The notes below the pieces were generated by a model, which was not told the origin of the DNA, did no database searches, and saw nothing but the letters and a program-made list of their open reading frames with translations. From Geobacter sp. (GTDB taxonomy: Bacteria; Desulfobacterota; Desulfuromonadia; Geobacterales; Pseudopelobacteraceae), in the NCBI GenBank assembly GCA_025360785.1, contig JANYBN010000206.1, forward strand, positions 1-45,311: a DNA stretch of 45,311 nucleotides. Reading direction: 5' to 3'. Position numbers and translations under genes: made by a program. Below are positions 1 through 45,311 of this stretch, one piece after another (the first letter of the stretch is position 1; each line of letters begins with the position of its first letter).

Positions 1-142
1 TGAGATGGTAATGCCTGGTGACAATGTTGCAATGACAATCAACCTGATTACCCCGATTGCTATGGACGAAGGTCTTCGCTTTGCTATCCGCGAAGGCGGC
101 CGTACTGTCGGCGCAGGCGTTGTAGCTTCAATTATTGAATAG
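1..142 (+). CDS. tuf: Elongation factor Tu, C-terminal end (partial)
   Basis: The window opens inside this gene; only the last 46 codons are present, ending at TAG 140-142. The peptide ends in GRTVGAGVV followed by ASIIE, the conserved close of EF-Tu domain 3. EF-Tu is the GTPase that delivers aminoacyl-tRNA to the ribosome in the cytoplasm. The G domain lies outside the window, so GTP-binding motifs cannot be checked. The following order, rpmG, tRNA-Trp, secE, nusG, is the familiar layout downstream of a tuf copy, which supports the call. Confidence 0.95.
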
Positions 143-207
143 ATAGTTAGTATGTGGGCGTGACAATAGTCAGTGTCTGCTGATTTCATACAAAAGGATG
201 CACATTT

Positions 208-357
208 ATGAGAGATATCATCACACTTGGCTGTACTGAGTGTAAGCAGAGAAATTACACCACTACAAAGAACAAAAGAACTACACCTGGTAAACTTGAA
301 TTCAACAAGTTTTGTCGTTTCTGTCGCAAACACACTCCTCACAAGGAAACCAAGTAG
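208..357 (+). CDS. rpmG: 50S ribosomal protein L33
   Basis: A 49-residue protein of normal L33 length, starting with ATG at 208 after an AAAGGA-type ribosome binding site near 192-197. It has the zinc-ribbon form of L33, with cysteine pairs C9-x2-C12 and C36-x2-C39, so it should bind Zn and not be the Cys-free paralogue used under zinc limitation. The N-terminal [12 protein letters not shown] and the basic C-terminus are typical. L33 sits near the E-site of the large subunit. It lies between tuf and tRNA-Trp, the usual position ahead of secE-nusG. Confidence 0.95.
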
Positions 358-381
358 CCCGAACCGATTGTTGCGCGGTAC

Positions 382-458
382 AGGCCAGTAGCTCTAACTG
401 GTAGAGCGCCGGTCTCCAAAACCGGATGTTGGGGGTTCGAATCCCTCCTGGCCTGCCA
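382..458 (+). tRNA. tRNA-Trp (CCA)
   Basis: The sequence folds as a full cloverleaf. The acceptor arm AGGCCAG (382-388) pairs with CTGGCCT (448-454), followed by discriminator G455 and an encoded CCA at 456-458. The anticodon stem CCGGT/ACCGG encloses loop CTCCAAA with anticodon CCA at 416-418, which reads UGG (Trp). The T arm contains GGTTCGAATCC. It sits between rpmG and secE and is probably part of the same transcript. Confidence 0.97.
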
Positions 459-537
459 TTATTCGGTTGTTTTCCCTTATCGGGGATCATTCGAAAACAA
501 TAGGCGGTTAATCGAAGTAACTGCCAGGAGTCATAGT

Positions 538-720
538 GTGCAAAATATCACAGCTTTTTTTGAATCAGTAAAGCTTGAACTTGAAAAAGTTACATGGCCA
601 ACACGTAAAGAGACAATTGCAACGACAGGTGTCGTTATTGTTATTGTTGTGCTGATTTCATTTTATCTTGGTGCTTGCGATCTCATCCTGGCCAAGCTGT
701 TACGTCTGATATTAGGATAA
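538..720 (+). CDS. secE: Protein translocase subunit SecE
   Basis: A 60-residue protein, the short single-span form of SecE common outside the enterobacteria. The start is GTG at 538, after CAGGAG near 525-530. The amphipathic N-terminal helix (about residues 5-30, with [14 protein letters not shown]) is the conserved SecE signature, followed by one hydrophobic membrane helix (about 31-55). SecE clamps the SecY channel in the inner membrane. The gene runs straight into nusG, with its stop only 11 bases before the nusG start, as in most bacteria. Confidence 0.95.
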
Positions 721-731
721 AGGGTCCAGAT

Positions 732-1259
732 ATGTCCATGAAATGGTATGGTGTACATACATATTCCAGCTTTGAGAACAAGGTTCGTCTGAATTTACTT
801 GAGACAATCAAAAATGAGCGCATGGAAAGTTTCTTTGAGGAGATACTTATCCCTTGTGAAACCGTTGTAGAGCTTAAAAAAGGTGAGAAGAAAACGTCAT
901 CAAGAAAGTTTTTCCCAGGATATATTCTGGTAAAAATGGAGTTGACTGACGAGACATGGCATCTTGTGAAGGAAACCGCCAAGGTAACTGGATTTGTTGG
1001 CGGCAATACGCCCTTCCCTATTGCCGATGAAGAAGTGGATAAAATTACCCGCCGCATGGAAGAAGGCGCAGAAAAACCCCGGCCTAAAGTTTTATTTGAA
1101 GTCGGAGAAACGGTACGAGTTATCGATGGCCCGTTTCTTAACTTCTCAGGGGTAGTTGAAGATGTCAAGCCGGACAAAGGCAAACTTCGCGTGACTGTTA
1201 CGATTTTCGGGCGTGCAACTCCTGTTGAGCTTGAATTCATGCAGGTTGAAAAGAACTAA
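732..1259 (+). CDS. nusG: Transcription termination/antitermination protein NusG
   Basis: A 175-residue protein beginning [12 protein letters not shown]. The frame is open upstream to 675 inside secE, but ATG 732 has an AAAGGG site at about 719-724 and gives the normal N-terminus; ATG 738 is a possible alternative. The N-terminal NGN domain (about 1-120) binds the RNA polymerase clamp. The C-terminal KOW domain (about 122-175) contains the [11 protein letters not shown] and FSGVVEDV motifs that contact Rho or S10. NusG suppresses pausing and links transcription to translation. It is followed by rplK in the standard order. Confidence 0.97.
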
Positions 1260-1322
1260 TTACTAAACCCGTCATTTCATTAGACAGATGACAGGCATAT
1301 GTGTATTTAAAGGAGCACTTTT

Positions 1323-1745
1323 ATGGCAAAGAAGATAACCGGTTACATCAAATTACAGGTTCCCGCAGGGAAAGCAAATCCTTCGCCACCAATCGGGCCC
1401 GCCCTCGGCCAGCATGGTGTCAACATCATGGAATTCTGCAAAGCATTCAATGCTAAAACTCAGGCCGATGAGGGTACTATCACTCCAGTTGTAATTACTG
1501 TGTATGCTGACAGATCATTCACATTTATTACCAAGACGCCACCGGCTCCTGTGCTGATTAAGAAGGCATTGGATCTTAAGAGCGGATCGGCTGTACCAAA
1601 TAAAACTAAAGTGGGAAAACTTACCAAAGCTCAGGTTGAAGAGATTGCTAAAAAGAAAATGCCTGACCTCAATGCTGCTTCACTGGAAGCAGCAATGAGG
1701 ACAATTGAAGGTACTGCCCGCTCAATGGGCGTTGATATTGCCTAA
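1323..1745 (+). CDS. rplK: 50S ribosomal protein L11
   Basis: A 140-residue protein of normal L11 length, with AAAGGAGC about 8 bases before ATG 1323. The N-terminal region has the proline-rich [20 protein letters not shown] signature; the C-terminal domain (about 75-140) binds 23S rRNA at the GTPase-associated centre. L11 acts with L10 and L7/L12 in recruiting translation factors and in sensing uncharged tRNA for the RelA response. rplA follows 44 bases later, forming the usual L11-L1 pair. Confidence 0.97.
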
Positions 1746-1789
1746 TCGAAACACTATCTATTAATCAAGATCCTTAGAGAGGTTGTACC

Positions 1790-2491
1790 ATGTCAAAAAG
1801 CGCAAAGAAACACTCTGAAGCAATGTCAAAGATTGACAGAAACAAGGTTTATCAACTTGGGACTGCCGTTGATGTTGTGAAGCAGACCGCTTATGCAAAA
1901 TTTGATGAGACTGTCGATGTTGCTGTAAAATTAGGTGTTGATCCACGGCACGCCGACCAAATGGTTCGTGGTGCAGTTGTTCTTCCTAACGGACTCGGTA
2001 AAAACGTACGTGTTCTTGTTTTTGCAAAGGGTGAAAAAGAGAAGGAAGCCCTCGATGCCGGCGCGGATTATGTTGGATCTGATGAACTTGTTGCCAAGAT
2101 TCAGGGCGGCTGGTTTGATTTTGATACGGCCATTGCAACTCCTGACATGATGGGTGTAGTTGGCAAAATTGGCAAGCTGCTCGGTCCACGTGGCCTTATG
2201 CCAAACCCTAAGGTTGGCACAGTCACTTTTGAGATCGGCAAGGCTGTGAAGGAATCAAAAGCAGGTAAGGTTGAATTTCGTGTTGAAAAAGCCGGCATTA
2301 TTCATGCGCCAGTCGGCAAAGTTTCTTTTGATGCAGAAATGCTCAAAGGTAATTTACTTGCTCTCGTAGAAGCACTTCTGAAAGCAAAACCATCTGCTGC
2401 CAAAGGCACCTATATCAAGAAAATTTCGATTTCTTCTACAATGGGAGCCGGCATCAATCTTGATATTAGTGATGTAACCGCGCAGATATAA
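1790..2491 (+). CDS. rplA: 50S ribosomal protein L1
   Basis: A 233-residue protein, the usual size of L1, with AGAGAGG at 1776-1782 ahead of ATG 1790. The L1 signature is present around [17 protein letters not shown] (about residues 128-144). L1 forms the mobile stalk that helps eject deacylated tRNA and in many bacteria represses its own L11-L1 operon by binding mRNA. The C-terminus ends in a [11 protein letters not shown] segment. It is followed by the L10 leader and not directly by rplJ. Confidence 0.97.
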
Positions 2492-2505
2492 ATTTATATA
2501 GTTTA

Positions 2506-2620
2506 GCCAAAGTCAAAGACAGCAGGCGCGTGTCATTGCGCTTAATCCGGATAGCCGGACCTGCCGAGACTTGGGTACTGCAATTCTTTGCATTCCTGAC
2601 TTTGGCCGAGGCTCAGCCTC
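2506..2620 (+). ncRNA. Ribosomal protein L10 leader (rplJ autoregulatory mRNA element)
   Basis: The rplA-rplJ gap is highly structured. GCCAAAGTCA (2506-2515) pairs perfectly over 10 bp with TGACTTTGGC (2597-2606), closing the element. Inside, GCAGG (2522-2526) pairs with CCTGC (2560-2564), and TCCGG-ATAG-CCGGA forms a hairpin at 2546-2559. A further GAGGC/GCCTC hairpin lies at 2608-2620. This matches the known L10 leader, which binds the L10(L12)4 complex to repress translation or prolong transcription of rplJL. Position and base pairing are seen; the binding role is family knowledge. Confidence 0.85.
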
Positions 2621-2647
2621 ATATACCAAAAGAAAGGAGGAAGTCGC

Positions 2648-3172
2648 TTGAACAAGAACAGCAAACAAGAACTAGTCACTGAGATGCATGAGCGATTAAC
2701 ACGCGCCAAGGCTGTTTTTCTCGCAGATTTTCGCGGGATGAACGTAGGGCAGGCTACAACGCTTAGAAATGAGCTGCGGGCCGCGTCAGTCGAGTACAGA
2801 GTATTTAAAAACACTTTGTTTGATCTGGCTGCAAAAGGCACGGATATTGAGTGCATCAGCCCTTTCCTTGCCGGTCCAACCGCCGTAGCTATCAGCTATG
2901 ACGATCCTGCAAATGCTGCAAAGGTACTGAGCAAGTTTGCAAAAGATCCGCAAGGCAAGTTCGTGCTTAAAGCCGCTGTACTCAGCGGCAAACTGCTTGA
3001 CATCAAGCAGATCCAGGCATTAGCAGACCTTCCCTCGCGTGAGGTTCTCATCGCCAAGATGCTCGGATCCATGCAGGCTCCTGCAACCAACTTTGTTGGT
3101 GTACTTGCCGCTTTGCCAGGTTCGCTTGTCCGCGTACTGGACGCAATTCGCGTACAAAAATCAGCTAACTAA
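2648..3172 (+). CDS. rplJ: 50S ribosomal protein L10
   Basis: A 174-residue protein starting at TTG 2648, preceded by an AAAGGAGGAAG site at about 2633-2643. The N-terminal [17 protein letters not shown] and the [17 protein letters not shown] segment are typical of L10; the C-terminal helical tail (about 135-174) is where L7/L12 dimers dock. L10 is the base of the ribosomal stalk. TTG is an uncommon start codon, but no better in-frame ATG lies near the binding site. Expression is expected to be set by the leader just upstream. Confidence 0.95.
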
Positions 3173-3220
3173 CCCGTAGCAACTAATTTATTAAAAAATC
3201 ATATTCGGAGGATTCACCCA

Positions 3221-3598
3221 ATGGCTATTACTAAAGAAGATGTAATCAGTTTTATCGAAAAAATGACTGTTCTTGACCTTGCTGAACTCGTAAAGGAACT
3301 GGAAGAAAAGTTCGGCGTATCAGCTGCTGCCCCTGTTGCTGCTGCCGCTGCTGCCGGCCCTGCTGTTGCTGAAGCTGCTGAAGAACAGACTGAATTTGAT
3401 GTTATCCTGAAAGCTTGTGGCGCCAACAAAATTAACGTCATCAAAGTTGTTCGTGCTCTGACAAGCCTCGGCCTGAAAGAAGCAAAGGACCTTGTTGACG
3501 GCGCACCTGGTACTGTAAAAACAGGCGTTACCAAACAAGAAGCTGATGATGCACTTAAACAGCTTGTAGAAGCTGGCGCAGAAGCAGCTATCAAATAG
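3221..3598 (+). CDS. rplL: 50S ribosomal protein L7/L12
   Basis: A 125-residue acidic protein starting at ATG 3221 with GGAGG at 3206-3210. The N-terminal dimerisation helices (about 1-35) are followed by an alanine-rich hinge (about 38-58) and the C-terminal globular domain containing [20 protein letters not shown] and [14 protein letters not shown], which contacts EF-Tu and EF-G. Two to three dimers bind L10 per ribosome. The low-complexity GCT-rich stretch at about 3325-3380 encodes the hinge and is normal for this gene. Confidence 0.97.
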
Positions 3599-3624
3599 TA
3601 CGCAGAATTGTTGTCTTTATGAGA

Positions 3625-3651
3625 GCCAAGGTCGCCCGGAGCGGCCTTGGC
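3625..3651 (+). promoter_or_regulatory. rplL-rpoB intergenic hairpin (attenuator or RNase III site)
   Basis: GCCAAGGTCGC (3625-3635) and GCGGCCTTGGC (3641-3651) form an 11-bp stem with one G-U pair and the loop CCGGA. The downstream sequence is TTGTGCTGTTT, which is not a clean T-run. In E. coli the same gap holds a partial terminator that sets the ratio of ribosomal protein to RNA polymerase mRNA, plus an RNase III site. The hairpin is seen; partial termination is an inference by position. Confidence 0.6.
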
Positions 3652-3754
3652 TTGTGCTGTTTCGGCACGCTTTTGCTGTCATATACTTCTGGTTTTACAG
3701 CAACTTATAACTATTTACCTGGATCCAGTTACGATACCCGCCAAAGGAGAAGCC

Positions 3755-6700
3755 ATGGCTTATTCTATTGCCAATAATCACCTCTTGCGTAAAAACTTTG
3801 CCAAGATAAAGAACATAATCGAAATACCCAATCTGATTGACATTCAGAAAGATTCATATCGGCGTTTTCTACAACAGGAAATGTCTGCAGAATCACGCTT
3901 GAATACCGGCCTGGAAGCCGTATTCAGGAGTGTGTTCCCGATTAAGGATTTCAGTGAAAGCGCTTCTCTGGAGTATGTATCCTACGCGCTTAACAAACCA
4001 AAGTATGATGTTGATGAATGTCACCAGCGTGGCATGACGTACGCTGCACCCATGAAGGTTAAAGTACGTCTTGTAATCTGGGATGCCGGCAAAGATTCTA
4101 CCGTTAAGGCAATCAAGGACATCAAAGAGCAAGAGGTATACTTTGGCGAAATCCCTCTTATGACTGATAATGGAACATTTATTATCAATGGGACAGAACG
4201 GGTAATTGTAAGCCAGCTGCATCGTTCACCGGGTGTATTTTTCGATCACGACAAAGGCAAAACACACTCTAGCGGCAAGGTTCTGTACTCTGCCCGAGTG
4301 ATTCCTTATCGTGGATCTTGGCTTGATTTTGAATTTGACCACAAAGATATTCTGTATGTTCGTATTGACCGACGCAGAAAAATGCCTGCGACCGTACTGC
4401 TAAAAGCTTTAGGATATTCAGTAGAACAACTTCTTAACTACTACTACAAAAGCGAAGAGATTTTTATCGGGGCTGATTCAATTACCAAAAGTATTGAACC
4501 CGAACTTTTAACACTTCAAAAGACATCCTTTGACGTGACTGACCCAGATAATGGTGAAGTTCTTGTCAAGGCGAATCGAAAGTACACAAAGTCCTCGATA
4601 AAAAAGATGCAGGAACGTGGCATTAAGACTGTTCCGGCGAACATCGAAGATTTACTTGGTCGTTATGCTTCATCTGACATAGTTGATCCGACCACTGGCG
4701 AAATTATTGTTGAATGTAATGATGAAGTTACCCTGGATCGTTTTAATGAAATTAAAGCACGTGGGGTAATCAGTTTCAAAGCTCTTTACATCGATAACCT
4801 GCACATTACTTCATCATTCCGCGATACATTGCTTATTGATAAAGTCAGCTCAAGCGACGAGGGTCTGATTGAAATATACCGCCGACTCCGTCCAGGTGAT
4901 CCACCTACATTAAAAAGCTCACTGGCACTTTTTGACAACCTGTTTTTCAACCCTGAGCGCTACGATCTTTCTGCAGTTGGCCGACTTAAGCTGAACTATA
5001 AACTAGGCCTTAAAGTCTGGCAGGACTGCATGGTATTAAACGCTCCATGCATGTTGAGCAGTGATGACATTGCCAGTTTTGAATCTCTCACAACTAAATT
5101 AGCCCAATCTAACGATCAGTTTTCACAGTATCTAATGATGAAACTACCGCCTGACCTTGCTAAAACAATCAAAAAGGTAGAGTCAGGTCAGACTGTTTCT
5201 GATAAGCTCAGGGATCAATTACTACTAGAACTTAACAATCTTATTCGTGACAACGATTTTTTCCTGAAAGAACTGTTTGCGACATTCGGGCTTTCTAAAG
5301 CAACCATTAAACTGTCTGAGGCAATTGAACAGGCTGGTTTTGATGAGAATCGTAGATTAATTGAAACTCTGCGCCGTAACAGAATGGTTTTTGAAGACTT
5401 ATTCAGTTCCGAAATCAAGATTGCAGTAAAGAATGACATTCTTGAAATTGTTAGATATTTAATTGAACTCAAAAATGGACGCGGCACCATTGACGATATT
5501 GATCATCTCGGCAATCGGCGTGTTCGCGCTGTTGGCGAGCTGCTGGAGAATCAGTATCGAATCGGTTTAGTTCGTATGGAGCGGGCAATCAAGGAGAGGA
5601 TGAGTCTGCAGGAGGTTGAAAACCTCATGCCTCATGATTTGATCAATTCCAAGCCTGTTTCCGCTGTTGTTAAGGAATTCTTTGGTTCATCGCAACTGTC
5701 TCAATTCATGGATCAAACTAACCCGCTTTCCGAGGTCACTCATAAACGCCGTCTTTCAGCGCTGGGACCAGGCGGTTTAACCCGCGAACGTGCCGGTTTT
5801 GAGGTTCGCGACGTCCATCCAACGCACTATGGCCGTGTCTGCCCGATAGAAACGCCTGAGGGCCCGAACATCGGTCTAATTGCATCACTGGCAACTTACG
5901 CACGAATCAACGATCATGGCTTTGTTGAGACTCCATATCGTATTGTCCAGGAAGGTAAACTGACTAACGAGGTCCGTTTCTTTTCCGCGCTTGAAGAAGA
6001 AGGGCATGCAATTGCTCAAGCAAACGCTGAAGTTGATGCTGACGGTCGCTTTATAAATGATTACAACTCGGCACGTAAAAGCGGTGAATTCATCCTGGTT
6101 CATCGTGACGAAATCGCACTGATGGACGTAGCTCCAATCCAGCTGGTATCGGTAGCAGCTGCTCTGATTCCATTCCTGGAAAACGATGATGCCAATCGCG
6201 CCCTGATGGGATCAAACATGCAGCGCCAGGCTGTCCCGTTGCTACGTGCTGACTCGCCTCTGGTTGGCACCGGAATGGAACGCATTGTTGCTCGCGATTC
6301 TGGGGTTTCCGTAATCGCTAAACACAATGGTGAGGTTGAATCAGTTGATGCCGCACGAATTGTCGTAAAGATAGATGAAAACGAAATTGATGAGAATGGT
6401 ACCGGTGTTGACATTTATAATCTGATCAAATTCGCACGCTCCAACCAAAACACCTGCATCAACAATAAGCCGGTTGTTAAAGTTGGTGACAAGGTCAAAC
6501 GCGGAGCCGTCATCGCCGATGGTCCATCAACTGACATGGGTGAACTGGCCCTTGGACAGAACATTGTTGTCGCCTTCATGCCTTGGGGCGGATACAATTA
6601 TGAGGACTCGATCCTCATCTCCGAAAAACTTATCAAGGATGACCGCTATACTTCAATTCATATTGAGGAATTCGAGTGCGTCGCACGCGATACAAAACTC

Positions 6701-8257
6701 GGCAAAGAAGAAATTACTTCTGATATACCGAACCTTGGCGAGGAAACCCTCAAAGACCTTGATGAATCAGGCATAATCCGTATCGGTGCAGAAGTAAAAC
6801 CGGGAGATATTCTGGTTGGTAAGATTACTCCAAAAGGAGAGACCCAGCTTTCTCCCGAGGAAAAGCTCCTGCGGGCTATTTTCGGAGAAAAAGCCGGTGA
6901 TGTTCGCGATACTTCACTCACTGTTCCTCCAGGCGTTGAAGGTACCGTTATTGGTGCCAAAATTTTCTCCCGCAAAGGCAATGACAAAGACTCCCGCACT
7001 GAGTTGATCGAGAAAGCCGAAGAGGATAAACTGCGAAAGGATGAACAGGACGAAATCCGGATCATACGCGATTCAGCTATAGGTAAGCTCAAACGGCTAT
7101 TGATCGGAAAAACATTGGCGGTAAAACTGGAAGACAGCAAAGGTAATCTTGTTCTTGCCAAAGGCAAACAGATCACCGAAGAATCACTTCAGTCATTGGC
7201 AAGCACTGTATGGAGTACCATTTCTGTAAGTGATGACAATGAAACTGATGACAAAGTGCATCAGATTCTTGAAACCCTGAACCGTCAGATTGACCTGATT
7301 AACTCAGTTTTTGAGGATAAGATCCAGAAATTGAAGCGTGGTGACGATCTGCCGCCAGGCGTAATCAAGATGGTCAAAATTTACATATCTATCAAACGTA
7401 AATTGCAGGTCGGGGATAAGATGGCCGGCCGCCACGGCAATAAAGGTGTTGTTTCACGTATTTTACCGGAAGAAGATATGCCGTATATGGAAGATGGACG
7501 GCCGGTTGAGATTGTTCTTAATCCGCTAGGTGTACCATCACGTATGAACGTCGGACAGATTCTGGAGACGCATCTGGGTTGGGCAGCAAAGGGCATCGGT
7601 TGGAAAATTGAGGATATGCTTGAAAAGCACACCTCCGAAGACAATTTGAAGCTGTATCTGAAAGATGTTTATGGTGACGACGAAGTAGGGTCGTTTATTG
7701 ACAGTCTTGATCGCACTGAATTACTTAAGGTTGCCCGTCGGCTACAACGCGGTGTTGCTATGGCTTCTCCGGTTTTTGAGGGAGCAACTGAAGCACAAAT
7801 CAAGGCAATGCTTGGAAAAGCAAATTTACATTCGTCCGGCCAAGTAACTCTGTTTGATGGACGTACAGGTGAACCATTTGACAACAAGGTAACAGTAGGT
7901 GTCATGTACGTGCTGAAATTACATCATCTTGTTGATGACAAAATCCATGCCCGTTCAATCGGACCATACAGTCTCGTAACCCAGCAGCCACTTGGCGGTA
8001 AGGCACAGTTTGGTGGTCAGCGGCTTGGAGAAATGGAAGTTTGGGCCATGGAAGCTTACGGCGCGGCTCATGCTCTTCAGGAATTCCTGACAGTTAAGTC
8101 GGATGATGTTTCCGGACGTACCCGCATGTATGAGGCGATCGTCAAGGGCAAACATACGTTGGAACCTGGTTTACCAGAATCATTCAACGTTCTAATCAAG
8201 GAACTTCAGTCCCTCTGCCTGGATGTAGATCTACTCGAAGGTGAAGAAGAACAGTAA
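3755..8257 (+). CDS. rpoB: DNA-directed RNA polymerase subunit beta, with lobe insert
   Basis: A 1500-residue protein. The frame is open from 3647, but ATG 3755 follows an AAAGGAGA site (3743-3750) and gives the normal MAYSIANNH start. The rifampicin region is intact ([20 protein letters not shown] near residue 650), as are the [13 protein letters not shown] and C-terminal [15 protein letters not shown] segments. It is about 130 residues longer than the roughly 1370 I recall for Geobacter. The excess lies at about residues 421-560 (5015-5434), between the [13 protein letters not shown] segment and [17 protein letters not shown], where relatives have about 11 residues. The insert is in frame, mostly helical-looking and codon-normal. 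The usual proteobacterial inserts (SI1-like near 290-330, SI2-like near 1115-1200) are also present. It is co-transcribed with rpoC. Confidence 0.97.
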
Positions 8258-8320
8258 AGAATTCCTGGCCGGAGTCTATATCGTCAGACATGCGGCTTCA
8301 AACAAACGGAGGACAGCATC

Positions 8321-11300
8321 GTGGAAGATTATTTCAGCTTTTTTGATAAACCAAAAGATCCACTCCACTTTTCAGCTATACGAATATCAATTTCATCTCC
8401 CGATAAAATTCGGGAGCGTTCTCATGGTGAGGTAAAAAAACCAGAGACTATAAACTATCGTACGTTTAAACCGGAACGTGACGGTCTTTTCTGTGCCAAA
8501 ATATTTGGCCCGACAAAAGATTATGAATGCAACTGCGGCAAGTACAAACGGATGAAACATCGTGGCATTATCTGTGAGAAATGCGGCGTTGAAGTAATCC
8601 CTTCAAAAGTGCGTCGTGAGCGTCTAGGTCACATTGACTTGGCAACACCTGTTGCTCATATCTGGTTTCTAAAATCATTACCTTCTCGAATCGGAAACCT
8701 GCTGGATATTACTCTTAAAGATCTGGAAAAAGTTCTATACTTTGAAGGGTTTGTTATCAGTGATCCAAGGAATACTCCGTTGCAGTTTTGCGAAGTAATG
8801 TCAGAAGACAAATACATCAAAATGCAGCAGGAATACGGCAGTGACGCATTTTCTGGCGGAATGGGCGCTGAAGCAATCCGTGAGTGCCTGCGTGCTCTTG
8901 ACCTTGAGGATCTTGCAGTTACGCTACGGTCTGAAATGGTCGAGTCTACCAGCGAAGCCAAGCGAAAAAAGACTGCCAAACGCCTCAAAGTAGTTGAAGC
9001 ATTCCGGCATTCCGGCAATAAACCGGAGTGGATGATTCTGGAATGCATCCCGGTTCTTCCCCCCGAGTTACGCCCACTGGTACCACTCGACGGAGGCCGT
9101 TTTGCGACATCCGATTTGAACGATCTGTATCGTCGTGTTATTAACCGGAATAACCGTTTGAAACGTCTTTGTGAACTGCAAGCTCCCGAAGTCATTATCC
9201 GCAACGAAAAGCGCATGCTTCAGGAAGCAGTCGATGCACTCTTTGACAACGGACGTCGCGGTCGCGCTATCGCCGGACCGAACAAACGCCCACTTAAGTC
9301 CCTTTCCGACATGCTCAAAGGTAAGTCAGGACGTTTCCGACAGAACCTTCTCGGTAAACGTGTTGATTACTCGGGCCGTTCGGTTATTGTCGTCGGACCA
9401 GAACTTAAGTTGCATCAGTGTGGTCTTCCCAAAAAGATGGCACTGGAACTGTTCAAACCGTTTATCTACAACAAACTTGAAGAACGCGGGTTGGTTACCA
9501 CAATCAAAAGCGCAAAGAAAATGGTTGAGAAAGAGCGCCCTGAAGTCTGGGATGTTCTGGAAGAGGTTATCAAGGAGCACCCGGTAATGCTCAACCGTGC
9601 CCCGACCCTTCACCGGCTCGGTATCCAGGCTTTTGAGCCGGTTCTAATCGAAGGCAAGGCTATTCAGCTGCACCCACTTGTATGCACAGCTTTCAACGCT
9701 GACTTCGACGGTGACCAGATGGCAGTTCATCTGCCGCTCTCGATTGAGAGCCAGGTGGAAGCTCGTGTTTTGATGATGTCAACAAACAATATTCTCTCAC
9801 CTGCCAACGGCAAGCCGATTATTGTTCCGTCACAGGACATGGTTCTAGGTGCATACTACATGACTCGCGACAGAATAAACGCCAAGGGTGAATATTACCG
9901 ACCTACTGAACAAGAGCTTATGGCGGGCATGAACGTTTCTGGCTGTTTTTCTTCCCCTGAGGAAGTCAGAATAGCATTCGATGCAGGCCAAATAGATATG
10001 CAGGCATTGATTAAAGTCCGCATGAAGAGCCTGGCTACTGATGAAAAAACACAGATGATTGACACCACGGCAGGACGTATTCTGCTGCGTGATGTCCTTC
10101 CATCTGCTGTACCATACTCAACTATTAACAAAGTAATGACCAAAAAAGAGTTATCGAACCTTGTTGACACCTGTTATCGCCTATCTGACAGCAAAGAAAC
10201 TGTTCTTTTGGCTGACCGTCTCAAGGAGATAGGTTTTAAATATGCAAACCTGGCAGGTATTTCTATCTGCCTGGATGACATGGTTATTCCGGAAGGAAAG
10301 CCGGCAATCATTGAAAAGGCCCACGAAGAGGTCACTGAAATTCAGAATCAGTATACAGAAGGTCTAATCACCGATGGCGAGCGCTACAACAAAGTTATCG
10401 ATATTTGGGCCAAGGCGACTGAAGAGATTGCAACCGAGATGCTTGACAACCTTTCAAAGGAAATTGTCACCGCACGTGATGGCAGCAAAATAGAAACATC
10501 TTCATTTAATGCCATCCATATGATGGCTGATTCCGGCGCTCGTGGTTCTGCACAGCAGATTCGCCAGCTCGCAGGTATGCGTGGTTTGATGGCTAAACCA
10601 TCCGGTGAGATTATTGAAACACCGATTACCGCAAACTTCCGTGAAGGTTTGACTGTTCTTCAGTACTTCATATCAACTCACGGCGCCCGTAAAGGTCTGG
10701 CTGATACGGCTCTCAAAACTGCAAACTCCGGCTACCTTACTCGTCGTCTGGTCGATGTTGCTCAAGATGCTATTATCACTGAAACTGATTGCGGAACATT
10801 GGACGGCCTAGTCGTATCTTCTCTTACAGAAGGCGGGGAGATTATTGAGCCAATCGGTGACCGTATTCTTGGACGTGTTGCCCTTGACGATATACATGAT
10901 CCATTGACTGATGAAATATTAATTGAGATGAATCAGGAAATTGATGAGTACCTTGTTAAGCGAGTAGAAGATGCTGGCATTGAAAAGGTTAAAATCAGAT
11001 CCGTACTTACCTGCCAGAGCAAACGCGGTATTTGTGGCAAATGCTATGGGCGTGACCTTGCCCGTGGCCATAGCGTCAACATGGGTGAAGCTGTCGGAGT
11101 CATTGCTGCTCAGTCAATTGGTGAGCCAGGCACACAGCTGACGATGCGTACCTTCCATATCGGCGGTACCGCCTCTCGTCACGCCGAGCAAACATCTCTT
11201 GAAGCCCGTGCTGATGGTGTGATCAAGTATATTAACGTAAATACCGTTATCAACAATGATGGGCATCACATCGTTATGAACCGCAACGGAGAGATCGCCG

Positions 11301-12514
11301 TTATTGACGATACCGGCCGTGAACGTGAGAAATACATTGTAGTGTATGGTGCAAAAATCAAAATCGCTCCCGGTGGAGCAGTCAAACAGGGCGCTACACT
11401 TGCAGAGTGGGACCCCTACACCATGCCGATTCTTACAGAAGTTGCTGGTCGGGTAAAGTTTGCCGATATCCTCGAAGGCGTAACGATGGAAGAGCAGCTC
11501 GATGATGTAACCGGCCTTTCCCGTAAGGTTATTATCGAGACTAAAGATACAGACAAACGTCCGAGAATTGCCATCAAAGATGCAACCGGGGATGGTGGTG
11601 GCACTATAGGCCGCTACTTCCTGCCAGCCGGTGCGAATATCTCGGTAATTGACGACACTGTTATTAGTGCCGGCGATATTATCGCAAAAATACCTCGTGA
11701 AACAACTAAAACGAAGGATATTACCGGTGGTTTGCCGCGCGTTGCTGAACTTTTCGAAGCACGTAAACCTAAGGACTTTGCAGTTATCACAGAGATCGAT
11801 GGCCGCGTTTCATACGGCAAGGATGCCAAAGGCAAACGAAAAGTTATTGTCACTCCTGAACTGGGCGAGCCAAAAGAATATTTGATTCCGAAAGGCAAAC
11901 ATATCAGCGTGCACGAAGGCGATCATGTCCGTGCAGGTGAGCCGCTCATGGACGGTTCATCCAATCCTCATGATATTCTGAGAGTACTTGGCGTCAAAGA
12001 ACTTGCCAAATATCTGGTAGATGAAGTTCAGGAAGTTTATCGTCTGCAGGGCGTAAAGATCAACGATAAGCATATTGAGGTTATTGTACGTCAGATGCTG
12101 CGACGTGTCCGCATTAAGGACACCGGTGACACGAATCTTCTGGTAGATGATCAGGTCGAGCGTTTTGTATTTGAGCAGGAAAATGAAAAGGCTTTCCGTG
12201 ACGGGAAACGCCAGGCAGTTGCTGAACCACTGCTGCTCGGGATTACTAAGGCATCGCTTTCTACCGAGTCATTCATTTCCGCCGCTTCGTTCCAGGAGAC
12301 AACAAAGGTGTTAACTCAGGCAGCGATTGAAGGAAAGATTGACTACCTGCGAGGACTTAAAGAAAACGTTATCATGGGTCGCCTGATTCCTGCCGGGACC
12401 GGAATTGCCCGCTACCGTAATTTACGGTTACAGGCCGAATCTCTTGCTCCAAAAGAAAGTGCAGAAAAGGAAATAGTTCGTGACAGCGAAGAGGATGATT
12501 TAGAAGCAGCATAA
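8321..12514 (+). CDS. rpoC: DNA-directed RNA polymerase subunit beta'
   Basis: A 1397-residue protein with a GTG start at 8321, eleven positions after the first base of a GGAGGA site (8309-8314). The N-terminal zinc ribbon uses C70, C72, C85 and C88. The catalytic magnesium loop NADFDGDQ lies at 459-466, with D461, D463 and D465. The second zinc site includes the [15 protein letters not shown] segment near 905-920, followed by the trigger-loop region [20 protein letters not shown]. Length and motif order are normal. It is 63 bases from rpoB and ends 29 bases before a strong terminator, so no ribosomal protein genes (rpsL, rpsG) follow it in this transcript. Confidence 0.98.
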
Positions 12515-12543
12515 ACTCTTTTACAAATGAAGTTCATTATTCA

Positions 12544-12576
12544 ACGGCCGGAAGACAATCTTCCGGCCGTTTTTTT
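12544..12576 (+). terminator. Intrinsic terminator after rpoC
   Basis: ACGGCCGGAAG (12544-12554) pairs perfectly with CTTCCGGCCGT (12560-12570) around the loop ACAAT, followed by six T. This is a textbook rho-independent terminator ending the rpoBC transcript. The opposite strand has only a short A/T flank, so it may stop the convergent thiolase-like transcript less well. Confidence 0.93.
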
Positions 12577-12583
12577 ATTCCAG

Positions 12584-14194
12584 CTATATGGGGAGACCTC
12601 TCCCGGTCAGCATTTTCCAACGGCTGCCGGCCAGCTCGACCAGGCCGTTCATAGTACGGGTGTAAAATCTGGTAACCGGCATACTGTTGACGAGCAGCGA
12701 ACCGTTCACCATCTCTACAGAGACAGGATCGCCTGTAGCACACTCTGATATTTGAGAGTAATACTCCCCTGATATTCCGAACAGAAACTTATAGGTTGAG
12801 CCTTCAAAGCGACACGCAACAATCAGTATTACAACCTCAGGCAGGCCTGTTTTATGATGACAACGAACCGTTGACGAGACAAAAGAGCCGGTTACCGCCC
12901 CTAAAGCCAGTAACGATTCAAGATTAACCCATTTTGGCTTCATTTTCCCAAGGGACGGAAGACCCCATGGTTTAAACGGCTCATGCGATCGCGTTTCGTA
13001 CTGTTCGCTTCGTTCCAGAAGGGTTACGACATTATTATTAATCGGGCCACCAATGGAATGTGAAAGCCCTGCGGAAAAACCATGTTCTCTGATCAGCTGG
13101 TGATTCTCAACGATCTGAATCATGCCGGTAGCCCCAAGTGGATGCCCCCTCCCCTTCAAACCTCCGGTAAGGTTGGTTGGAAAAGCACCATTCTCGCCGG
13201 TCAACGAATCATCAAGAAGAGCGTCCATTAGCCGATTTCTACTGACGATGCCGAGATCGACCATATTTATCGGACCAAATCCGTTAAACGGATCATGCAT
13301 ATTGACATGGAGCTTTCCGGCGAAAGACCTGATATCCTTGATACCGGCCATTCCATAGGCATATCCCGCAGCAATGACAGTCGCAGGGAAAGAATGGAAG
13401 TAATTACGGTCTGCAATAGTCGGAATATCGGTAGCACTCCCCACTCCGCTGACCCTAACATCTTGTGGACGCGACGTAAGGACGACTGCGGCCACTCCAT
13501 CGGACATCGGACAAAAGTCGTGATAGCGCAAAGGATACCAATATCGATAATTCCTGCCGTCAACGATCTGGTGATAATAGTCCTGGAGATCAATCTGAAA
13601 GTTCAGGTGAGCATTGGGATTCCGGGCAGCAAAACGTTGACTGCGCTGAGTCAGAAGTGCCGAATATGCCGTCCATTCTTGATCTGTGAGATCTAGACGT
13701 TCCTTTAAAGCACGAGCAACCAGTCCGCCGCAAGCCGGCATAGTCAGCCCGAACTCGGCTTCATCACGATCAATCACCCCGGCAATAATGCGAGTCGATT
13801 CGAGAGTCGAAGCATCACTCATTTTCTGGACACCGAGAGCAAGTACCGAGTCATATCGACCTGATGCGATTTCCAGATAGGCACTTTCAAATGCTGATGC
13901 ACCCGACGAAGAAGCGGTATCTATGAGTACGGAACGGGCTCCGGAAACACCAAGTATACCGGCTATTTTAGCGGCGGTATTGTCAACTGCCGAAAACGCT
14001 GCGGGATTCTGGCTTCCTACAATGACAGCTTCAATATCACGACGCCGTATCGGGCTGCCGTTAAACACCTCACCACTCAGTTCCGATAGTTCAAGAAAAG
14101 AAAACCTCTGTTTTTCTTTTCCGTTATACCGTCCTACCGGAGCCATCCATGAAGCTGCTACATAAACGGGTCGTGGCTTAAATGGGATTCCCAT
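12584..14194 (-). CDS. Thiolase-fold protein lacking the nucleophilic cysteine, with C-terminal extension
   Basis: A 536-residue protein with ATG 14194 after an AAAGGG site. Residues 1-395 follow the thiolase (SCP-x/archaeal acetyl-CoA acetyltransferase) pattern: the DTASSSGAS strand-turn-helix at 92-100, MHDPF at 299-303, GGLKGRGHPLGATG at 344-357 and SIGGPINNN at 380-388. The position that normally carries the nucleophilic Cys (ACASG) reads S95-S96-S97-G98. The HDCF motif reads H300-D-P-F, so both usual cysteines are gone, while H351 is kept. Residues about 410-536 look like a mostly beta, OB-fold-like domain comparable to the DUF35 or TLP1 extensions found with such thiolases; this part is inferred. 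A normal thiolase reaction is unlikely; acyl-CoA binding or an altered Claisen or hydrolase activity is possible. It converges on rpoC and stands alone. Confidence 0.75.
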   Translation of the reverse strand: MGIPFKPRPVYVAASWMAPVGRYNGKEKQRFSFLELSELSGEVFNGSPIRRRDIEAVIVGSQNPAAFSAVDNTAAKIAGILGVSGARSVLIDTASSSGASAFESAYLEIASGRYDSVLALGVQKMSDASTLESTRIIAGVIDRDEAEFGLTMPACGGLVARALKERLDLTDQEWTAYSALLTQRSQRFAARNPNAHLNFQIDLQDYYHQIVDGRNYRYWYPLRYHDFCPMSDGVAAVVLTSRPQDVRVSGVGSATDIPTIADRNYFHSFPATVIAAGYAYGMAGIKDIRSFAGKLHVNMHDPFNGFGPINMVDLGIVSRNRLMDALLDDSLTGENGAFPTNLTGGLKGRGHPLGATGMIQIVENHQLIREHGFSAGLSHSIGGPINNNVVTLLERSEQYETRSHEPFKPWGLPSLGKMKPKWVNLESLLALGAVTGSFVSSTVRCHHKTGLPEVVILIVACRFEGSTYKFLFGISGEYYSQISECATGDPVSVEMVNGSLLVNSMPVTRFYTRTMNGLVELAGSRWKMLTGRGLPI

Positions 14195-14282
14195 ACATAC
14201 CCTTTCTCAGACACATTTCGATTCAAGGTTCCACTAATACTCAAAAACCCCAATGCCGCAACAAATGATAACACGTAGCTTC

Positions 14283-14753
14283 TTAAAATCCACAGCTGGC
14301 GACATTTTTTTGGTGACATTTCTGGTGATATGCCTCAGCCTCCCAAAAAATGGTGGCAGGCACGATTTGAGTAGCGATATCACCACCAAACGCGCAAGTC
14401 TTTTCCAGCTCGGTACGAGACGCAAGCGCAGCCTCATTTTGCTTCTCCGTATGGTAGAAGATTGCAGAACGATATTGATCTCCGAAGTCAGGGCCTCGCC
14501 TGTTTATCTGAGTTGGATCATGACACTCCCAGAAGACCTTGAGCAGGTCGTTATAGCTGATTTGGTTCGGGTCAAACGACACCTCTACCGCTTCAGCATG
14601 GCCGGTAGCACTACTGCAGACATCACGATAAGTCGGATTGTCAGCATGTCCTCCGCAGTAACCAACCCTGGTCGAAACAACCCCTGGAAGAGACATAAAG
14701 ACGTCTTCTATGCCCCAAAAGCAGCCAGCAGCAAAGGTAGCAATCTCAACCAT
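14283..14753 (-). CDS. msrA: Peptide methionine sulfoxide reductase MsrA
   Basis: A 156-residue protein from ATG 14753. A GTG at 14762 is in frame but overlaps the likely binding site CGGGGTGA, so the ATG is preferred. The catalytic motif GCFWG is at residues 10-14 with the nucleophilic Cys at 11. GYCGG, YRDVCSSATGHAEAVEV and the FGDQYRSAIFYH segment follow in family order. A C-terminal Cys near the end (VASCGF) could serve as a resolving residue. MsrA reduces the S-epimer of oxidised methionine in proteins using thioredoxin. No msrB lies next to it. Confidence 0.95.
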   Translation of the reverse strand: MVEIATFAAGCFWGIEDVFMSLPGVVSTRVGYCGGHADNPTYRDVCSSATGHAEAVEVSFDPNQISYNDLLKVFWECHDPTQINRRGPDFGDQYRSAIFYHTEKQNEAALASRTELEKTCAFGGDIATQIVPATIFWEAEAYHQKCHQKNVASCGF

Positions 14754-14842
14754 GATTTTCACCCCGACATCCCAAAAAGACAGCTATTTATCGATGATGT
14801 TTTTTCTGAAAAACGCAAAACGAATTTCCCCACTTAAACAAG

Positions 14843-14860
14843 AAAAGGCCCCGAAGGGCC
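14843..14860 (-). terminator. Intrinsic terminator after yebC
   Basis: On the minus strand GGCCC-TTCG-GGGCC forms a short GC-rich tetraloop hairpin (14847-14860) followed by TTTT (14843-14846). It lies 11 bases beyond the yebC stop codon. The stem is only 5 bp but very stable. Confidence 0.75.
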
Positions 14861-14870
14861 CCGTTTAATA

Positions 14871-15614
14871 CTACATCAATTTTTCCATCTCTTCTTCGGA
14901 GATGTCGAAATTGGCATACACATTTTGGACATCATCGTTGTCTTCCAGTTTGTCCATTAACTTGAGCATACTCTCTGCCTGCTTCCCTTCCAGCTTGACC
15001 TGCGTTTGAGGAACCATGGTTATCTCAGCATTAGTATGTTTGAAACCCTTAGCAGTCAACGCCTCACGCACCTCAATAAATGATGACGGCTCTGACGTGA
15101 CTTCAATACAATCATCTAGTTCAGTAACATCTTCAGCACCTGCTTCAAGAGCAGCTTCAAAAAGCTGATCAAAGTCGACCGACTTGTCATAGCCAATCAA
15201 CCCCTTTTTGCTGAATATCCAGGAGACACATCCCGCTTCGCCCATGTTGCCGTTACTCTTGGAAAAAATACTGCGAATATCTGAAACAGAACGATTGCGG
15301 TTATCTGTTAGAACTTCAACCAGAACTGCGGCACCGCCGGGACCATAACCTTCATATATGATTTCTTCATAGGTTACTCCCTCCATGCCACCTGCGCCTT
15401 TTTTTATTGCTCGTTCAATGTTATCCTTGGGCATATTTTCTGCTTTAGCCTTATCAACAGCTGTACGCAGACGAGGATTTGCGGCAAGATCCGCTCCTCC
15501 CAGTTTTGCGGCAACTGATATCTCCTTGATAAACTTGGTAAAAAGCTTGCCGCGCTTGGCATCAGCAGCCCCTTTTTTATGCTTGATAGTACTCCACTTA
15601 TTATGACCCGACAT
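14871..15614 (-). CDS. yebC: YebC/TACO1-family translation regulator
   Basis: A 247-residue protein of normal length starting [20 protein letters not shown], the strict family N-terminus, with an AAAGGAGC site before ATG 15614. [22 protein letters not shown] lies mid-protein and the C-terminal half holds the usual acidic end EEEMEKLM. Members act as DNA-binding regulators in some bacteria and as translation factors that relieve stalling at proline stretches in others. In many bacteria yebC sits next to ruvC-ruvA; here ruvCA lie about 20 kb away. Confidence 0.95.
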
Positions 15615-15655
15615 CGCTCCCGCTCCTTTGGAAAAGTATGTTTGACAGTTTTTGA

Positions 15656-15684
15656 TTGCCTAAAAAAGTGATAGACCTTATCAT
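15656..15684 (+). promoter_or_regulatory. Predicted sigma-70 promoter for the small lipoprotein gene
   Basis: TTGCCT (15656-15661), a 17-base spacer and TATCAT (15679-15684) match the consensus at 4/6 and 5/6. The expected start near 15691 gives a leader of about 45 bases before the gene at 15737. Assigned by eye only. Confidence 0.45.
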
Positions 15685-15736
15685 GCATAACCTTACCTGT
15701 CCAGCGTGATTTTGCCTTAATAAGGATCTTACTGAC

Positions 15737-16102
15737 ATGATGAATAATAATAACCTACTTAAATCGTTTGTAATTTATTTTATGTTACTCTTGCTACTGG
15801 CCTCCTGTGCGACAACAAAACAGACATCTCAGGACGACGGACTTCCAGTCCTTTCTCAGGACGAGTTACTCCGACCTTATACAAAACTAGGCCGAATCAA
15901 AGTAACTCGTGAAATTTTTGTAACCGACTATTTATTCTCACCTGACATAAAAGCGTGGGGTCTTGCGGCCGTACGTCATGAAGCTGAAAAAATGGGAGCT
16001 GATGCAATTATGCTCTTGGAAGTTACCGGACGAACAACTAACTACGGGATTATTCCGTCAACTGAATATCAAGCCACTGGATTTGCGATTAAATTCAAAT
16101 AA
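15737..16102 (+). CDS. Small lipoprotein, unknown function
   Basis: A 121-residue protein with a type II signal peptide: a hydrophobic stretch at 11-22 and lipobox L20-L21-A22-S23-C24, so the mature form should be lipid-anchored at C24. Residue +2 is Ala, which by the usual rule favours the outer membrane. The mature part has ITREIFVTDYLFS-like and EAEKMGADAIMLLEV segments; the latter resembles the alternating AxxxGADAII pattern of YbjQ-type or DUF4156-type small envelope proteins, a weak resemblance only. ATG 15737 and ATG 15740 are both possible starts after AAGGAT. It is followed by tRNA-Cys with its own promoter. Confidence 0.75.
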   Translation: MMNNNNLLKSFVIYFMLLLLLASCATTKQTSQDDGLPVLSQDELLRPYTKLGRIKVTREIFVTDYLFSPDIKAWGLAAVRHEAEKMGADAIMLLEVTGRTTNYGIIPSTEYQATGFAIKFK

Positions 16103-16114
16103 GCAAAATAGAGG

Positions 16115-16144
16115 TTGACAGCATAGCAAGACATTCGCTATAAA
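16115..16144 (+). promoter_or_regulatory. Predicted sigma-70 promoter for tRNA-Cys
   Basis: TTGACA (16115-16120, perfect -35), an 18-base spacer and TATAAA (16139-16144, 5/6) precede the tRNA. The predicted start near 16151 is about 19 bases before the mature 5' end at 16170. This is the best-matching promoter in the window. Confidence 0.75.
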
Positions 16145-16169
16145 GATTACTTAGTTGTCAGTTGTCAGT

Positions 16170-16243
16170 GGCGCGTTATCCAAGAGGCTAGGAGCCGGTC
16201 TGCAAAACCGTTAACGTCGGTTCGAATCCGACACGCGCCTCCA
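16170..16243 (+). tRNA. tRNA-Cys (GCA)
   Basis: Acceptor strands GGCGCGT (16170-16176) and ACGCGCC (16233-16239) pair perfectly. Discriminator T16240, typical of tRNA-Cys, precedes an encoded CCA at 16241-16243. The anticodon loop CTGCAAA carries GCA at 16202-16204 (reads UGY). The T arm has GGTTCGAATCC. A promoter upstream and a terminator 21 bases downstream make it a single-gene unit. Confidence 0.96.
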
Positions 16244-16263
16244 ATTTCTACAGTTCTGAACAC

Positions 16264-16293
16264 AAAAGGCCATGCTTTTCAGCATGGCCTTTT
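16264..16293 (+). terminator. Bidirectional terminator between tRNA-Cys and the cytochrome operon
   Basis: AAAAGGCCATGC (16264-16275) pairs with GCATGGCCTTTT (16282-16293) around TTTTCA. With A's on one side and T's on the other it can act in both directions, ending tRNA-Cys on plus and the five-gene cytochrome operon on minus. Confidence 0.88.
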
Positions 16294-16329
16294 CTTGTCT
16301 GGAGCTAAGTACTTCAAATGAAACCAGAA

Positions 16330-16692
16330 CTATTTGGCGTTCTCATCCAGAAAGTAATTAAGTAAAACGACAACATCCCTAATTTCTTTCTTATTCATAT
16401 CCGAATTCGGTTTACGGAGCATCTTTATCCCATAAGCTTTGACTGCCTGCTTGTTAAACGGCTGCCCTGTTATGGGTGCCCTGCCCGTTTGAATAGCAAT
16501 AACAGTACGCTCCATCGTATGGCACTTGACGCATTTTACTAACATGAGGTTAAAGGACGGCTTGTACATTTCAGGAATACCTTCAGAACTAAAGTTCATT
16601 TTAGCGCCACGCCCAGCAACCTTTATTCGTGCTTCAGCTATCGAATAGACAAAAATTGTTAAAAGCACTGCCAGAGTTACATACCTTTTCAT
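16330..16692 (-). CDS. Small periplasmic monoheme c-type cytochrome
   Basis: A 120-residue protein with AAGGAG ahead of ATG 16692. A signal peptide covers about residues 1-21 (hydrophobic 5-17, then AEA). One heme motif C54-V-K-C57-H58 follows. Methionines at M50, M60, M94 and M99 are candidate axial ligands. The C-terminal half ends in a helical KEIRDVVVLLNYFLDEN, typical of class I-like cytochromes. It is the last gene of the operon, 75 bases after the cytochrome-porin gene, and may shuttle electrons in the periplasm between the inner membrane and the outer-membrane complex. The role is inferred from context. Confidence 0.85.
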   Translation of the reverse strand: MKRYVTLAVLLTIFVYSIAEARIKVAGRGAKMNFSSEGIPEMYKPSFNLMLVKCVKCHTMERTVIAIQTGRAPITGQPFNKQAVKAYGIKMLRKPNSDMNKKEIRDVVVLLNYFLDENAK

Positions 16693-16767
16693 AATAGCTC
16701 CTTAAAACGTATTCAATTGCTTTGAAGTATAAGAGTACGAAAACTTATCCAGTAAAGTTCATAAGAG

Positions 16768-18270
16768 TTAGAAACTAAAGGTGACGCCAAGAGTTCCGAT
16801 CTGATTGGCTATCTCGGTGGCTCCTGTAGTTTTGTAGGAAGTTCCGTACTCATGTTTATACTCAGCCGCAACCTTAACATTTTCGATCGGGGCATACGCC
16901 AGGGTCGGAATAAAACGACGAACGATGTTAGAACCGTCATCCTGGTACTCGAAACGGAGCGAACCGATCAGATTCTGCAGAATCGTATACTCGCCCTCAA
17001 CAGCTGCAACATAAGTTTTTACTGGCGGCAGCGAATACGATAAAGCCGGATTATCATCATTTCCAATAACGCCCGACAACTTCAGTCTGAACAGTTTATA
17101 GAGCAAATCGATGTCCACCCCGGTGCGATAAAAATCGTTTTGACGAGGGGTTACCCCTGCGACAGTATTAGGATCGCCATTCGTTCCTACGTAGCCATAT
17201 CCACCGACAGTAAGTGTCAAATAATCAAAAACACTTTCTTCCTTGTTGAGATCTATTTCCGGCTCATTTACAAGATAATCAGCACCTCCAAACTTCACGG
17301 ATGCATGAGTATACCATTCTTTGGTATTCTGATTTTTACGGTTAACCACCCCCCCCGCCAAGAAGAGACGGTTGGCAATAATCATGTTAGCCTCAACGGC
17401 ATCCTGTGGTTGCTCAAGTTTGAATAAAGATTCGCCAACAGTGTAAGAGTAGGTTGCATAGGAATTGGTGGTAGACAGCTTATTGTTAGACTTCCAGAGA
17501 CCAAGCTTCGGCTGTAATCTTCCCACTTTAATATTGATCGGTGATTCAAAGAGATGCCGCCATATCAGAAAGAGTTCTCCAATATCGTTCTTAACAGTCA
17601 AATTGGTAGGTGTTTGTGAAGTATTGTTAGTTGCAGCTACATTCTCAGTGTACACGAGATAGGTGCCAAAGAAACCGGCCTTTTCCTTGAAATTCCCACC
17701 GGCATTGAGTTTAAGAGATCGGGTAGAAAAATCAAACTCATTAATGGCATCTTTATTATAGGTCCCATGAAGATTGGCGGTAAATGAGATGGGCAGCTGA
17801 TCCGGCACCCCCGAAAGGGCAATCCCCTCTGACTTGGCTTCACCAACTACAGCAACGTGACTGCTCTCAGCATCAGCAACTGGTACTGTAGTAGCGGCAG
17901 TTAACGCAGGAGCATCGGCCGAAACCATCATTCCAGCTTTAAGCTTACTCAGCAAATCTGCATTGCCGTCGCCTTTTACAATATTGCTATCAACAGGAAG
18001 CGCAGCAGACTTTGCCTCAACTGTAGCGGGAACTGGCTTAGCCTTTTCTGCAGATTTCTTTTTACCTTTCCCAAAGTAAACATACCCGTTTTTAAGAAAC
18101 GCCTCGCCATACTCGTTAAGTTCTGGAAAGATCGTATGGCAGGTGCTGCACTCAACGTTATTGGCGCGGGTGAAGGCTGGGATGGCGTAGACATCGCTTG
18201 CTGCCAATATCACGGACACAATTAACAATAACAACAAGTTGATGTTAATGCTATGACGAGCAAAGTTCAT
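16768..18270 (-). CDS. Cyc2-like monoheme cytochrome fused to an outer-membrane beta-barrel
   Basis: A 500-residue protein with AAGGAG before ATG 18270. The signal peptide is about 1-29 (VYA before IPAF). The mature N-terminus IPAFTRANNVECSTCHTIFP has a single heme motif C41-x2-C44-H45, followed by ELNEYGEAFLKNGYVY, which matches the pattern of Cyc2-type cytochrome-porins (PxFARxxxxxCxxCH...FGxxFKxNGY). A linker rich in Ala, Lys and Val (about 66-150) precedes a long run of alternating beta strands ending in Phe (GTLGVTFSF), the standard outer-membrane barrel end. Cyc2 proteins pass electrons across the outer membrane in Fe(II) oxidisers. Here it follows a multiheme lipoprotein gene by 21 bases, suggesting one complex. 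Family resemblance is seen; direction of electron flow is unknown. Confidence 0.8.
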   Translation of the reverse strand: MNFARHSININLLLLLIVSVILAASDVYAIPAFTRANNVECSTCHTIFPELNEYGEAFLKNGYVYFGKGKKKSAEKAKPVPATVEAKSAALPVDSNIVKGDGNADLLSKLKAGMMVSADAPALTAATTVPVADAESSHVAVVGEAKSEGIALSGVPDQLPISFTANLHGTYNKDAINEFDFSTRSLKLNAGGNFKEKAGFFGTYLVYTENVAATNNTSQTPTNLTVKNDIGELFLIWRHLFESPINIKVGRLQPKLGLWKSNNKLSTTNSYATYSYTVGESLFKLEQPQDAVEANMIIANRLFLAGGVVNRKNQNTKEWYTHASVKFGGADYLVNEPEIDLNKEESVFDYLTLTVGGYGYVGTNGDPNTVAGVTPRQNDFYRTGVDIDLLYKLFRLKLSGVIGNDDNPALSYSLPPVKTYVAAVEGEYTILQNLIGSLRFEYQDDGSNIVRRFIPTLAYAPIENVKVAAEYKHEYGTSYKTTGATEIANQIGTLGVTFSF

Positions 18271-18291
18271 CTTTGTTCTCCTTGTAACATA

Positions 18292-19974
18292 TTAGTAGCG
18301 TTCAGCAGATGTGCCAATGTTATACGTGGTTCCATCCGCCTGCGTAGTTATAATGTACTTTAACGTCTCTGCTTTAAAATCCGTATTTCCAGTTCCGGGT
18401 AGCGCATTCAAAGATGTGCTTACCGAATAATTCATATTATTATCATCCAGCCAGTCAATGGCATCGTAAATTAATCGGCGTGTATAATAACTGTTGTGAG
18501 CCACCCCGCCTTTATCATGAATAAGCAGATTATAATTGAATGCAGCCCCCATGTTGTTCTTGGCTGAAACAGACCTATCTGCCTCAGCGCCACCCACTGA
18601 ATACCATTTCCATTGAGCATTGGTCATAACGGATTCGGCGGCCGAAAGTACTCCATCACCATCGGAATCGATAAAAAAGTAGGGATTACTTGAATTGTAA
18701 TAAAGCTTACGATATTGGTTGTTTGCAAGATAATACTTAAGTGCCAAAAGAGCAGCCTTGTAACGGGGTTTCCACGTAACATCAATCAAGGTGCGGTCAG
18801 TAGCCACATCGTGACACCCTGATGTTGTACAAGTTGGACTTAACGATGCCCCGGTTACGATATAAGGCTTGAGTGTGTGTTTTTCACCAGGCTGTGTCTT
18901 GTTGGCAAGGTGGCAACCTACACATGGACCTTTAGTGCTTTCAGCCGCTGAATTGCCACGGGAATCGTTTGTGCCTATGTAGCGATGATTATAGACTGCA
19001 GGATCGGAATAAACGCGCCCCGCATATTCAAAGCCAATCTTTCCGAACACAATGCCGCCGGCTGCCAGATAATGTGAGTTTACAAATGGCACCCCGGTAT
19101 AGTTATTCATAGCAATTACGCTTGCTCCGCTTTCACGGCCAACATGGCAGTTGAGGCAGAGATTTGAAGTACCGACATTCGAATAGGTTACTTCGCCGCC
19201 GGTGTATTTGGCTTTTACCTGATTTGCAGAGCGAAGTGCATAGCTGTAATTGATATGACATGCGTTGCATCCGAGCATTTCCTTGGTTGTGTCTGAAGCG
19301 CTTCCCCATGCTGTTGAGTCACCTGTGGTTATGTATTTAATGAAACCTGTTGTAGTGTGGCAACGGTTACATTCTCCTGTTATTGATTTGAAGTCATAAT
19401 AATTCCATGGTGACGCACCAGTACTACCATGACCTGAACGCGCCCATGCCCGCAGCGTGTCCAATTTACCGATTGTGTCGTGCGGATTATGGCAGTCACG
19501 GCATTTACCTACGTATTTGGAGCTAACATATGAACTTAATGTTTTGCTGAAATGTGAGGTGAGGGTGTTTCTAGTGACACCGTTATGGGTTGAGAACCCA
19601 AAACCTGCCTTTGCTGTGTGACATTTGGCGCATTTCCCTGATTCATCCGGGTTATGGACGACAGAGCTCACTGATGACCCACTTGGAGTGCCGCCATGGC
19701 ATAGGTTACAGCTTGATGGATGACCTGTATCAGGCTCATGGCAATCAGCGCATCCAGCCCAGTTTCCAAGGTTGTGGGATGATAGTTTCCACTCTTCTGC
19801 AATCAGTTTTGCCGTCACTGGAGAGCGTACGCTTTCATGACACCCGAGGCAGGTTTCTGATGCTTCCGCACGAGTTGTTGACGATGCTGTTCCAGTTTTT
19901 TCGCCACAACCTGAGAGTGCAACAGCCATAAATGTGACTAAGATCACCATAAGAGTTTTTTTACAAATAAGCAT
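18292..19974 (-). CDS. Multiheme c-type cytochrome lipoprotein (ten heme motifs)
   Basis: A 560-residue protein with GGGAGA before ATG 19974. A lipoprotein signal ends at L20-S21-G22-C23. Nine CXXCH motifs are visible, with first Cys at 42, 75, 89, 115, 158, 202, 236, 273 and 351. A tenth site has the wider form C382-x4-C387-H388. Extra histidines (67, 130, 141, 182, 301, 330, 366) could give bis-His ligation. Residues 436-447 (D-S-D-G-D-G-V-L-S-A-A-E) form a canonical EF-hand calcium loop in the heme-free C-terminal third. I do not recognise it as a named Omc protein. It is probably an outer-membrane-anchored electron carrier partnering the cytochrome-porin encoded next. Confidence 0.88.
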   Translation of the reverse strand: MLICKKTLMVILVTFMAVALSGCGEKTGTASSTTRAEASETCLGCHESVRSPVTAKLIAEEWKLSSHNLGNWAGCADCHEPDTGHPSSCNLCHGGTPSGSSVSSVVHNPDESGKCAKCHTAKAGFGFSTHNGVTRNTLTSHFSKTLSSYVSSKYVGKCRDCHNPHDTIGKLDTLRAWARSGHGSTGASPWNYYDFKSITGECNRCHTTTGFIKYITTGDSTAWGSASDTTKEMLGCNACHINYSYALRSANQVKAKYTGGEVTYSNVGTSNLCLNCHVGRESGASVIAMNNYTGVPFVNSHYLAAGGIVFGKIGFEYAGRVYSDPAVYNHRYIGTNDSRGNSAAESTKGPCVGCHLANKTQPGEKHTLKPYIVTGASLSPTCTTSGCHDVATDRTLIDVTWKPRYKAALLALKYYLANNQYRKLYYNSSNPYFFIDSDGDGVLSAAESVMTNAQWKWYSVGGAEADRSVSAKNNMGAAFNYNLLIHDKGGVAHNSYYTRRLIYDAIDWLDDNNMNYSVSTSLNALPGTGNTDFKAETLKYIITTQADGTTYNIGTSAERY

Positions 19975-20014
19975 ACAATCTCCCTACGAAGGTAGAGCCT
20001 AAACCTGTGTCATT

Positions 20015-20764
20015 TTATTTCAGCAGTTTATACATATAAGCAAACGCGCCACCGACCGATATACTGGACATAATACCGGCATAGCGCATCACATCCCTCG
20101 ATAGCTGAACACGACCTATGTACTCTTCGATATCTGATGTTTCTTCAGTCATGATCGCAATAATATCCTGCCAGTCCTGATCCCACTGAAATATCTGCAG
20201 ATACAGGTCAGAACCTCTCCAAAGAAAAATACATATAAAGACGATCCCAAAAGCAATAAACCCCTTTGAGATATCAGAGTCCTTGATAGCGCTGTAAATT
20301 TTCCTGATAAGCTCAAGATTCATAACACAGAGAAACACCCAGATTGCATTTTCAACCATCTTTAAATTTCTAATTGTATTTGGACTCGGGGTCGGGTTAA
20401 TCAAAAGAAATATTCCGGAAAACGCCAAAATGGCGATTGTACTCAAGTATACGATAAGCTTGTTCCCTGATATTTCAAACGTACGGCAGAAAACATAATA
20501 TTCGAGAAACCCGTGAGTAATAGTCATAATAGCCACGGTACCAACGATATAGTGATAAGCTGTAAGCTTCTGATAGTGCCCCCACGGGTTAATGCCGTAA
20601 ACCTGGCTTATAAAGATCAGAAAGAATCCAATCGAGATACTTGTCCAGACGCGAGCATTTCCAATACTGAAGTAAAAACTGATTGCCCCGGCCAGCCCCC
20701 AGAAAACAACCTGGACGAGGTCAAGCGGATTCATTTGGGTCAGCAGTTCAAAAAACTTTTCCAT
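20015..20764 (-). CDS. Integral membrane protein in cytochrome operon, unknown function
   Basis: A 249-residue protein with TGGAGGA before ATG 20764. About seven hydrophobic segments are visible (approx. 16-34, 38-56, 72-90, 100-121, 135-150, 165-185 and 226-246). An acidic loop DQDWQDIIAIMTEETSDIEEY lies before the last. Histidines H63, H71 and H84 cluster near one side of helices 2-3 and could bind heme or a metal, but this is speculative. No family was recognised. Its place between a PATAN-like gene and the multiheme cytochrome gene suggests a membrane partner, perhaps a quinone-linked electron donor or a sensor. Confidence 0.65.
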   Translation of the reverse strand: MEKFFELLTQMNPLDLVQVVFWGLAGAISFYFSIGNARVWTSISIGFFLIFISQVYGINPWGHYQKLTAYHYIVGTVAIMTITHGFLEYYVFCRTFEISGNKLIVYLSTIAILAFSGIFLLINPTPSPNTIRNLKMVENAIWVFLCVMNLELIRKIYSAIKDSDISKGFIAFGIVFICIFLWRGSDLYLQIFQWDQDWQDIIAIMTEETSDIEEYIGRVQLSRDVMRYAGIMSSISVGGAFAYMYKLLK

Positions 20765-20791
20765 TATATCCTCCAGTGCGTAACGATAAAA

Positions 20792-21757
20792 TTAGAATTC
20801 AGATTTGGCAGTGGAAATTGCAGTTGAAAGCTTCTCCATCATCAACTTGATATTTGTGCCGCTGACAAGTAGCTTTGCTGCTTTCTCTACACCCTTCACG
20901 AATTTTTCAGCCCCATCAGCATCTATAAGGCAGGTATTCCCACCATTATCTGAAAGTTCCTTATCAACAAGTCCTCGACCGACTTTGCCCACATACTCGC
21001 CGACGATTGACTTAACCAGCTCTTCCAACTCGGAAAGTTTCTGAGACGTAACTTTTTTGTCACGCTCCTGACGTTCGAGATTTGTTTTGTCGATATCGAA
21101 TTTATGTAGAGCAACGCAGTTATCCCATATCTTTTGAATATTTGTAACTTCCAGCAGGTTTGTCCCCATCAACTCATCGGCACTTTGAGTAGAAAACAGG
21201 TCAATCTTTGCGCCAGGCAAACCGGCTATTTTTTGTGATTCCGTAGATGATGTTTCAATATCACTGGAACCGTCATGGAAAAAGCCCAGCGGATTTCCAT
21301 CTTTATAAAATATCATGGCTGAATGTTCATCAGTATAGATGCGCAGGCAGCCATTCATATGGTCCTCTTTAACCTTTTCAAGCAAAGTCTTAATATCTAT
21401 AAGCTTTAGCTCTTGGGCTTTGTAGAGTATTTCACCTTCCAAGAGGGCATGAATGCACATGGTTAGATCTTTGGAAAGCTTGTAAACATTCAAGGCACCA
21501 CTACCCGTAGTAACCATTAGCTCCGCCAGCGCAGAAAGAGCTTCGAAGCCGGCTTCTTTCTTACCATTCTGCCCTTCAACAAGGGCACTGACCAATTTTC
21601 CTGATTCAAACACCAAAATGGCAGTGCTGGACTGAAATACAAAACTCGCATATCCAGTGAACGCTCCATTAGTGAGCTTTGCTAAAACATCTGGTAATTT
21701 CAGCTTCGAAACTGCCAGATTTTCAAACAGCGGATTTCCCTTGGGAAGAAGGAACAT
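20792..21757 (-). CDS. PATAN/DUF4388-like protein, first gene of the cytochrome operon
   Basis: A 321-residue soluble protein with AGGAGG before ATG 21757. Two similar modules are visible: about 20-110 (LTNGAFTGYASF, STAILVFESGKLVSA, GFEALSALAEL) and about 120-195 (MNGCLRIYTDEHSAMIFYKDGNPLGFFHDGS). The pattern of a short G-containing turn, a strand pair with F(E/K)xGxxx, then a helix and a threshold-like segment resembles the PATAN (DUF4388) domain used in deltaproteobacterial signalling. The C-terminal part (about 225-321) is helical and charged. The domain call is by eye and moderate. It leads the operon, so it may be a regulator or adaptor of the electron-transfer genes. Confidence 0.6.
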   Translation of the reverse strand: MFLLPKGNPLFENLAVSKLKLPDVLAKLTNGAFTGYASFVFQSSTAILVFESGKLVSALVEGQNGKKEAGFEALSALAELMVTTGSGALNVYKLSKDLTMCIHALLEGEILYKAQELKLIDIKTLLEKVKEDHMNGCLRIYTDEHSAMIFYKDGNPLGFFHDGSSDIETSSTESQKIAGLPGAKIDLFSTQSADELMGTNLLEVTNIQKIWDNCVALHKFDIDKTNLERQERDKKVTSQKLSELEELVKSIVGEYVGKVGRGLVDKELSDNGGNTCLIDADGAEKFVKGVEKAAKLLVSGTNIKLMMEKLSTAISTAKSEF

Positions 21758-21796
21758 CTGAGCCTCCTGATATAACTCATTTGCACAATGGGGCTG

Positions 21797-21825
21797 AAAC
21801 TAATGTAATTTAACAGACATGTCAA
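21797..21825 (-). promoter_or_regulatory. Predicted sigma-70 promoter for the cytochrome operon
   Basis: On the minus strand TTGACA (21825-21820, perfect) and TAGTTT (21802-21797, 3/6) are 17 bases apart. The predicted start near 21790 leaves a leader of about 33 bases. The weak -10 suggests dependence on an activator. Confidence 0.45.
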
Positions 21826-21913
21826 ATATTTACTGTAGGATTTAATTAATATAAACCTCTTTAAAGCGATATTTTCAAGAATTGCAACATATTTTCATTC
21901 ACTTTGTAATCAA

Positions 21914-21942
21914 TTGACTTATTTCCGCACATTCAGTAGTAT
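21914..21942 (+). promoter_or_regulatory. Predicted sigma-70 promoter for the HDOD/GGDEF operon
   Basis: TTGACT (21914-21919, 5/6), a 17-base spacer and TAGTAT (21937-21942, 4/6) give a start near 21949, with a leader of about 38 bases. It is divergent from the cytochrome-operon promoter about 90 bases away. Confidence 0.55.
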
Positions 21943-21986
21943 TTTTAAACACTAAGATCAAATTAACTGAAGCAGGAAAACCAGCT

Positions 21987-22325
21987 ATGCAAAAAATACC
22001 ATTAATGCTTGCCAAAGCCGGGATGACTATTGCCAGGGATGTTTTTCGCGGCGACTCACCAATCGGGATCCCGATCTGCGGTAAAGGCACTTTGTTAACA
22101 GACAGCTTGATTGCTCGCTTTGACAATATGGATGTCCAGTCGATATATGTTGAAGGACACCCTGTATGGGAAGAAGGGGAGCGTTCTTTTGACGACATCC
22201 TTCATGAGCTCGACGGACGTTTCATCAAAACCCTCCAGGAGCCGCTGAATGCCATGTTGTATGATATTTACAAATCATACCTGATCAAATCGATGGGGGG
22301 CGACAGTGACCGACAAGCGGAGTGA
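21987..22325 (+). CDS. Small protein resembling the N-terminal module of HD-GYP proteins
   Basis: A 112-residue protein. The stretch GMTIARDVFRGDSPIGIPICGKGTLLTDSLIARFDNMDVQ resembles the module in front of many HD-GYP phosphodiesterases (G-M-x-L-A-x-D-V, then G-x-x-L-T-x-x-x-I-x-x-L), here standing alone. No Shine-Dalgarno better than AGCAGGAAAA (about 21971-21980) is visible. It overlaps the HDOD gene by 20 bases, so the two are translationally coupled. Function unknown; a signalling partner of the next two proteins is the simplest reading. Confidence 0.65.
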   Translation: MQKIPLMLAKAGMTIARDVFRGDSPIGIPICGKGTLLTDSLIARFDNMDVQSIYVEGHPVWEEGERSFDDILHELDGRFIKTLQEPLNAMLYDIYKSYLIKSMGGDSDRQAE

Positions 22326-23151
22326 TTTAAAAAAGATCATCATGGATACCAAAACGTTACCGACGTTGCCAGGTGTTATACAAAAACTAAATACGCTCTC
22401 TGACAATGACAAATCGTCGGTACAAGAGATGGCCAAGATTGTTTCTTCAGATCAGGTTCTTTCTGCCCGTATCCTCCGTTTGGCAAACTCTCCATCGTAT
22501 GGCTTCTATCGTGTCTCCACCATCTCCAACGCCATGATTCTGCTGGGGGTGAACGTGGTTAAGAGCTTGGCACTCTCTTCATCTATTTTTGCGATTATGG
22601 AGAAAGACAGCGTCGGCTTATGGGAACATTCCCTTGGAGTAGGCGTAGCAGCAAATTTGATTGCCCGCAAACTGGGACTGCCAGAGTGTGAGGAAATTGC
22701 TACGGCTGGTCTTTTGCATGACATTGGAAAAGTAATAATTCCCCTTAAGTGCAGCGAGGCGGAAAAGACCATTCAAAAGCTCATTTATGAACGCCAGATT
22801 TTTACCATGGAAGCCGAGCGGGAGATCATAGACACTGACCATGCAGAGGTCGGAGGCTGGTTGTCCAAGAGCTGGTTTCTGCCCGACAAGTTGAGCGAAC
22901 CGATAGCTTTTCACCATGATGTTGCTAAATCAGAGAATCACCGCATTAAAACAGCTGTGGTTCATATTGCTGATGTGCTTATTAAAGCCAGCGGATTTGG
23001 CAATAGCGGTGACTGTTTCGTGCCTTCAATCCAGAAAATTGCCTGGGACGCGCTTAAGCTTAATGAGCAGTTGCTAGCTGAACTTGTCGATGAAGTCGAA
23101 GACAAGCTGGTTGAAGTTAAAAATTTCAGCCTTGAAATGATGAGTGAGTGA
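22306..23151 (+). CDS. HDOD-domain signalling protein
   Basis: A 281-residue protein with a GTG start at 22306, GGGGGG about 7 bases upstream. The HDOD domain covers about 10-210: TLPTLPGVIQKL, DQVLSARILRLANSPSYGF and MILLGVNVVKSLAL are the family marks. The HD-like GLLHDIGK near 143-150 is kept, so metal binding is possible, unlike in many HDOD proteins. HDOD proteins act in chemotaxis-like and c-di-GMP signalling in deltaproteobacteria. The stop codon shares a base with the ATG of the next gene, showing an operon. Confidence 0.88.
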   Translation: MTDKRSDLKKIIMDTKTLPTLPGVIQKLNTLSDNDKSSVQEMAKIVSSDQVLSARILRLANSPSYGFYRVSTISNAMILLGVNVVKSLALSSSIFAIMEKDSVGLWEHSLGVGVAANLIARKLGLPECEEIATAGLLHDIGKVIIPLKCSEAEKTIQKLIYERQIFTMEAEREIIDTDHAEVGGWLSKSWFLPDKLSEPIAFHHDVAKSENHRIKTAVVHIADVLIKASGFGNSGDCFVPSIQKIAWDALKLNEQLLAELVDEVEDKLVEVKNFSLEMMSE

Positions 23152-24071
23152 TGCAACTGCCGGCAAGAATCACAATCATATCATCTGACCCTCAGTTCGC
23201 CTCACACGTTCAACTCCGCCTGCACAGCAAGGGCTGCCAGGTTGCCACAATGGCCTGTACCGATTCTGCTTTGGGACTATTTTATGCTGATCCGCCGGAT
23301 TTACTGATAGTCGATCTTTCCACCGACACCAAGAGTGTCCTCAGCATTGTTTTAACGCTAAGAAGTGATAGTTTTTTCAGTGCTATTCCGATCATCGGCC
23401 TGCTCGATGCAATTGAGAGCGACACACTCAATTGGGAACTTTGCCCACTTGATGATTTTATTGTACTGCCGCTTAATTTCAATGAGCTTTTCAGTCGCAT
23501 ATCTTTGGCTCTCTTCCGCCTTAAACGTATTTTTGATAACAACCCCCTGACCAGACTCCCCGGCAATACTTCCATTCAACTGGCTATCGAGGCTGCCATA
23601 GGAACATCTACGGCCGTCTGTTATATCGATATCAACGATTTTAAGCCGTATAACGATTCATATGGCTTCTCCCACGGCGACGAAGTTATCCGCATGACCG
23701 CACGCATTATGTTCAACGCTGTCCACGAAGCCGGCGGGGGATTCTGCGGTCATATCGGTGGCGACGATTTCGTTTGCATTGTGTCTTTGGCTCTTGCTGA
23801 ATCAGTGTGCCAGACCATCATTGCTCATTTTGACATGATTGTACTCGATCTGTTTGATGACGAAACAAAGCAGCATGGTTTCTACTATGGCACCAACCGC
23901 AAAGGTGAAAAAGAAAACATCCCCCTTCTTTCTGTATCTATCGGCGTAGTCCCAATGAACATGCCAAAACTCCAGCATGCGGCAAAGGTTTCAGAGGTTG
24001 CTGCTGAACTGAAAAAGCTGGCGAAAGACTCGGGCGGTAGCCGCTATGTTGTAGACAAGCGATCTTCATAG
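23151..24071 (+). CDS. GGDEF protein with degenerate receiver domain
   Basis: A 306-residue protein starting at ATG 23151 (TGATG overlap with the HDOD stop; GTG 23148 is an alternative). Residues 6-125 are receiver-like, with the phosphoacceptor-type D55 kept. The acidic pocket is reduced to D13, and the usual Thr and Lys positions read Leu (IIGLLD, FIVLPLN), so normal phosphorylation is doubtful. The GGDEF domain begins at NPLTRLPGN (131-139). N168 and D177 of YNDSYGFSHGD match guanine contacts of canonical diguanylate cyclases, and the signature is GGDDF (203-207). No RxxD inhibitory site precedes it. It probably makes c-di-GMP or is a c-di-GMP-related regulator. Confidence 0.85.
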   Translation: MQLPARITIISSDPQFASHVQLRLHSKGCQVATMACTDSALGLFYADPPDLLIVDLSTDTKSVLSIVLTLRSDSFFSAIPIIGLLDAIESDTLNWELCPLDDFIVLPLNFNELFSRISLALFRLKRIFDNNPLTRLPGNTSIQLAIEAAIGTSTAVCYIDINDFKPYNDSYGFSHGDEVIRMTARIMFNAVHEAGGGFCGHIGGDDFVCIVSLALAESVCQTIIAHFDMIVLDLFDDETKQHGFYYGTNRKGEKENIPLLSVSIGVVPMNMPKLQHAAKVSEVAAELKKLAKDSGGSRYVVDKRSS

Positions 24072-24132
24072 CGGTTGATACGCTTCTTGCGCTGTGATAT
24101 AGATCATCACACTTTAGACTCAGGTGACCACA

Positions 24133-24957
24133 ATGATAATGATTGACCGTCTGATTGAACAGGCTCTCCTTGAAGACATTCATACCGGTGATATTACCAC
24201 CATGGCGGTGGTTCCCGGCCATCGCCCCGCCTCCGCGAGGTTAATTGCAAAAGAAAGCATGGTGGTGGCCGGCCTTGCTACTGCCGCTCGGGTATTTAGC
24301 ACACTTGATCCTGATATTATCTTTAAAGCATGTCTGAATGATGGCGAGAAAGCATCGCCCGGAACTCTTTTGGCATCAGTTCATGGGGAAGCCGCACAAC
24401 TTTTGATGGGTGAGCGGGTGGCGCTAAATCTGCTCCAGAGAATGTGCGGTATTGCAACACTCACCGCTAGTTTTGTCGAGGCGGTCGTCGGCACTAAGGC
24501 CCGGATCGTTGACACCCGCAAAACCACCCCAGGACTACGGCAGCTTGAGAAATACGCCGTACGGGTCGGAGGCGGAATCAATCACCGCACCGGTCTATAT
24601 GACGGCGTTCTGATCAAGGAAAACCACATTACCGCTGCCGGAGGGATCACAGAAGCTATCAACCGCGCCCGCGCCTATATCCCTCACACATTGAAAATAG
24701 AGATTGAAACCGAAACCCTGCCCCAGGTTGATGAGGCTCTCGCGGCAGGGGCCGATATCATCATGCTGGACAACATGACTCTGGATGAAATGCGAACCGC
24801 CGTTGACACCATTGGCGGCCGAGCTCAGGTCGAGGCATCAGGCGGTGTCAACCTTGAACGCGTACGGGCAATTGCAGAGACCGGAGTTGACATCATTTCG
24901 GTAGGGGCACTGACTCATTCACCCCGGGCAATGGATATCTCAATGCTTCTGGACTAG
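24133..24957 (+). CDS. nadC: Nicotinate-nucleotide pyrophosphorylase (quinolinate phosphoribosyltransferase)
   Basis: A 274-residue protein of normal length from ATG 24133, with AGGTGA at 24122-24127; GTG 24124 and ATG 24139 are in-frame alternatives. The N-terminal LLEDIHTGDITT motif, ERVALNLLQRMCGIAT, VDTRKTTPGLRQLEKYAVRVGGG, NHRTGLYDGVLIKENH and the barrel segments IEIETETLPQ, DIIMLDNM and VEASGGV appear in family order. These include the Arg/Lys residues that bind quinolinate and PRPP. NadC makes nicotinate mononucleotide in NAD synthesis. It is followed directly by birA and coaX, a cofactor-gene cluster. Confidence 0.97.
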   Translation: MIMIDRLIEQALLEDIHTGDITTMAVVPGHRPASARLIAKESMVVAGLATAARVFSTLDPDIIFKACLNDGEKASPGTLLASVHGEAAQLLMGERVALNLLQRMCGIATLTASFVEAVVGTKARIVDTRKTTPGLRQLEKYAVRVGGGINHRTGLYDGVLIKENHITAAGGITEAINRARAYIPHTLKIEIETETLPQVDEALAAGADIIMLDNMTLDEMRTAVDTIGGRAQVEASGGVNLERVRAIAETGVDIISVGALTHSPRAMDISMLLD

Positions 24958-24993
24958 ATGAGAGCACTTAATGGAAACTACCGAGGTAACACG

Positions 24994-25971
24994 ATGCACC
25001 CAAAAGCCGGTACCATATTGCGCCTGTTCCGTGCCGAAGTCGGTTATGTATCAGGTGAGTATCTCAGCAGGGAGCTTGGTGTATCGCGGACCGCAGTCTG
25101 GAAACACATAACAGCATTGAGAAATAATGGTTACCGTATCGAAGCAGTTACATCGAGAGGCTATAGGCTTGTATCCTCTCCGGACAATATCGATCCGCAC
25201 GAAATACAAACTCAGCTGAGCATCACTAAAATCGGCCAGCGCCTGGAATTTTTGAAGCAAACCTCTTCAACCAATGCCGATGCTTTTAGACTGGCAGAAG
25301 ATGGAGCTGTTGAGGGGACAGTTGTTCTGGCTGATTCCCAGACCGGCGGCAAGGGGCGGCGCGGCAGACTTTGGACATCACCTTCCGGTGTAAATCTTTA
25401 TTGTTCAGTAGTTTTACGTCCTTCAATTATGCCGCATGAAGCCCCGCAACTGACATTTCTCTCTGCGGTCGCTGCGGCACGGGCAATTGAACTGACTACG
25501 GGACTTACCCCTGAAATTAAATGGCCCAACGACCTACTGGTCTCAGGAAAAAAGGTCGCGGGTCTGTTAAACGAGATGAGTGCCGAAACCGACGGCATCA
25601 ACTTCGTCATCCTTGGCATCGGCGTCAACCTGAATATGACGGCAGACCAATTTCCGGATGAGCTGCGCCACCCGGCCACTTCTCTGTTTCTTGAGTCCGG
25701 AACACGGATTGACCGCTCATCTTTTACCAGCACGTTGCTGAACGAGCTTGATAGACTGTATGCTGACTTTCTGACGCACGGTTTCGGGCCGGTACGCGAA
25801 GAGTGGCAGCGACGCTGCAATGCCAATGGGCGGCAGGTAGTCGTCACCGACTCCGGGACCGAATGTAGGGGCGGTCGTTTTATCGGAATCGATTCGGATG
25901 GAGCGATGCTGCTCAGATCTGATGATGACTTATTGCACCGTATCACCTGTGGAGATGTGAGGGTAATCTGA
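24994..25971 (+). CDS. birA: Bifunctional biotin--protein ligase / biotin operon repressor
   Basis: A 325-residue protein. The frame opens at ATG 24958, right after the nadC stop, but ATG 24994 has GAGGT at 24983-24987 and gives MHPKAGTILRL, the expected start. The N-terminal winged helix (about 5-65: YLSRELGVSRTAVWKHITALR, SRGYRL) precedes the ligase domain. That domain has SSTN, the biotin-binding GGKGRRGRLW loop (near residue 118-127), WPNDLLVSGKKVAGLLNE and ILGIGVNLN. A C-terminal SH3-like domain ends the protein. It biotinylates acyl carrier proteins such as AccB and, with the HTH, probably represses biotin genes. Confidence 0.95.
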   Translation: MHPKAGTILRLFRAEVGYVSGEYLSRELGVSRTAVWKHITALRNNGYRIEAVTSRGYRLVSSPDNIDPHEIQTQLSITKIGQRLEFLKQTSSTNADAFRLAEDGAVEGTVVLADSQTGGKGRRGRLWTSPSGVNLYCSVVLRPSIMPHEAPQLTFLSAVAAARAIELTTGLTPEIKWPNDLLVSGKKVAGLLNEMSAETDGINFVILGIGVNLNMTADQFPDELRHPATSLFLESGTRIDRSSFTSTLLNELDRLYADFLTHGFGPVREEWQRRCNANGRQVVVTDSGTECRGGRFIGIDSDGAMLLRSDDDLLHRITCGDVRVI

Positions 25972-26736
25972 ATGCTTCTGGTAATTGACGTTGGCAACAG
26001 CAACATAGTGTTGGGAGTTTATGACGGCACACTGCTCGCCCGCAGTTGGCGCCTTTCAACTGACAAATCCCGCACATCGGATGAATACGCCGTGCTTCTG
26101 CACAGCCTGTTTGACCAGGCCGGACTTGCTTTTTTCGAGGTTAAGGCCTCGATTATATCCTCCGTAGTTCCGCCCTTGACCGGCGTTATGGAAGCGATCT
26201 CCCACGACTTTTTCAATCTTACCCCATACATCGTCGGCCCCGGAATTAAGACAGGGATGATAATCCATTACGACAATCCCCGCGAAGTTGGAGCAGACCG
26301 GATTGTTAACGCTGTGGCCGGCTATGAAAAGTATAAGTGCCCGTTGGTAATTGTCGATTTCGGTACTGCCACAACCTTTGATTATGTCAATGGCAAGGGA
26401 GAATATTGTGGAGGCGCGATCGCTCCCGGCCTCGCAATCTCCGTTGAAGCGCTCTTTCAGAGAGCCAGCAAGTTGCCTAGAATAGACATAATCAAACCAC
26501 CTCATATTATTGCAAAGAACACCGTCAATTCGATGCAAGCCGGAATTTTTTTCGGCTACGTTGGCCTGGTTGACGGGATTGTAGAGCACATCCAGGCAGA
26601 ATCACAGGAAGAGTTCCGGGTAATCGCGACCGGTGGTCTGGCCTCTCTGATCGCTCCGGAATCCAAGACAATTGATGAAATTGATGAAAACCTGACTCTT
26701 GAAGGCTTGCGCATACTGTATGAACGAAACCGCTGA
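25972..26736 (+). CDS. coaX: Type III pantothenate kinase
   Basis: A 254-residue protein; ATG 25972 follows the birA stop with no gap (TGA-ATG), with GAGGG overlapping the birA end. The ASKHA-fold marks are present: [14 protein letters not shown] (residues 5-18), [17 protein letters not shown] (about 105-113) and the phosphate loop [13 protein letters not shown] (about 124-136). CoaX phosphorylates pantothenate as the first step of coenzyme A synthesis, is not inhibited by CoA and needs a monovalent cation. The pairing with birA is frequent in Gram-negative and Firmicute genomes. Confidence 0.96.
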
Positions 26737-26823
26737 TTGATTTACCCGATGAGATTCTCCGGAGATTGGAGATTTGAGATGGACAGACCGTGAAATCCAT
26801 ATTGCACGCAAGGAGGCAGTTCT

Positions 26824-28923
26824 ATGGGACAGTTTGAAACCAGCAAGATCCGCAACTTGGGCATCATCGCGCACGGTGGCGCCGGCAAGACGTCACTATC
26901 AGAGGCAATTCTGTTTGACACCGGAATGATCGACCGCTTGGGACGAGTTGATGACGGCACATCAACCATGGATTTCGAACCGGAGGAGATCAAGCGGAAA
27001 ATCTCGATAACTTCGGCACTTGACCACTGCGAGTGGCGTGGACATTCCATCCACATTGTCGACACTCCCGGCTATGGCAACTTCATTGCTGACACCCGTA
27101 CCTGCATGCGCACCCTGGACTGTGCAGTAATCATTCTTTCCGCGATATCAGGAGTGAAAGCCCAGACCGAGGAAATCTGGAGTTGGGCCAATGAGTTTGA
27201 GATCCCGCGCATCGCATTTGTCAATAAACTCGACCGTGAACGGGCCAGTTTCCTGCGGGCCATTGACGATATGGAAAAGATGCTGGGGGCCCGAGGAGTA
27301 GCCATCCAGATGCCGATCGGTCTTGAAGCTGCTTTTGAGGGCATCATTGATCTGATATCAATGAAAGCATGCATTTATGCCAAAGACGGCTCGGGGAAAT
27401 ATACTGAAGGCCCCATTCCGGCTGAGTACTCTGAGGAAGCGGCGCGATTGCGCGGACAGATGGTCGAAACTGCCGCAGAGGCATATGACGCCCTCACGGA
27501 AAAATACCTTGAGAACGGCGACCTCACCGAAGATGAAATCATCGACGGTCTCCGCGTTGGCACGATGCGCAACACCTTCACCGCCGTCCTCTGCGGTGCA
27601 GCAACGGCAAACATCGGCGTTGCCCACCTGCTGGATGCTATCTGCGCATACCTCCCCTCCCCGCTGGATCGGACCAAGGCGGTCGGCATTCACCCCAAGA
27701 CCGAAGAGATCATCGAACGTGCCCCGGACGAAAAGGAACCATTCTCTGCACTGGTTTTCAAAACGACCTCGGACCCGTATACCGGTAAGATCACTATTTT
27801 CAGGATATATTCCGGTGTGCTCAACTCAGATTCGACAATATTCAACTCGACCAGAGGAGTTGAAGAAAGAATCGGCCAGATTTATGAACTGGAGGGAAAG
27901 AAGCAGCATCCGATCAAACAGGCTGTTGCAGGCGACATAGTCGCCGTGGCCAAACTGAAGGAGACCGTCACCGGCGACACCCTCTGTGACCCGGCCAAAC
28001 CGATCATCTATGAACCGGCCAAGCAGCTCCTGCCGGTGATATCCTATGCAATAGAACCCAAAACCAAGGCGGACGAAGACAAGATTCACAATGCGCTGCA
28101 CCGAATGATCGAGGAAGAGCCGACGCTTGAATCACACCGTGACCCACTGACTAAAGAATTTATTATTTCCGGTATGGGACAGGTTCATCTGGAAGTTATC
28201 GTTGAAAAGATGAAGCGCAAGTTTGGCGTGGAGGTTCTGCTTAAGACACCTAAAGTGCCCTATTTCGAAACGATCCGCGGCACGGCCAAGGTGCAGGGGA
28301 AATACAAGAAGCAGTCCGGCGGGCGTGGGCAGTATGGGGATTGCTGGATAGAAATGTCCCCGACCGGCCGTGGTGAAGGGTATGTTTTTGATGATAAGGT
28401 TGTCGGCGGAGTCATTCCGCGCCAGTATATTCCAGCCGTTGACAAGGGCATTCAGGAAGCCAGCGTGGAAGGTTTTCTTGCCGGCTATCCGGTCGTAGAC
28501 TTCAAAGTTGCACTCTACGACGGATCTTTTCACACCGTAGACTCCTCCGAAATGGCTTTCAAGGTGGCCGGTTCGATGGCGTTCAAGAAGGCAATGGAAC
28601 TCTGCAAACCGATTCTGCTTGAGCCCATTGTGAATATGAAAATCACTGTTCCGGATGAAAACATGGGTGATGTCATCGGCGATCTCAACTCACGGCGAGG
28701 CAAGGTTGTCGGCGTAGAACCCAAAGCAAATTCACAGATTATCCGCACTATTGTGCCGATGTCTGAAGTTCTGGCCTATTCCAACGATCTTAAATCAATG
28801 ACTAGTGACCGAGGACTGTTCAGTATGGAATTTTCCCATTATGAAGAGGTCCCATCGCATCTTTCTCAAAAAATTGTGGCAGAGGCTCTTGCAGAAAAAA
28901 AAGAGACACATAACAATCATTAA
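26824..28923 (+). CDS. Elongation factor G-like GTPase (EF-G2 type)
   Basis: A 699-residue protein with GGAGG at about 26811-26815 before ATG 26824. The P-loop reads AHGGAGKTSL (16-25), where classical EF-G has AHIDAGKTT; G3 is VDTPGYGNF and G4 is NKLDRE. Domains II-V follow with the domain IV segment QSGGRGQYGDCWIEMSP and the C-terminal GDVIGDLNSRRGKVVGVE. The altered P-loop and switch I (FEPEEIKRKISI) place it with the bacterial EF-G-like group, some of which work in ribosome recycling or lack clear function. It is not part of an str operon, so it is probably not the main EF-G. Confidence 0.9.
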   Translation: MGQFETSKIRNLGIIAHGGAGKTSLSEAILFDTGMIDRLGRVDDGTSTMDFEPEEIKRKISITSALDHCEWRGHSIHIVDTPGYGNFIADTRTCMRTLDCAVIILSAISGVKAQTEEIWSWANEFEIPRIAFVNKLDRERASFLRAIDDMEKMLGARGVAIQMPIGLEAAFEGIIDLISMKACIYAKDGSGKYTEGPIPAEYSEEAARLRGQMVETAAEAYDALTEKYLENGDLTEDEIIDGLRVGTMRNTFTAVLCGAATANIGVAHLLDAICAYLPSPLDRTKAVGIHPKTEEIIERAPDEKEPFSALVFKTTSDPYTGKITIFRIYSGVLNSDSTIFNSTRGVEERIGQIYELEGKKQHPIKQAVAGDIVAVAKLKETVTGDTLCDPAKPIIYEPAKQLLPVISYAIEPKTKADEDKIHNALHRMIEEEPTLESHRDPLTKEFIISGMGQVHLEVIVEKMKRKFGVEVLLKTPKVPYFETIRGTAKVQGKYKKQSGGRGQYGDCWIEMSPTGRGEGYVFDDKVVGGVIPRQYIPAVDKGIQEASVEGFLAGYPVVDFKVALYDGSFHTVDSSEMAFKVAGSMAFKKAMELCKPILLEPIVNMKITVPDENMGDVIGDLNSRRGKVVGVEPKANSQIIRTIVPMSEVLAYSNDLKSMTSDRGLFSMEFSHYEEVPSHLSQKIVAEALAEKKETHNNH

Positions 28924-28944
28924 GCATTTAAATGGAGGATTTTC

Positions 28945-30033
28945 ATGGATTTTAAATTTAGCAAAGATTCCGGCGACTCTCAACAAGCGGATGCGAATGG
29001 CGAGAAAAAGAATCAAAGCGCTCTTCTTGTCCTTCTGCTGATTCTGGTCGGCGGCTTTACCTACCTCTATTTTTTCACAGGCCTGATAAAACCACAGGAT
29101 GCGCAAAAAACAACTGAAGCCCCCGCTCCAGCGCCACAGGCTGTCAAGATGCCATTGCCGGCCCGCGAGGGTGAACCTGACAAGCCGAATGGTAAAACAC
29201 CGGAAAAAGCTGAAGCTCCGAAAATAGCGGCGGCAACCGCTGTTACGGCCGCAGTTCCTGCTGCAAAGCCAGCGGCAGCACCAACCAAGCCGGCAGAAGC
29301 CCAGGCAACCAAACCAGCTCCGGCAAAACCGAAAGTAGAGCCAAAAAAAGCTGAAGCGGCAAAAGCAGCCGACAAGAAGCCGCAGCCGGTACCGATTGCG
29401 GATAAAAAGGCAGATAAAGCTCCTGCAGCCAAGGCTGAAGTAAAAAAACCGGTCGTGGATACAAAAAAAACTGCTGTTGCTGACAAAAAAACCGTTCCCA
29501 CAAAAGATAACGTAAAGAAGCCGGTTTCTGATGTTCAACTAAAACCAAAAACTGTCTTGAAAATCAAAAAAACCGCAACCGGCTCATGGTTAATAGTGGT
29601 CGGGAATTATGTTCTTGAAGAGGCTCTGTCAGCAGACATGGTTCGAGTACGCAAGGTCGGTTTTGAACCGATCATCAAACCCGCAGCTCGTAAAAAGTCG
29701 AATATGAATCGTCTGTTCGTAGCTGATTTCAAGGATCGGGCCTCGGCTCAGTCAACCCTGGAAAAACTGAAACGTCAAACATCAGATACGTTTATTATGG
29801 AGCAGGGCGGCAAGTTTGCCGTATATGCCGGGTCGTATTTGAAAAACGAATCGGCTCTCTCTGAAAAAGAGCGGTTGAAGGCAGCCGGATTATCTGTAAC
29901 GGTCAAGCATTCCGCCATCGAAATACCGTCCCAGAGTTTGTCTATTGGCCCTTACAATAGTAAAAAAACGGCAGATGCCGCCCTTGTTAAACTGAAGGGC
30001 GCTGGAATAAAAGCGACCCTTTCGCAGAAATAA
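28945..30033 (+). CDS. Membrane-anchored SPOR-domain protein
   Basis: A 362-residue protein with GGAGG before ATG 28945. One membrane helix at about 26-46 follows a short charged cytoplasmic N-terminus. Residues about 50-200 are a low-complexity Ala/Lys/Pro-rich linker, expected to span the periplasm. The C-terminal third has SPOR-like repeats, e.g. SWLIVVGNYV, MNRLFVADFKDRASAQSTLEKLK, KFAVYAGSYLKNESALSEKERLKAAG and SIGPYNSKKTADAALVKLKGAG. SPOR domains bind denuded glycan at division septa. The linker's AAAAA-rich codons are a likely site for length variation between strains. Confidence 0.82.
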   Translation: MDFKFSKDSGDSQQADANGEKKNQSALLVLLLILVGGFTYLYFFTGLIKPQDAQKTTEAPAPAPQAVKMPLPAREGEPDKPNGKTPEKAEAPKIAAATAVTAAVPAAKPAAAPTKPAEAQATKPAPAKPKVEPKKAEAAKAADKKPQPVPIADKKADKAPAAKAEVKKPVVDTKKTAVADKKTVPTKDNVKKPVSDVQLKPKTVLKIKKTATGSWLIVVGNYVLEEALSADMVRVRKVGFEPIIKPAARKKSNMNRLFVADFKDRASAQSTLEKLKRQTSDTFIMEQGGKFAVYAGSYLKNESALSEKERLKAAGLSVTVKHSAIEIPSQSLSIGPYNSKKTADAALVKLKGAGIKATLSQK

Positions 30034-30039
30034 CCTAAG

Positions 30040-30867
30040 ATGGCCGAAAAGTTCAAATTAACTATATCCCCGGCTGTGGCGGCGTACGTCCGGCCGGGGA
30101 CATCTCCGGAGGCCAAGCTCGCCGGTTGCGCCACTGCTGAGAACCTCACAACAACTGACCGGCTAATGCTTCTGTTCTGTCTCTCAAAAGATTCCGAACC
30201 TACCGTTCGCGCTACAGCCCTCTCCTGCCTTAGTGACTTACCAACAGAGGTAATAAAAGAGTACATGGATTGTGGCAATCACAACCCTTTGGTTCTCGCG
30301 GCATTACCTACCCTCTGCCAATACCATCCTGAAGCGCCCAAAGCCGCTGAAGGCCCCATTACCGTTAATGGGGATGAGCTTGGAGCTGCTCCGCATGATG
30401 CCTGCCAAGAGGCTGAGCCCGAGGAAGATGAACCGATAAATGAAGAAGAAGAACAATTTCTCAGTAAATATAAGACTGCTCAACTCATGGGAATTGGCGA
30501 AAAGATCAAGATGGCACTTTCCGGTGACAAAGAGTGGCGCTCGATACTTGTCAAGGACGCAAACAAGCTGGTATCAGGCAGTGTCATAAAAAATCCGCGC
30601 ATTACCGAGGCTGAAATACTAACGCTTGTCAAATCAGGCATTCAGAATGATGAGATCATGCGGCTGATCTGTGCCAACAAGGAATGGATTAAAAGTTATA
30701 AGATCCGCAGGGCTTTGATAGAAAACAACCGGACACCGGTTCAGAACGCCATGAGATATCTGGGTACTATGGGTGAGAAGGATCTGGCCCAATTAGCCAA
30801 AAGCAAAAACATCGGTTCTGTTATCTCGACCTTGGCAAAACGGCTGTTGTTGAACAAGAAAAAGTAG
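30040..30867 (+). CDS. HEAT-like conserved protein next to an MglA-like gene
   Basis: A 275-residue protein starting 6 bases after the SPOR gene stop. Residues 15-95 are helical with repeat-like motifs (TTDRLMLLFCLSKDSEPTVRATALSCLSDLP). An acidic spacer (about 125-145) leads to a conserved helical region with KTAQLMGIGEKIKMALSGDKEWRSILVKDANKLV, NPRITEAEILTLV and a KSKNIGSVISTLAKRL end. I recall similar proteins as HEAT-repeat proteins common in Geobacter and myxobacteria, often near Ras-like GTPases, but the function is not established. No catalytic motif is seen; a scaffold role for the following GTPase-like protein is inferred. Confidence 0.65.
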   Translation: MAEKFKLTISPAVAAYVRPGTSPEAKLAGCATAENLTTTDRLMLLFCLSKDSEPTVRATALSCLSDLPTEVIKEYMDCGNHNPLVLAALPTLCQYHPEAPKAAEGPITVNGDELGAAPHDACQEAEPEEDEPINEEEEQFLSKYKTAQLMGIGEKIKMALSGDKEWRSILVKDANKLVSGSVIKNPRITEAEILTLVKSGIQNDEIMRLICANKEWIKSYKIRRALIENNRTPVQNAMRYLGTMGEKDLAQLAKSKNIGSVISTLAKRLLLNKKK

Positions 30868-30885
30868 GATATTCAGGGGCTTGTC

Positions 30886-31716
30886 ATGGCGATAGTTAAT
30901 CATGCAAAAAAAGAGATCAACGCCAAGATTGTCTATTACGGACCGGCTGGAAGCGGGAAAAGTACTGCTCTCACCTACATTTACTCACGGATAAAGCCCT
31001 CCCTGCGCGGCGATTTAAAGAGTGTCCCAGCTGGTGCTGACAATCTGCAGTTCTTCGATTTCAGTCCGTTTGAGACGCCGCTGCCGAACGGTTACCATGT
31101 CCGTTTACATGTCTACACACTTAGCGGAATCGTCACTAATCCGGCAACCTGGAAAATGACACTCAAGGGTGCCGACGGAATTATAATCATGGCTAATCCG
31201 GCGACTGATCACGCTGCTGAAACCAGGGAGAGCGTGTCACAATTGCGGGATTTTCTGTCTGCATATGGAGTCGGACTTCACGAAACACCTGCCGTTCTGC
31301 AGTTTAACAGTTTTACCTCGGGAAACAACCCTGCTGAAGTGACCGCTACGACTGCATCCCTCGATCTTTCCCAGTTGTCGGTCTGTAGTTCTAACGCTGC
31401 CAACGGGGAGGGTCTTCTTGAGGCTTTGACAACGCTTTCTCGTCAGGTACTCGACCGGGTCACGGTGATGAGTGAGCCGTCAGAAACGAGCATTGTTCCA
31501 TACCCATCTTCAGAGACTGAAACTATTGCAGCAGACCGATTTGATAAGTCAGCGGACCCTCACCAGGTCATGCCCCATACTGTAGATTCACCGCAGGTCG
31601 CCTTATTATCACAAGAGGTCGTTTACGAGGGCGGAACGGTAAGAATTCCCCTGGATATCACGCATGGCGGCTTACTCCGCAGACTCATTATTACGGTAAA
31701 TGTCGAATTGGAATAG
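30886..31716 (+). CDS. MglA-like P-loop protein with degenerate GTPase motifs
   Basis: A 276-residue protein with about 195 residues of small-GTPase fold and an extra C-terminal part. The P-loop is intact: GPAGSGKST at 19-27. Elements of the MglA group are recognisable (NAKIVYYGPAGSGKSTALTYIYSRI; RLHVYTLSG; LKGADGIIIMANPA). Where MglA has LYTVPGQV the sequence has VYTLSGIV. Where the NKRD guanine-specificity motif is expected it reads LQFNSFTS, so base selectivity is doubtful. The C-terminal tail (about 200-276) is Ser/Thr-rich, then beta-like. Sits 19 bases after the HEAT-like gene. It may bind NTP as a switch or be a pseudo-GTPase. Confidence 0.75.
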   Translation: MAIVNHAKKEINAKIVYYGPAGSGKSTALTYIYSRIKPSLRGDLKSVPAGADNLQFFDFSPFETPLPNGYHVRLHVYTLSGIVTNPATWKMTLKGADGIIIMANPATDHAAETRESVSQLRDFLSAYGVGLHETPAVLQFNSFTSGNNPAEVTATTASLDLSQLSVCSSNAANGEGLLEALTTLSRQVLDRVTVMSEPSETSIVPYPSSETETIAADRFDKSADPHQVMPHTVDSPQVALLSQEVVYEGGTVRIPLDITHGGLLRRLIITVNVELE

Positions 31717-31858
31717 ATTCCGTTCCATCAGACTCACACCGACTCAGGCAATATTTAGCTGGATTAATTGTTGGCCACGCTAAGCACGATCGGCTTGTAT
31801 ACGAAAGTATTACATGCTATAAGCGACTAAACTGATTCGCTTTATTGGAGGCTGGATA

Positions 31859-32689
31859 ATGGCAATTATTACCGTATCACGCGAAATGGGCACCGGAGCA
31901 TATCAGATTGCCTCGGAAGTTGCCCATAGGCTCAAATATACCCTTATAGACGGACCACGAATCAATTCACTTGCGACCAAATACGGCCTGACTCCACAGA
32001 TGCTGCAAATGGTTGATGAAAAACCGCCTTCATACGTTACTGCAGAGGACCGCAAACGTGCTGCAGCCCTGAATGCAATCGAGCTGATCATCCTGGATCT
32101 TGCCCGAAAAGGGAATGTAGTAATTTATGGACGGGGCGGTCAAGACTTGCTGAAGGATTGCAGGAACATTCTCCGCTTCCGATTTATAGCAGCATTCGAA
32201 GAGCGGGTGGAGCGGTTTGCCGAGCGGGAGTGGATAGACCCTGACATGGCCCGTTCCCTGATACGCCGCAGCGATCACCAACGGGGCGGTTTCATCCACT
32301 TCTATTTTGACCGTGACTGGCAGGATCCGAATAATTATGATCTGGTATTTAACACCTCCCGTCTTTCAGGGGCGACGATTGTTGAATGCATTATTGCTGC
32401 GGCCAAAGAGCCCTCAATAAAAGAGTTTGATAAGTCCGCAGGCACTGTAATAGACAGCGCGATATTGTCAAAGAAGATCGAAACAGCCCTCCTGAATTCA
32501 CCTGTTTTAGAGGATTATCGACCATTTACAATTTCAATCGACAAAGGTGCGGTGTCAATCAGCGGCTACATTATTTCTGAGGCCCAGAAAAAGGCCGCCA
32601 TCGAGATTGTTAAATCAGTTAAAGGGGTAACTTCGGTTATTGAGGACATCCATGTAGTTGATTACAAGGCTTATAAGGAAAAGATGTAA
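31859..32689 (+). CDS. Cytidylate kinase-like protein with C-terminal BON domain
   Basis: A 276-residue protein with TGGAGG before ATG 31859. Residues 1-190 match the cytidylate kinase-like family: MAIITVSREMGTGAYQIASEVAHRL, VIYGRGGQDLLKD, FAEREWIDPDMARSLIRRSD and YDLVFNTSRL. The first loop has GTGAYQ in place of a classical GxGKGT, as is usual for this family. Residues about 205-276 form a BON-type module (ISKKIETAL-like helix, then GAVSISGYIISEAQKKAAIEIVKSVKGVTSVIEDIHV), often found in lipid- or membrane-binding proteins. The fusion implies a signalling or sensing kinase and not a housekeeping CMP kinase. The substrate is unknown. Confidence 0.8.
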   Translation: MAIITVSREMGTGAYQIASEVAHRLKYTLIDGPRINSLATKYGLTPQMLQMVDEKPPSYVTAEDRKRAAALNAIELIILDLARKGNVVIYGRGGQDLLKDCRNILRFRFIAAFEERVERFAEREWIDPDMARSLIRRSDHQRGGFIHFYFDRDWQDPNNYDLVFNTSRLSGATIVECIIAAAKEPSIKEFDKSAGTVIDSAILSKKIETALLNSPVLEDYRPFTISIDKGAVSISGYIISEAQKKAAIEIVKSVKGVTSVIEDIHVVDYKAYKEKM

Positions 32690-32693
32690 CTGA

Positions 32694-33557
32694 TTACTTT
32701 CGGATTTGTTGTATCCGTTCATACAGGGGGGCGAGCAGGTCGCTGTCAAAGCGCATACCTTCTCGCCCCCTTCCGATTTCAAGTCCCTCTTCGATCCCGT
32801 GAAAATCTGATCCGCCCGTCACTAACAGTCCGCGATCTTGCGCAGTACGCCGCAGAAATTCAATCTCCTGCGGCCAGCCCATATTGTTATAAACCTCAAT
32901 ACCGTCCAGACCTGAAAGATGAAGATCTGCTATGACAGAGCCGAGCGTACCCGGGTCCTTGGATATGCTGGTTGGGTGCGCGAGTACCGCAACGCCGCCA
33001 ATACGATGAATTTCAGCTATTGCCTCATCCATCAGCCAGTAGAATTTAGGGACATTGCAGGGCACGAGGTAGCGCTTGAATGCATCTTCCATCGAAGCCG
33101 CATAACCACGCTCCAATAGCGCCCTGGCAATATGCGGTCGGCCGATGGAATCACGAGCAAAAGACCGCACCCGATTGCAATCCAGAGGGATTCGACCTTC
33201 AGCACGCAACATTTCGTTCACGCGCTCAAGTATTTCATCGTTGCGGCCATCGCGCCGGCGTCTGAAACCGTCAAGGGCCAGCAAAAAATTTTCATCGCGA
33301 CATTCGATGCCATACCCAAGCAGATGGACATCCTGCCAATCTTTAAACTGTACAGAAAGTTCCACGGCAGGAAGAACTTCAATATTGGCGGCAGCTCCCG
33401 CGACAGCAGCCTCCTCAACTCCGGCTACAGAATCGTGGTCGGCAATGGCGATTACGCGCACATCATGTTTTCCGGCGAGAGCAACAAGTTCGGCGGGAGT
33501 AAAGGCACCATCGGAATAACTGGAGTGTATATGCAGGTCTATGTTCATGCCGGACAT
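32694..33557 (-). CDS. PHP-domain phosphoesterase (RNase AM/YciV-like)
   Basis: A 287-residue protein; ATG 33557 has GAGGT only 3-4 bases away, so ATG 33548 (MNIDLHIH) is an alternative. PHP metal-binding motifs are seen: DLHIHSSYSDG (7-17), IADHDS, an E in PAVELSV, GRPHIARAL, AVLAHPTS and GGSDFHG. The order and the ~285-residue length match the YciV/TrpH group, which in E. coli trims 5' ends of rRNA and degrades 3',5'-nucleotide bisphosphates. It converges with the kinase-like gene with only 4 bases between stop codons. Confidence 0.88.
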   Translation of the reverse strand: MSGMNIDLHIHSSYSDGAFTPAELVALAGKHDVRVIAIADHDSVAGVEEAAVAGAAANIEVLPAVELSVQFKDWQDVHLLGYGIECRDENFLLALDGFRRRRDGRNDEILERVNEMLRAEGRIPLDCNRVRSFARDSIGRPHIARALLERGYAASMEDAFKRYLVPCNVPKFYWLMDEAIAEIHRIGGVAVLAHPTSISKDPGTLGSVIADLHLSGLDGIEVYNNMGWPQEIEFLRRTAQDRGLLVTGGSDFHGIEEGLEIGRGREGMRFDSDLLAPLYERIQQIRK

Positions 33558-33627
33558 ACTACCTCGCTACGACATAAAAGTAAAACCGCTATTGCGGAGC
33601 CAGCCTGCTTAGGATAGAATCCAATCA

Positions 33628-34284
33628 ATGAAACCTGATGAAATACATACCGTTATCGCTATCCTGCGCGAAGAATACAAAAACTGGCAGACTCCGGCAG
33701 TTACCATTGTGGCTCACTGCAACGGCAGCCCCTTCAAGGTCTTGATTTCCTGCATTATCTCGCTAAGAACCAAAGACGAGGTGACGGCTCAGGCTTCTGC
33801 ACGGATTTTCGCACGAGCACAGACACCTGAAGCAATGGCAGATATATCAGTCGATGATATATCTCAACTGATATATCCCGCTGGCTTTTATCGCACCAAG
33901 GCGGCACAGATAGCTGAATTGTCACGAAAACTGGTTGAAGAGTATCATGGAACCGTGCCGGACGATATCGATGAGCTGCTGAAATTTAAAGGAGTCGGGC
34001 GTAAGACAGCTAATCTGGTCATGACTCTCGGCTTTAACAAACCTGGGATTTGTGTAGATACCCACGTTCACCGCATATGCAACCGTTTGGGATATGTTTC
34101 AACAAAAAAACCTGACGAGACTGAATGGGTGTTGAGGTCTCAACTCCCTGCCGAATACTGGATCGAGATTAATGACCTCTTGGTAGCGTTCGGACAGAAT
34201 CATTGCCACCCGGTGTCGCCCCGGTGTTCGAACTGCAGATTGTCAGATATCTGCGACCGGATCGGCGTCACGGTGTCCCGCTAA
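33628..34284 (+). CDS. nth: Endonuclease III
   Basis: A 218-residue protein. The helix-hairpin-helix LLKFKGVGRKTANLVM (near 117-132) carries the catalytic Lys of GRKTAN, and the catalytic Asp is in VDTHVHRICNRLG. The C-terminal [4Fe-4S] ligands are spaced C-x6-C-x2-C-x5-C (CHPVSPRCSNCRLSDIC). It removes oxidised pyrimidines from DNA and cuts abasic sites. ATG 33628 lacks a clear binding site, and a TTGCGG-N17-TAGAAT promoter-like sequence (33592-33620) would start transcription at the ATG, so it might be leaderless. Confidence 0.94.
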   Translation: MKPDEIHTVIAILREEYKNWQTPAVTIVAHCNGSPFKVLISCIISLRTKDEVTAQASARIFARAQTPEAMADISVDDISQLIYPAGFYRTKAAQIAELSRKLVEEYHGTVPDDIDELLKFKGVGRKTANLVMTLGFNKPGICVDTHVHRICNRLGYVSTKKPDETEWVLRSQLPAEYWIEINDLLVAFGQNHCHPVSPRCSNCRLSDICDRIGVTVSR

Positions 34285-34395
34285 TGCTGAATAAACAAAA
34301 AAACAAGTGTCAATACTATTTGATCATTGCCAGCCGACAAAAACTGTTATAAATTGTAACACTATTTTATGGCAGCCACCTACAGGAGGTATTGC

Positions 34396-35268
34396 ATGTT
34401 ACTACAAAAGATCGGTTTTATTGGGCTTGGTACTGTTGGACGACATATGGCTGCCAATCTGGCCAAGGGAAGTTATGAACTGACCGTGTACGACACTGAA
34501 CTGGCGGTTGTGCAAGAGCTGGCTGCATCAGGTGCCAAAGCGGCATCTTCTGCGCTTGAAGCGGCTAAAGGACGTGATCTTGTCATCGCTATCGTTCCGG
34601 AGGGCGATGAATTGGGGCCGCTCTTTTTTGGCGACAAAGGCATTTTGGCCGGCATAGACAGCGGAACGATCCTCGCTGATATGGGGTCACATTCTCTTGA
34701 AACGACGATGAAGCTGTCCGAAGAGTGTGCAAAGAAAAATGTTCAGTATCTGGATGCGCCGGTATGGGGCAGCAAAGACCATGCGGTCAACGGCCTCATG
34801 ACAATCATCACTTCAGGCGACCCGGCTCTGGCGGGCAAATGCCGTGAACCGTTCTCATTTTTCGGACTAAATACGATTCACGTCGGCAAGATAGGCGATG
34901 CCACCAAGATGAAATTCATCGTCAATCTGGTTCAGGCCGAGTTGGTACAGGTACTGGCGGAAGGCTTGGTGTTTGGCGAGAAAATGGGATTCAACGCCGA
35001 CAAAATTCTTGAAGTTCTCGATACCCGTGGCGTAGCTTCGCCACTTTTCCACCAGAAGGGGCGCGCTATGGCCCGAGGTGACTTCTCCCGCAGCCTTGCC
35101 CTCAAATATGTCAACGACCAGCTGCACATGGTCATGAATGCCGCCAGGCTCATCGGCCTGACTCTTCCTGCTGCCGAATCCGCCAGCAAGGTATATCAGG
35201 CGGGAGTTGATGCCGGCCTTGGCGAAGAGGATTTCTCCGCAGTCATCAAAGTGCTCCGCAAGAAGTAG
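34396..35268 (+). CDS. Beta-hydroxyacid dehydrogenase family (succinate semialdehyde / glyoxylate reductase-like)
   Basis: A 290-residue protein. The frame is open from 34369, but the strong AGGAGGT at 34384-34390 fixes the start at ATG 34396. The Rossmann motif GLGTVG (10-15), a DMGSHS substrate loop (95-100) and the catalytic Lys in [11 protein letters not shown] (K173, four residues before N177) are in family order. GSK at 125-127 replaces the more common GGxxGA-type turn. It resembles the Geobacter gamma-hydroxybutyrate dehydrogenase/succinate semialdehyde reductase group at perhaps a third identity from memory. Exact substrate cannot be read from sequence. Confidence 0.82.
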
Positions 35269-35293
35269 AGCCTTCAGCAATATTGTTCTGCAT

Positions 35294-35327
35294 CGGGCGT
35301 CCAATAATATTGGGCGCCCGTTTTTTT
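35294..35327 (+). terminator. Intrinsic terminator before ruvC
   Basis: CGGGCGTCCAA (35294-35304) pairs with TTGGGCGCCCG (35310-35320) over 11 bp with one T-G pair, loop TAATA, followed by seven T. It ends the dehydrogenase transcript 25 bases after its stop and lies just before the ruvC start. Confidence 0.9.
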
Positions 35328-35354
35328 AGTGGTTTTAGTAAAAGGAACCCTTCC

Positions 35355-35891
35355 ATGATTGTCCTCGGCATAGACCCCGGCTCGCGCATAACAGGCTACG
35401 GTATTGTAGAAAAAGTCGGCAACCGGCTGGTTCACATCGACAACGGCGCTATCTTCACTGATACAGCAGCCGACTTCCCGGGCCGGCTCAAAAAGATTTT
35501 TGACGGTCTTCTGGAGATAATTGCCCAGTATCAACCTGAGCAGGTCGCCGTCGAGAACATCTTTTTTGCGACCAACCCGCAAAGCGCTCTCAAACTGGGT
35601 CAAGCCCGCGGAGCCGCCATTGTTGCCGCGGTACATTGCGGTTTGCCGGTCACAGAATACACCGCGCTGCAGGTAAAACAGGCCGTGGTCGGGCAGGGGC
35701 GGGCTGAAAAAGAGCAGGTACAGAAGATGATAAAAGCGCTGCTCGGTTTGCCGGAAACAGCCCAGGCCGACGCCTCCGATGCACTTGCGGTCGCAATCTG
35801 TCATATCAATTCATACGGCCTCAAGCAGCTCTCAGGAGGCCGTGTCAACACGAAACAGAAAAAAACATCCTGGAGGGACATGAAGCTATGA
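35355..35891 (+). CDS. ruvC: Holliday junction resolvase RuvC
   Basis: A 178-residue protein from ATG 35355, with AAAGGA at 35341-35346. The frame is open from 35283, but that extension overlaps the terminator. [16 protein letters not shown] holds catalytic D7; the second acid is the Glu in [23 protein letters not shown] and the C-terminal acids are in [14 protein letters not shown]. RuvC dimers cut Holliday junctions. Its TGA overlaps the ruvA ATG (ATGA), so both are co-translated. Confidence 0.97.
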
Positions 35892-36487
35892 TTGCACTTC
35901 TGACCGGTAAAATTGCCCATAAATCGCCCGACCACATCATCCTCGACGTACAGGGAGTCGGCTACCGGGTACACATCCCCTTTTCAACCTACTATGAACT
36001 CCCGGAGGAGGGAGGCACGGCTACGCTGCACATCCACACCAGTGTCAGAGAGGATGCGATTCTGCTCTACGGATTCCGCACCCGTTTGGAAAAATCCTTC
36101 TTCCAGTTGCTGATCGCCGTCTCCGGCGTCGGCCCCAAACTGGCCCGCGATATCCTCTCCAATATCCAGCCAGGCCCGCTGGCTCAGGCGCTGGCGCAGG
36201 GCGATCTTAACAAGCTTTCAACCATCCCCGGCATCGGCAAGAAAACTGCTGAACGCCTGGTGCTGGAGCTGAAAGACAAGGTCGGCAAAATGGATCTATC
36301 ATCACTTCCTGCCGCTGATGCCCGTTTAATACCGGCTGATGATGTCGTTGAGGACGTCATTTCGGCACTGCTCAATCTTGGCTATAAAGAGCCACACGTA
36401 CGAAAAGCCCTGGCGGGACTGGATGCAACCGGAGGTGTTTCAGTGGAAGGGCTTCTTAAGCAGGCGTTAAAAGTATTGATGAAGTAG
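35888..36487 (+). CDS. ruvA: Holliday junction branch migration protein RuvA
   Basis: A 199-residue protein of normal length. The N-terminal OB domain ([28 protein letters not shown]...), two helix-hairpin-helix motifs ([14 protein letters not shown] and [20 protein letters not shown]) and a C-terminal three-helix domain ([18 protein letters not shown]) that contacts RuvB are all present. ruvB, the partner ATPase usually next in line, is not in this window; the gene is followed by a weak terminator and convergent dinB. Confidence 0.97.
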
Positions 36488-36507
36488 TAAACTCTTGTTT
36501 AAACAGG

Positions 36508-36529
36508 CTGGTATTTAGCCAGTTTTTTT
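36508..36529 (+). terminator. Probable weak terminator after ruvA
   Basis: CTGGT-ATTTA-GCCAG (36508-36522) forms a short stem with one G-U pair, followed by seven T (36523-36529). Placed 20 bases after the ruvA stop. It would isolate ruvCA from anything downstream. Confidence 0.55.
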
Positions 36530-36585
36530 ATGTAGTTGATAGTTATCAGAATAAGTCGGGATTGCATCAAGTAGAGGTCTGATAA

Positions 36586-37812
36586 TCACTGCACCCCCAC
36601 ATTCCTGATCCCCTCCGGTCGCCAGGCGGGGGAAATGACGTGACTCCCCTTCCCTTCCTGATCCAGCAGACTGCCGTACATCACGACGAAATCACCGAAG
36701 CGGTTGTTGACCTGATCCATCGCCTCGGTCAGCTTGAGGCGGGTCTGGTCCTCGGGGAACAGCGGCAACTGACTGGTCTGGTGTTGCAGATTGGTCAGCC
36801 TGATGCCCAGAAGCCTGACCGACTGGGTCAGTTCCAGGCTGTCCAGAATCTTTACAGCGGCATTGTAGATATCGTCACTCAGGTTGATATATTCGCGCAG
36901 GCTCTCCTGCTTGCCGAACGTCGTGAAATCGGCGTAGCGGACAGTAAGGTGGATGGTTCTGCCCCACACGCCGTAACGCCTGGCCCGCCGCCCCACCATT
37001 TCCGACAGCTGCAGCAGAAACCGCAGGATATCGGCCCGCTCCCGGATGTCCCTTTTAAGGGTCATACTGTGGCCGACGCTCTTGACCTCCTCGGCCTCTT
37101 CAGCCGGAACCACCGGGCTGTTATCAATCCCCTGCCCCATCTGTTTCAACCGTGAGCCGACTATGCCGAACTTACCGGTCAGACGGGCCTCATCACAGCG
37201 TCCCAGCTCGCCGCAGGTGTGGATGCTCATCATGAGCAGCTGCCGTTCCATCTTGCGGCCGATGCCGCACAGCTCCTTGATCGGCAGATGCTCCAGCGTA
37301 CGTGCAATATCCTGCGGGTGGATGATTGTCAAACCATCCGGCTTTTTCATCTCGCTGGCCAATTTTGCCAGCAGCTTGTTTGGGGCGATACCGATAGAAC
37401 AGCTGATGCCGAAGCGGGCCTTGATTCTAGACTTGATCAGGTAACTGATACGTTCCACGCCGCCGAACAGGTTAAGTGAGCCGGTGATGTCCATAAAGGC
37501 TTCGTCAATGCTGAATACCTCCACCAGTGGCGTATAATCGTGCATGATCTTCATAATCAGGGATGAAACGTGGGTGTAGAGGCGGTTGTTGGCCGGCACC
37601 AGGACAAGTTCGGGGCATTTCTGTTTTGCTTCCCAGGTGGTGAAGCCGGTCTTGACGCCGAAAGCGCGGGCTTCATAGGAGGCGGTCAGGATGACAGTGC
37701 GGGAACTGCTGCCGATGACGGCAATCGGCTTACCCCGCAAGGCCGGGTTTGACTGCTGCTCTACCGAAGCAAAGAAGGCGTTCATATCGACATGCATGAT
37801 GGTACGTTCCAT
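36586..37812 (-). CDS. dinB: DNA polymerase IV (Y family)
   Basis: A 408-residue protein from ATG 37812 with GAGGT 8 bases upstream; the frame is open for ten more codons but that lies inside the previous gene. The Y-family motifs are MERTIMHVDMNAFFASVEQ (catalytic D9), ASYEARAFGVKTGF and VEVFSIDEAFMDITG. The HhH region PIKELCGIGRKMERQLL and a little-finger domain follow. QLPLF at 348-352 is a classical beta-clamp binding motif. It performs error-prone lesion bypass. Start and upstream stop share one base, coupling it to the small gene and lexA upstream as an SOS cassette. Confidence 0.95.
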   Translation of the reverse strand: MERTIMHVDMNAFFASVEQQSNPALRGKPIAVIGSSSRTVILTASYEARAFGVKTGFTTWEAKQKCPELVLVPANNRLYTHVSSLIMKIMHDYTPLVEVFSIDEAFMDITGSLNLFGGVERISYLIKSRIKARFGISCSIGIAPNKLLAKLASEMKKPDGLTIIHPQDIARTLEHLPIKELCGIGRKMERQLLMMSIHTCGELGRCDEARLTGKFGIVGSRLKQMGQGIDNSPVVPAEEAEEVKSVGHSMTLKRDIRERADILRFLLQLSEMVGRRARRYGVWGRTIHLTVRYADFTTFGKQESLREYINLSDDIYNAAVKILDSLELTQSVRLLGIRLTNLQHQTSQLPLFPEDQTRLKLTEAMDQVNNRFGDFVVMYGSLLDQEGKGSHVISPAWRPEGIRNVGVQ

Positions 37813-38060
37813 CACAACACCTCTATCTGCTCCAGCTTCCAACTGGCATCAGCCATGTTGTAGACCAGCTCGTACAGCGCCCCCTCGTCGGTGACGTGAA
37901 AATGCATAAAGACCGTCTCCCCTTTTTTGTCCATCCAGCTGTTGGTAATCTTCCGGATGGTGTGCTGCTTGCGGTTCACATCGAACCACATCGGCTGAAT
38001 CCTCATGCCGGGACCAAAGACAACGGCCACCCGTATATCAGTACTGCGCGGCTGCATCAT
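37812..38060 (-). CDS. Small DUF6504-like protein between lexA and dinB
   Basis: An 82-residue protein whose ATG (38060) directly follows the lexA stop and whose stop overlaps the dinB ATG (TGATG). RIQPMWFDVNRKQHTIRKITNSW, then FMHFHVTDEGALYELVYNMADASWKLEQI, is a mostly beta protein with conserved aromatic positions. The pattern resembles the DUF6504 family (P-x-x-F-x-W-x-G-x-x-Y-x-V-x-x-V-x-x-x-W ... Y-x-L-x-Y-D), which is often found by dinB-type genes. Function unknown; its place suggests a role in translesion synthesis or its control. Confidence 0.7.
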   Translation of the reverse strand: MMQPRSTDIRVAVVFGPGMRIQPMWFDVNRKQHTIRKITNSWMDKKGETVFMHFHVTDEGALYELVYNMADASWKLEQIEVL

Positions 38061-38714
38061 TCAATACAGGGTGCGATATATGCCCACAACCTTTCCGATA
38101 ATAGAGATATCGGATGAGCCTTCACGGACTATGATCGGGTCATACTTGGAGTTTTCCGGCTGGAGACGGATGTGGTCGGTTTCCCGGTAGAAGCGTTTTA
38201 GTGTCGCCTCGCCATCCACCAGCGCAACGACAATATCTCTATCTTGTGCAACTGCCTGTGACCGGATAAGCGCCAGATCACCCTCACAGATAGAGGCGTT
38301 GATCATGGAGTCACCTTTGACTTTCAGGAAGAACGTGCCGCCGGAACGTGCAACATTGCGATCAATGGAATAATACTCCTGAATATCCTCCTCCGGAGGC
38401 TGGGGCATACCGGCCCGCACGGTGCCGACCACAGGCAGAAATATGGAGAACTGATCCTCGCTGTGGATCATGCGCTCCGGGGATTCAGAGCAGGGGAAAC
38501 CGGGAGAAGTCAGTCTGATACTGCGGGAATTGCCAGGTGTACGGGTCAGGAATCCCTTCTTTTCCAGAGCTGTCAGGTGGCGAATGACGCCCAGGTTACC
38601 GGACACCTTCAGATGCCAGGCAATCTCCTGCATGCTGGGTGAATACCCTTTTTGCTTTTGATAGGTTGATATGAAAGCATAGACGGTTTTCTGGCGTTCG
38701 GTGAGTTCGTTCAT
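38061..38714 (-). CDS. lexA: LexA-family SOS repressor (autocleaving)
   Basis: A 217-residue protein from ATG 38714. The N-terminal winged helix (about 1-68) has MNELTERQKTVYAFISTYQ and SPSMQEIAWHLKVSGNLGVIRHLTALEKKGFL. The scissile bond A101-G102 (VRAGMPQ), catalytic Ser136 (GDSMINA) and Lys173 (ATLKRF) are intact, so RecA-stimulated self-cleavage should work. The DNA-recognition helix differs from the classical SRNA-type, hinting at a non-canonical operator. It leads a lexA-orf-dinB operon, with a palindrome over its own promoter, pointing to self-repression. A second, housekeeping lexA may exist elsewhere. Confidence 0.92.
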   Translation of the reverse strand: MNELTERQKTVYAFISTYQKQKGYSPSMQEIAWHLKVSGNLGVIRHLTALEKKGFLTRTPGNSRSIRLTSPGFPCSESPERMIHSEDQFSIFLPVVGTVRAGMPQPPEEDIQEYYSIDRNVARSGGTFFLKVKGDSMINASICEGDLALIRSQAVAQDRDIVVALVDGEATLKRFYRETDHIRLQPENSKYDPIIVREGSSDISIIGKVVGIYRTLY

Positions 38715-38729
38715 GGCACCGCCCCGTAG

Positions 38730-38749
38730 TAGTTACTAAATAATAACTA
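38730..38749. promoter_or_regulatory. Candidate LexA operator
   Basis: TAGTTA and TAACTA (38730-38735 and 38744-38749) are a perfect 6-bp inverted repeat with an 8-base AT-rich centre. It overlaps the -10 region and likely start of lexA transcription, the classic repressor position. It is not the E. coli CTGT-N8-ACAG box, nor the Geobacter GGTTnnC-type I recall, so it may be specific to this paralogue. Confidence 0.55.
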
Positions 38750-38773
38750 TCACCAGGGGACGATGATTGTCAA
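38746..38773 (-). promoter_or_regulatory. Promoter of the lexA-dinB operon
   Basis: On the minus strand TTGACA (38773-38768, perfect) is 16 bases from GATAGT (38751-38746, 4/6); a 17-base spacing to ATAGTT is an alternative. The start would fall near 38738, inside the palindrome. Confidence 0.6.
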
Positions 38774-38841
38774 GCGGGTTGTATGCAGGAATTAGAATTG
38801 GTCGTCTGCCGCCGTTCAGACGAGGTTAACCAGCGGAAATA

Positions 38842-39351
38842 TCACTGGCCTGCCTTTGGTTTCTTGTCATCCTCCCCGTATGTGTAACGGTGCGTCAATC
38901 TTTTGAGTCCGTAGGCATAATCATCTTCACTTCCTTTTCCAGCAGGTCTAGAGAAACGGTAAGTCTTCTCGAACCCATCCTTTAGAGCAAAGACGACACC
39001 GGGGGAGTTCGTGGCGGTTGCCCCACTGGGCCAAACCACCCGAGTTGGGTCAATGAAAATAGAGCCGTTCTGGCGATCCTTTTGTGTCAATTCATAAAAC
39101 GCCCAAAATGGTGTTTCTCCAAGCCTTTTATTATTACTATTATCGTACAGGACAGCACCTGGCGGGTCTGAGTCGTAGAAGACAATAAATTCGTTCGGTG
39201 CAGGCGCTGGAACTGGAATCTTCGGCATGACTATTTCAAGCACGGGAACAGGAGCCGCAGGCATGACTATCTGTGGCCGGTTGGCACAAGACTGCAGAAC
39301 TACCGAAGCGAGTAGCAATAGCATCATAAATTGGTTTAAGCTGCGAAACAT
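38842..39351 (-). CDS. PEGA-like lipoprotein, unknown function
   Basis: A 169-residue protein. Signal peptide with lipobox L19-Q20-S21-C22 predicts lipid anchoring. A Pro/Val-rich spacer (about 28-52) precedes a compact domain with FIVFYDSDPPGAVLYDNSNNKRLGETPFWAFYEL, where the PPGAxxY...LGxTP pattern resembles PEGA-type carbohydrate or surface-layer repeats. Only one repeat is seen. The C-terminus is charged and Lys-rich. It is the only gene between the lexA cassette and the tRNA pair; its partner is unknown. A perfect TTGACA lies at 39439-39434 but without a good -10. Confidence 0.7.
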   Translation of the reverse strand: MFRSLNQFMMLLLLASVVLQSCANRPQIVMPAAPVPVLEIVMPKIPVPAPAPNEFIVFYDSDPPGAVLYDNSNNKRLGETPFWAFYELTQKDRQNGSIFIDPTRVVWPSGATATNSPGVVFALKDGFEKTYRFSRPAGKGSEDDYAYGLKRLTHRYTYGEDDKKPKAGQ

Positions 39352-39462
39352 GGTAACGCCCCCTGGTCGACCTCTATTGATAAAAGCCTTGAGATATCAC
39401 AATATCGTTGCATCCTACTCCGGGCACGGAATGTGTCAATGACTTACGGACAAAATCGGCAT

Positions 39463-39492
39463 AAAAAAAGGGTTAGCGCTTTGCTAACCCTT
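39463..39492 (-). terminator. Terminator of the tRNA-Ala/tRNA-Val transcript
   Basis: On the minus strand AAGGGTTAGC (39492-39483) pairs with GCTAACCCTT (39477-39468) around AAAGC, followed by a T-run (complement of 39463-39469). It lies 8 bases beyond the tRNA-Val CCA end. Confidence 0.88.
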
Positions 39493-39500
39493 GATTTTAT

Positions 39501-39575
39501 TGGTGGGCGCTGCAGGGTTCGAACCTGCGACCCCTGCCGTGTGAAGGCAGTGCTCTCCCGCTGAGCTAAGCGCCC
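39501..39575 (-). tRNA. tRNA-Val (CAC)
   Basis: On the minus strand acceptor GGGCGCT (39575-39569) pairs with AGCGCCC (39511-39505), discriminator A, then encoded CCA (39503-39501). The anticodon stem CTGCC/GGCAG holds loop TTCACAC with anticodon CAC (39543-39541, reads GUG). T arm GGTTCGAACCC. It probably shares a transcript with tRNA-Ala, 65 bases upstream. Confidence 0.94.
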
Positions 39576-39640
39576 GATGTATTAATTTATATTGCAAAGC
39601 GCATGACACCTTTTTATCTGTGACTGCAACAAATTAAATA

Positions 39641-39716
39641 TGGTGGAGCTGAAGAGGATCGAACTCTCGACCTACGCATTGCGAACGCGTCGCTCTCCCA
39701 GCTGAGCTACAGCCCC
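39641..39716 (-). tRNA. tRNA-Ala (CGC)
   Basis: On the minus strand GGGGCTG (39716-39710) pairs with CAGCTCC (39651-39645), including the G3-U70 pair that is the identity mark of tRNA-Ala; discriminator A and CCA (39643-39641) follow. The anticodon loop TTCGCAA carries CGC (39683-39681, reads GCG). The T arm has GTTCGATCC. The tRNA-Val gene follows in the same direction. Confidence 0.95.
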
Positions 39717-39757
39717 AGATATGTTCTATAATGTACACTTGCAAAGGTGATTATGAA

Positions 39758-40231
39758 TCAGTTTTCAGTCATAAAGTGCTGCTCATAGAGATCTTCAAGA
39801 GCCTGAAGGTGGCGGCTTTCGTCTTTATGGAGCTGAGCAAACAGCTTCCCCATAGGCGCCCCTGCACAACCGTTTGACACTTTGCCATAAAAATCAACAG
39901 CCCCCTTTTCCAGATGGATGGCATAGATTAACGCCTCACGCACTCCGGACTGCGGACCGAGTTCCTCCTTCTTTAACAGGTAATCGAGGTGCATGGTCGG
40001 AACAGGCTTGTCAAGATCATCGCCACCTTCCATTCGTCCATCCAACAGCGCTTTCTCCAGCTGGTGCTTGTGATCCAGTTCATCGAGCGCGTTTTCGCGC
40101 AAAAGTTCCTTGGCCCCTTTGTTTGTGAGAAGGCGGATTGCAGACAGATAATTACGGAAACCCTCTTCTTCCATCGTAATCGCCATTTCAAGCGCCGCGT
40201 CGAATGTATAACAAACCTGATTATTATCCAT
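39758..40231 (-). CDS. Ferritin-like/rubrerythrin-family diiron protein
   Basis: A 157-residue protein with AGGAGG before ATG 40231. A four-helix bundle with paired iron ligands is suggested: E22/E23 (TMEEEGFRNY), E51-x2-H54 (ELDHKH), E108 (HLEKGAVDFY) and E138-x2-H141 (ESRHLQALE). There is no C-terminal rubredoxin-type cysteine pair, so it is the bundle-only form. Likely role is in oxygen or peroxide defence or iron handling in an anaerobe. It is translated from the same mRNA as the cyclophilin gene, 2 bases after that stop. Confidence 0.82.
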   Translation of the reverse strand: MDNNQVCYTFDAALEMAITMEEEGFRNYLSAIRLLTNKGAKELLRENALDELDHKHQLEKALLDGRMEGGDDLDKPVPTMHLDYLLKKEELGPQSGVREALIYAIHLEKGAVDFYGKVSNGCAGAPMGKLFAQLHKDESRHLQALEDLYEQHFMTEN

Positions 40232-40233
40232 GA

Positions 40234-40755
40234 TTATGCCTCCTGCTCAATCAGCCGGGCTGATGTTATAAAAACCGGCTCCAGAGGCACATCAGAATGA
40301 CCGTTTTTGTTTCCGGTTTTTACGGCCCGGATTTGGTCAACCACGTCCATGCCGTCTAGAACCTGACCGAACACGCAGTAGCCGAAATGGTCTGGATGTT
40401 TACCCTGATTATCCAGAAACGCATTATCAACCGTGTTGATGAAGAACTGGCATGTAGCCGAATCAACCGCCGAAGTGCGGGCCATTGCCAGAGTTCCGCG
40501 GTTGTTTTTCAGGCCGTTTGTCGCCTCGTTTTTAATGGCAAACTTAGGCTTTTTCACCTCCATATTTTCATTCATGCCTCCACCCTGAACCATGAAATCT
40601 TTGATAACGCGGTGAAATATAAGCCCGTCGTAATGACCGTCCTTTACGTAGGATAGAAAGTTTCTGACGGTAATCGGAGCTTTTTCCTTGAAAAGTTCAA
40701 TTTTGATGGTGCCCATCGACGTTTCCAGCACAACCTGCGGGTTCTGTTCTGACAT
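40234..40755 (-). CDS. ppiB: Peptidyl-prolyl cis-trans isomerase, cyclophilin type
   Basis: A 173-residue protein with TGGAGGA before ATG 40755 and no signal peptide, so cytoplasmic. Active-site pieces are the IFHRVIKDFMVQGGG (catalytic Arg) and LAMARTSAVDSATCQFFINT segments, and the FGQVLDGMDVVDQI end. It speeds proline isomerisation in protein folding. The gene starts an operon with the ferritin-like gene. Confidence 0.95.
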   Translation of the reverse strand: MSEQNPQVVLETSMGTIKIELFKEKAPITVRNFLSYVKDGHYDGLIFHRVIKDFMVQGGGMNENMEVKKPKFAIKNEATNGLKNNRGTLAMARTSAVDSATCQFFINTVDNAFLDNQGKHPDHFGYCVFGQVLDGMDVVDQIRAVKTGNKNGHSDVPLEPVFITSARLIEQEA

Positions 40756-40819
40756 TTGCTTCCTCCAAAATAATGATGTGTTTTTATATACTGATCATAG
40801 TTGCTGACATTGACGGCAG

Positions 40820-40848
40820 AGTATAAATAAAATACAAGATAAAGGCAA
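40820..40848 (-). promoter_or_regulatory. Predicted sigma-70 promoter for ppiB
   Basis: On the minus strand TTGCCT (40848-40843, 4/6), a 17-base spacer and TATACT (40825-40820, 5/6) give a start near 40813, a leader of about 58 bases. Confidence 0.45.
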
Positions 40849-40858
40849 CTGCTGCTGT

Positions 40859-41845
40859 TTACTGAATTCTCAGCACGATTTTTCCGAAGTGTTTGTCCTC
40901 CTCCATCATACAATGAGCATCGGCGACCTGATCGATACTGAATACTTTTTCAATGATCGGAACGATGCTGCGATCGGCGAATTTCGGCAGGGCGCGGCGG
41001 GTAAATTCTGCAACAATCTCGGCTTTTTCAGCAACCGGTCGCGAGCGAAGAACGCTGCCGATAATCTGCTGACGCTTCACCATCATCAGGGCCAGGTTAA
41101 GTTCAGCCTTGATGCCGCTGACAACTCCGATGATAACCAGTCGCCCTTTGTAACCTAGCGAATTCATATTGGGAGCAAGATATTTAGCGCCGACATGATC
41201 CAGAATCAGGTCCACTCCTTTTTTGCCCGTATATTCCTTCACGACTTCTGTGAAATCGGGGGTCTCATGAAAATTTATCAGAAAATTGGCGCCAAGCTCT
41301 CTGACCCGCTCCATTTTTGCGGGAGAAGCCGTCACAATCAGCTTGCTTGCAGGAGTCAGCGCCCGGCAGAGCTGAATCGCAGCGGTATTAACTCCACCGC
41401 CGCCGCCATGCAAAATGGCGGTCTGGGAATCCTTGAATTCTCCGATCATGAACACGTTCAGAAAGGCAGTGATATATGATTCGCAGACACACGCGGCTTC
41501 CTCGAAGCTCATACTCTCCGGAATTCGCATCAGATGACTTGCGTATGCCACAGCAAATTCGGCATATCCGCCCCCGCCAACCAGCGTCATGACTCGGTCA
41601 CCCACCTGCCAACCGGTAACACCGGCTCCCAGTGCCTCAACAATCCCGGCAACTTCCAGGCCGAGGATTTCTGAATCTCCTGCCGGCGGTGGATACTTCC
41701 CTTCACGCTGCACCAGATCCGGACGGTTGATACTGGTAGCGTAAACCTTGACAAGCACCTGGTTTTCGCCTGGTGTCGGCTTTTCCGACTCTCCTACCTT
41801 AAGTACTTCGACTCCTCCAAAACCTTCCATCAGGACTGCCTTCAT
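40859..41845 (-). CDS. Zinc-independent NAD(P)H:quinone oxidoreductase (PIG3-like MDR family)
   Basis: A 328-residue protein from ATG 41845 (MKAVLMEGFGG), with GGGAGA about 10 bases upstream; an in-frame TTG seven codons earlier is rejected. Marks of the family are the SINRPDLVQREGKYPPPAGDSEILGLEVAG segment, the Rossmann glycines ILHGGGGGVNTAAIQL (where most MDR enzymes have AxxGVG), and DLILDHVGAKYL. No catalytic zinc cysteines appear. It probably reduces quinones using NADPH; exact substrate unknown. The run of Gly-rich nucleotide-binding residues is unusual but still of the GGxGG type. Confidence 0.85.
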   Translation of the reverse strand: MKAVLMEGFGGVEVLKVGESEKPTPGENQVLVKVYATSINRPDLVQREGKYPPPAGDSEILGLEVAGIVEALGAGVTGWQVGDRVMTLVGGGGYAEFAVAYASHLMRIPESMSFEEAACVCESYITAFLNVFMIGEFKDSQTAILHGGGGGVNTAAIQLCRALTPASKLIVTASPAKMERVRELGANFLINFHETPDFTEVVKEYTGKKGVDLILDHVGAKYLAPNMNSLGYKGRLVIIGVVSGIKAELNLALMMVKRQQIIGSVLRSRPVAEKAEIVAEFTRRALPKFADRSIVPIIEKVFSIDQVADAHCMMEEDKHFGKIVLRIQ

Positions 41846-41990
41846 AAGTCGTTGTCTCCCTAACAATAAATTTATATGTAATTACTATGAAAAATCTTTG
41901 TGGTCGAGGAATGTACCAGATTGATCTATTTTGTAAACATCTTTCAGGTTCAAACTCTCCCAATTCGTTCAAATAGTTCCAAAAAGTGAA

Positions 41991-41996
41991 ATTATA
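41991..41996 (-). promoter_or_regulatory. Possible -10 element for the quinone reductase gene
   Basis: A perfect TATAAT on the minus strand (complement of 41991-41996) lies about 145 bases upstream of the ATG. The -35 region at the normal spacing (TGTTTT) is poor. The region 41846-42056 otherwise shows only AT-rich sequence and no gene. Confidence 0.35.
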
Positions 41997-42056
41997 CACC
42001 TGAAAAAATAAATAAAACAGACTGTTTTTTTACTCTGGCAGTGGTATCTTTAAATC

Positions 42057-42332
42057 AAGAAGAAGGAAGTAAATACGGTGTGGAGGTTTTGTATTTATGG
42101 AAGACACTCCGCCTGAACATCACCGATTGTAGGAGGCTGTAGCGCTCCGATGTGCCTGATTCTGAGGTGAATATTAAAAGGGGGGCGATTATTATCGCAG
42201 ATACTCCGCCTGAAAGTAAGTCACATAGTTTGACAACATCACTCCGAGGGTAGGCAGGATCGGAAAAGTCCTTGAAAATGGAAGCGAATACGTTAAAGAT
42301 AAGTGAAGCCCACCGAAATTTGGTGGGCTTTT
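42057..42332 (+). ncRNA. Unassigned, possibly structured RNA upstream of nuoA
   Basis: The stretch has no long ORF but several pairings: GTAAATAC/GTATTTAT (42069-42076 and 42091-42098), a perfect GCGAT-TATT-ATCGC hairpin (42185-42198), TCCGA/TCGGA (42243-42247 and 42260-42264) and a final terminator hairpin. A 12-mer ACTCCGCCTGAA occurs twice (42106-42117 and 42203-42214), each preceded by a G-rich run and a hairpin, so the region may be two similar halves. A tiny ORF with a GGAGG site (42097-42132, 11 codons) lies inside. It could be a stand-alone small RNA (6S-like was considered) or a leader of nuo with an attenuator. No family was matched. Confidence 0.4.
42306..42332 (+). terminator. Intrinsic terminator 60 bases before nuoA
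   Basis: AAGCCCACC (42306-42314) pairs perfectly with GGTGGGCTT (42322-42330) around a 7-base loop, with four T at 42329-42332. It would end any transcript entering from upstream before nuoA. Confidence 0.8.
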
Positions 42333-42393
42333 CATTTGAAGCTTAATAACTTCAGTTCTTTTACAAGTTCGGTTCATCTGATATAGTCACATC

Positions 42394-42783
42394 ATGATTT
42401 CCCCTCCTTTCTACCACGTCGCGGTTTATGCGCTTGTTTCAGTGGCTCTGATAGGTGCGCTGTTGCTGGCAGCATGGTGGCTGGGCGCCAAGCGCACTTC
42501 AATAACCAAAGGGATGCCTTACGAATCGGGAGTTGCCCCCAGCGGCTCTGCCCGCATGGCTTGGCCTGTCCCCTTTTATCTGGTAGCAATCTTTTTTATT
42601 GTATTTGATGTTGAAGCCGCCTTTATTTTCACCTGGGCCGTGGCTTGGGATCTGCTGGGGATCGTCGGACTTGTCCAGATCACGGTTTTCATTGTGATCC
42701 TTTTCGCTGGCCTGATCTGGCTCTGGTTAAAGGGAGGTCTTGATTGGGGCCCGTCCAGAGAGGGGAGGACTAAGCGTGGATAA
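42394..42783 (+). CDS. nuoA: NADH-quinone oxidoreductase subunit A
   Basis: A 129-residue protein with three membrane helices (about 7-30, 58-80 and 86-112) and the conserved loop [38 protein letters not shown], which includes the acidic DVEAAF segment at the membrane interface. NuoA is a core subunit of the complex I membrane arm. ATG 42394 lacks a good binding site, and TATAGT at 42382-42387 would place a start on the ATG itself. The 3' end overlaps the nuoBCD start by 8 bases, so they are coupled. Confidence 0.95.
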
Positions 42784-45148
42784 CGAAATCCCGCAGAACG
42801 TCATCCTGACCCGTCTCGACGACCTGATCAACTGGGGACGCGCAAATTCACTCTGGCCGATGTTCTTCGGCCTTTCCTGCTGTTTTGTCGAAATGATGAC
42901 ATCATTCACTTCGCGCCACGATGTTTCGCGCTTCGGGGCTGAGGTTCTTCGTGGCACACCTCGCGAAGCAGATCTGATGGTGATTGCCGGCACCCCCTTC
43001 ATCAAGATGGCTCCTTCGATTCTGAATCTCTATGAGCAGATGGCCGAACCCCGCTGGGTGATGTCGATGGGAAGTTGCTCCAACTCTGGCGGCATGTATG
43101 ATGTGTACAGCGTCGTGCAGGGGATCAATCAGATCCTGCCGGTGGATGTATATGTACCGGGTTGCCCGCCTCGCCCCGAGGCCTTTATGCAGGGACTGAT
43201 GCTGTTGCAGGAGAAGATTAAAACAGGTGAGCGTCCGGCCCGACCGGTGCTTCACATGCAGGGGGGATGGCAGGGAACGACCGTGCCGGTGCTGGTTCCT
43301 GGTGAGACCAAATCCAATGACACCCGCGGACCGGGCATGGAAGCGATCAATATCCGTGGCTCGGCAGCAGGCCACCCCACAGCTTTCCAGTCCCGCTCCG
43401 AAGAGATCTGGAGACCTCCGGCACCGATCCATGACTTTCCGGATTTCAATTTGCCGCAGGAGATTGCACAATTATTTGAAGGTCTGGTTTCCGTTGACCA
43501 GGCAGCAACCGACATGCTGACGCTGCGGACTCCGCCAGGCCAGGTTCCTGCGCTGTTGAAGCACCTTAAAAACCGTTCCGGAGCGTCATTCAAGCGGCTG
43601 GAGGATATTGCCGCCGTCGATGACTCCTGCCGCCAAGAACGGAGCAGCTACCAGGATTTCACCCTCAATTATCATCTGCTTTCATTTGAACAGCCCGGCT
43701 ATATCCGTATTAAAACCGAATTGAGCGGCGACAGTCCAGAAATCCCCACGATAACCTCCATCTTTCCCGCCGCCAACTGGTATGAGAGGGAAGTGTACGA
43801 CATGTACGGCATCCGCTTCGGCGGACACCCCAACCTGCGCCGGATATTGATGCCGCATGACTGGGAAGGACATCCGCTCAGAAAGAGCCACCCCTTCCGC
43901 GCTACCGAGATGAAGCCATATACGCTTGAGGACGCCCGCAGTCACGCCCCCCTGCCAGCCTCCGATTTCTTTGAGCGGATTGACGAGGGAGAGATGATTC
44001 TCAACCTGGGGCCGCAACATCCCGGCACCCACGGCATCATCCGCTGCATTCTCAAACTGGATGGCGAGGAGATTCGCGACATCGATTTCGACATCGGCTA
44101 CCACCATCGCGGAGCCGAAAAAATCGCCGAACGCCAGCACTGGAATCAGTTTATTCCCTACACCGACCGCATCGACTATCTGTCTGGCGTGCAGAACAAT
44201 CTGGCTTACGTCAATTCTGTCGAACGGCTGTGCGGCATTACCGTTCCGGATCGGGCGATCTCCATCCGGGTCATGCTGGCCGAACTGTTCCGCATCGCCA
44301 GTCACCTGGTCTGGCTGGGGACCTTTGCCGCCGATGTCGGAGCCATGACTCCTGTTTTTTACATGTTTACCGACCGTGAAAAGATTTTTGATATTGTCGA
44401 GATGATTACCGGAGGGAGGATGCACCCCGCCTGGTTCCGTATCGGCGGAGTTGCCGAAGATCTGCCCGAAGGGTGGCAGGAACCGGTACGTGCTCTGCTG
44501 GAATGGCTGCCGCCCCGCTTGAAAGAGTACGATCAGCTGATCAACGGCAACCCGATCTTCACGGCACGCCTGAAGGGTGTCGGCGCCATTTCGCTGCAGG
44601 ACGCCCAGGAGTGGGGACTGTCAGGCCCGAATCTGCGGGCGTGCGGTTTCGAATGGGATCTGCGCCGCAAAATACCGTACGGCGGCTATGAGCGGTTTGA
44701 TTTTGAGGTGCCGACTGCGGAGGGTGGCGACTGTTGGGCGCGTTATCAGGTGCGGATGCTGGAAATCAGACAGTCGCTCCGCATCGTAACACAGGCTATG
44801 CGCGAGATGCCTGAGGGGCGTTTCATTACTGACGACTATCGCTATGTACTCCCGCAGAAGCAGGATGCGTTACAGAATATCGAGTCACTGATCCACCACT
44901 TCGTCAACAGCACCCGTGGCATGTCGCCACCGCGAGGGGAGAACTACAGCGCCATTGAGGCACCCAAGGGAGAAAACGGTTACTTTGCCGTATCTGACGG
45001 CCTTGCAATTCCCTATCGCCTCCGTATCAAGACCCCCAGTTTTCCTCATATCCAGGCCCTCCCTATCATGAGTCGCGGCTGGCTGCTTGCCGATTTTCTG
45101 GCTATTCTGGGTTCAGTGGATTTTGTGCTGGCAGATCTTGATCGGTAA
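42776..45148 (+). CDS. nuoBCD: Fused NADH-quinone oxidoreductase subunits B, C and D
   Basis: A 790-residue single chain starting at GTG 42776, with GGGGAGG at 42762-42768. NuoB occupies about 1-165: the N2 cluster ligands C35, C36, C101 and C130 have the exact family spacing ([24 protein letters not shown]). A Pro/Gly-rich linker (about 165-225) leads to NuoC (about 226-380; [24 protein letters not shown]). NuoD (about 400-790) follows with [26 protein letters not shown] and the quinone-site DRIDYLSG region. NuoCD fusions are common; NuoBCD is rarer. All key residues are intact. No nuoE follows within 163 bases. Confidence 0.95.
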
Positions 45149-45311
45149 TTACCTTGTTGTCGGCACAACTGACAATCCGGTATTATAAAACATATTCATT
45201 ACTCCGATAACTGGACTTTAGACTTCTGTAGCGATCTTTGAAAAATGTTGCTTTGCCCGAAAAAATAGCTTGACAGCGGGGCTAAGGTCGTGGGTCGCGC
45301 GCTACTCACGT
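45149..45311 (+). other. Non-coding end of window, possible rRNA-operon leader
   Basis: No ORF is seen. GATCTTTGAAAAATG (near 45231-45245) resembles the conserved TCTTTGAAAA motif in rRNA leaders, and a perfect TTGACA is at about 45272-45277, but no clear -10 follows before the window ends. The region is too short to decide. The rest of the nuo operon is not seen here. Confidence 0.2.

Follow-up and report, generated by a model that had tools for sequence, protein, structure and literature searches.

How electrons might cross an outer membrane by way of a barrel protein that itself carries only one heme, and in which direction, is the question raised by five minus-strand genes, g1 to g5 (Table 1), in a contig of Geobacter sp. 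(assembly GCA_025360785.1, contig JANYBN010000206.1), whose 45,311 nucleotides form the window analyzed here. MtrCAB and MtoAB consist of a barrel plus a decaheme cytochrome, and in these systems the ten hemes of MtrA or MtoA fill the barrel. Fused cytochrome-porins, familiar mainly from iron-oxidizing bacteria, serve as markers of Fe(II) oxidation. On balance g3 to g5 are likely to be an outer-membrane electron conduit, probably directed outward, in which the heme is tethered and the surface cytochrome can be swapped. If so, barrel type alone would be no guide to direction, and a single-heme, tethered route would be added to the ways across the outer membrane.

Table 1. Features of the gene cluster and its downstream flank (positions in the window)
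Feature	Position	Strand	Remarks
g1, 321-aa PATAN/DUF4388 protein	20792..21757	-	first gene; half of the separable PATAN-7TM pair
g2, 249-aa seven-helix membrane protein, highly conserved, no family	20015..20764	-	
g3, 560-aa decaheme c-type lipoprotein	18292..19974	-	probable surface cytochrome; variable, exchangeable slot
g4, 500-aa fused monoheme cytochrome-barrel protein	16768..18270	-	
g5, 120-aa exported monoheme cytochrome	16330..16692	-	constant g4 neighbor
Perfect inverted repeat, 12 bp	16264..16293	no strand	lies between g5 and tRNA-Cys and may act as a terminator in both directions; read by eye
tRNA-Cys(GCA)	16170..16243	+	ARAGORN, Rfam; convergent neighbor, outside the system

The genes are separated, in order, by 27, 40, 21 and 75 bases, and all five start with ATG preceded by a Shine-Dalgarno-like stretch, in keeping with the close spacing and good ribosome binding sites reported in a preliminary description. 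Its list of products (a PATAN protein, now with a Pfam match, a membrane protein, a ten-motif heme lipoprotein, a fused monoheme barrel and a small monoheme cytochrome) is also borne out. The terminator that it placed at the end of the operon fares less evenly: the perfect 12-bp hairpin, flanked by A and T runs and located between g5 and the convergent tRNA gene, is evident by eye but is missing from the output of an automated terminator scan. That scan gave 3 terminator-like sites where shuffled sequences lead one to expect 5.9, and 13 promoter-like sites against 13.4 expected, and since neither count exceeds expectation it supports no promoter or terminator.

A synteny search, which the preliminary description had proposed, found all five genes in the same order at 17 of 53 Geobacterales loci, more than chance would give. 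Outside one clade g3, g4 and g5 occur without an adjoining PATAN-7TM pair, and the pair alone is common in many genomes, so the five-gene set does not hold up as a unit. The conserved Geobacterales core is the decaheme lipoprotein, the fused barrel and the monoheme cytochrome. Strains of Geomonas, Citrifermentans, Geotalea and Oryzomonas carry the set, which makes it testable.

The g4 protein has a hydrophobic leader followed by CSTCH at residue 41, and is putatively exported. Its cytochrome part (residues ~26-66) is joined by a linker (~68-150) to a barrel (161-499) for which AlphaFold2 predicts 16 long strands; the C-terminal residue is Phe, and the barrel prediction, whose failure would by the preliminary description have refuted its reading, has held. 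The heme motif is single in the window protein and in all 51 relatives. Foldseek with the g4 model ranks OprP (2o4v) third and OprO (4rjw) thirteenth, with other porins also found, and the g4 profile matches OprO with an E-value of 0.004. PF07396 is matched by 12 of 67 g4 relatives and not by the window protein, and no NCBIfam model is matched at E<=1, in which g4 differs from the Geobacter conduits discussed below. The heme domain and linker are modeled with a low pLDDT of about 30-50 that leaves their placement uncertain. Heme and barrel are 47-121 residues apart in the g4 family, compared with 25 in the sole Cyc2-motif protein measured, and the linker may be flexible. Literature searches found no published account of a 47-121-residue spacing of this kind in a fused barrel.

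How close g4 comes to Cyc2 was judged by the defining features given in passages of Keffer et al. 2021 (PMC8406198). With 500 residues and a predicted 16-strand barrel of OprO/OprP type, g4 has the fold and exceeds the size of at least 365 residues set there, and its single N-terminal CXXCH is followed after four residues by the PXL element (CSTCHTIFPEL). The strict motif AXPXFAR[Q/K][T/Y] that precedes CXXCH is found in none of 51 g4 relatives (counted at 53 loci less two that are cut or frame-split), the window protein having AIPAFTRAN, and g4 is filed for this reason as Cyc2-like. A relaxed form, AxPxFxR, is present in 50 of the 51. Just two of six Cyc2-type plasmid proteins pass the strict expression, with its AR[QK][TY] part discernible by eye in three. 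Profile alignment with hhalign against these six gives 97.8% and E 7e-13 for whole g4, and 98.7% and E 1.7e-16 for the heme domain alone; for the barrel alone the likeness is weak (48.5%, E 2e-4), reversed controls giving E 0.04 for the heme domain and 0.5 for the barrel. Sequence comparison thus points to a g4 that is homologous to Cyc2 chiefly across the heme domain. The Cyc2-like cytochrome-porin initially proposed is supported by the heme-domain homology and the fused predicted barrel, without the published motif.

With this kinship comes the possibility that the flow is inward, dissolved Fe(II) or another donor being oxidized at the barrel heme and the electrons passed on via g5, with g3 gathering electrons from solids. 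In its heme domain and its type of barrel g4 agrees with Cyc2, for which, in the same passages, a potential near +208 mV with Fe(II) oxidation is a criterion and one protein has been shown by test to oxidize Fe(II) (PMC8406198). Moreover, a small c-type cytochrome gene directly follows the Cyc2-type gene at five of six plasmid loci, as g5 follows g4, which counts in favor of the conduit as well, and part of the FeGenie paper reports Cyc2 HMM matches in Geobacter, for which its authors raised Fe(II) oxidation (PMC7005843). We nevertheless consider uptake unlikely. Related isolates are described in abstracts as Fe(III) reducers, and a decaheme lipoprotein partner such as g3 does not figure in the Cyc2 descriptions in those passages (PMC8406198). 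The strict motif is also absent from g4, though it is missing as well from some plasmid-encoded relatives of proteins that have it.

The likely outward conduit has counterparts in Geobacter itself. OmbB-OmaB-OmcB, ExtABCD and ExtEFG, as presented in part of PMC6148476, likewise combine an outer-membrane barrel with a multiheme lipoprotein that is subject to non-orthologous replacement. By the features used there for porin-cytochrome systems, the cluster has a predicted integral outer-membrane barrel in g4 and, in g3 with its lipobox and ten heme motifs, a candidate outer-membrane redox lipoprotein; a multiheme periplasmic cytochrome is absent from the cluster, the only candidate being monoheme g5. 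Unlike those conduits, with their separate porin, the conserved set has its heme fused to the predicted barrel, a contrast drawn in the preliminary description that is upheld. Comparison with MtrCAB and MtoAB is similar, with barrel and decaheme cytochrome in common, and the monoheme periplasmic partner MtoD, included in Mto operons according to a section of PMC5566968, parallels g5; in the present cluster, however, the barrel protein has just one heme, and its ten-heme partner is a lipoprotein. PgcA, in the portion of PMC11520253 that deals with it, also bears heme domains on flexible linkers, for which tethered-diffusion electron transfer is proposed, but is triheme, has (PT)x linkers and is without a barrel. 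As a side observation made in connection with the conduit reading, 22 PF14537 matches were counted over 11 contigs of the genome, 4 of them below the cut-off.

Nine CXXCH motifs and one CX4CH are present in g3, together with a lipobox (LSGC, residues 20-23) and a PF14522 match of 46 bits, and 46 of 49 unsplit relatives have ten heme motifs. A surface position is probable, though a lipobox is no proof of surface display. The gene is within 2.5 kb of g4, on either strand, at 51 of 53 Geobacterales loci; at one locus the 1.2 kb upstream of g4 is without it. Its identity is 27-39% where that of g1, g2 and g5 is 70-90%, and so the g3 gene is exchanged at a fixed site independently of its neighbors, which stay. 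The surface lipoproteins of Geobacter conduits show the same pattern of exchange beside constant neighbors in the relevant part of PMC6148476. No published account of independent exchange of a decaheme gene at a fixed site of a cluster was found in literature searches.

The remaining core protein, g5, has one CXXCH, which along with Met91 is invariant in all 52 aligned sequences, the window's included. Its gene and g4 lie no more than 2 kb apart at 62 of 66 sites. Three of the other four are at contig ends, and the fourth has a g5-like match 2.2 kb away.

In the outward conduit the order of flow is probably as follows. Acting as periplasmic carrier, g5 would pass electrons to the single-heme N-terminal domain of g4, held on the periplasmic side by its long flexible linker; this domain would bring them to, or into, the opening of the barrel in the outer membrane, and g3 would take them on and deliver them outside. 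The outward direction is the more likely because the host group is one of Fe(III) reducers; on the reversible flow that the preliminary description entertained, the results speak neither way. One heme in a fixed place is too short to span the membrane, by an argument made in part of PMC8406198, and so the model needs either a tether that moves or a g3 that is partly inserted. More tentatively, and with less likelihood than the conduit as such, the arrangement may be a new design in which the barrel's own heme, on a tether of 47-121 residues, swings between g5 and a ten-heme surface lipoprotein that can be replaced. A fused porin of Cyc2 type would then be working toward the reduction of metals or electrodes, and the surface cytochrome would change from species to species beside a constant membrane part.

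The OprO/OprP-like barrel also brings to mind a heme-gated porin for small oxidants such as oxyanions or chelated metals, reduced in the pore or the periplasm, with g3 merely supplying or accepting electrons at the surface. A Geobacter barrel, ExtI, is linked to selenite and tellurite in the part of PMC6148476 concerned; yet g4, as noted above, matches no NCBIfam model, and the cluster is without a reductase gene, making such a role improbable.

There remains the PATAN-7TM pair. g1 scores 27.7 bits against PF14332 (DUF4388/PATAN), above the cut-off of 25. g2 matches no Pfam or NCBIfam model at E<=1; its AlphaFold2 model has seven long helices (pLDDT 72) and its identity is 70-90% in 21 aligned relatives. 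A strictly conserved His ligand is absent from g2. Together g1 and g2 may be a control or sensing module. The pair occurs without cytochrome genes at four loci (L093, L094, L095 and L098), and g1, g2 and g5 form a three-gene set without g3 and g4 at three others (L089, L090 and L091). That g5 and g2 report redox state to the PATAN protein, with the conduit genes as co-regulated freight, would suit these three loci and the frequency of the pair on its own, but is most improbable given the missing His ligand and the g3-g4-g5 cores that have no pair alongside. The pair is a separable module, joined to the conduit genes in one clade. In five genomes without full-length g4 (G011, G021, G024, G042 and G045) g5 lies beside g1 and g2, and so g5 is not exclusively a partner of g4.

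The window is one contig of a 3.9-Mb genome that has Geobacterales as its relatives. The first of its five clustered genes, g1, encodes a DUF4388/PATAN protein (27.7 bits, Pfam), and the second, g2, a protein for which Pfam and NCBIfam searches returned no family and whose moderate AF2 model (pLDDT 72) has seven long helices. The g3 product has nine CXXCH motifs, one CX4CH and a lipobox, while g4 has one CXXCH with a long tail after it. The small monoheme cytochrome g5 is exported, its leader being judged by eye; its CXXCH and Met91 are kept in all 52 aligned rows, and its heme is likely His-Met ligated. In a pattern scan of the window neither promoter nor terminator counts were above those of shuffles, and the hairpin beyond g5 is absent from the scan list. 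PATAN proteins and MglA-like small GTPases are often linked.

Features located in the window, with the basis of each reading
Feature	Position	Strand	Remarks
Five-gene cluster g1-g5	21757 down to 16330	minus	Gaps of 27, 40, 21 and 75 bases; ribosome site at each gene
Perfect 12-bp hairpin	16264-16293		Between g5 and convergent tRNA-Cys; read by eye
Small GTPase	30886-31716		MglA-like by eye; same contig as the PATAN protein g1
Apparent NuoB-NuoC-NuoD fusion	42740-45148		802-aa protein at contig end; translation, read by eye

The barrel that the preliminary description assigned to the 500-residue g4 protein held up in prediction. An AF2 model built with 67 sequences has 16 long strands and a short hairpin (275-284) in residues 161-499, and its mean pLDDT of 68.6 covers strand blocks mostly at 75-93 and a heme domain and linker mostly at 30-50. 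Foldseek with this model gave 233 matches at E <= 0.001, the leading ones porins, with OmpT of V. cholerae at rank 1, OprP at rank 3 (E 7e-11) and OprO at rank 13; PMC8406198 names the last two as models of the Cyc2 barrel. By sequence, PF07396 (Porin_O_P) matches 12 of 67 g4 relatives and has no match to the window g4 itself, which alone matched no solved structure at E <= 1; a profile reaches OprO at E 0.004.

In a plasmid search the matches fell on the heme domain of proteins from Methylocystis and Caballeronia, both with the full motif of the iron oxidase Cyc2, and the Caballeronia protein as query matched nine records, six of which were additional (Paraburkholderia, Ideonella, A. ferrooxidans, two from Acidiphilium, and Polymorphobacter). 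Six such Cyc2-type plasmid proteins were aligned as a profile; two of them pass the full motif regex and one more has its AR[QK][TY] part by eye, the A. ferrooxidans and Polymorphobacter proteins being without the Arg. Against the Geobacterales g4 profile this profile aligned with unsplit proteins (97.8%, E 7e-13) and with heme domains alone (98.7%, E 1.7e-16), with barrels alone giving only 48.5% (E 2e-4); reversed controls for the split-domain alignments gave E 0.04 and 0.5. The relaxed form of the motif, AxPxFxR, is in 50 of 51 Geobacterales g4 proteins and the strict form in none of the 51. On these results g4 is a homologue of Cyc2, chiefly in the heme domain, with the same architecture and outside the published motif. 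The FeGenie authors had already published cyc2 hits of cluster 3 for G. sulfurreducens and G. bemidjiensis, together with a cyc2 for G. metallireducens (PMC7005843); these may belong to the g4 family. One Nitrospina genome has two fused cytochrome-barrel proteins, L102 and L103, and L103 aligns with the Geobacterales g4 family over nearly its whole length (99.6%). Relatives of the Cyc2-type heme domain that have no barrel occur as open frames in the Geobacter-genus genomes G083 and G076 (L079, 281 aa; L080, 251 aa); they share the heme-domain motif TTFA...MKCDxCH...PKLNEFG, and their final stretch contains YKVPTRDGSxYFTDNPDRKG.

The distance from heme motif to barrel-start motif was measured in 45 of 51 g4 proteins, the start motif being missed by the regex in six. 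Members of the five-gene group have 104-121 residues here; the values are 79-88 for Geotalea-like and some other proteins and 47-57 for those of Geomonas, Citrifermentans and a few MAGs. Among Cyc2-type proteins it was measured in the Caballeronia one alone, which has 25 to a barrel start chosen by eye. Ala, Lys and Val abound in the linker of the window g4, which is mostly without secondary structure in a low-confidence AF2 model and recalls the flexible linkers that join the heme domains of PgcA (PMC11520253).

In the probable electron path, g5 in the periplasm would exchange electrons with the tethered g4 heme, whose domain would get to the barrel opening, and g3 would finish the path on the outside. 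One heme does not reach across the membrane, a point that the Cyc2 authors make about their own protein (PMC8406198), so either the tether would have to move, or g3 would extend inside the barrel, or the pore would admit a small substrate. Outward electron flow is the more likely direction in the Geobacterales group; inward flow is less likely but plausible, since g4 is akin to Cyc2.

A synteny scan that took a single genome from each species yielded 53 loci of Geobacterales type and one from Nitrospina, some MAG record names being unreliable. All five genes stand in order in 17 of the 53. The five-gene set is not the unit, g1-g2 being separable and g3-g5 occurring elsewhere without it. In 51 of 53 loci a g3 lies no more than 2.5 kb from g4, the stretch for L040 starting just before g4 and L039 having no g3 match in 1.2 kb upstream. 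g5 adjoins g4 in 50, and the other three (L025, L047, L065) stop at a contig end. At the level of complete genomes, 62 of 66 g4 places have g5 no more than 2 kb away, a count that leaves out the window, split pieces and heme-domain-only matches; three of the other four are at contig ends and the fourth, in genome G057, has a g5-like match 2.2 kb off. Of 117 relatives, 72 have g4-type matches at E <= 0.001, some of them heme-domain pieces only. Among Geobacteraceae the figure is 36 of 48 genomes, or 31 of 37 when good genomes alone are counted; G116 and G120 have short pieces only, and G116 is one of the 31.

In a tree of 51 g4 proteins, from which the too broken L067 was left out, the 18 rows that have the 7TM gene upstream belong to one 21-row group (support 100/100) that also takes in L024, L036 and L039. 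L024 carries g3-g4-g5 at this site and lacks g1-g2 there. Most g3 genes of the other group diverge from g4-g5 (25 of 51 rows overall, with 6 same-strand without 7TM), and g2, where present, is far from the cluster. Since g1-g2 is found alone in four fetched stretches (L093, L094, L095, L098) or with g5 in three (L089, L090, L091), and 33 of 62 g2 places are near neither g4 nor g5 (21 near both, 2 near just g4 and 6 near just g5), it is a module of its own. The pair comes after a malic-enzyme-like gene, by eye, in L089, L090, L091 and L094. In the Geobacteraceae loci L041-L066, the gene after g4-g5 often encodes a methyl-accepting chemotaxis protein (16 loci), and trpA (15), folC (14) and an LptD-like gene (17) come farther along, all named by eye.

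Ten loci have shared flanks in view (the yebC side; nadC/birA in six). With the window as reference, g1 has 70-90% identity, g2 77-88% and g5 73-85%; g4 splits into two classes (66-73% and 48-49%), and g3 has 27-39%. Between the window and L021, identity is 73% for g4 but 35% for g3; between L025 and L035 it is 78% for g3 but 52% for g4. Exchange of g3 is thus independent. Surface lipoprotein replacement is reported for known Geobacter conduits in the section 'Insights from similar gene clusters' of PMC6148476. Correlation with g4 identity in the same set is weak for g1, g2 and g5 (Spearman 0.16-0.21) and better for g3 (0.52), so the pattern is not wholly clean: g3 and g4 travel together in part, on a shared chassis, and g4 itself seems to have been replaced too.
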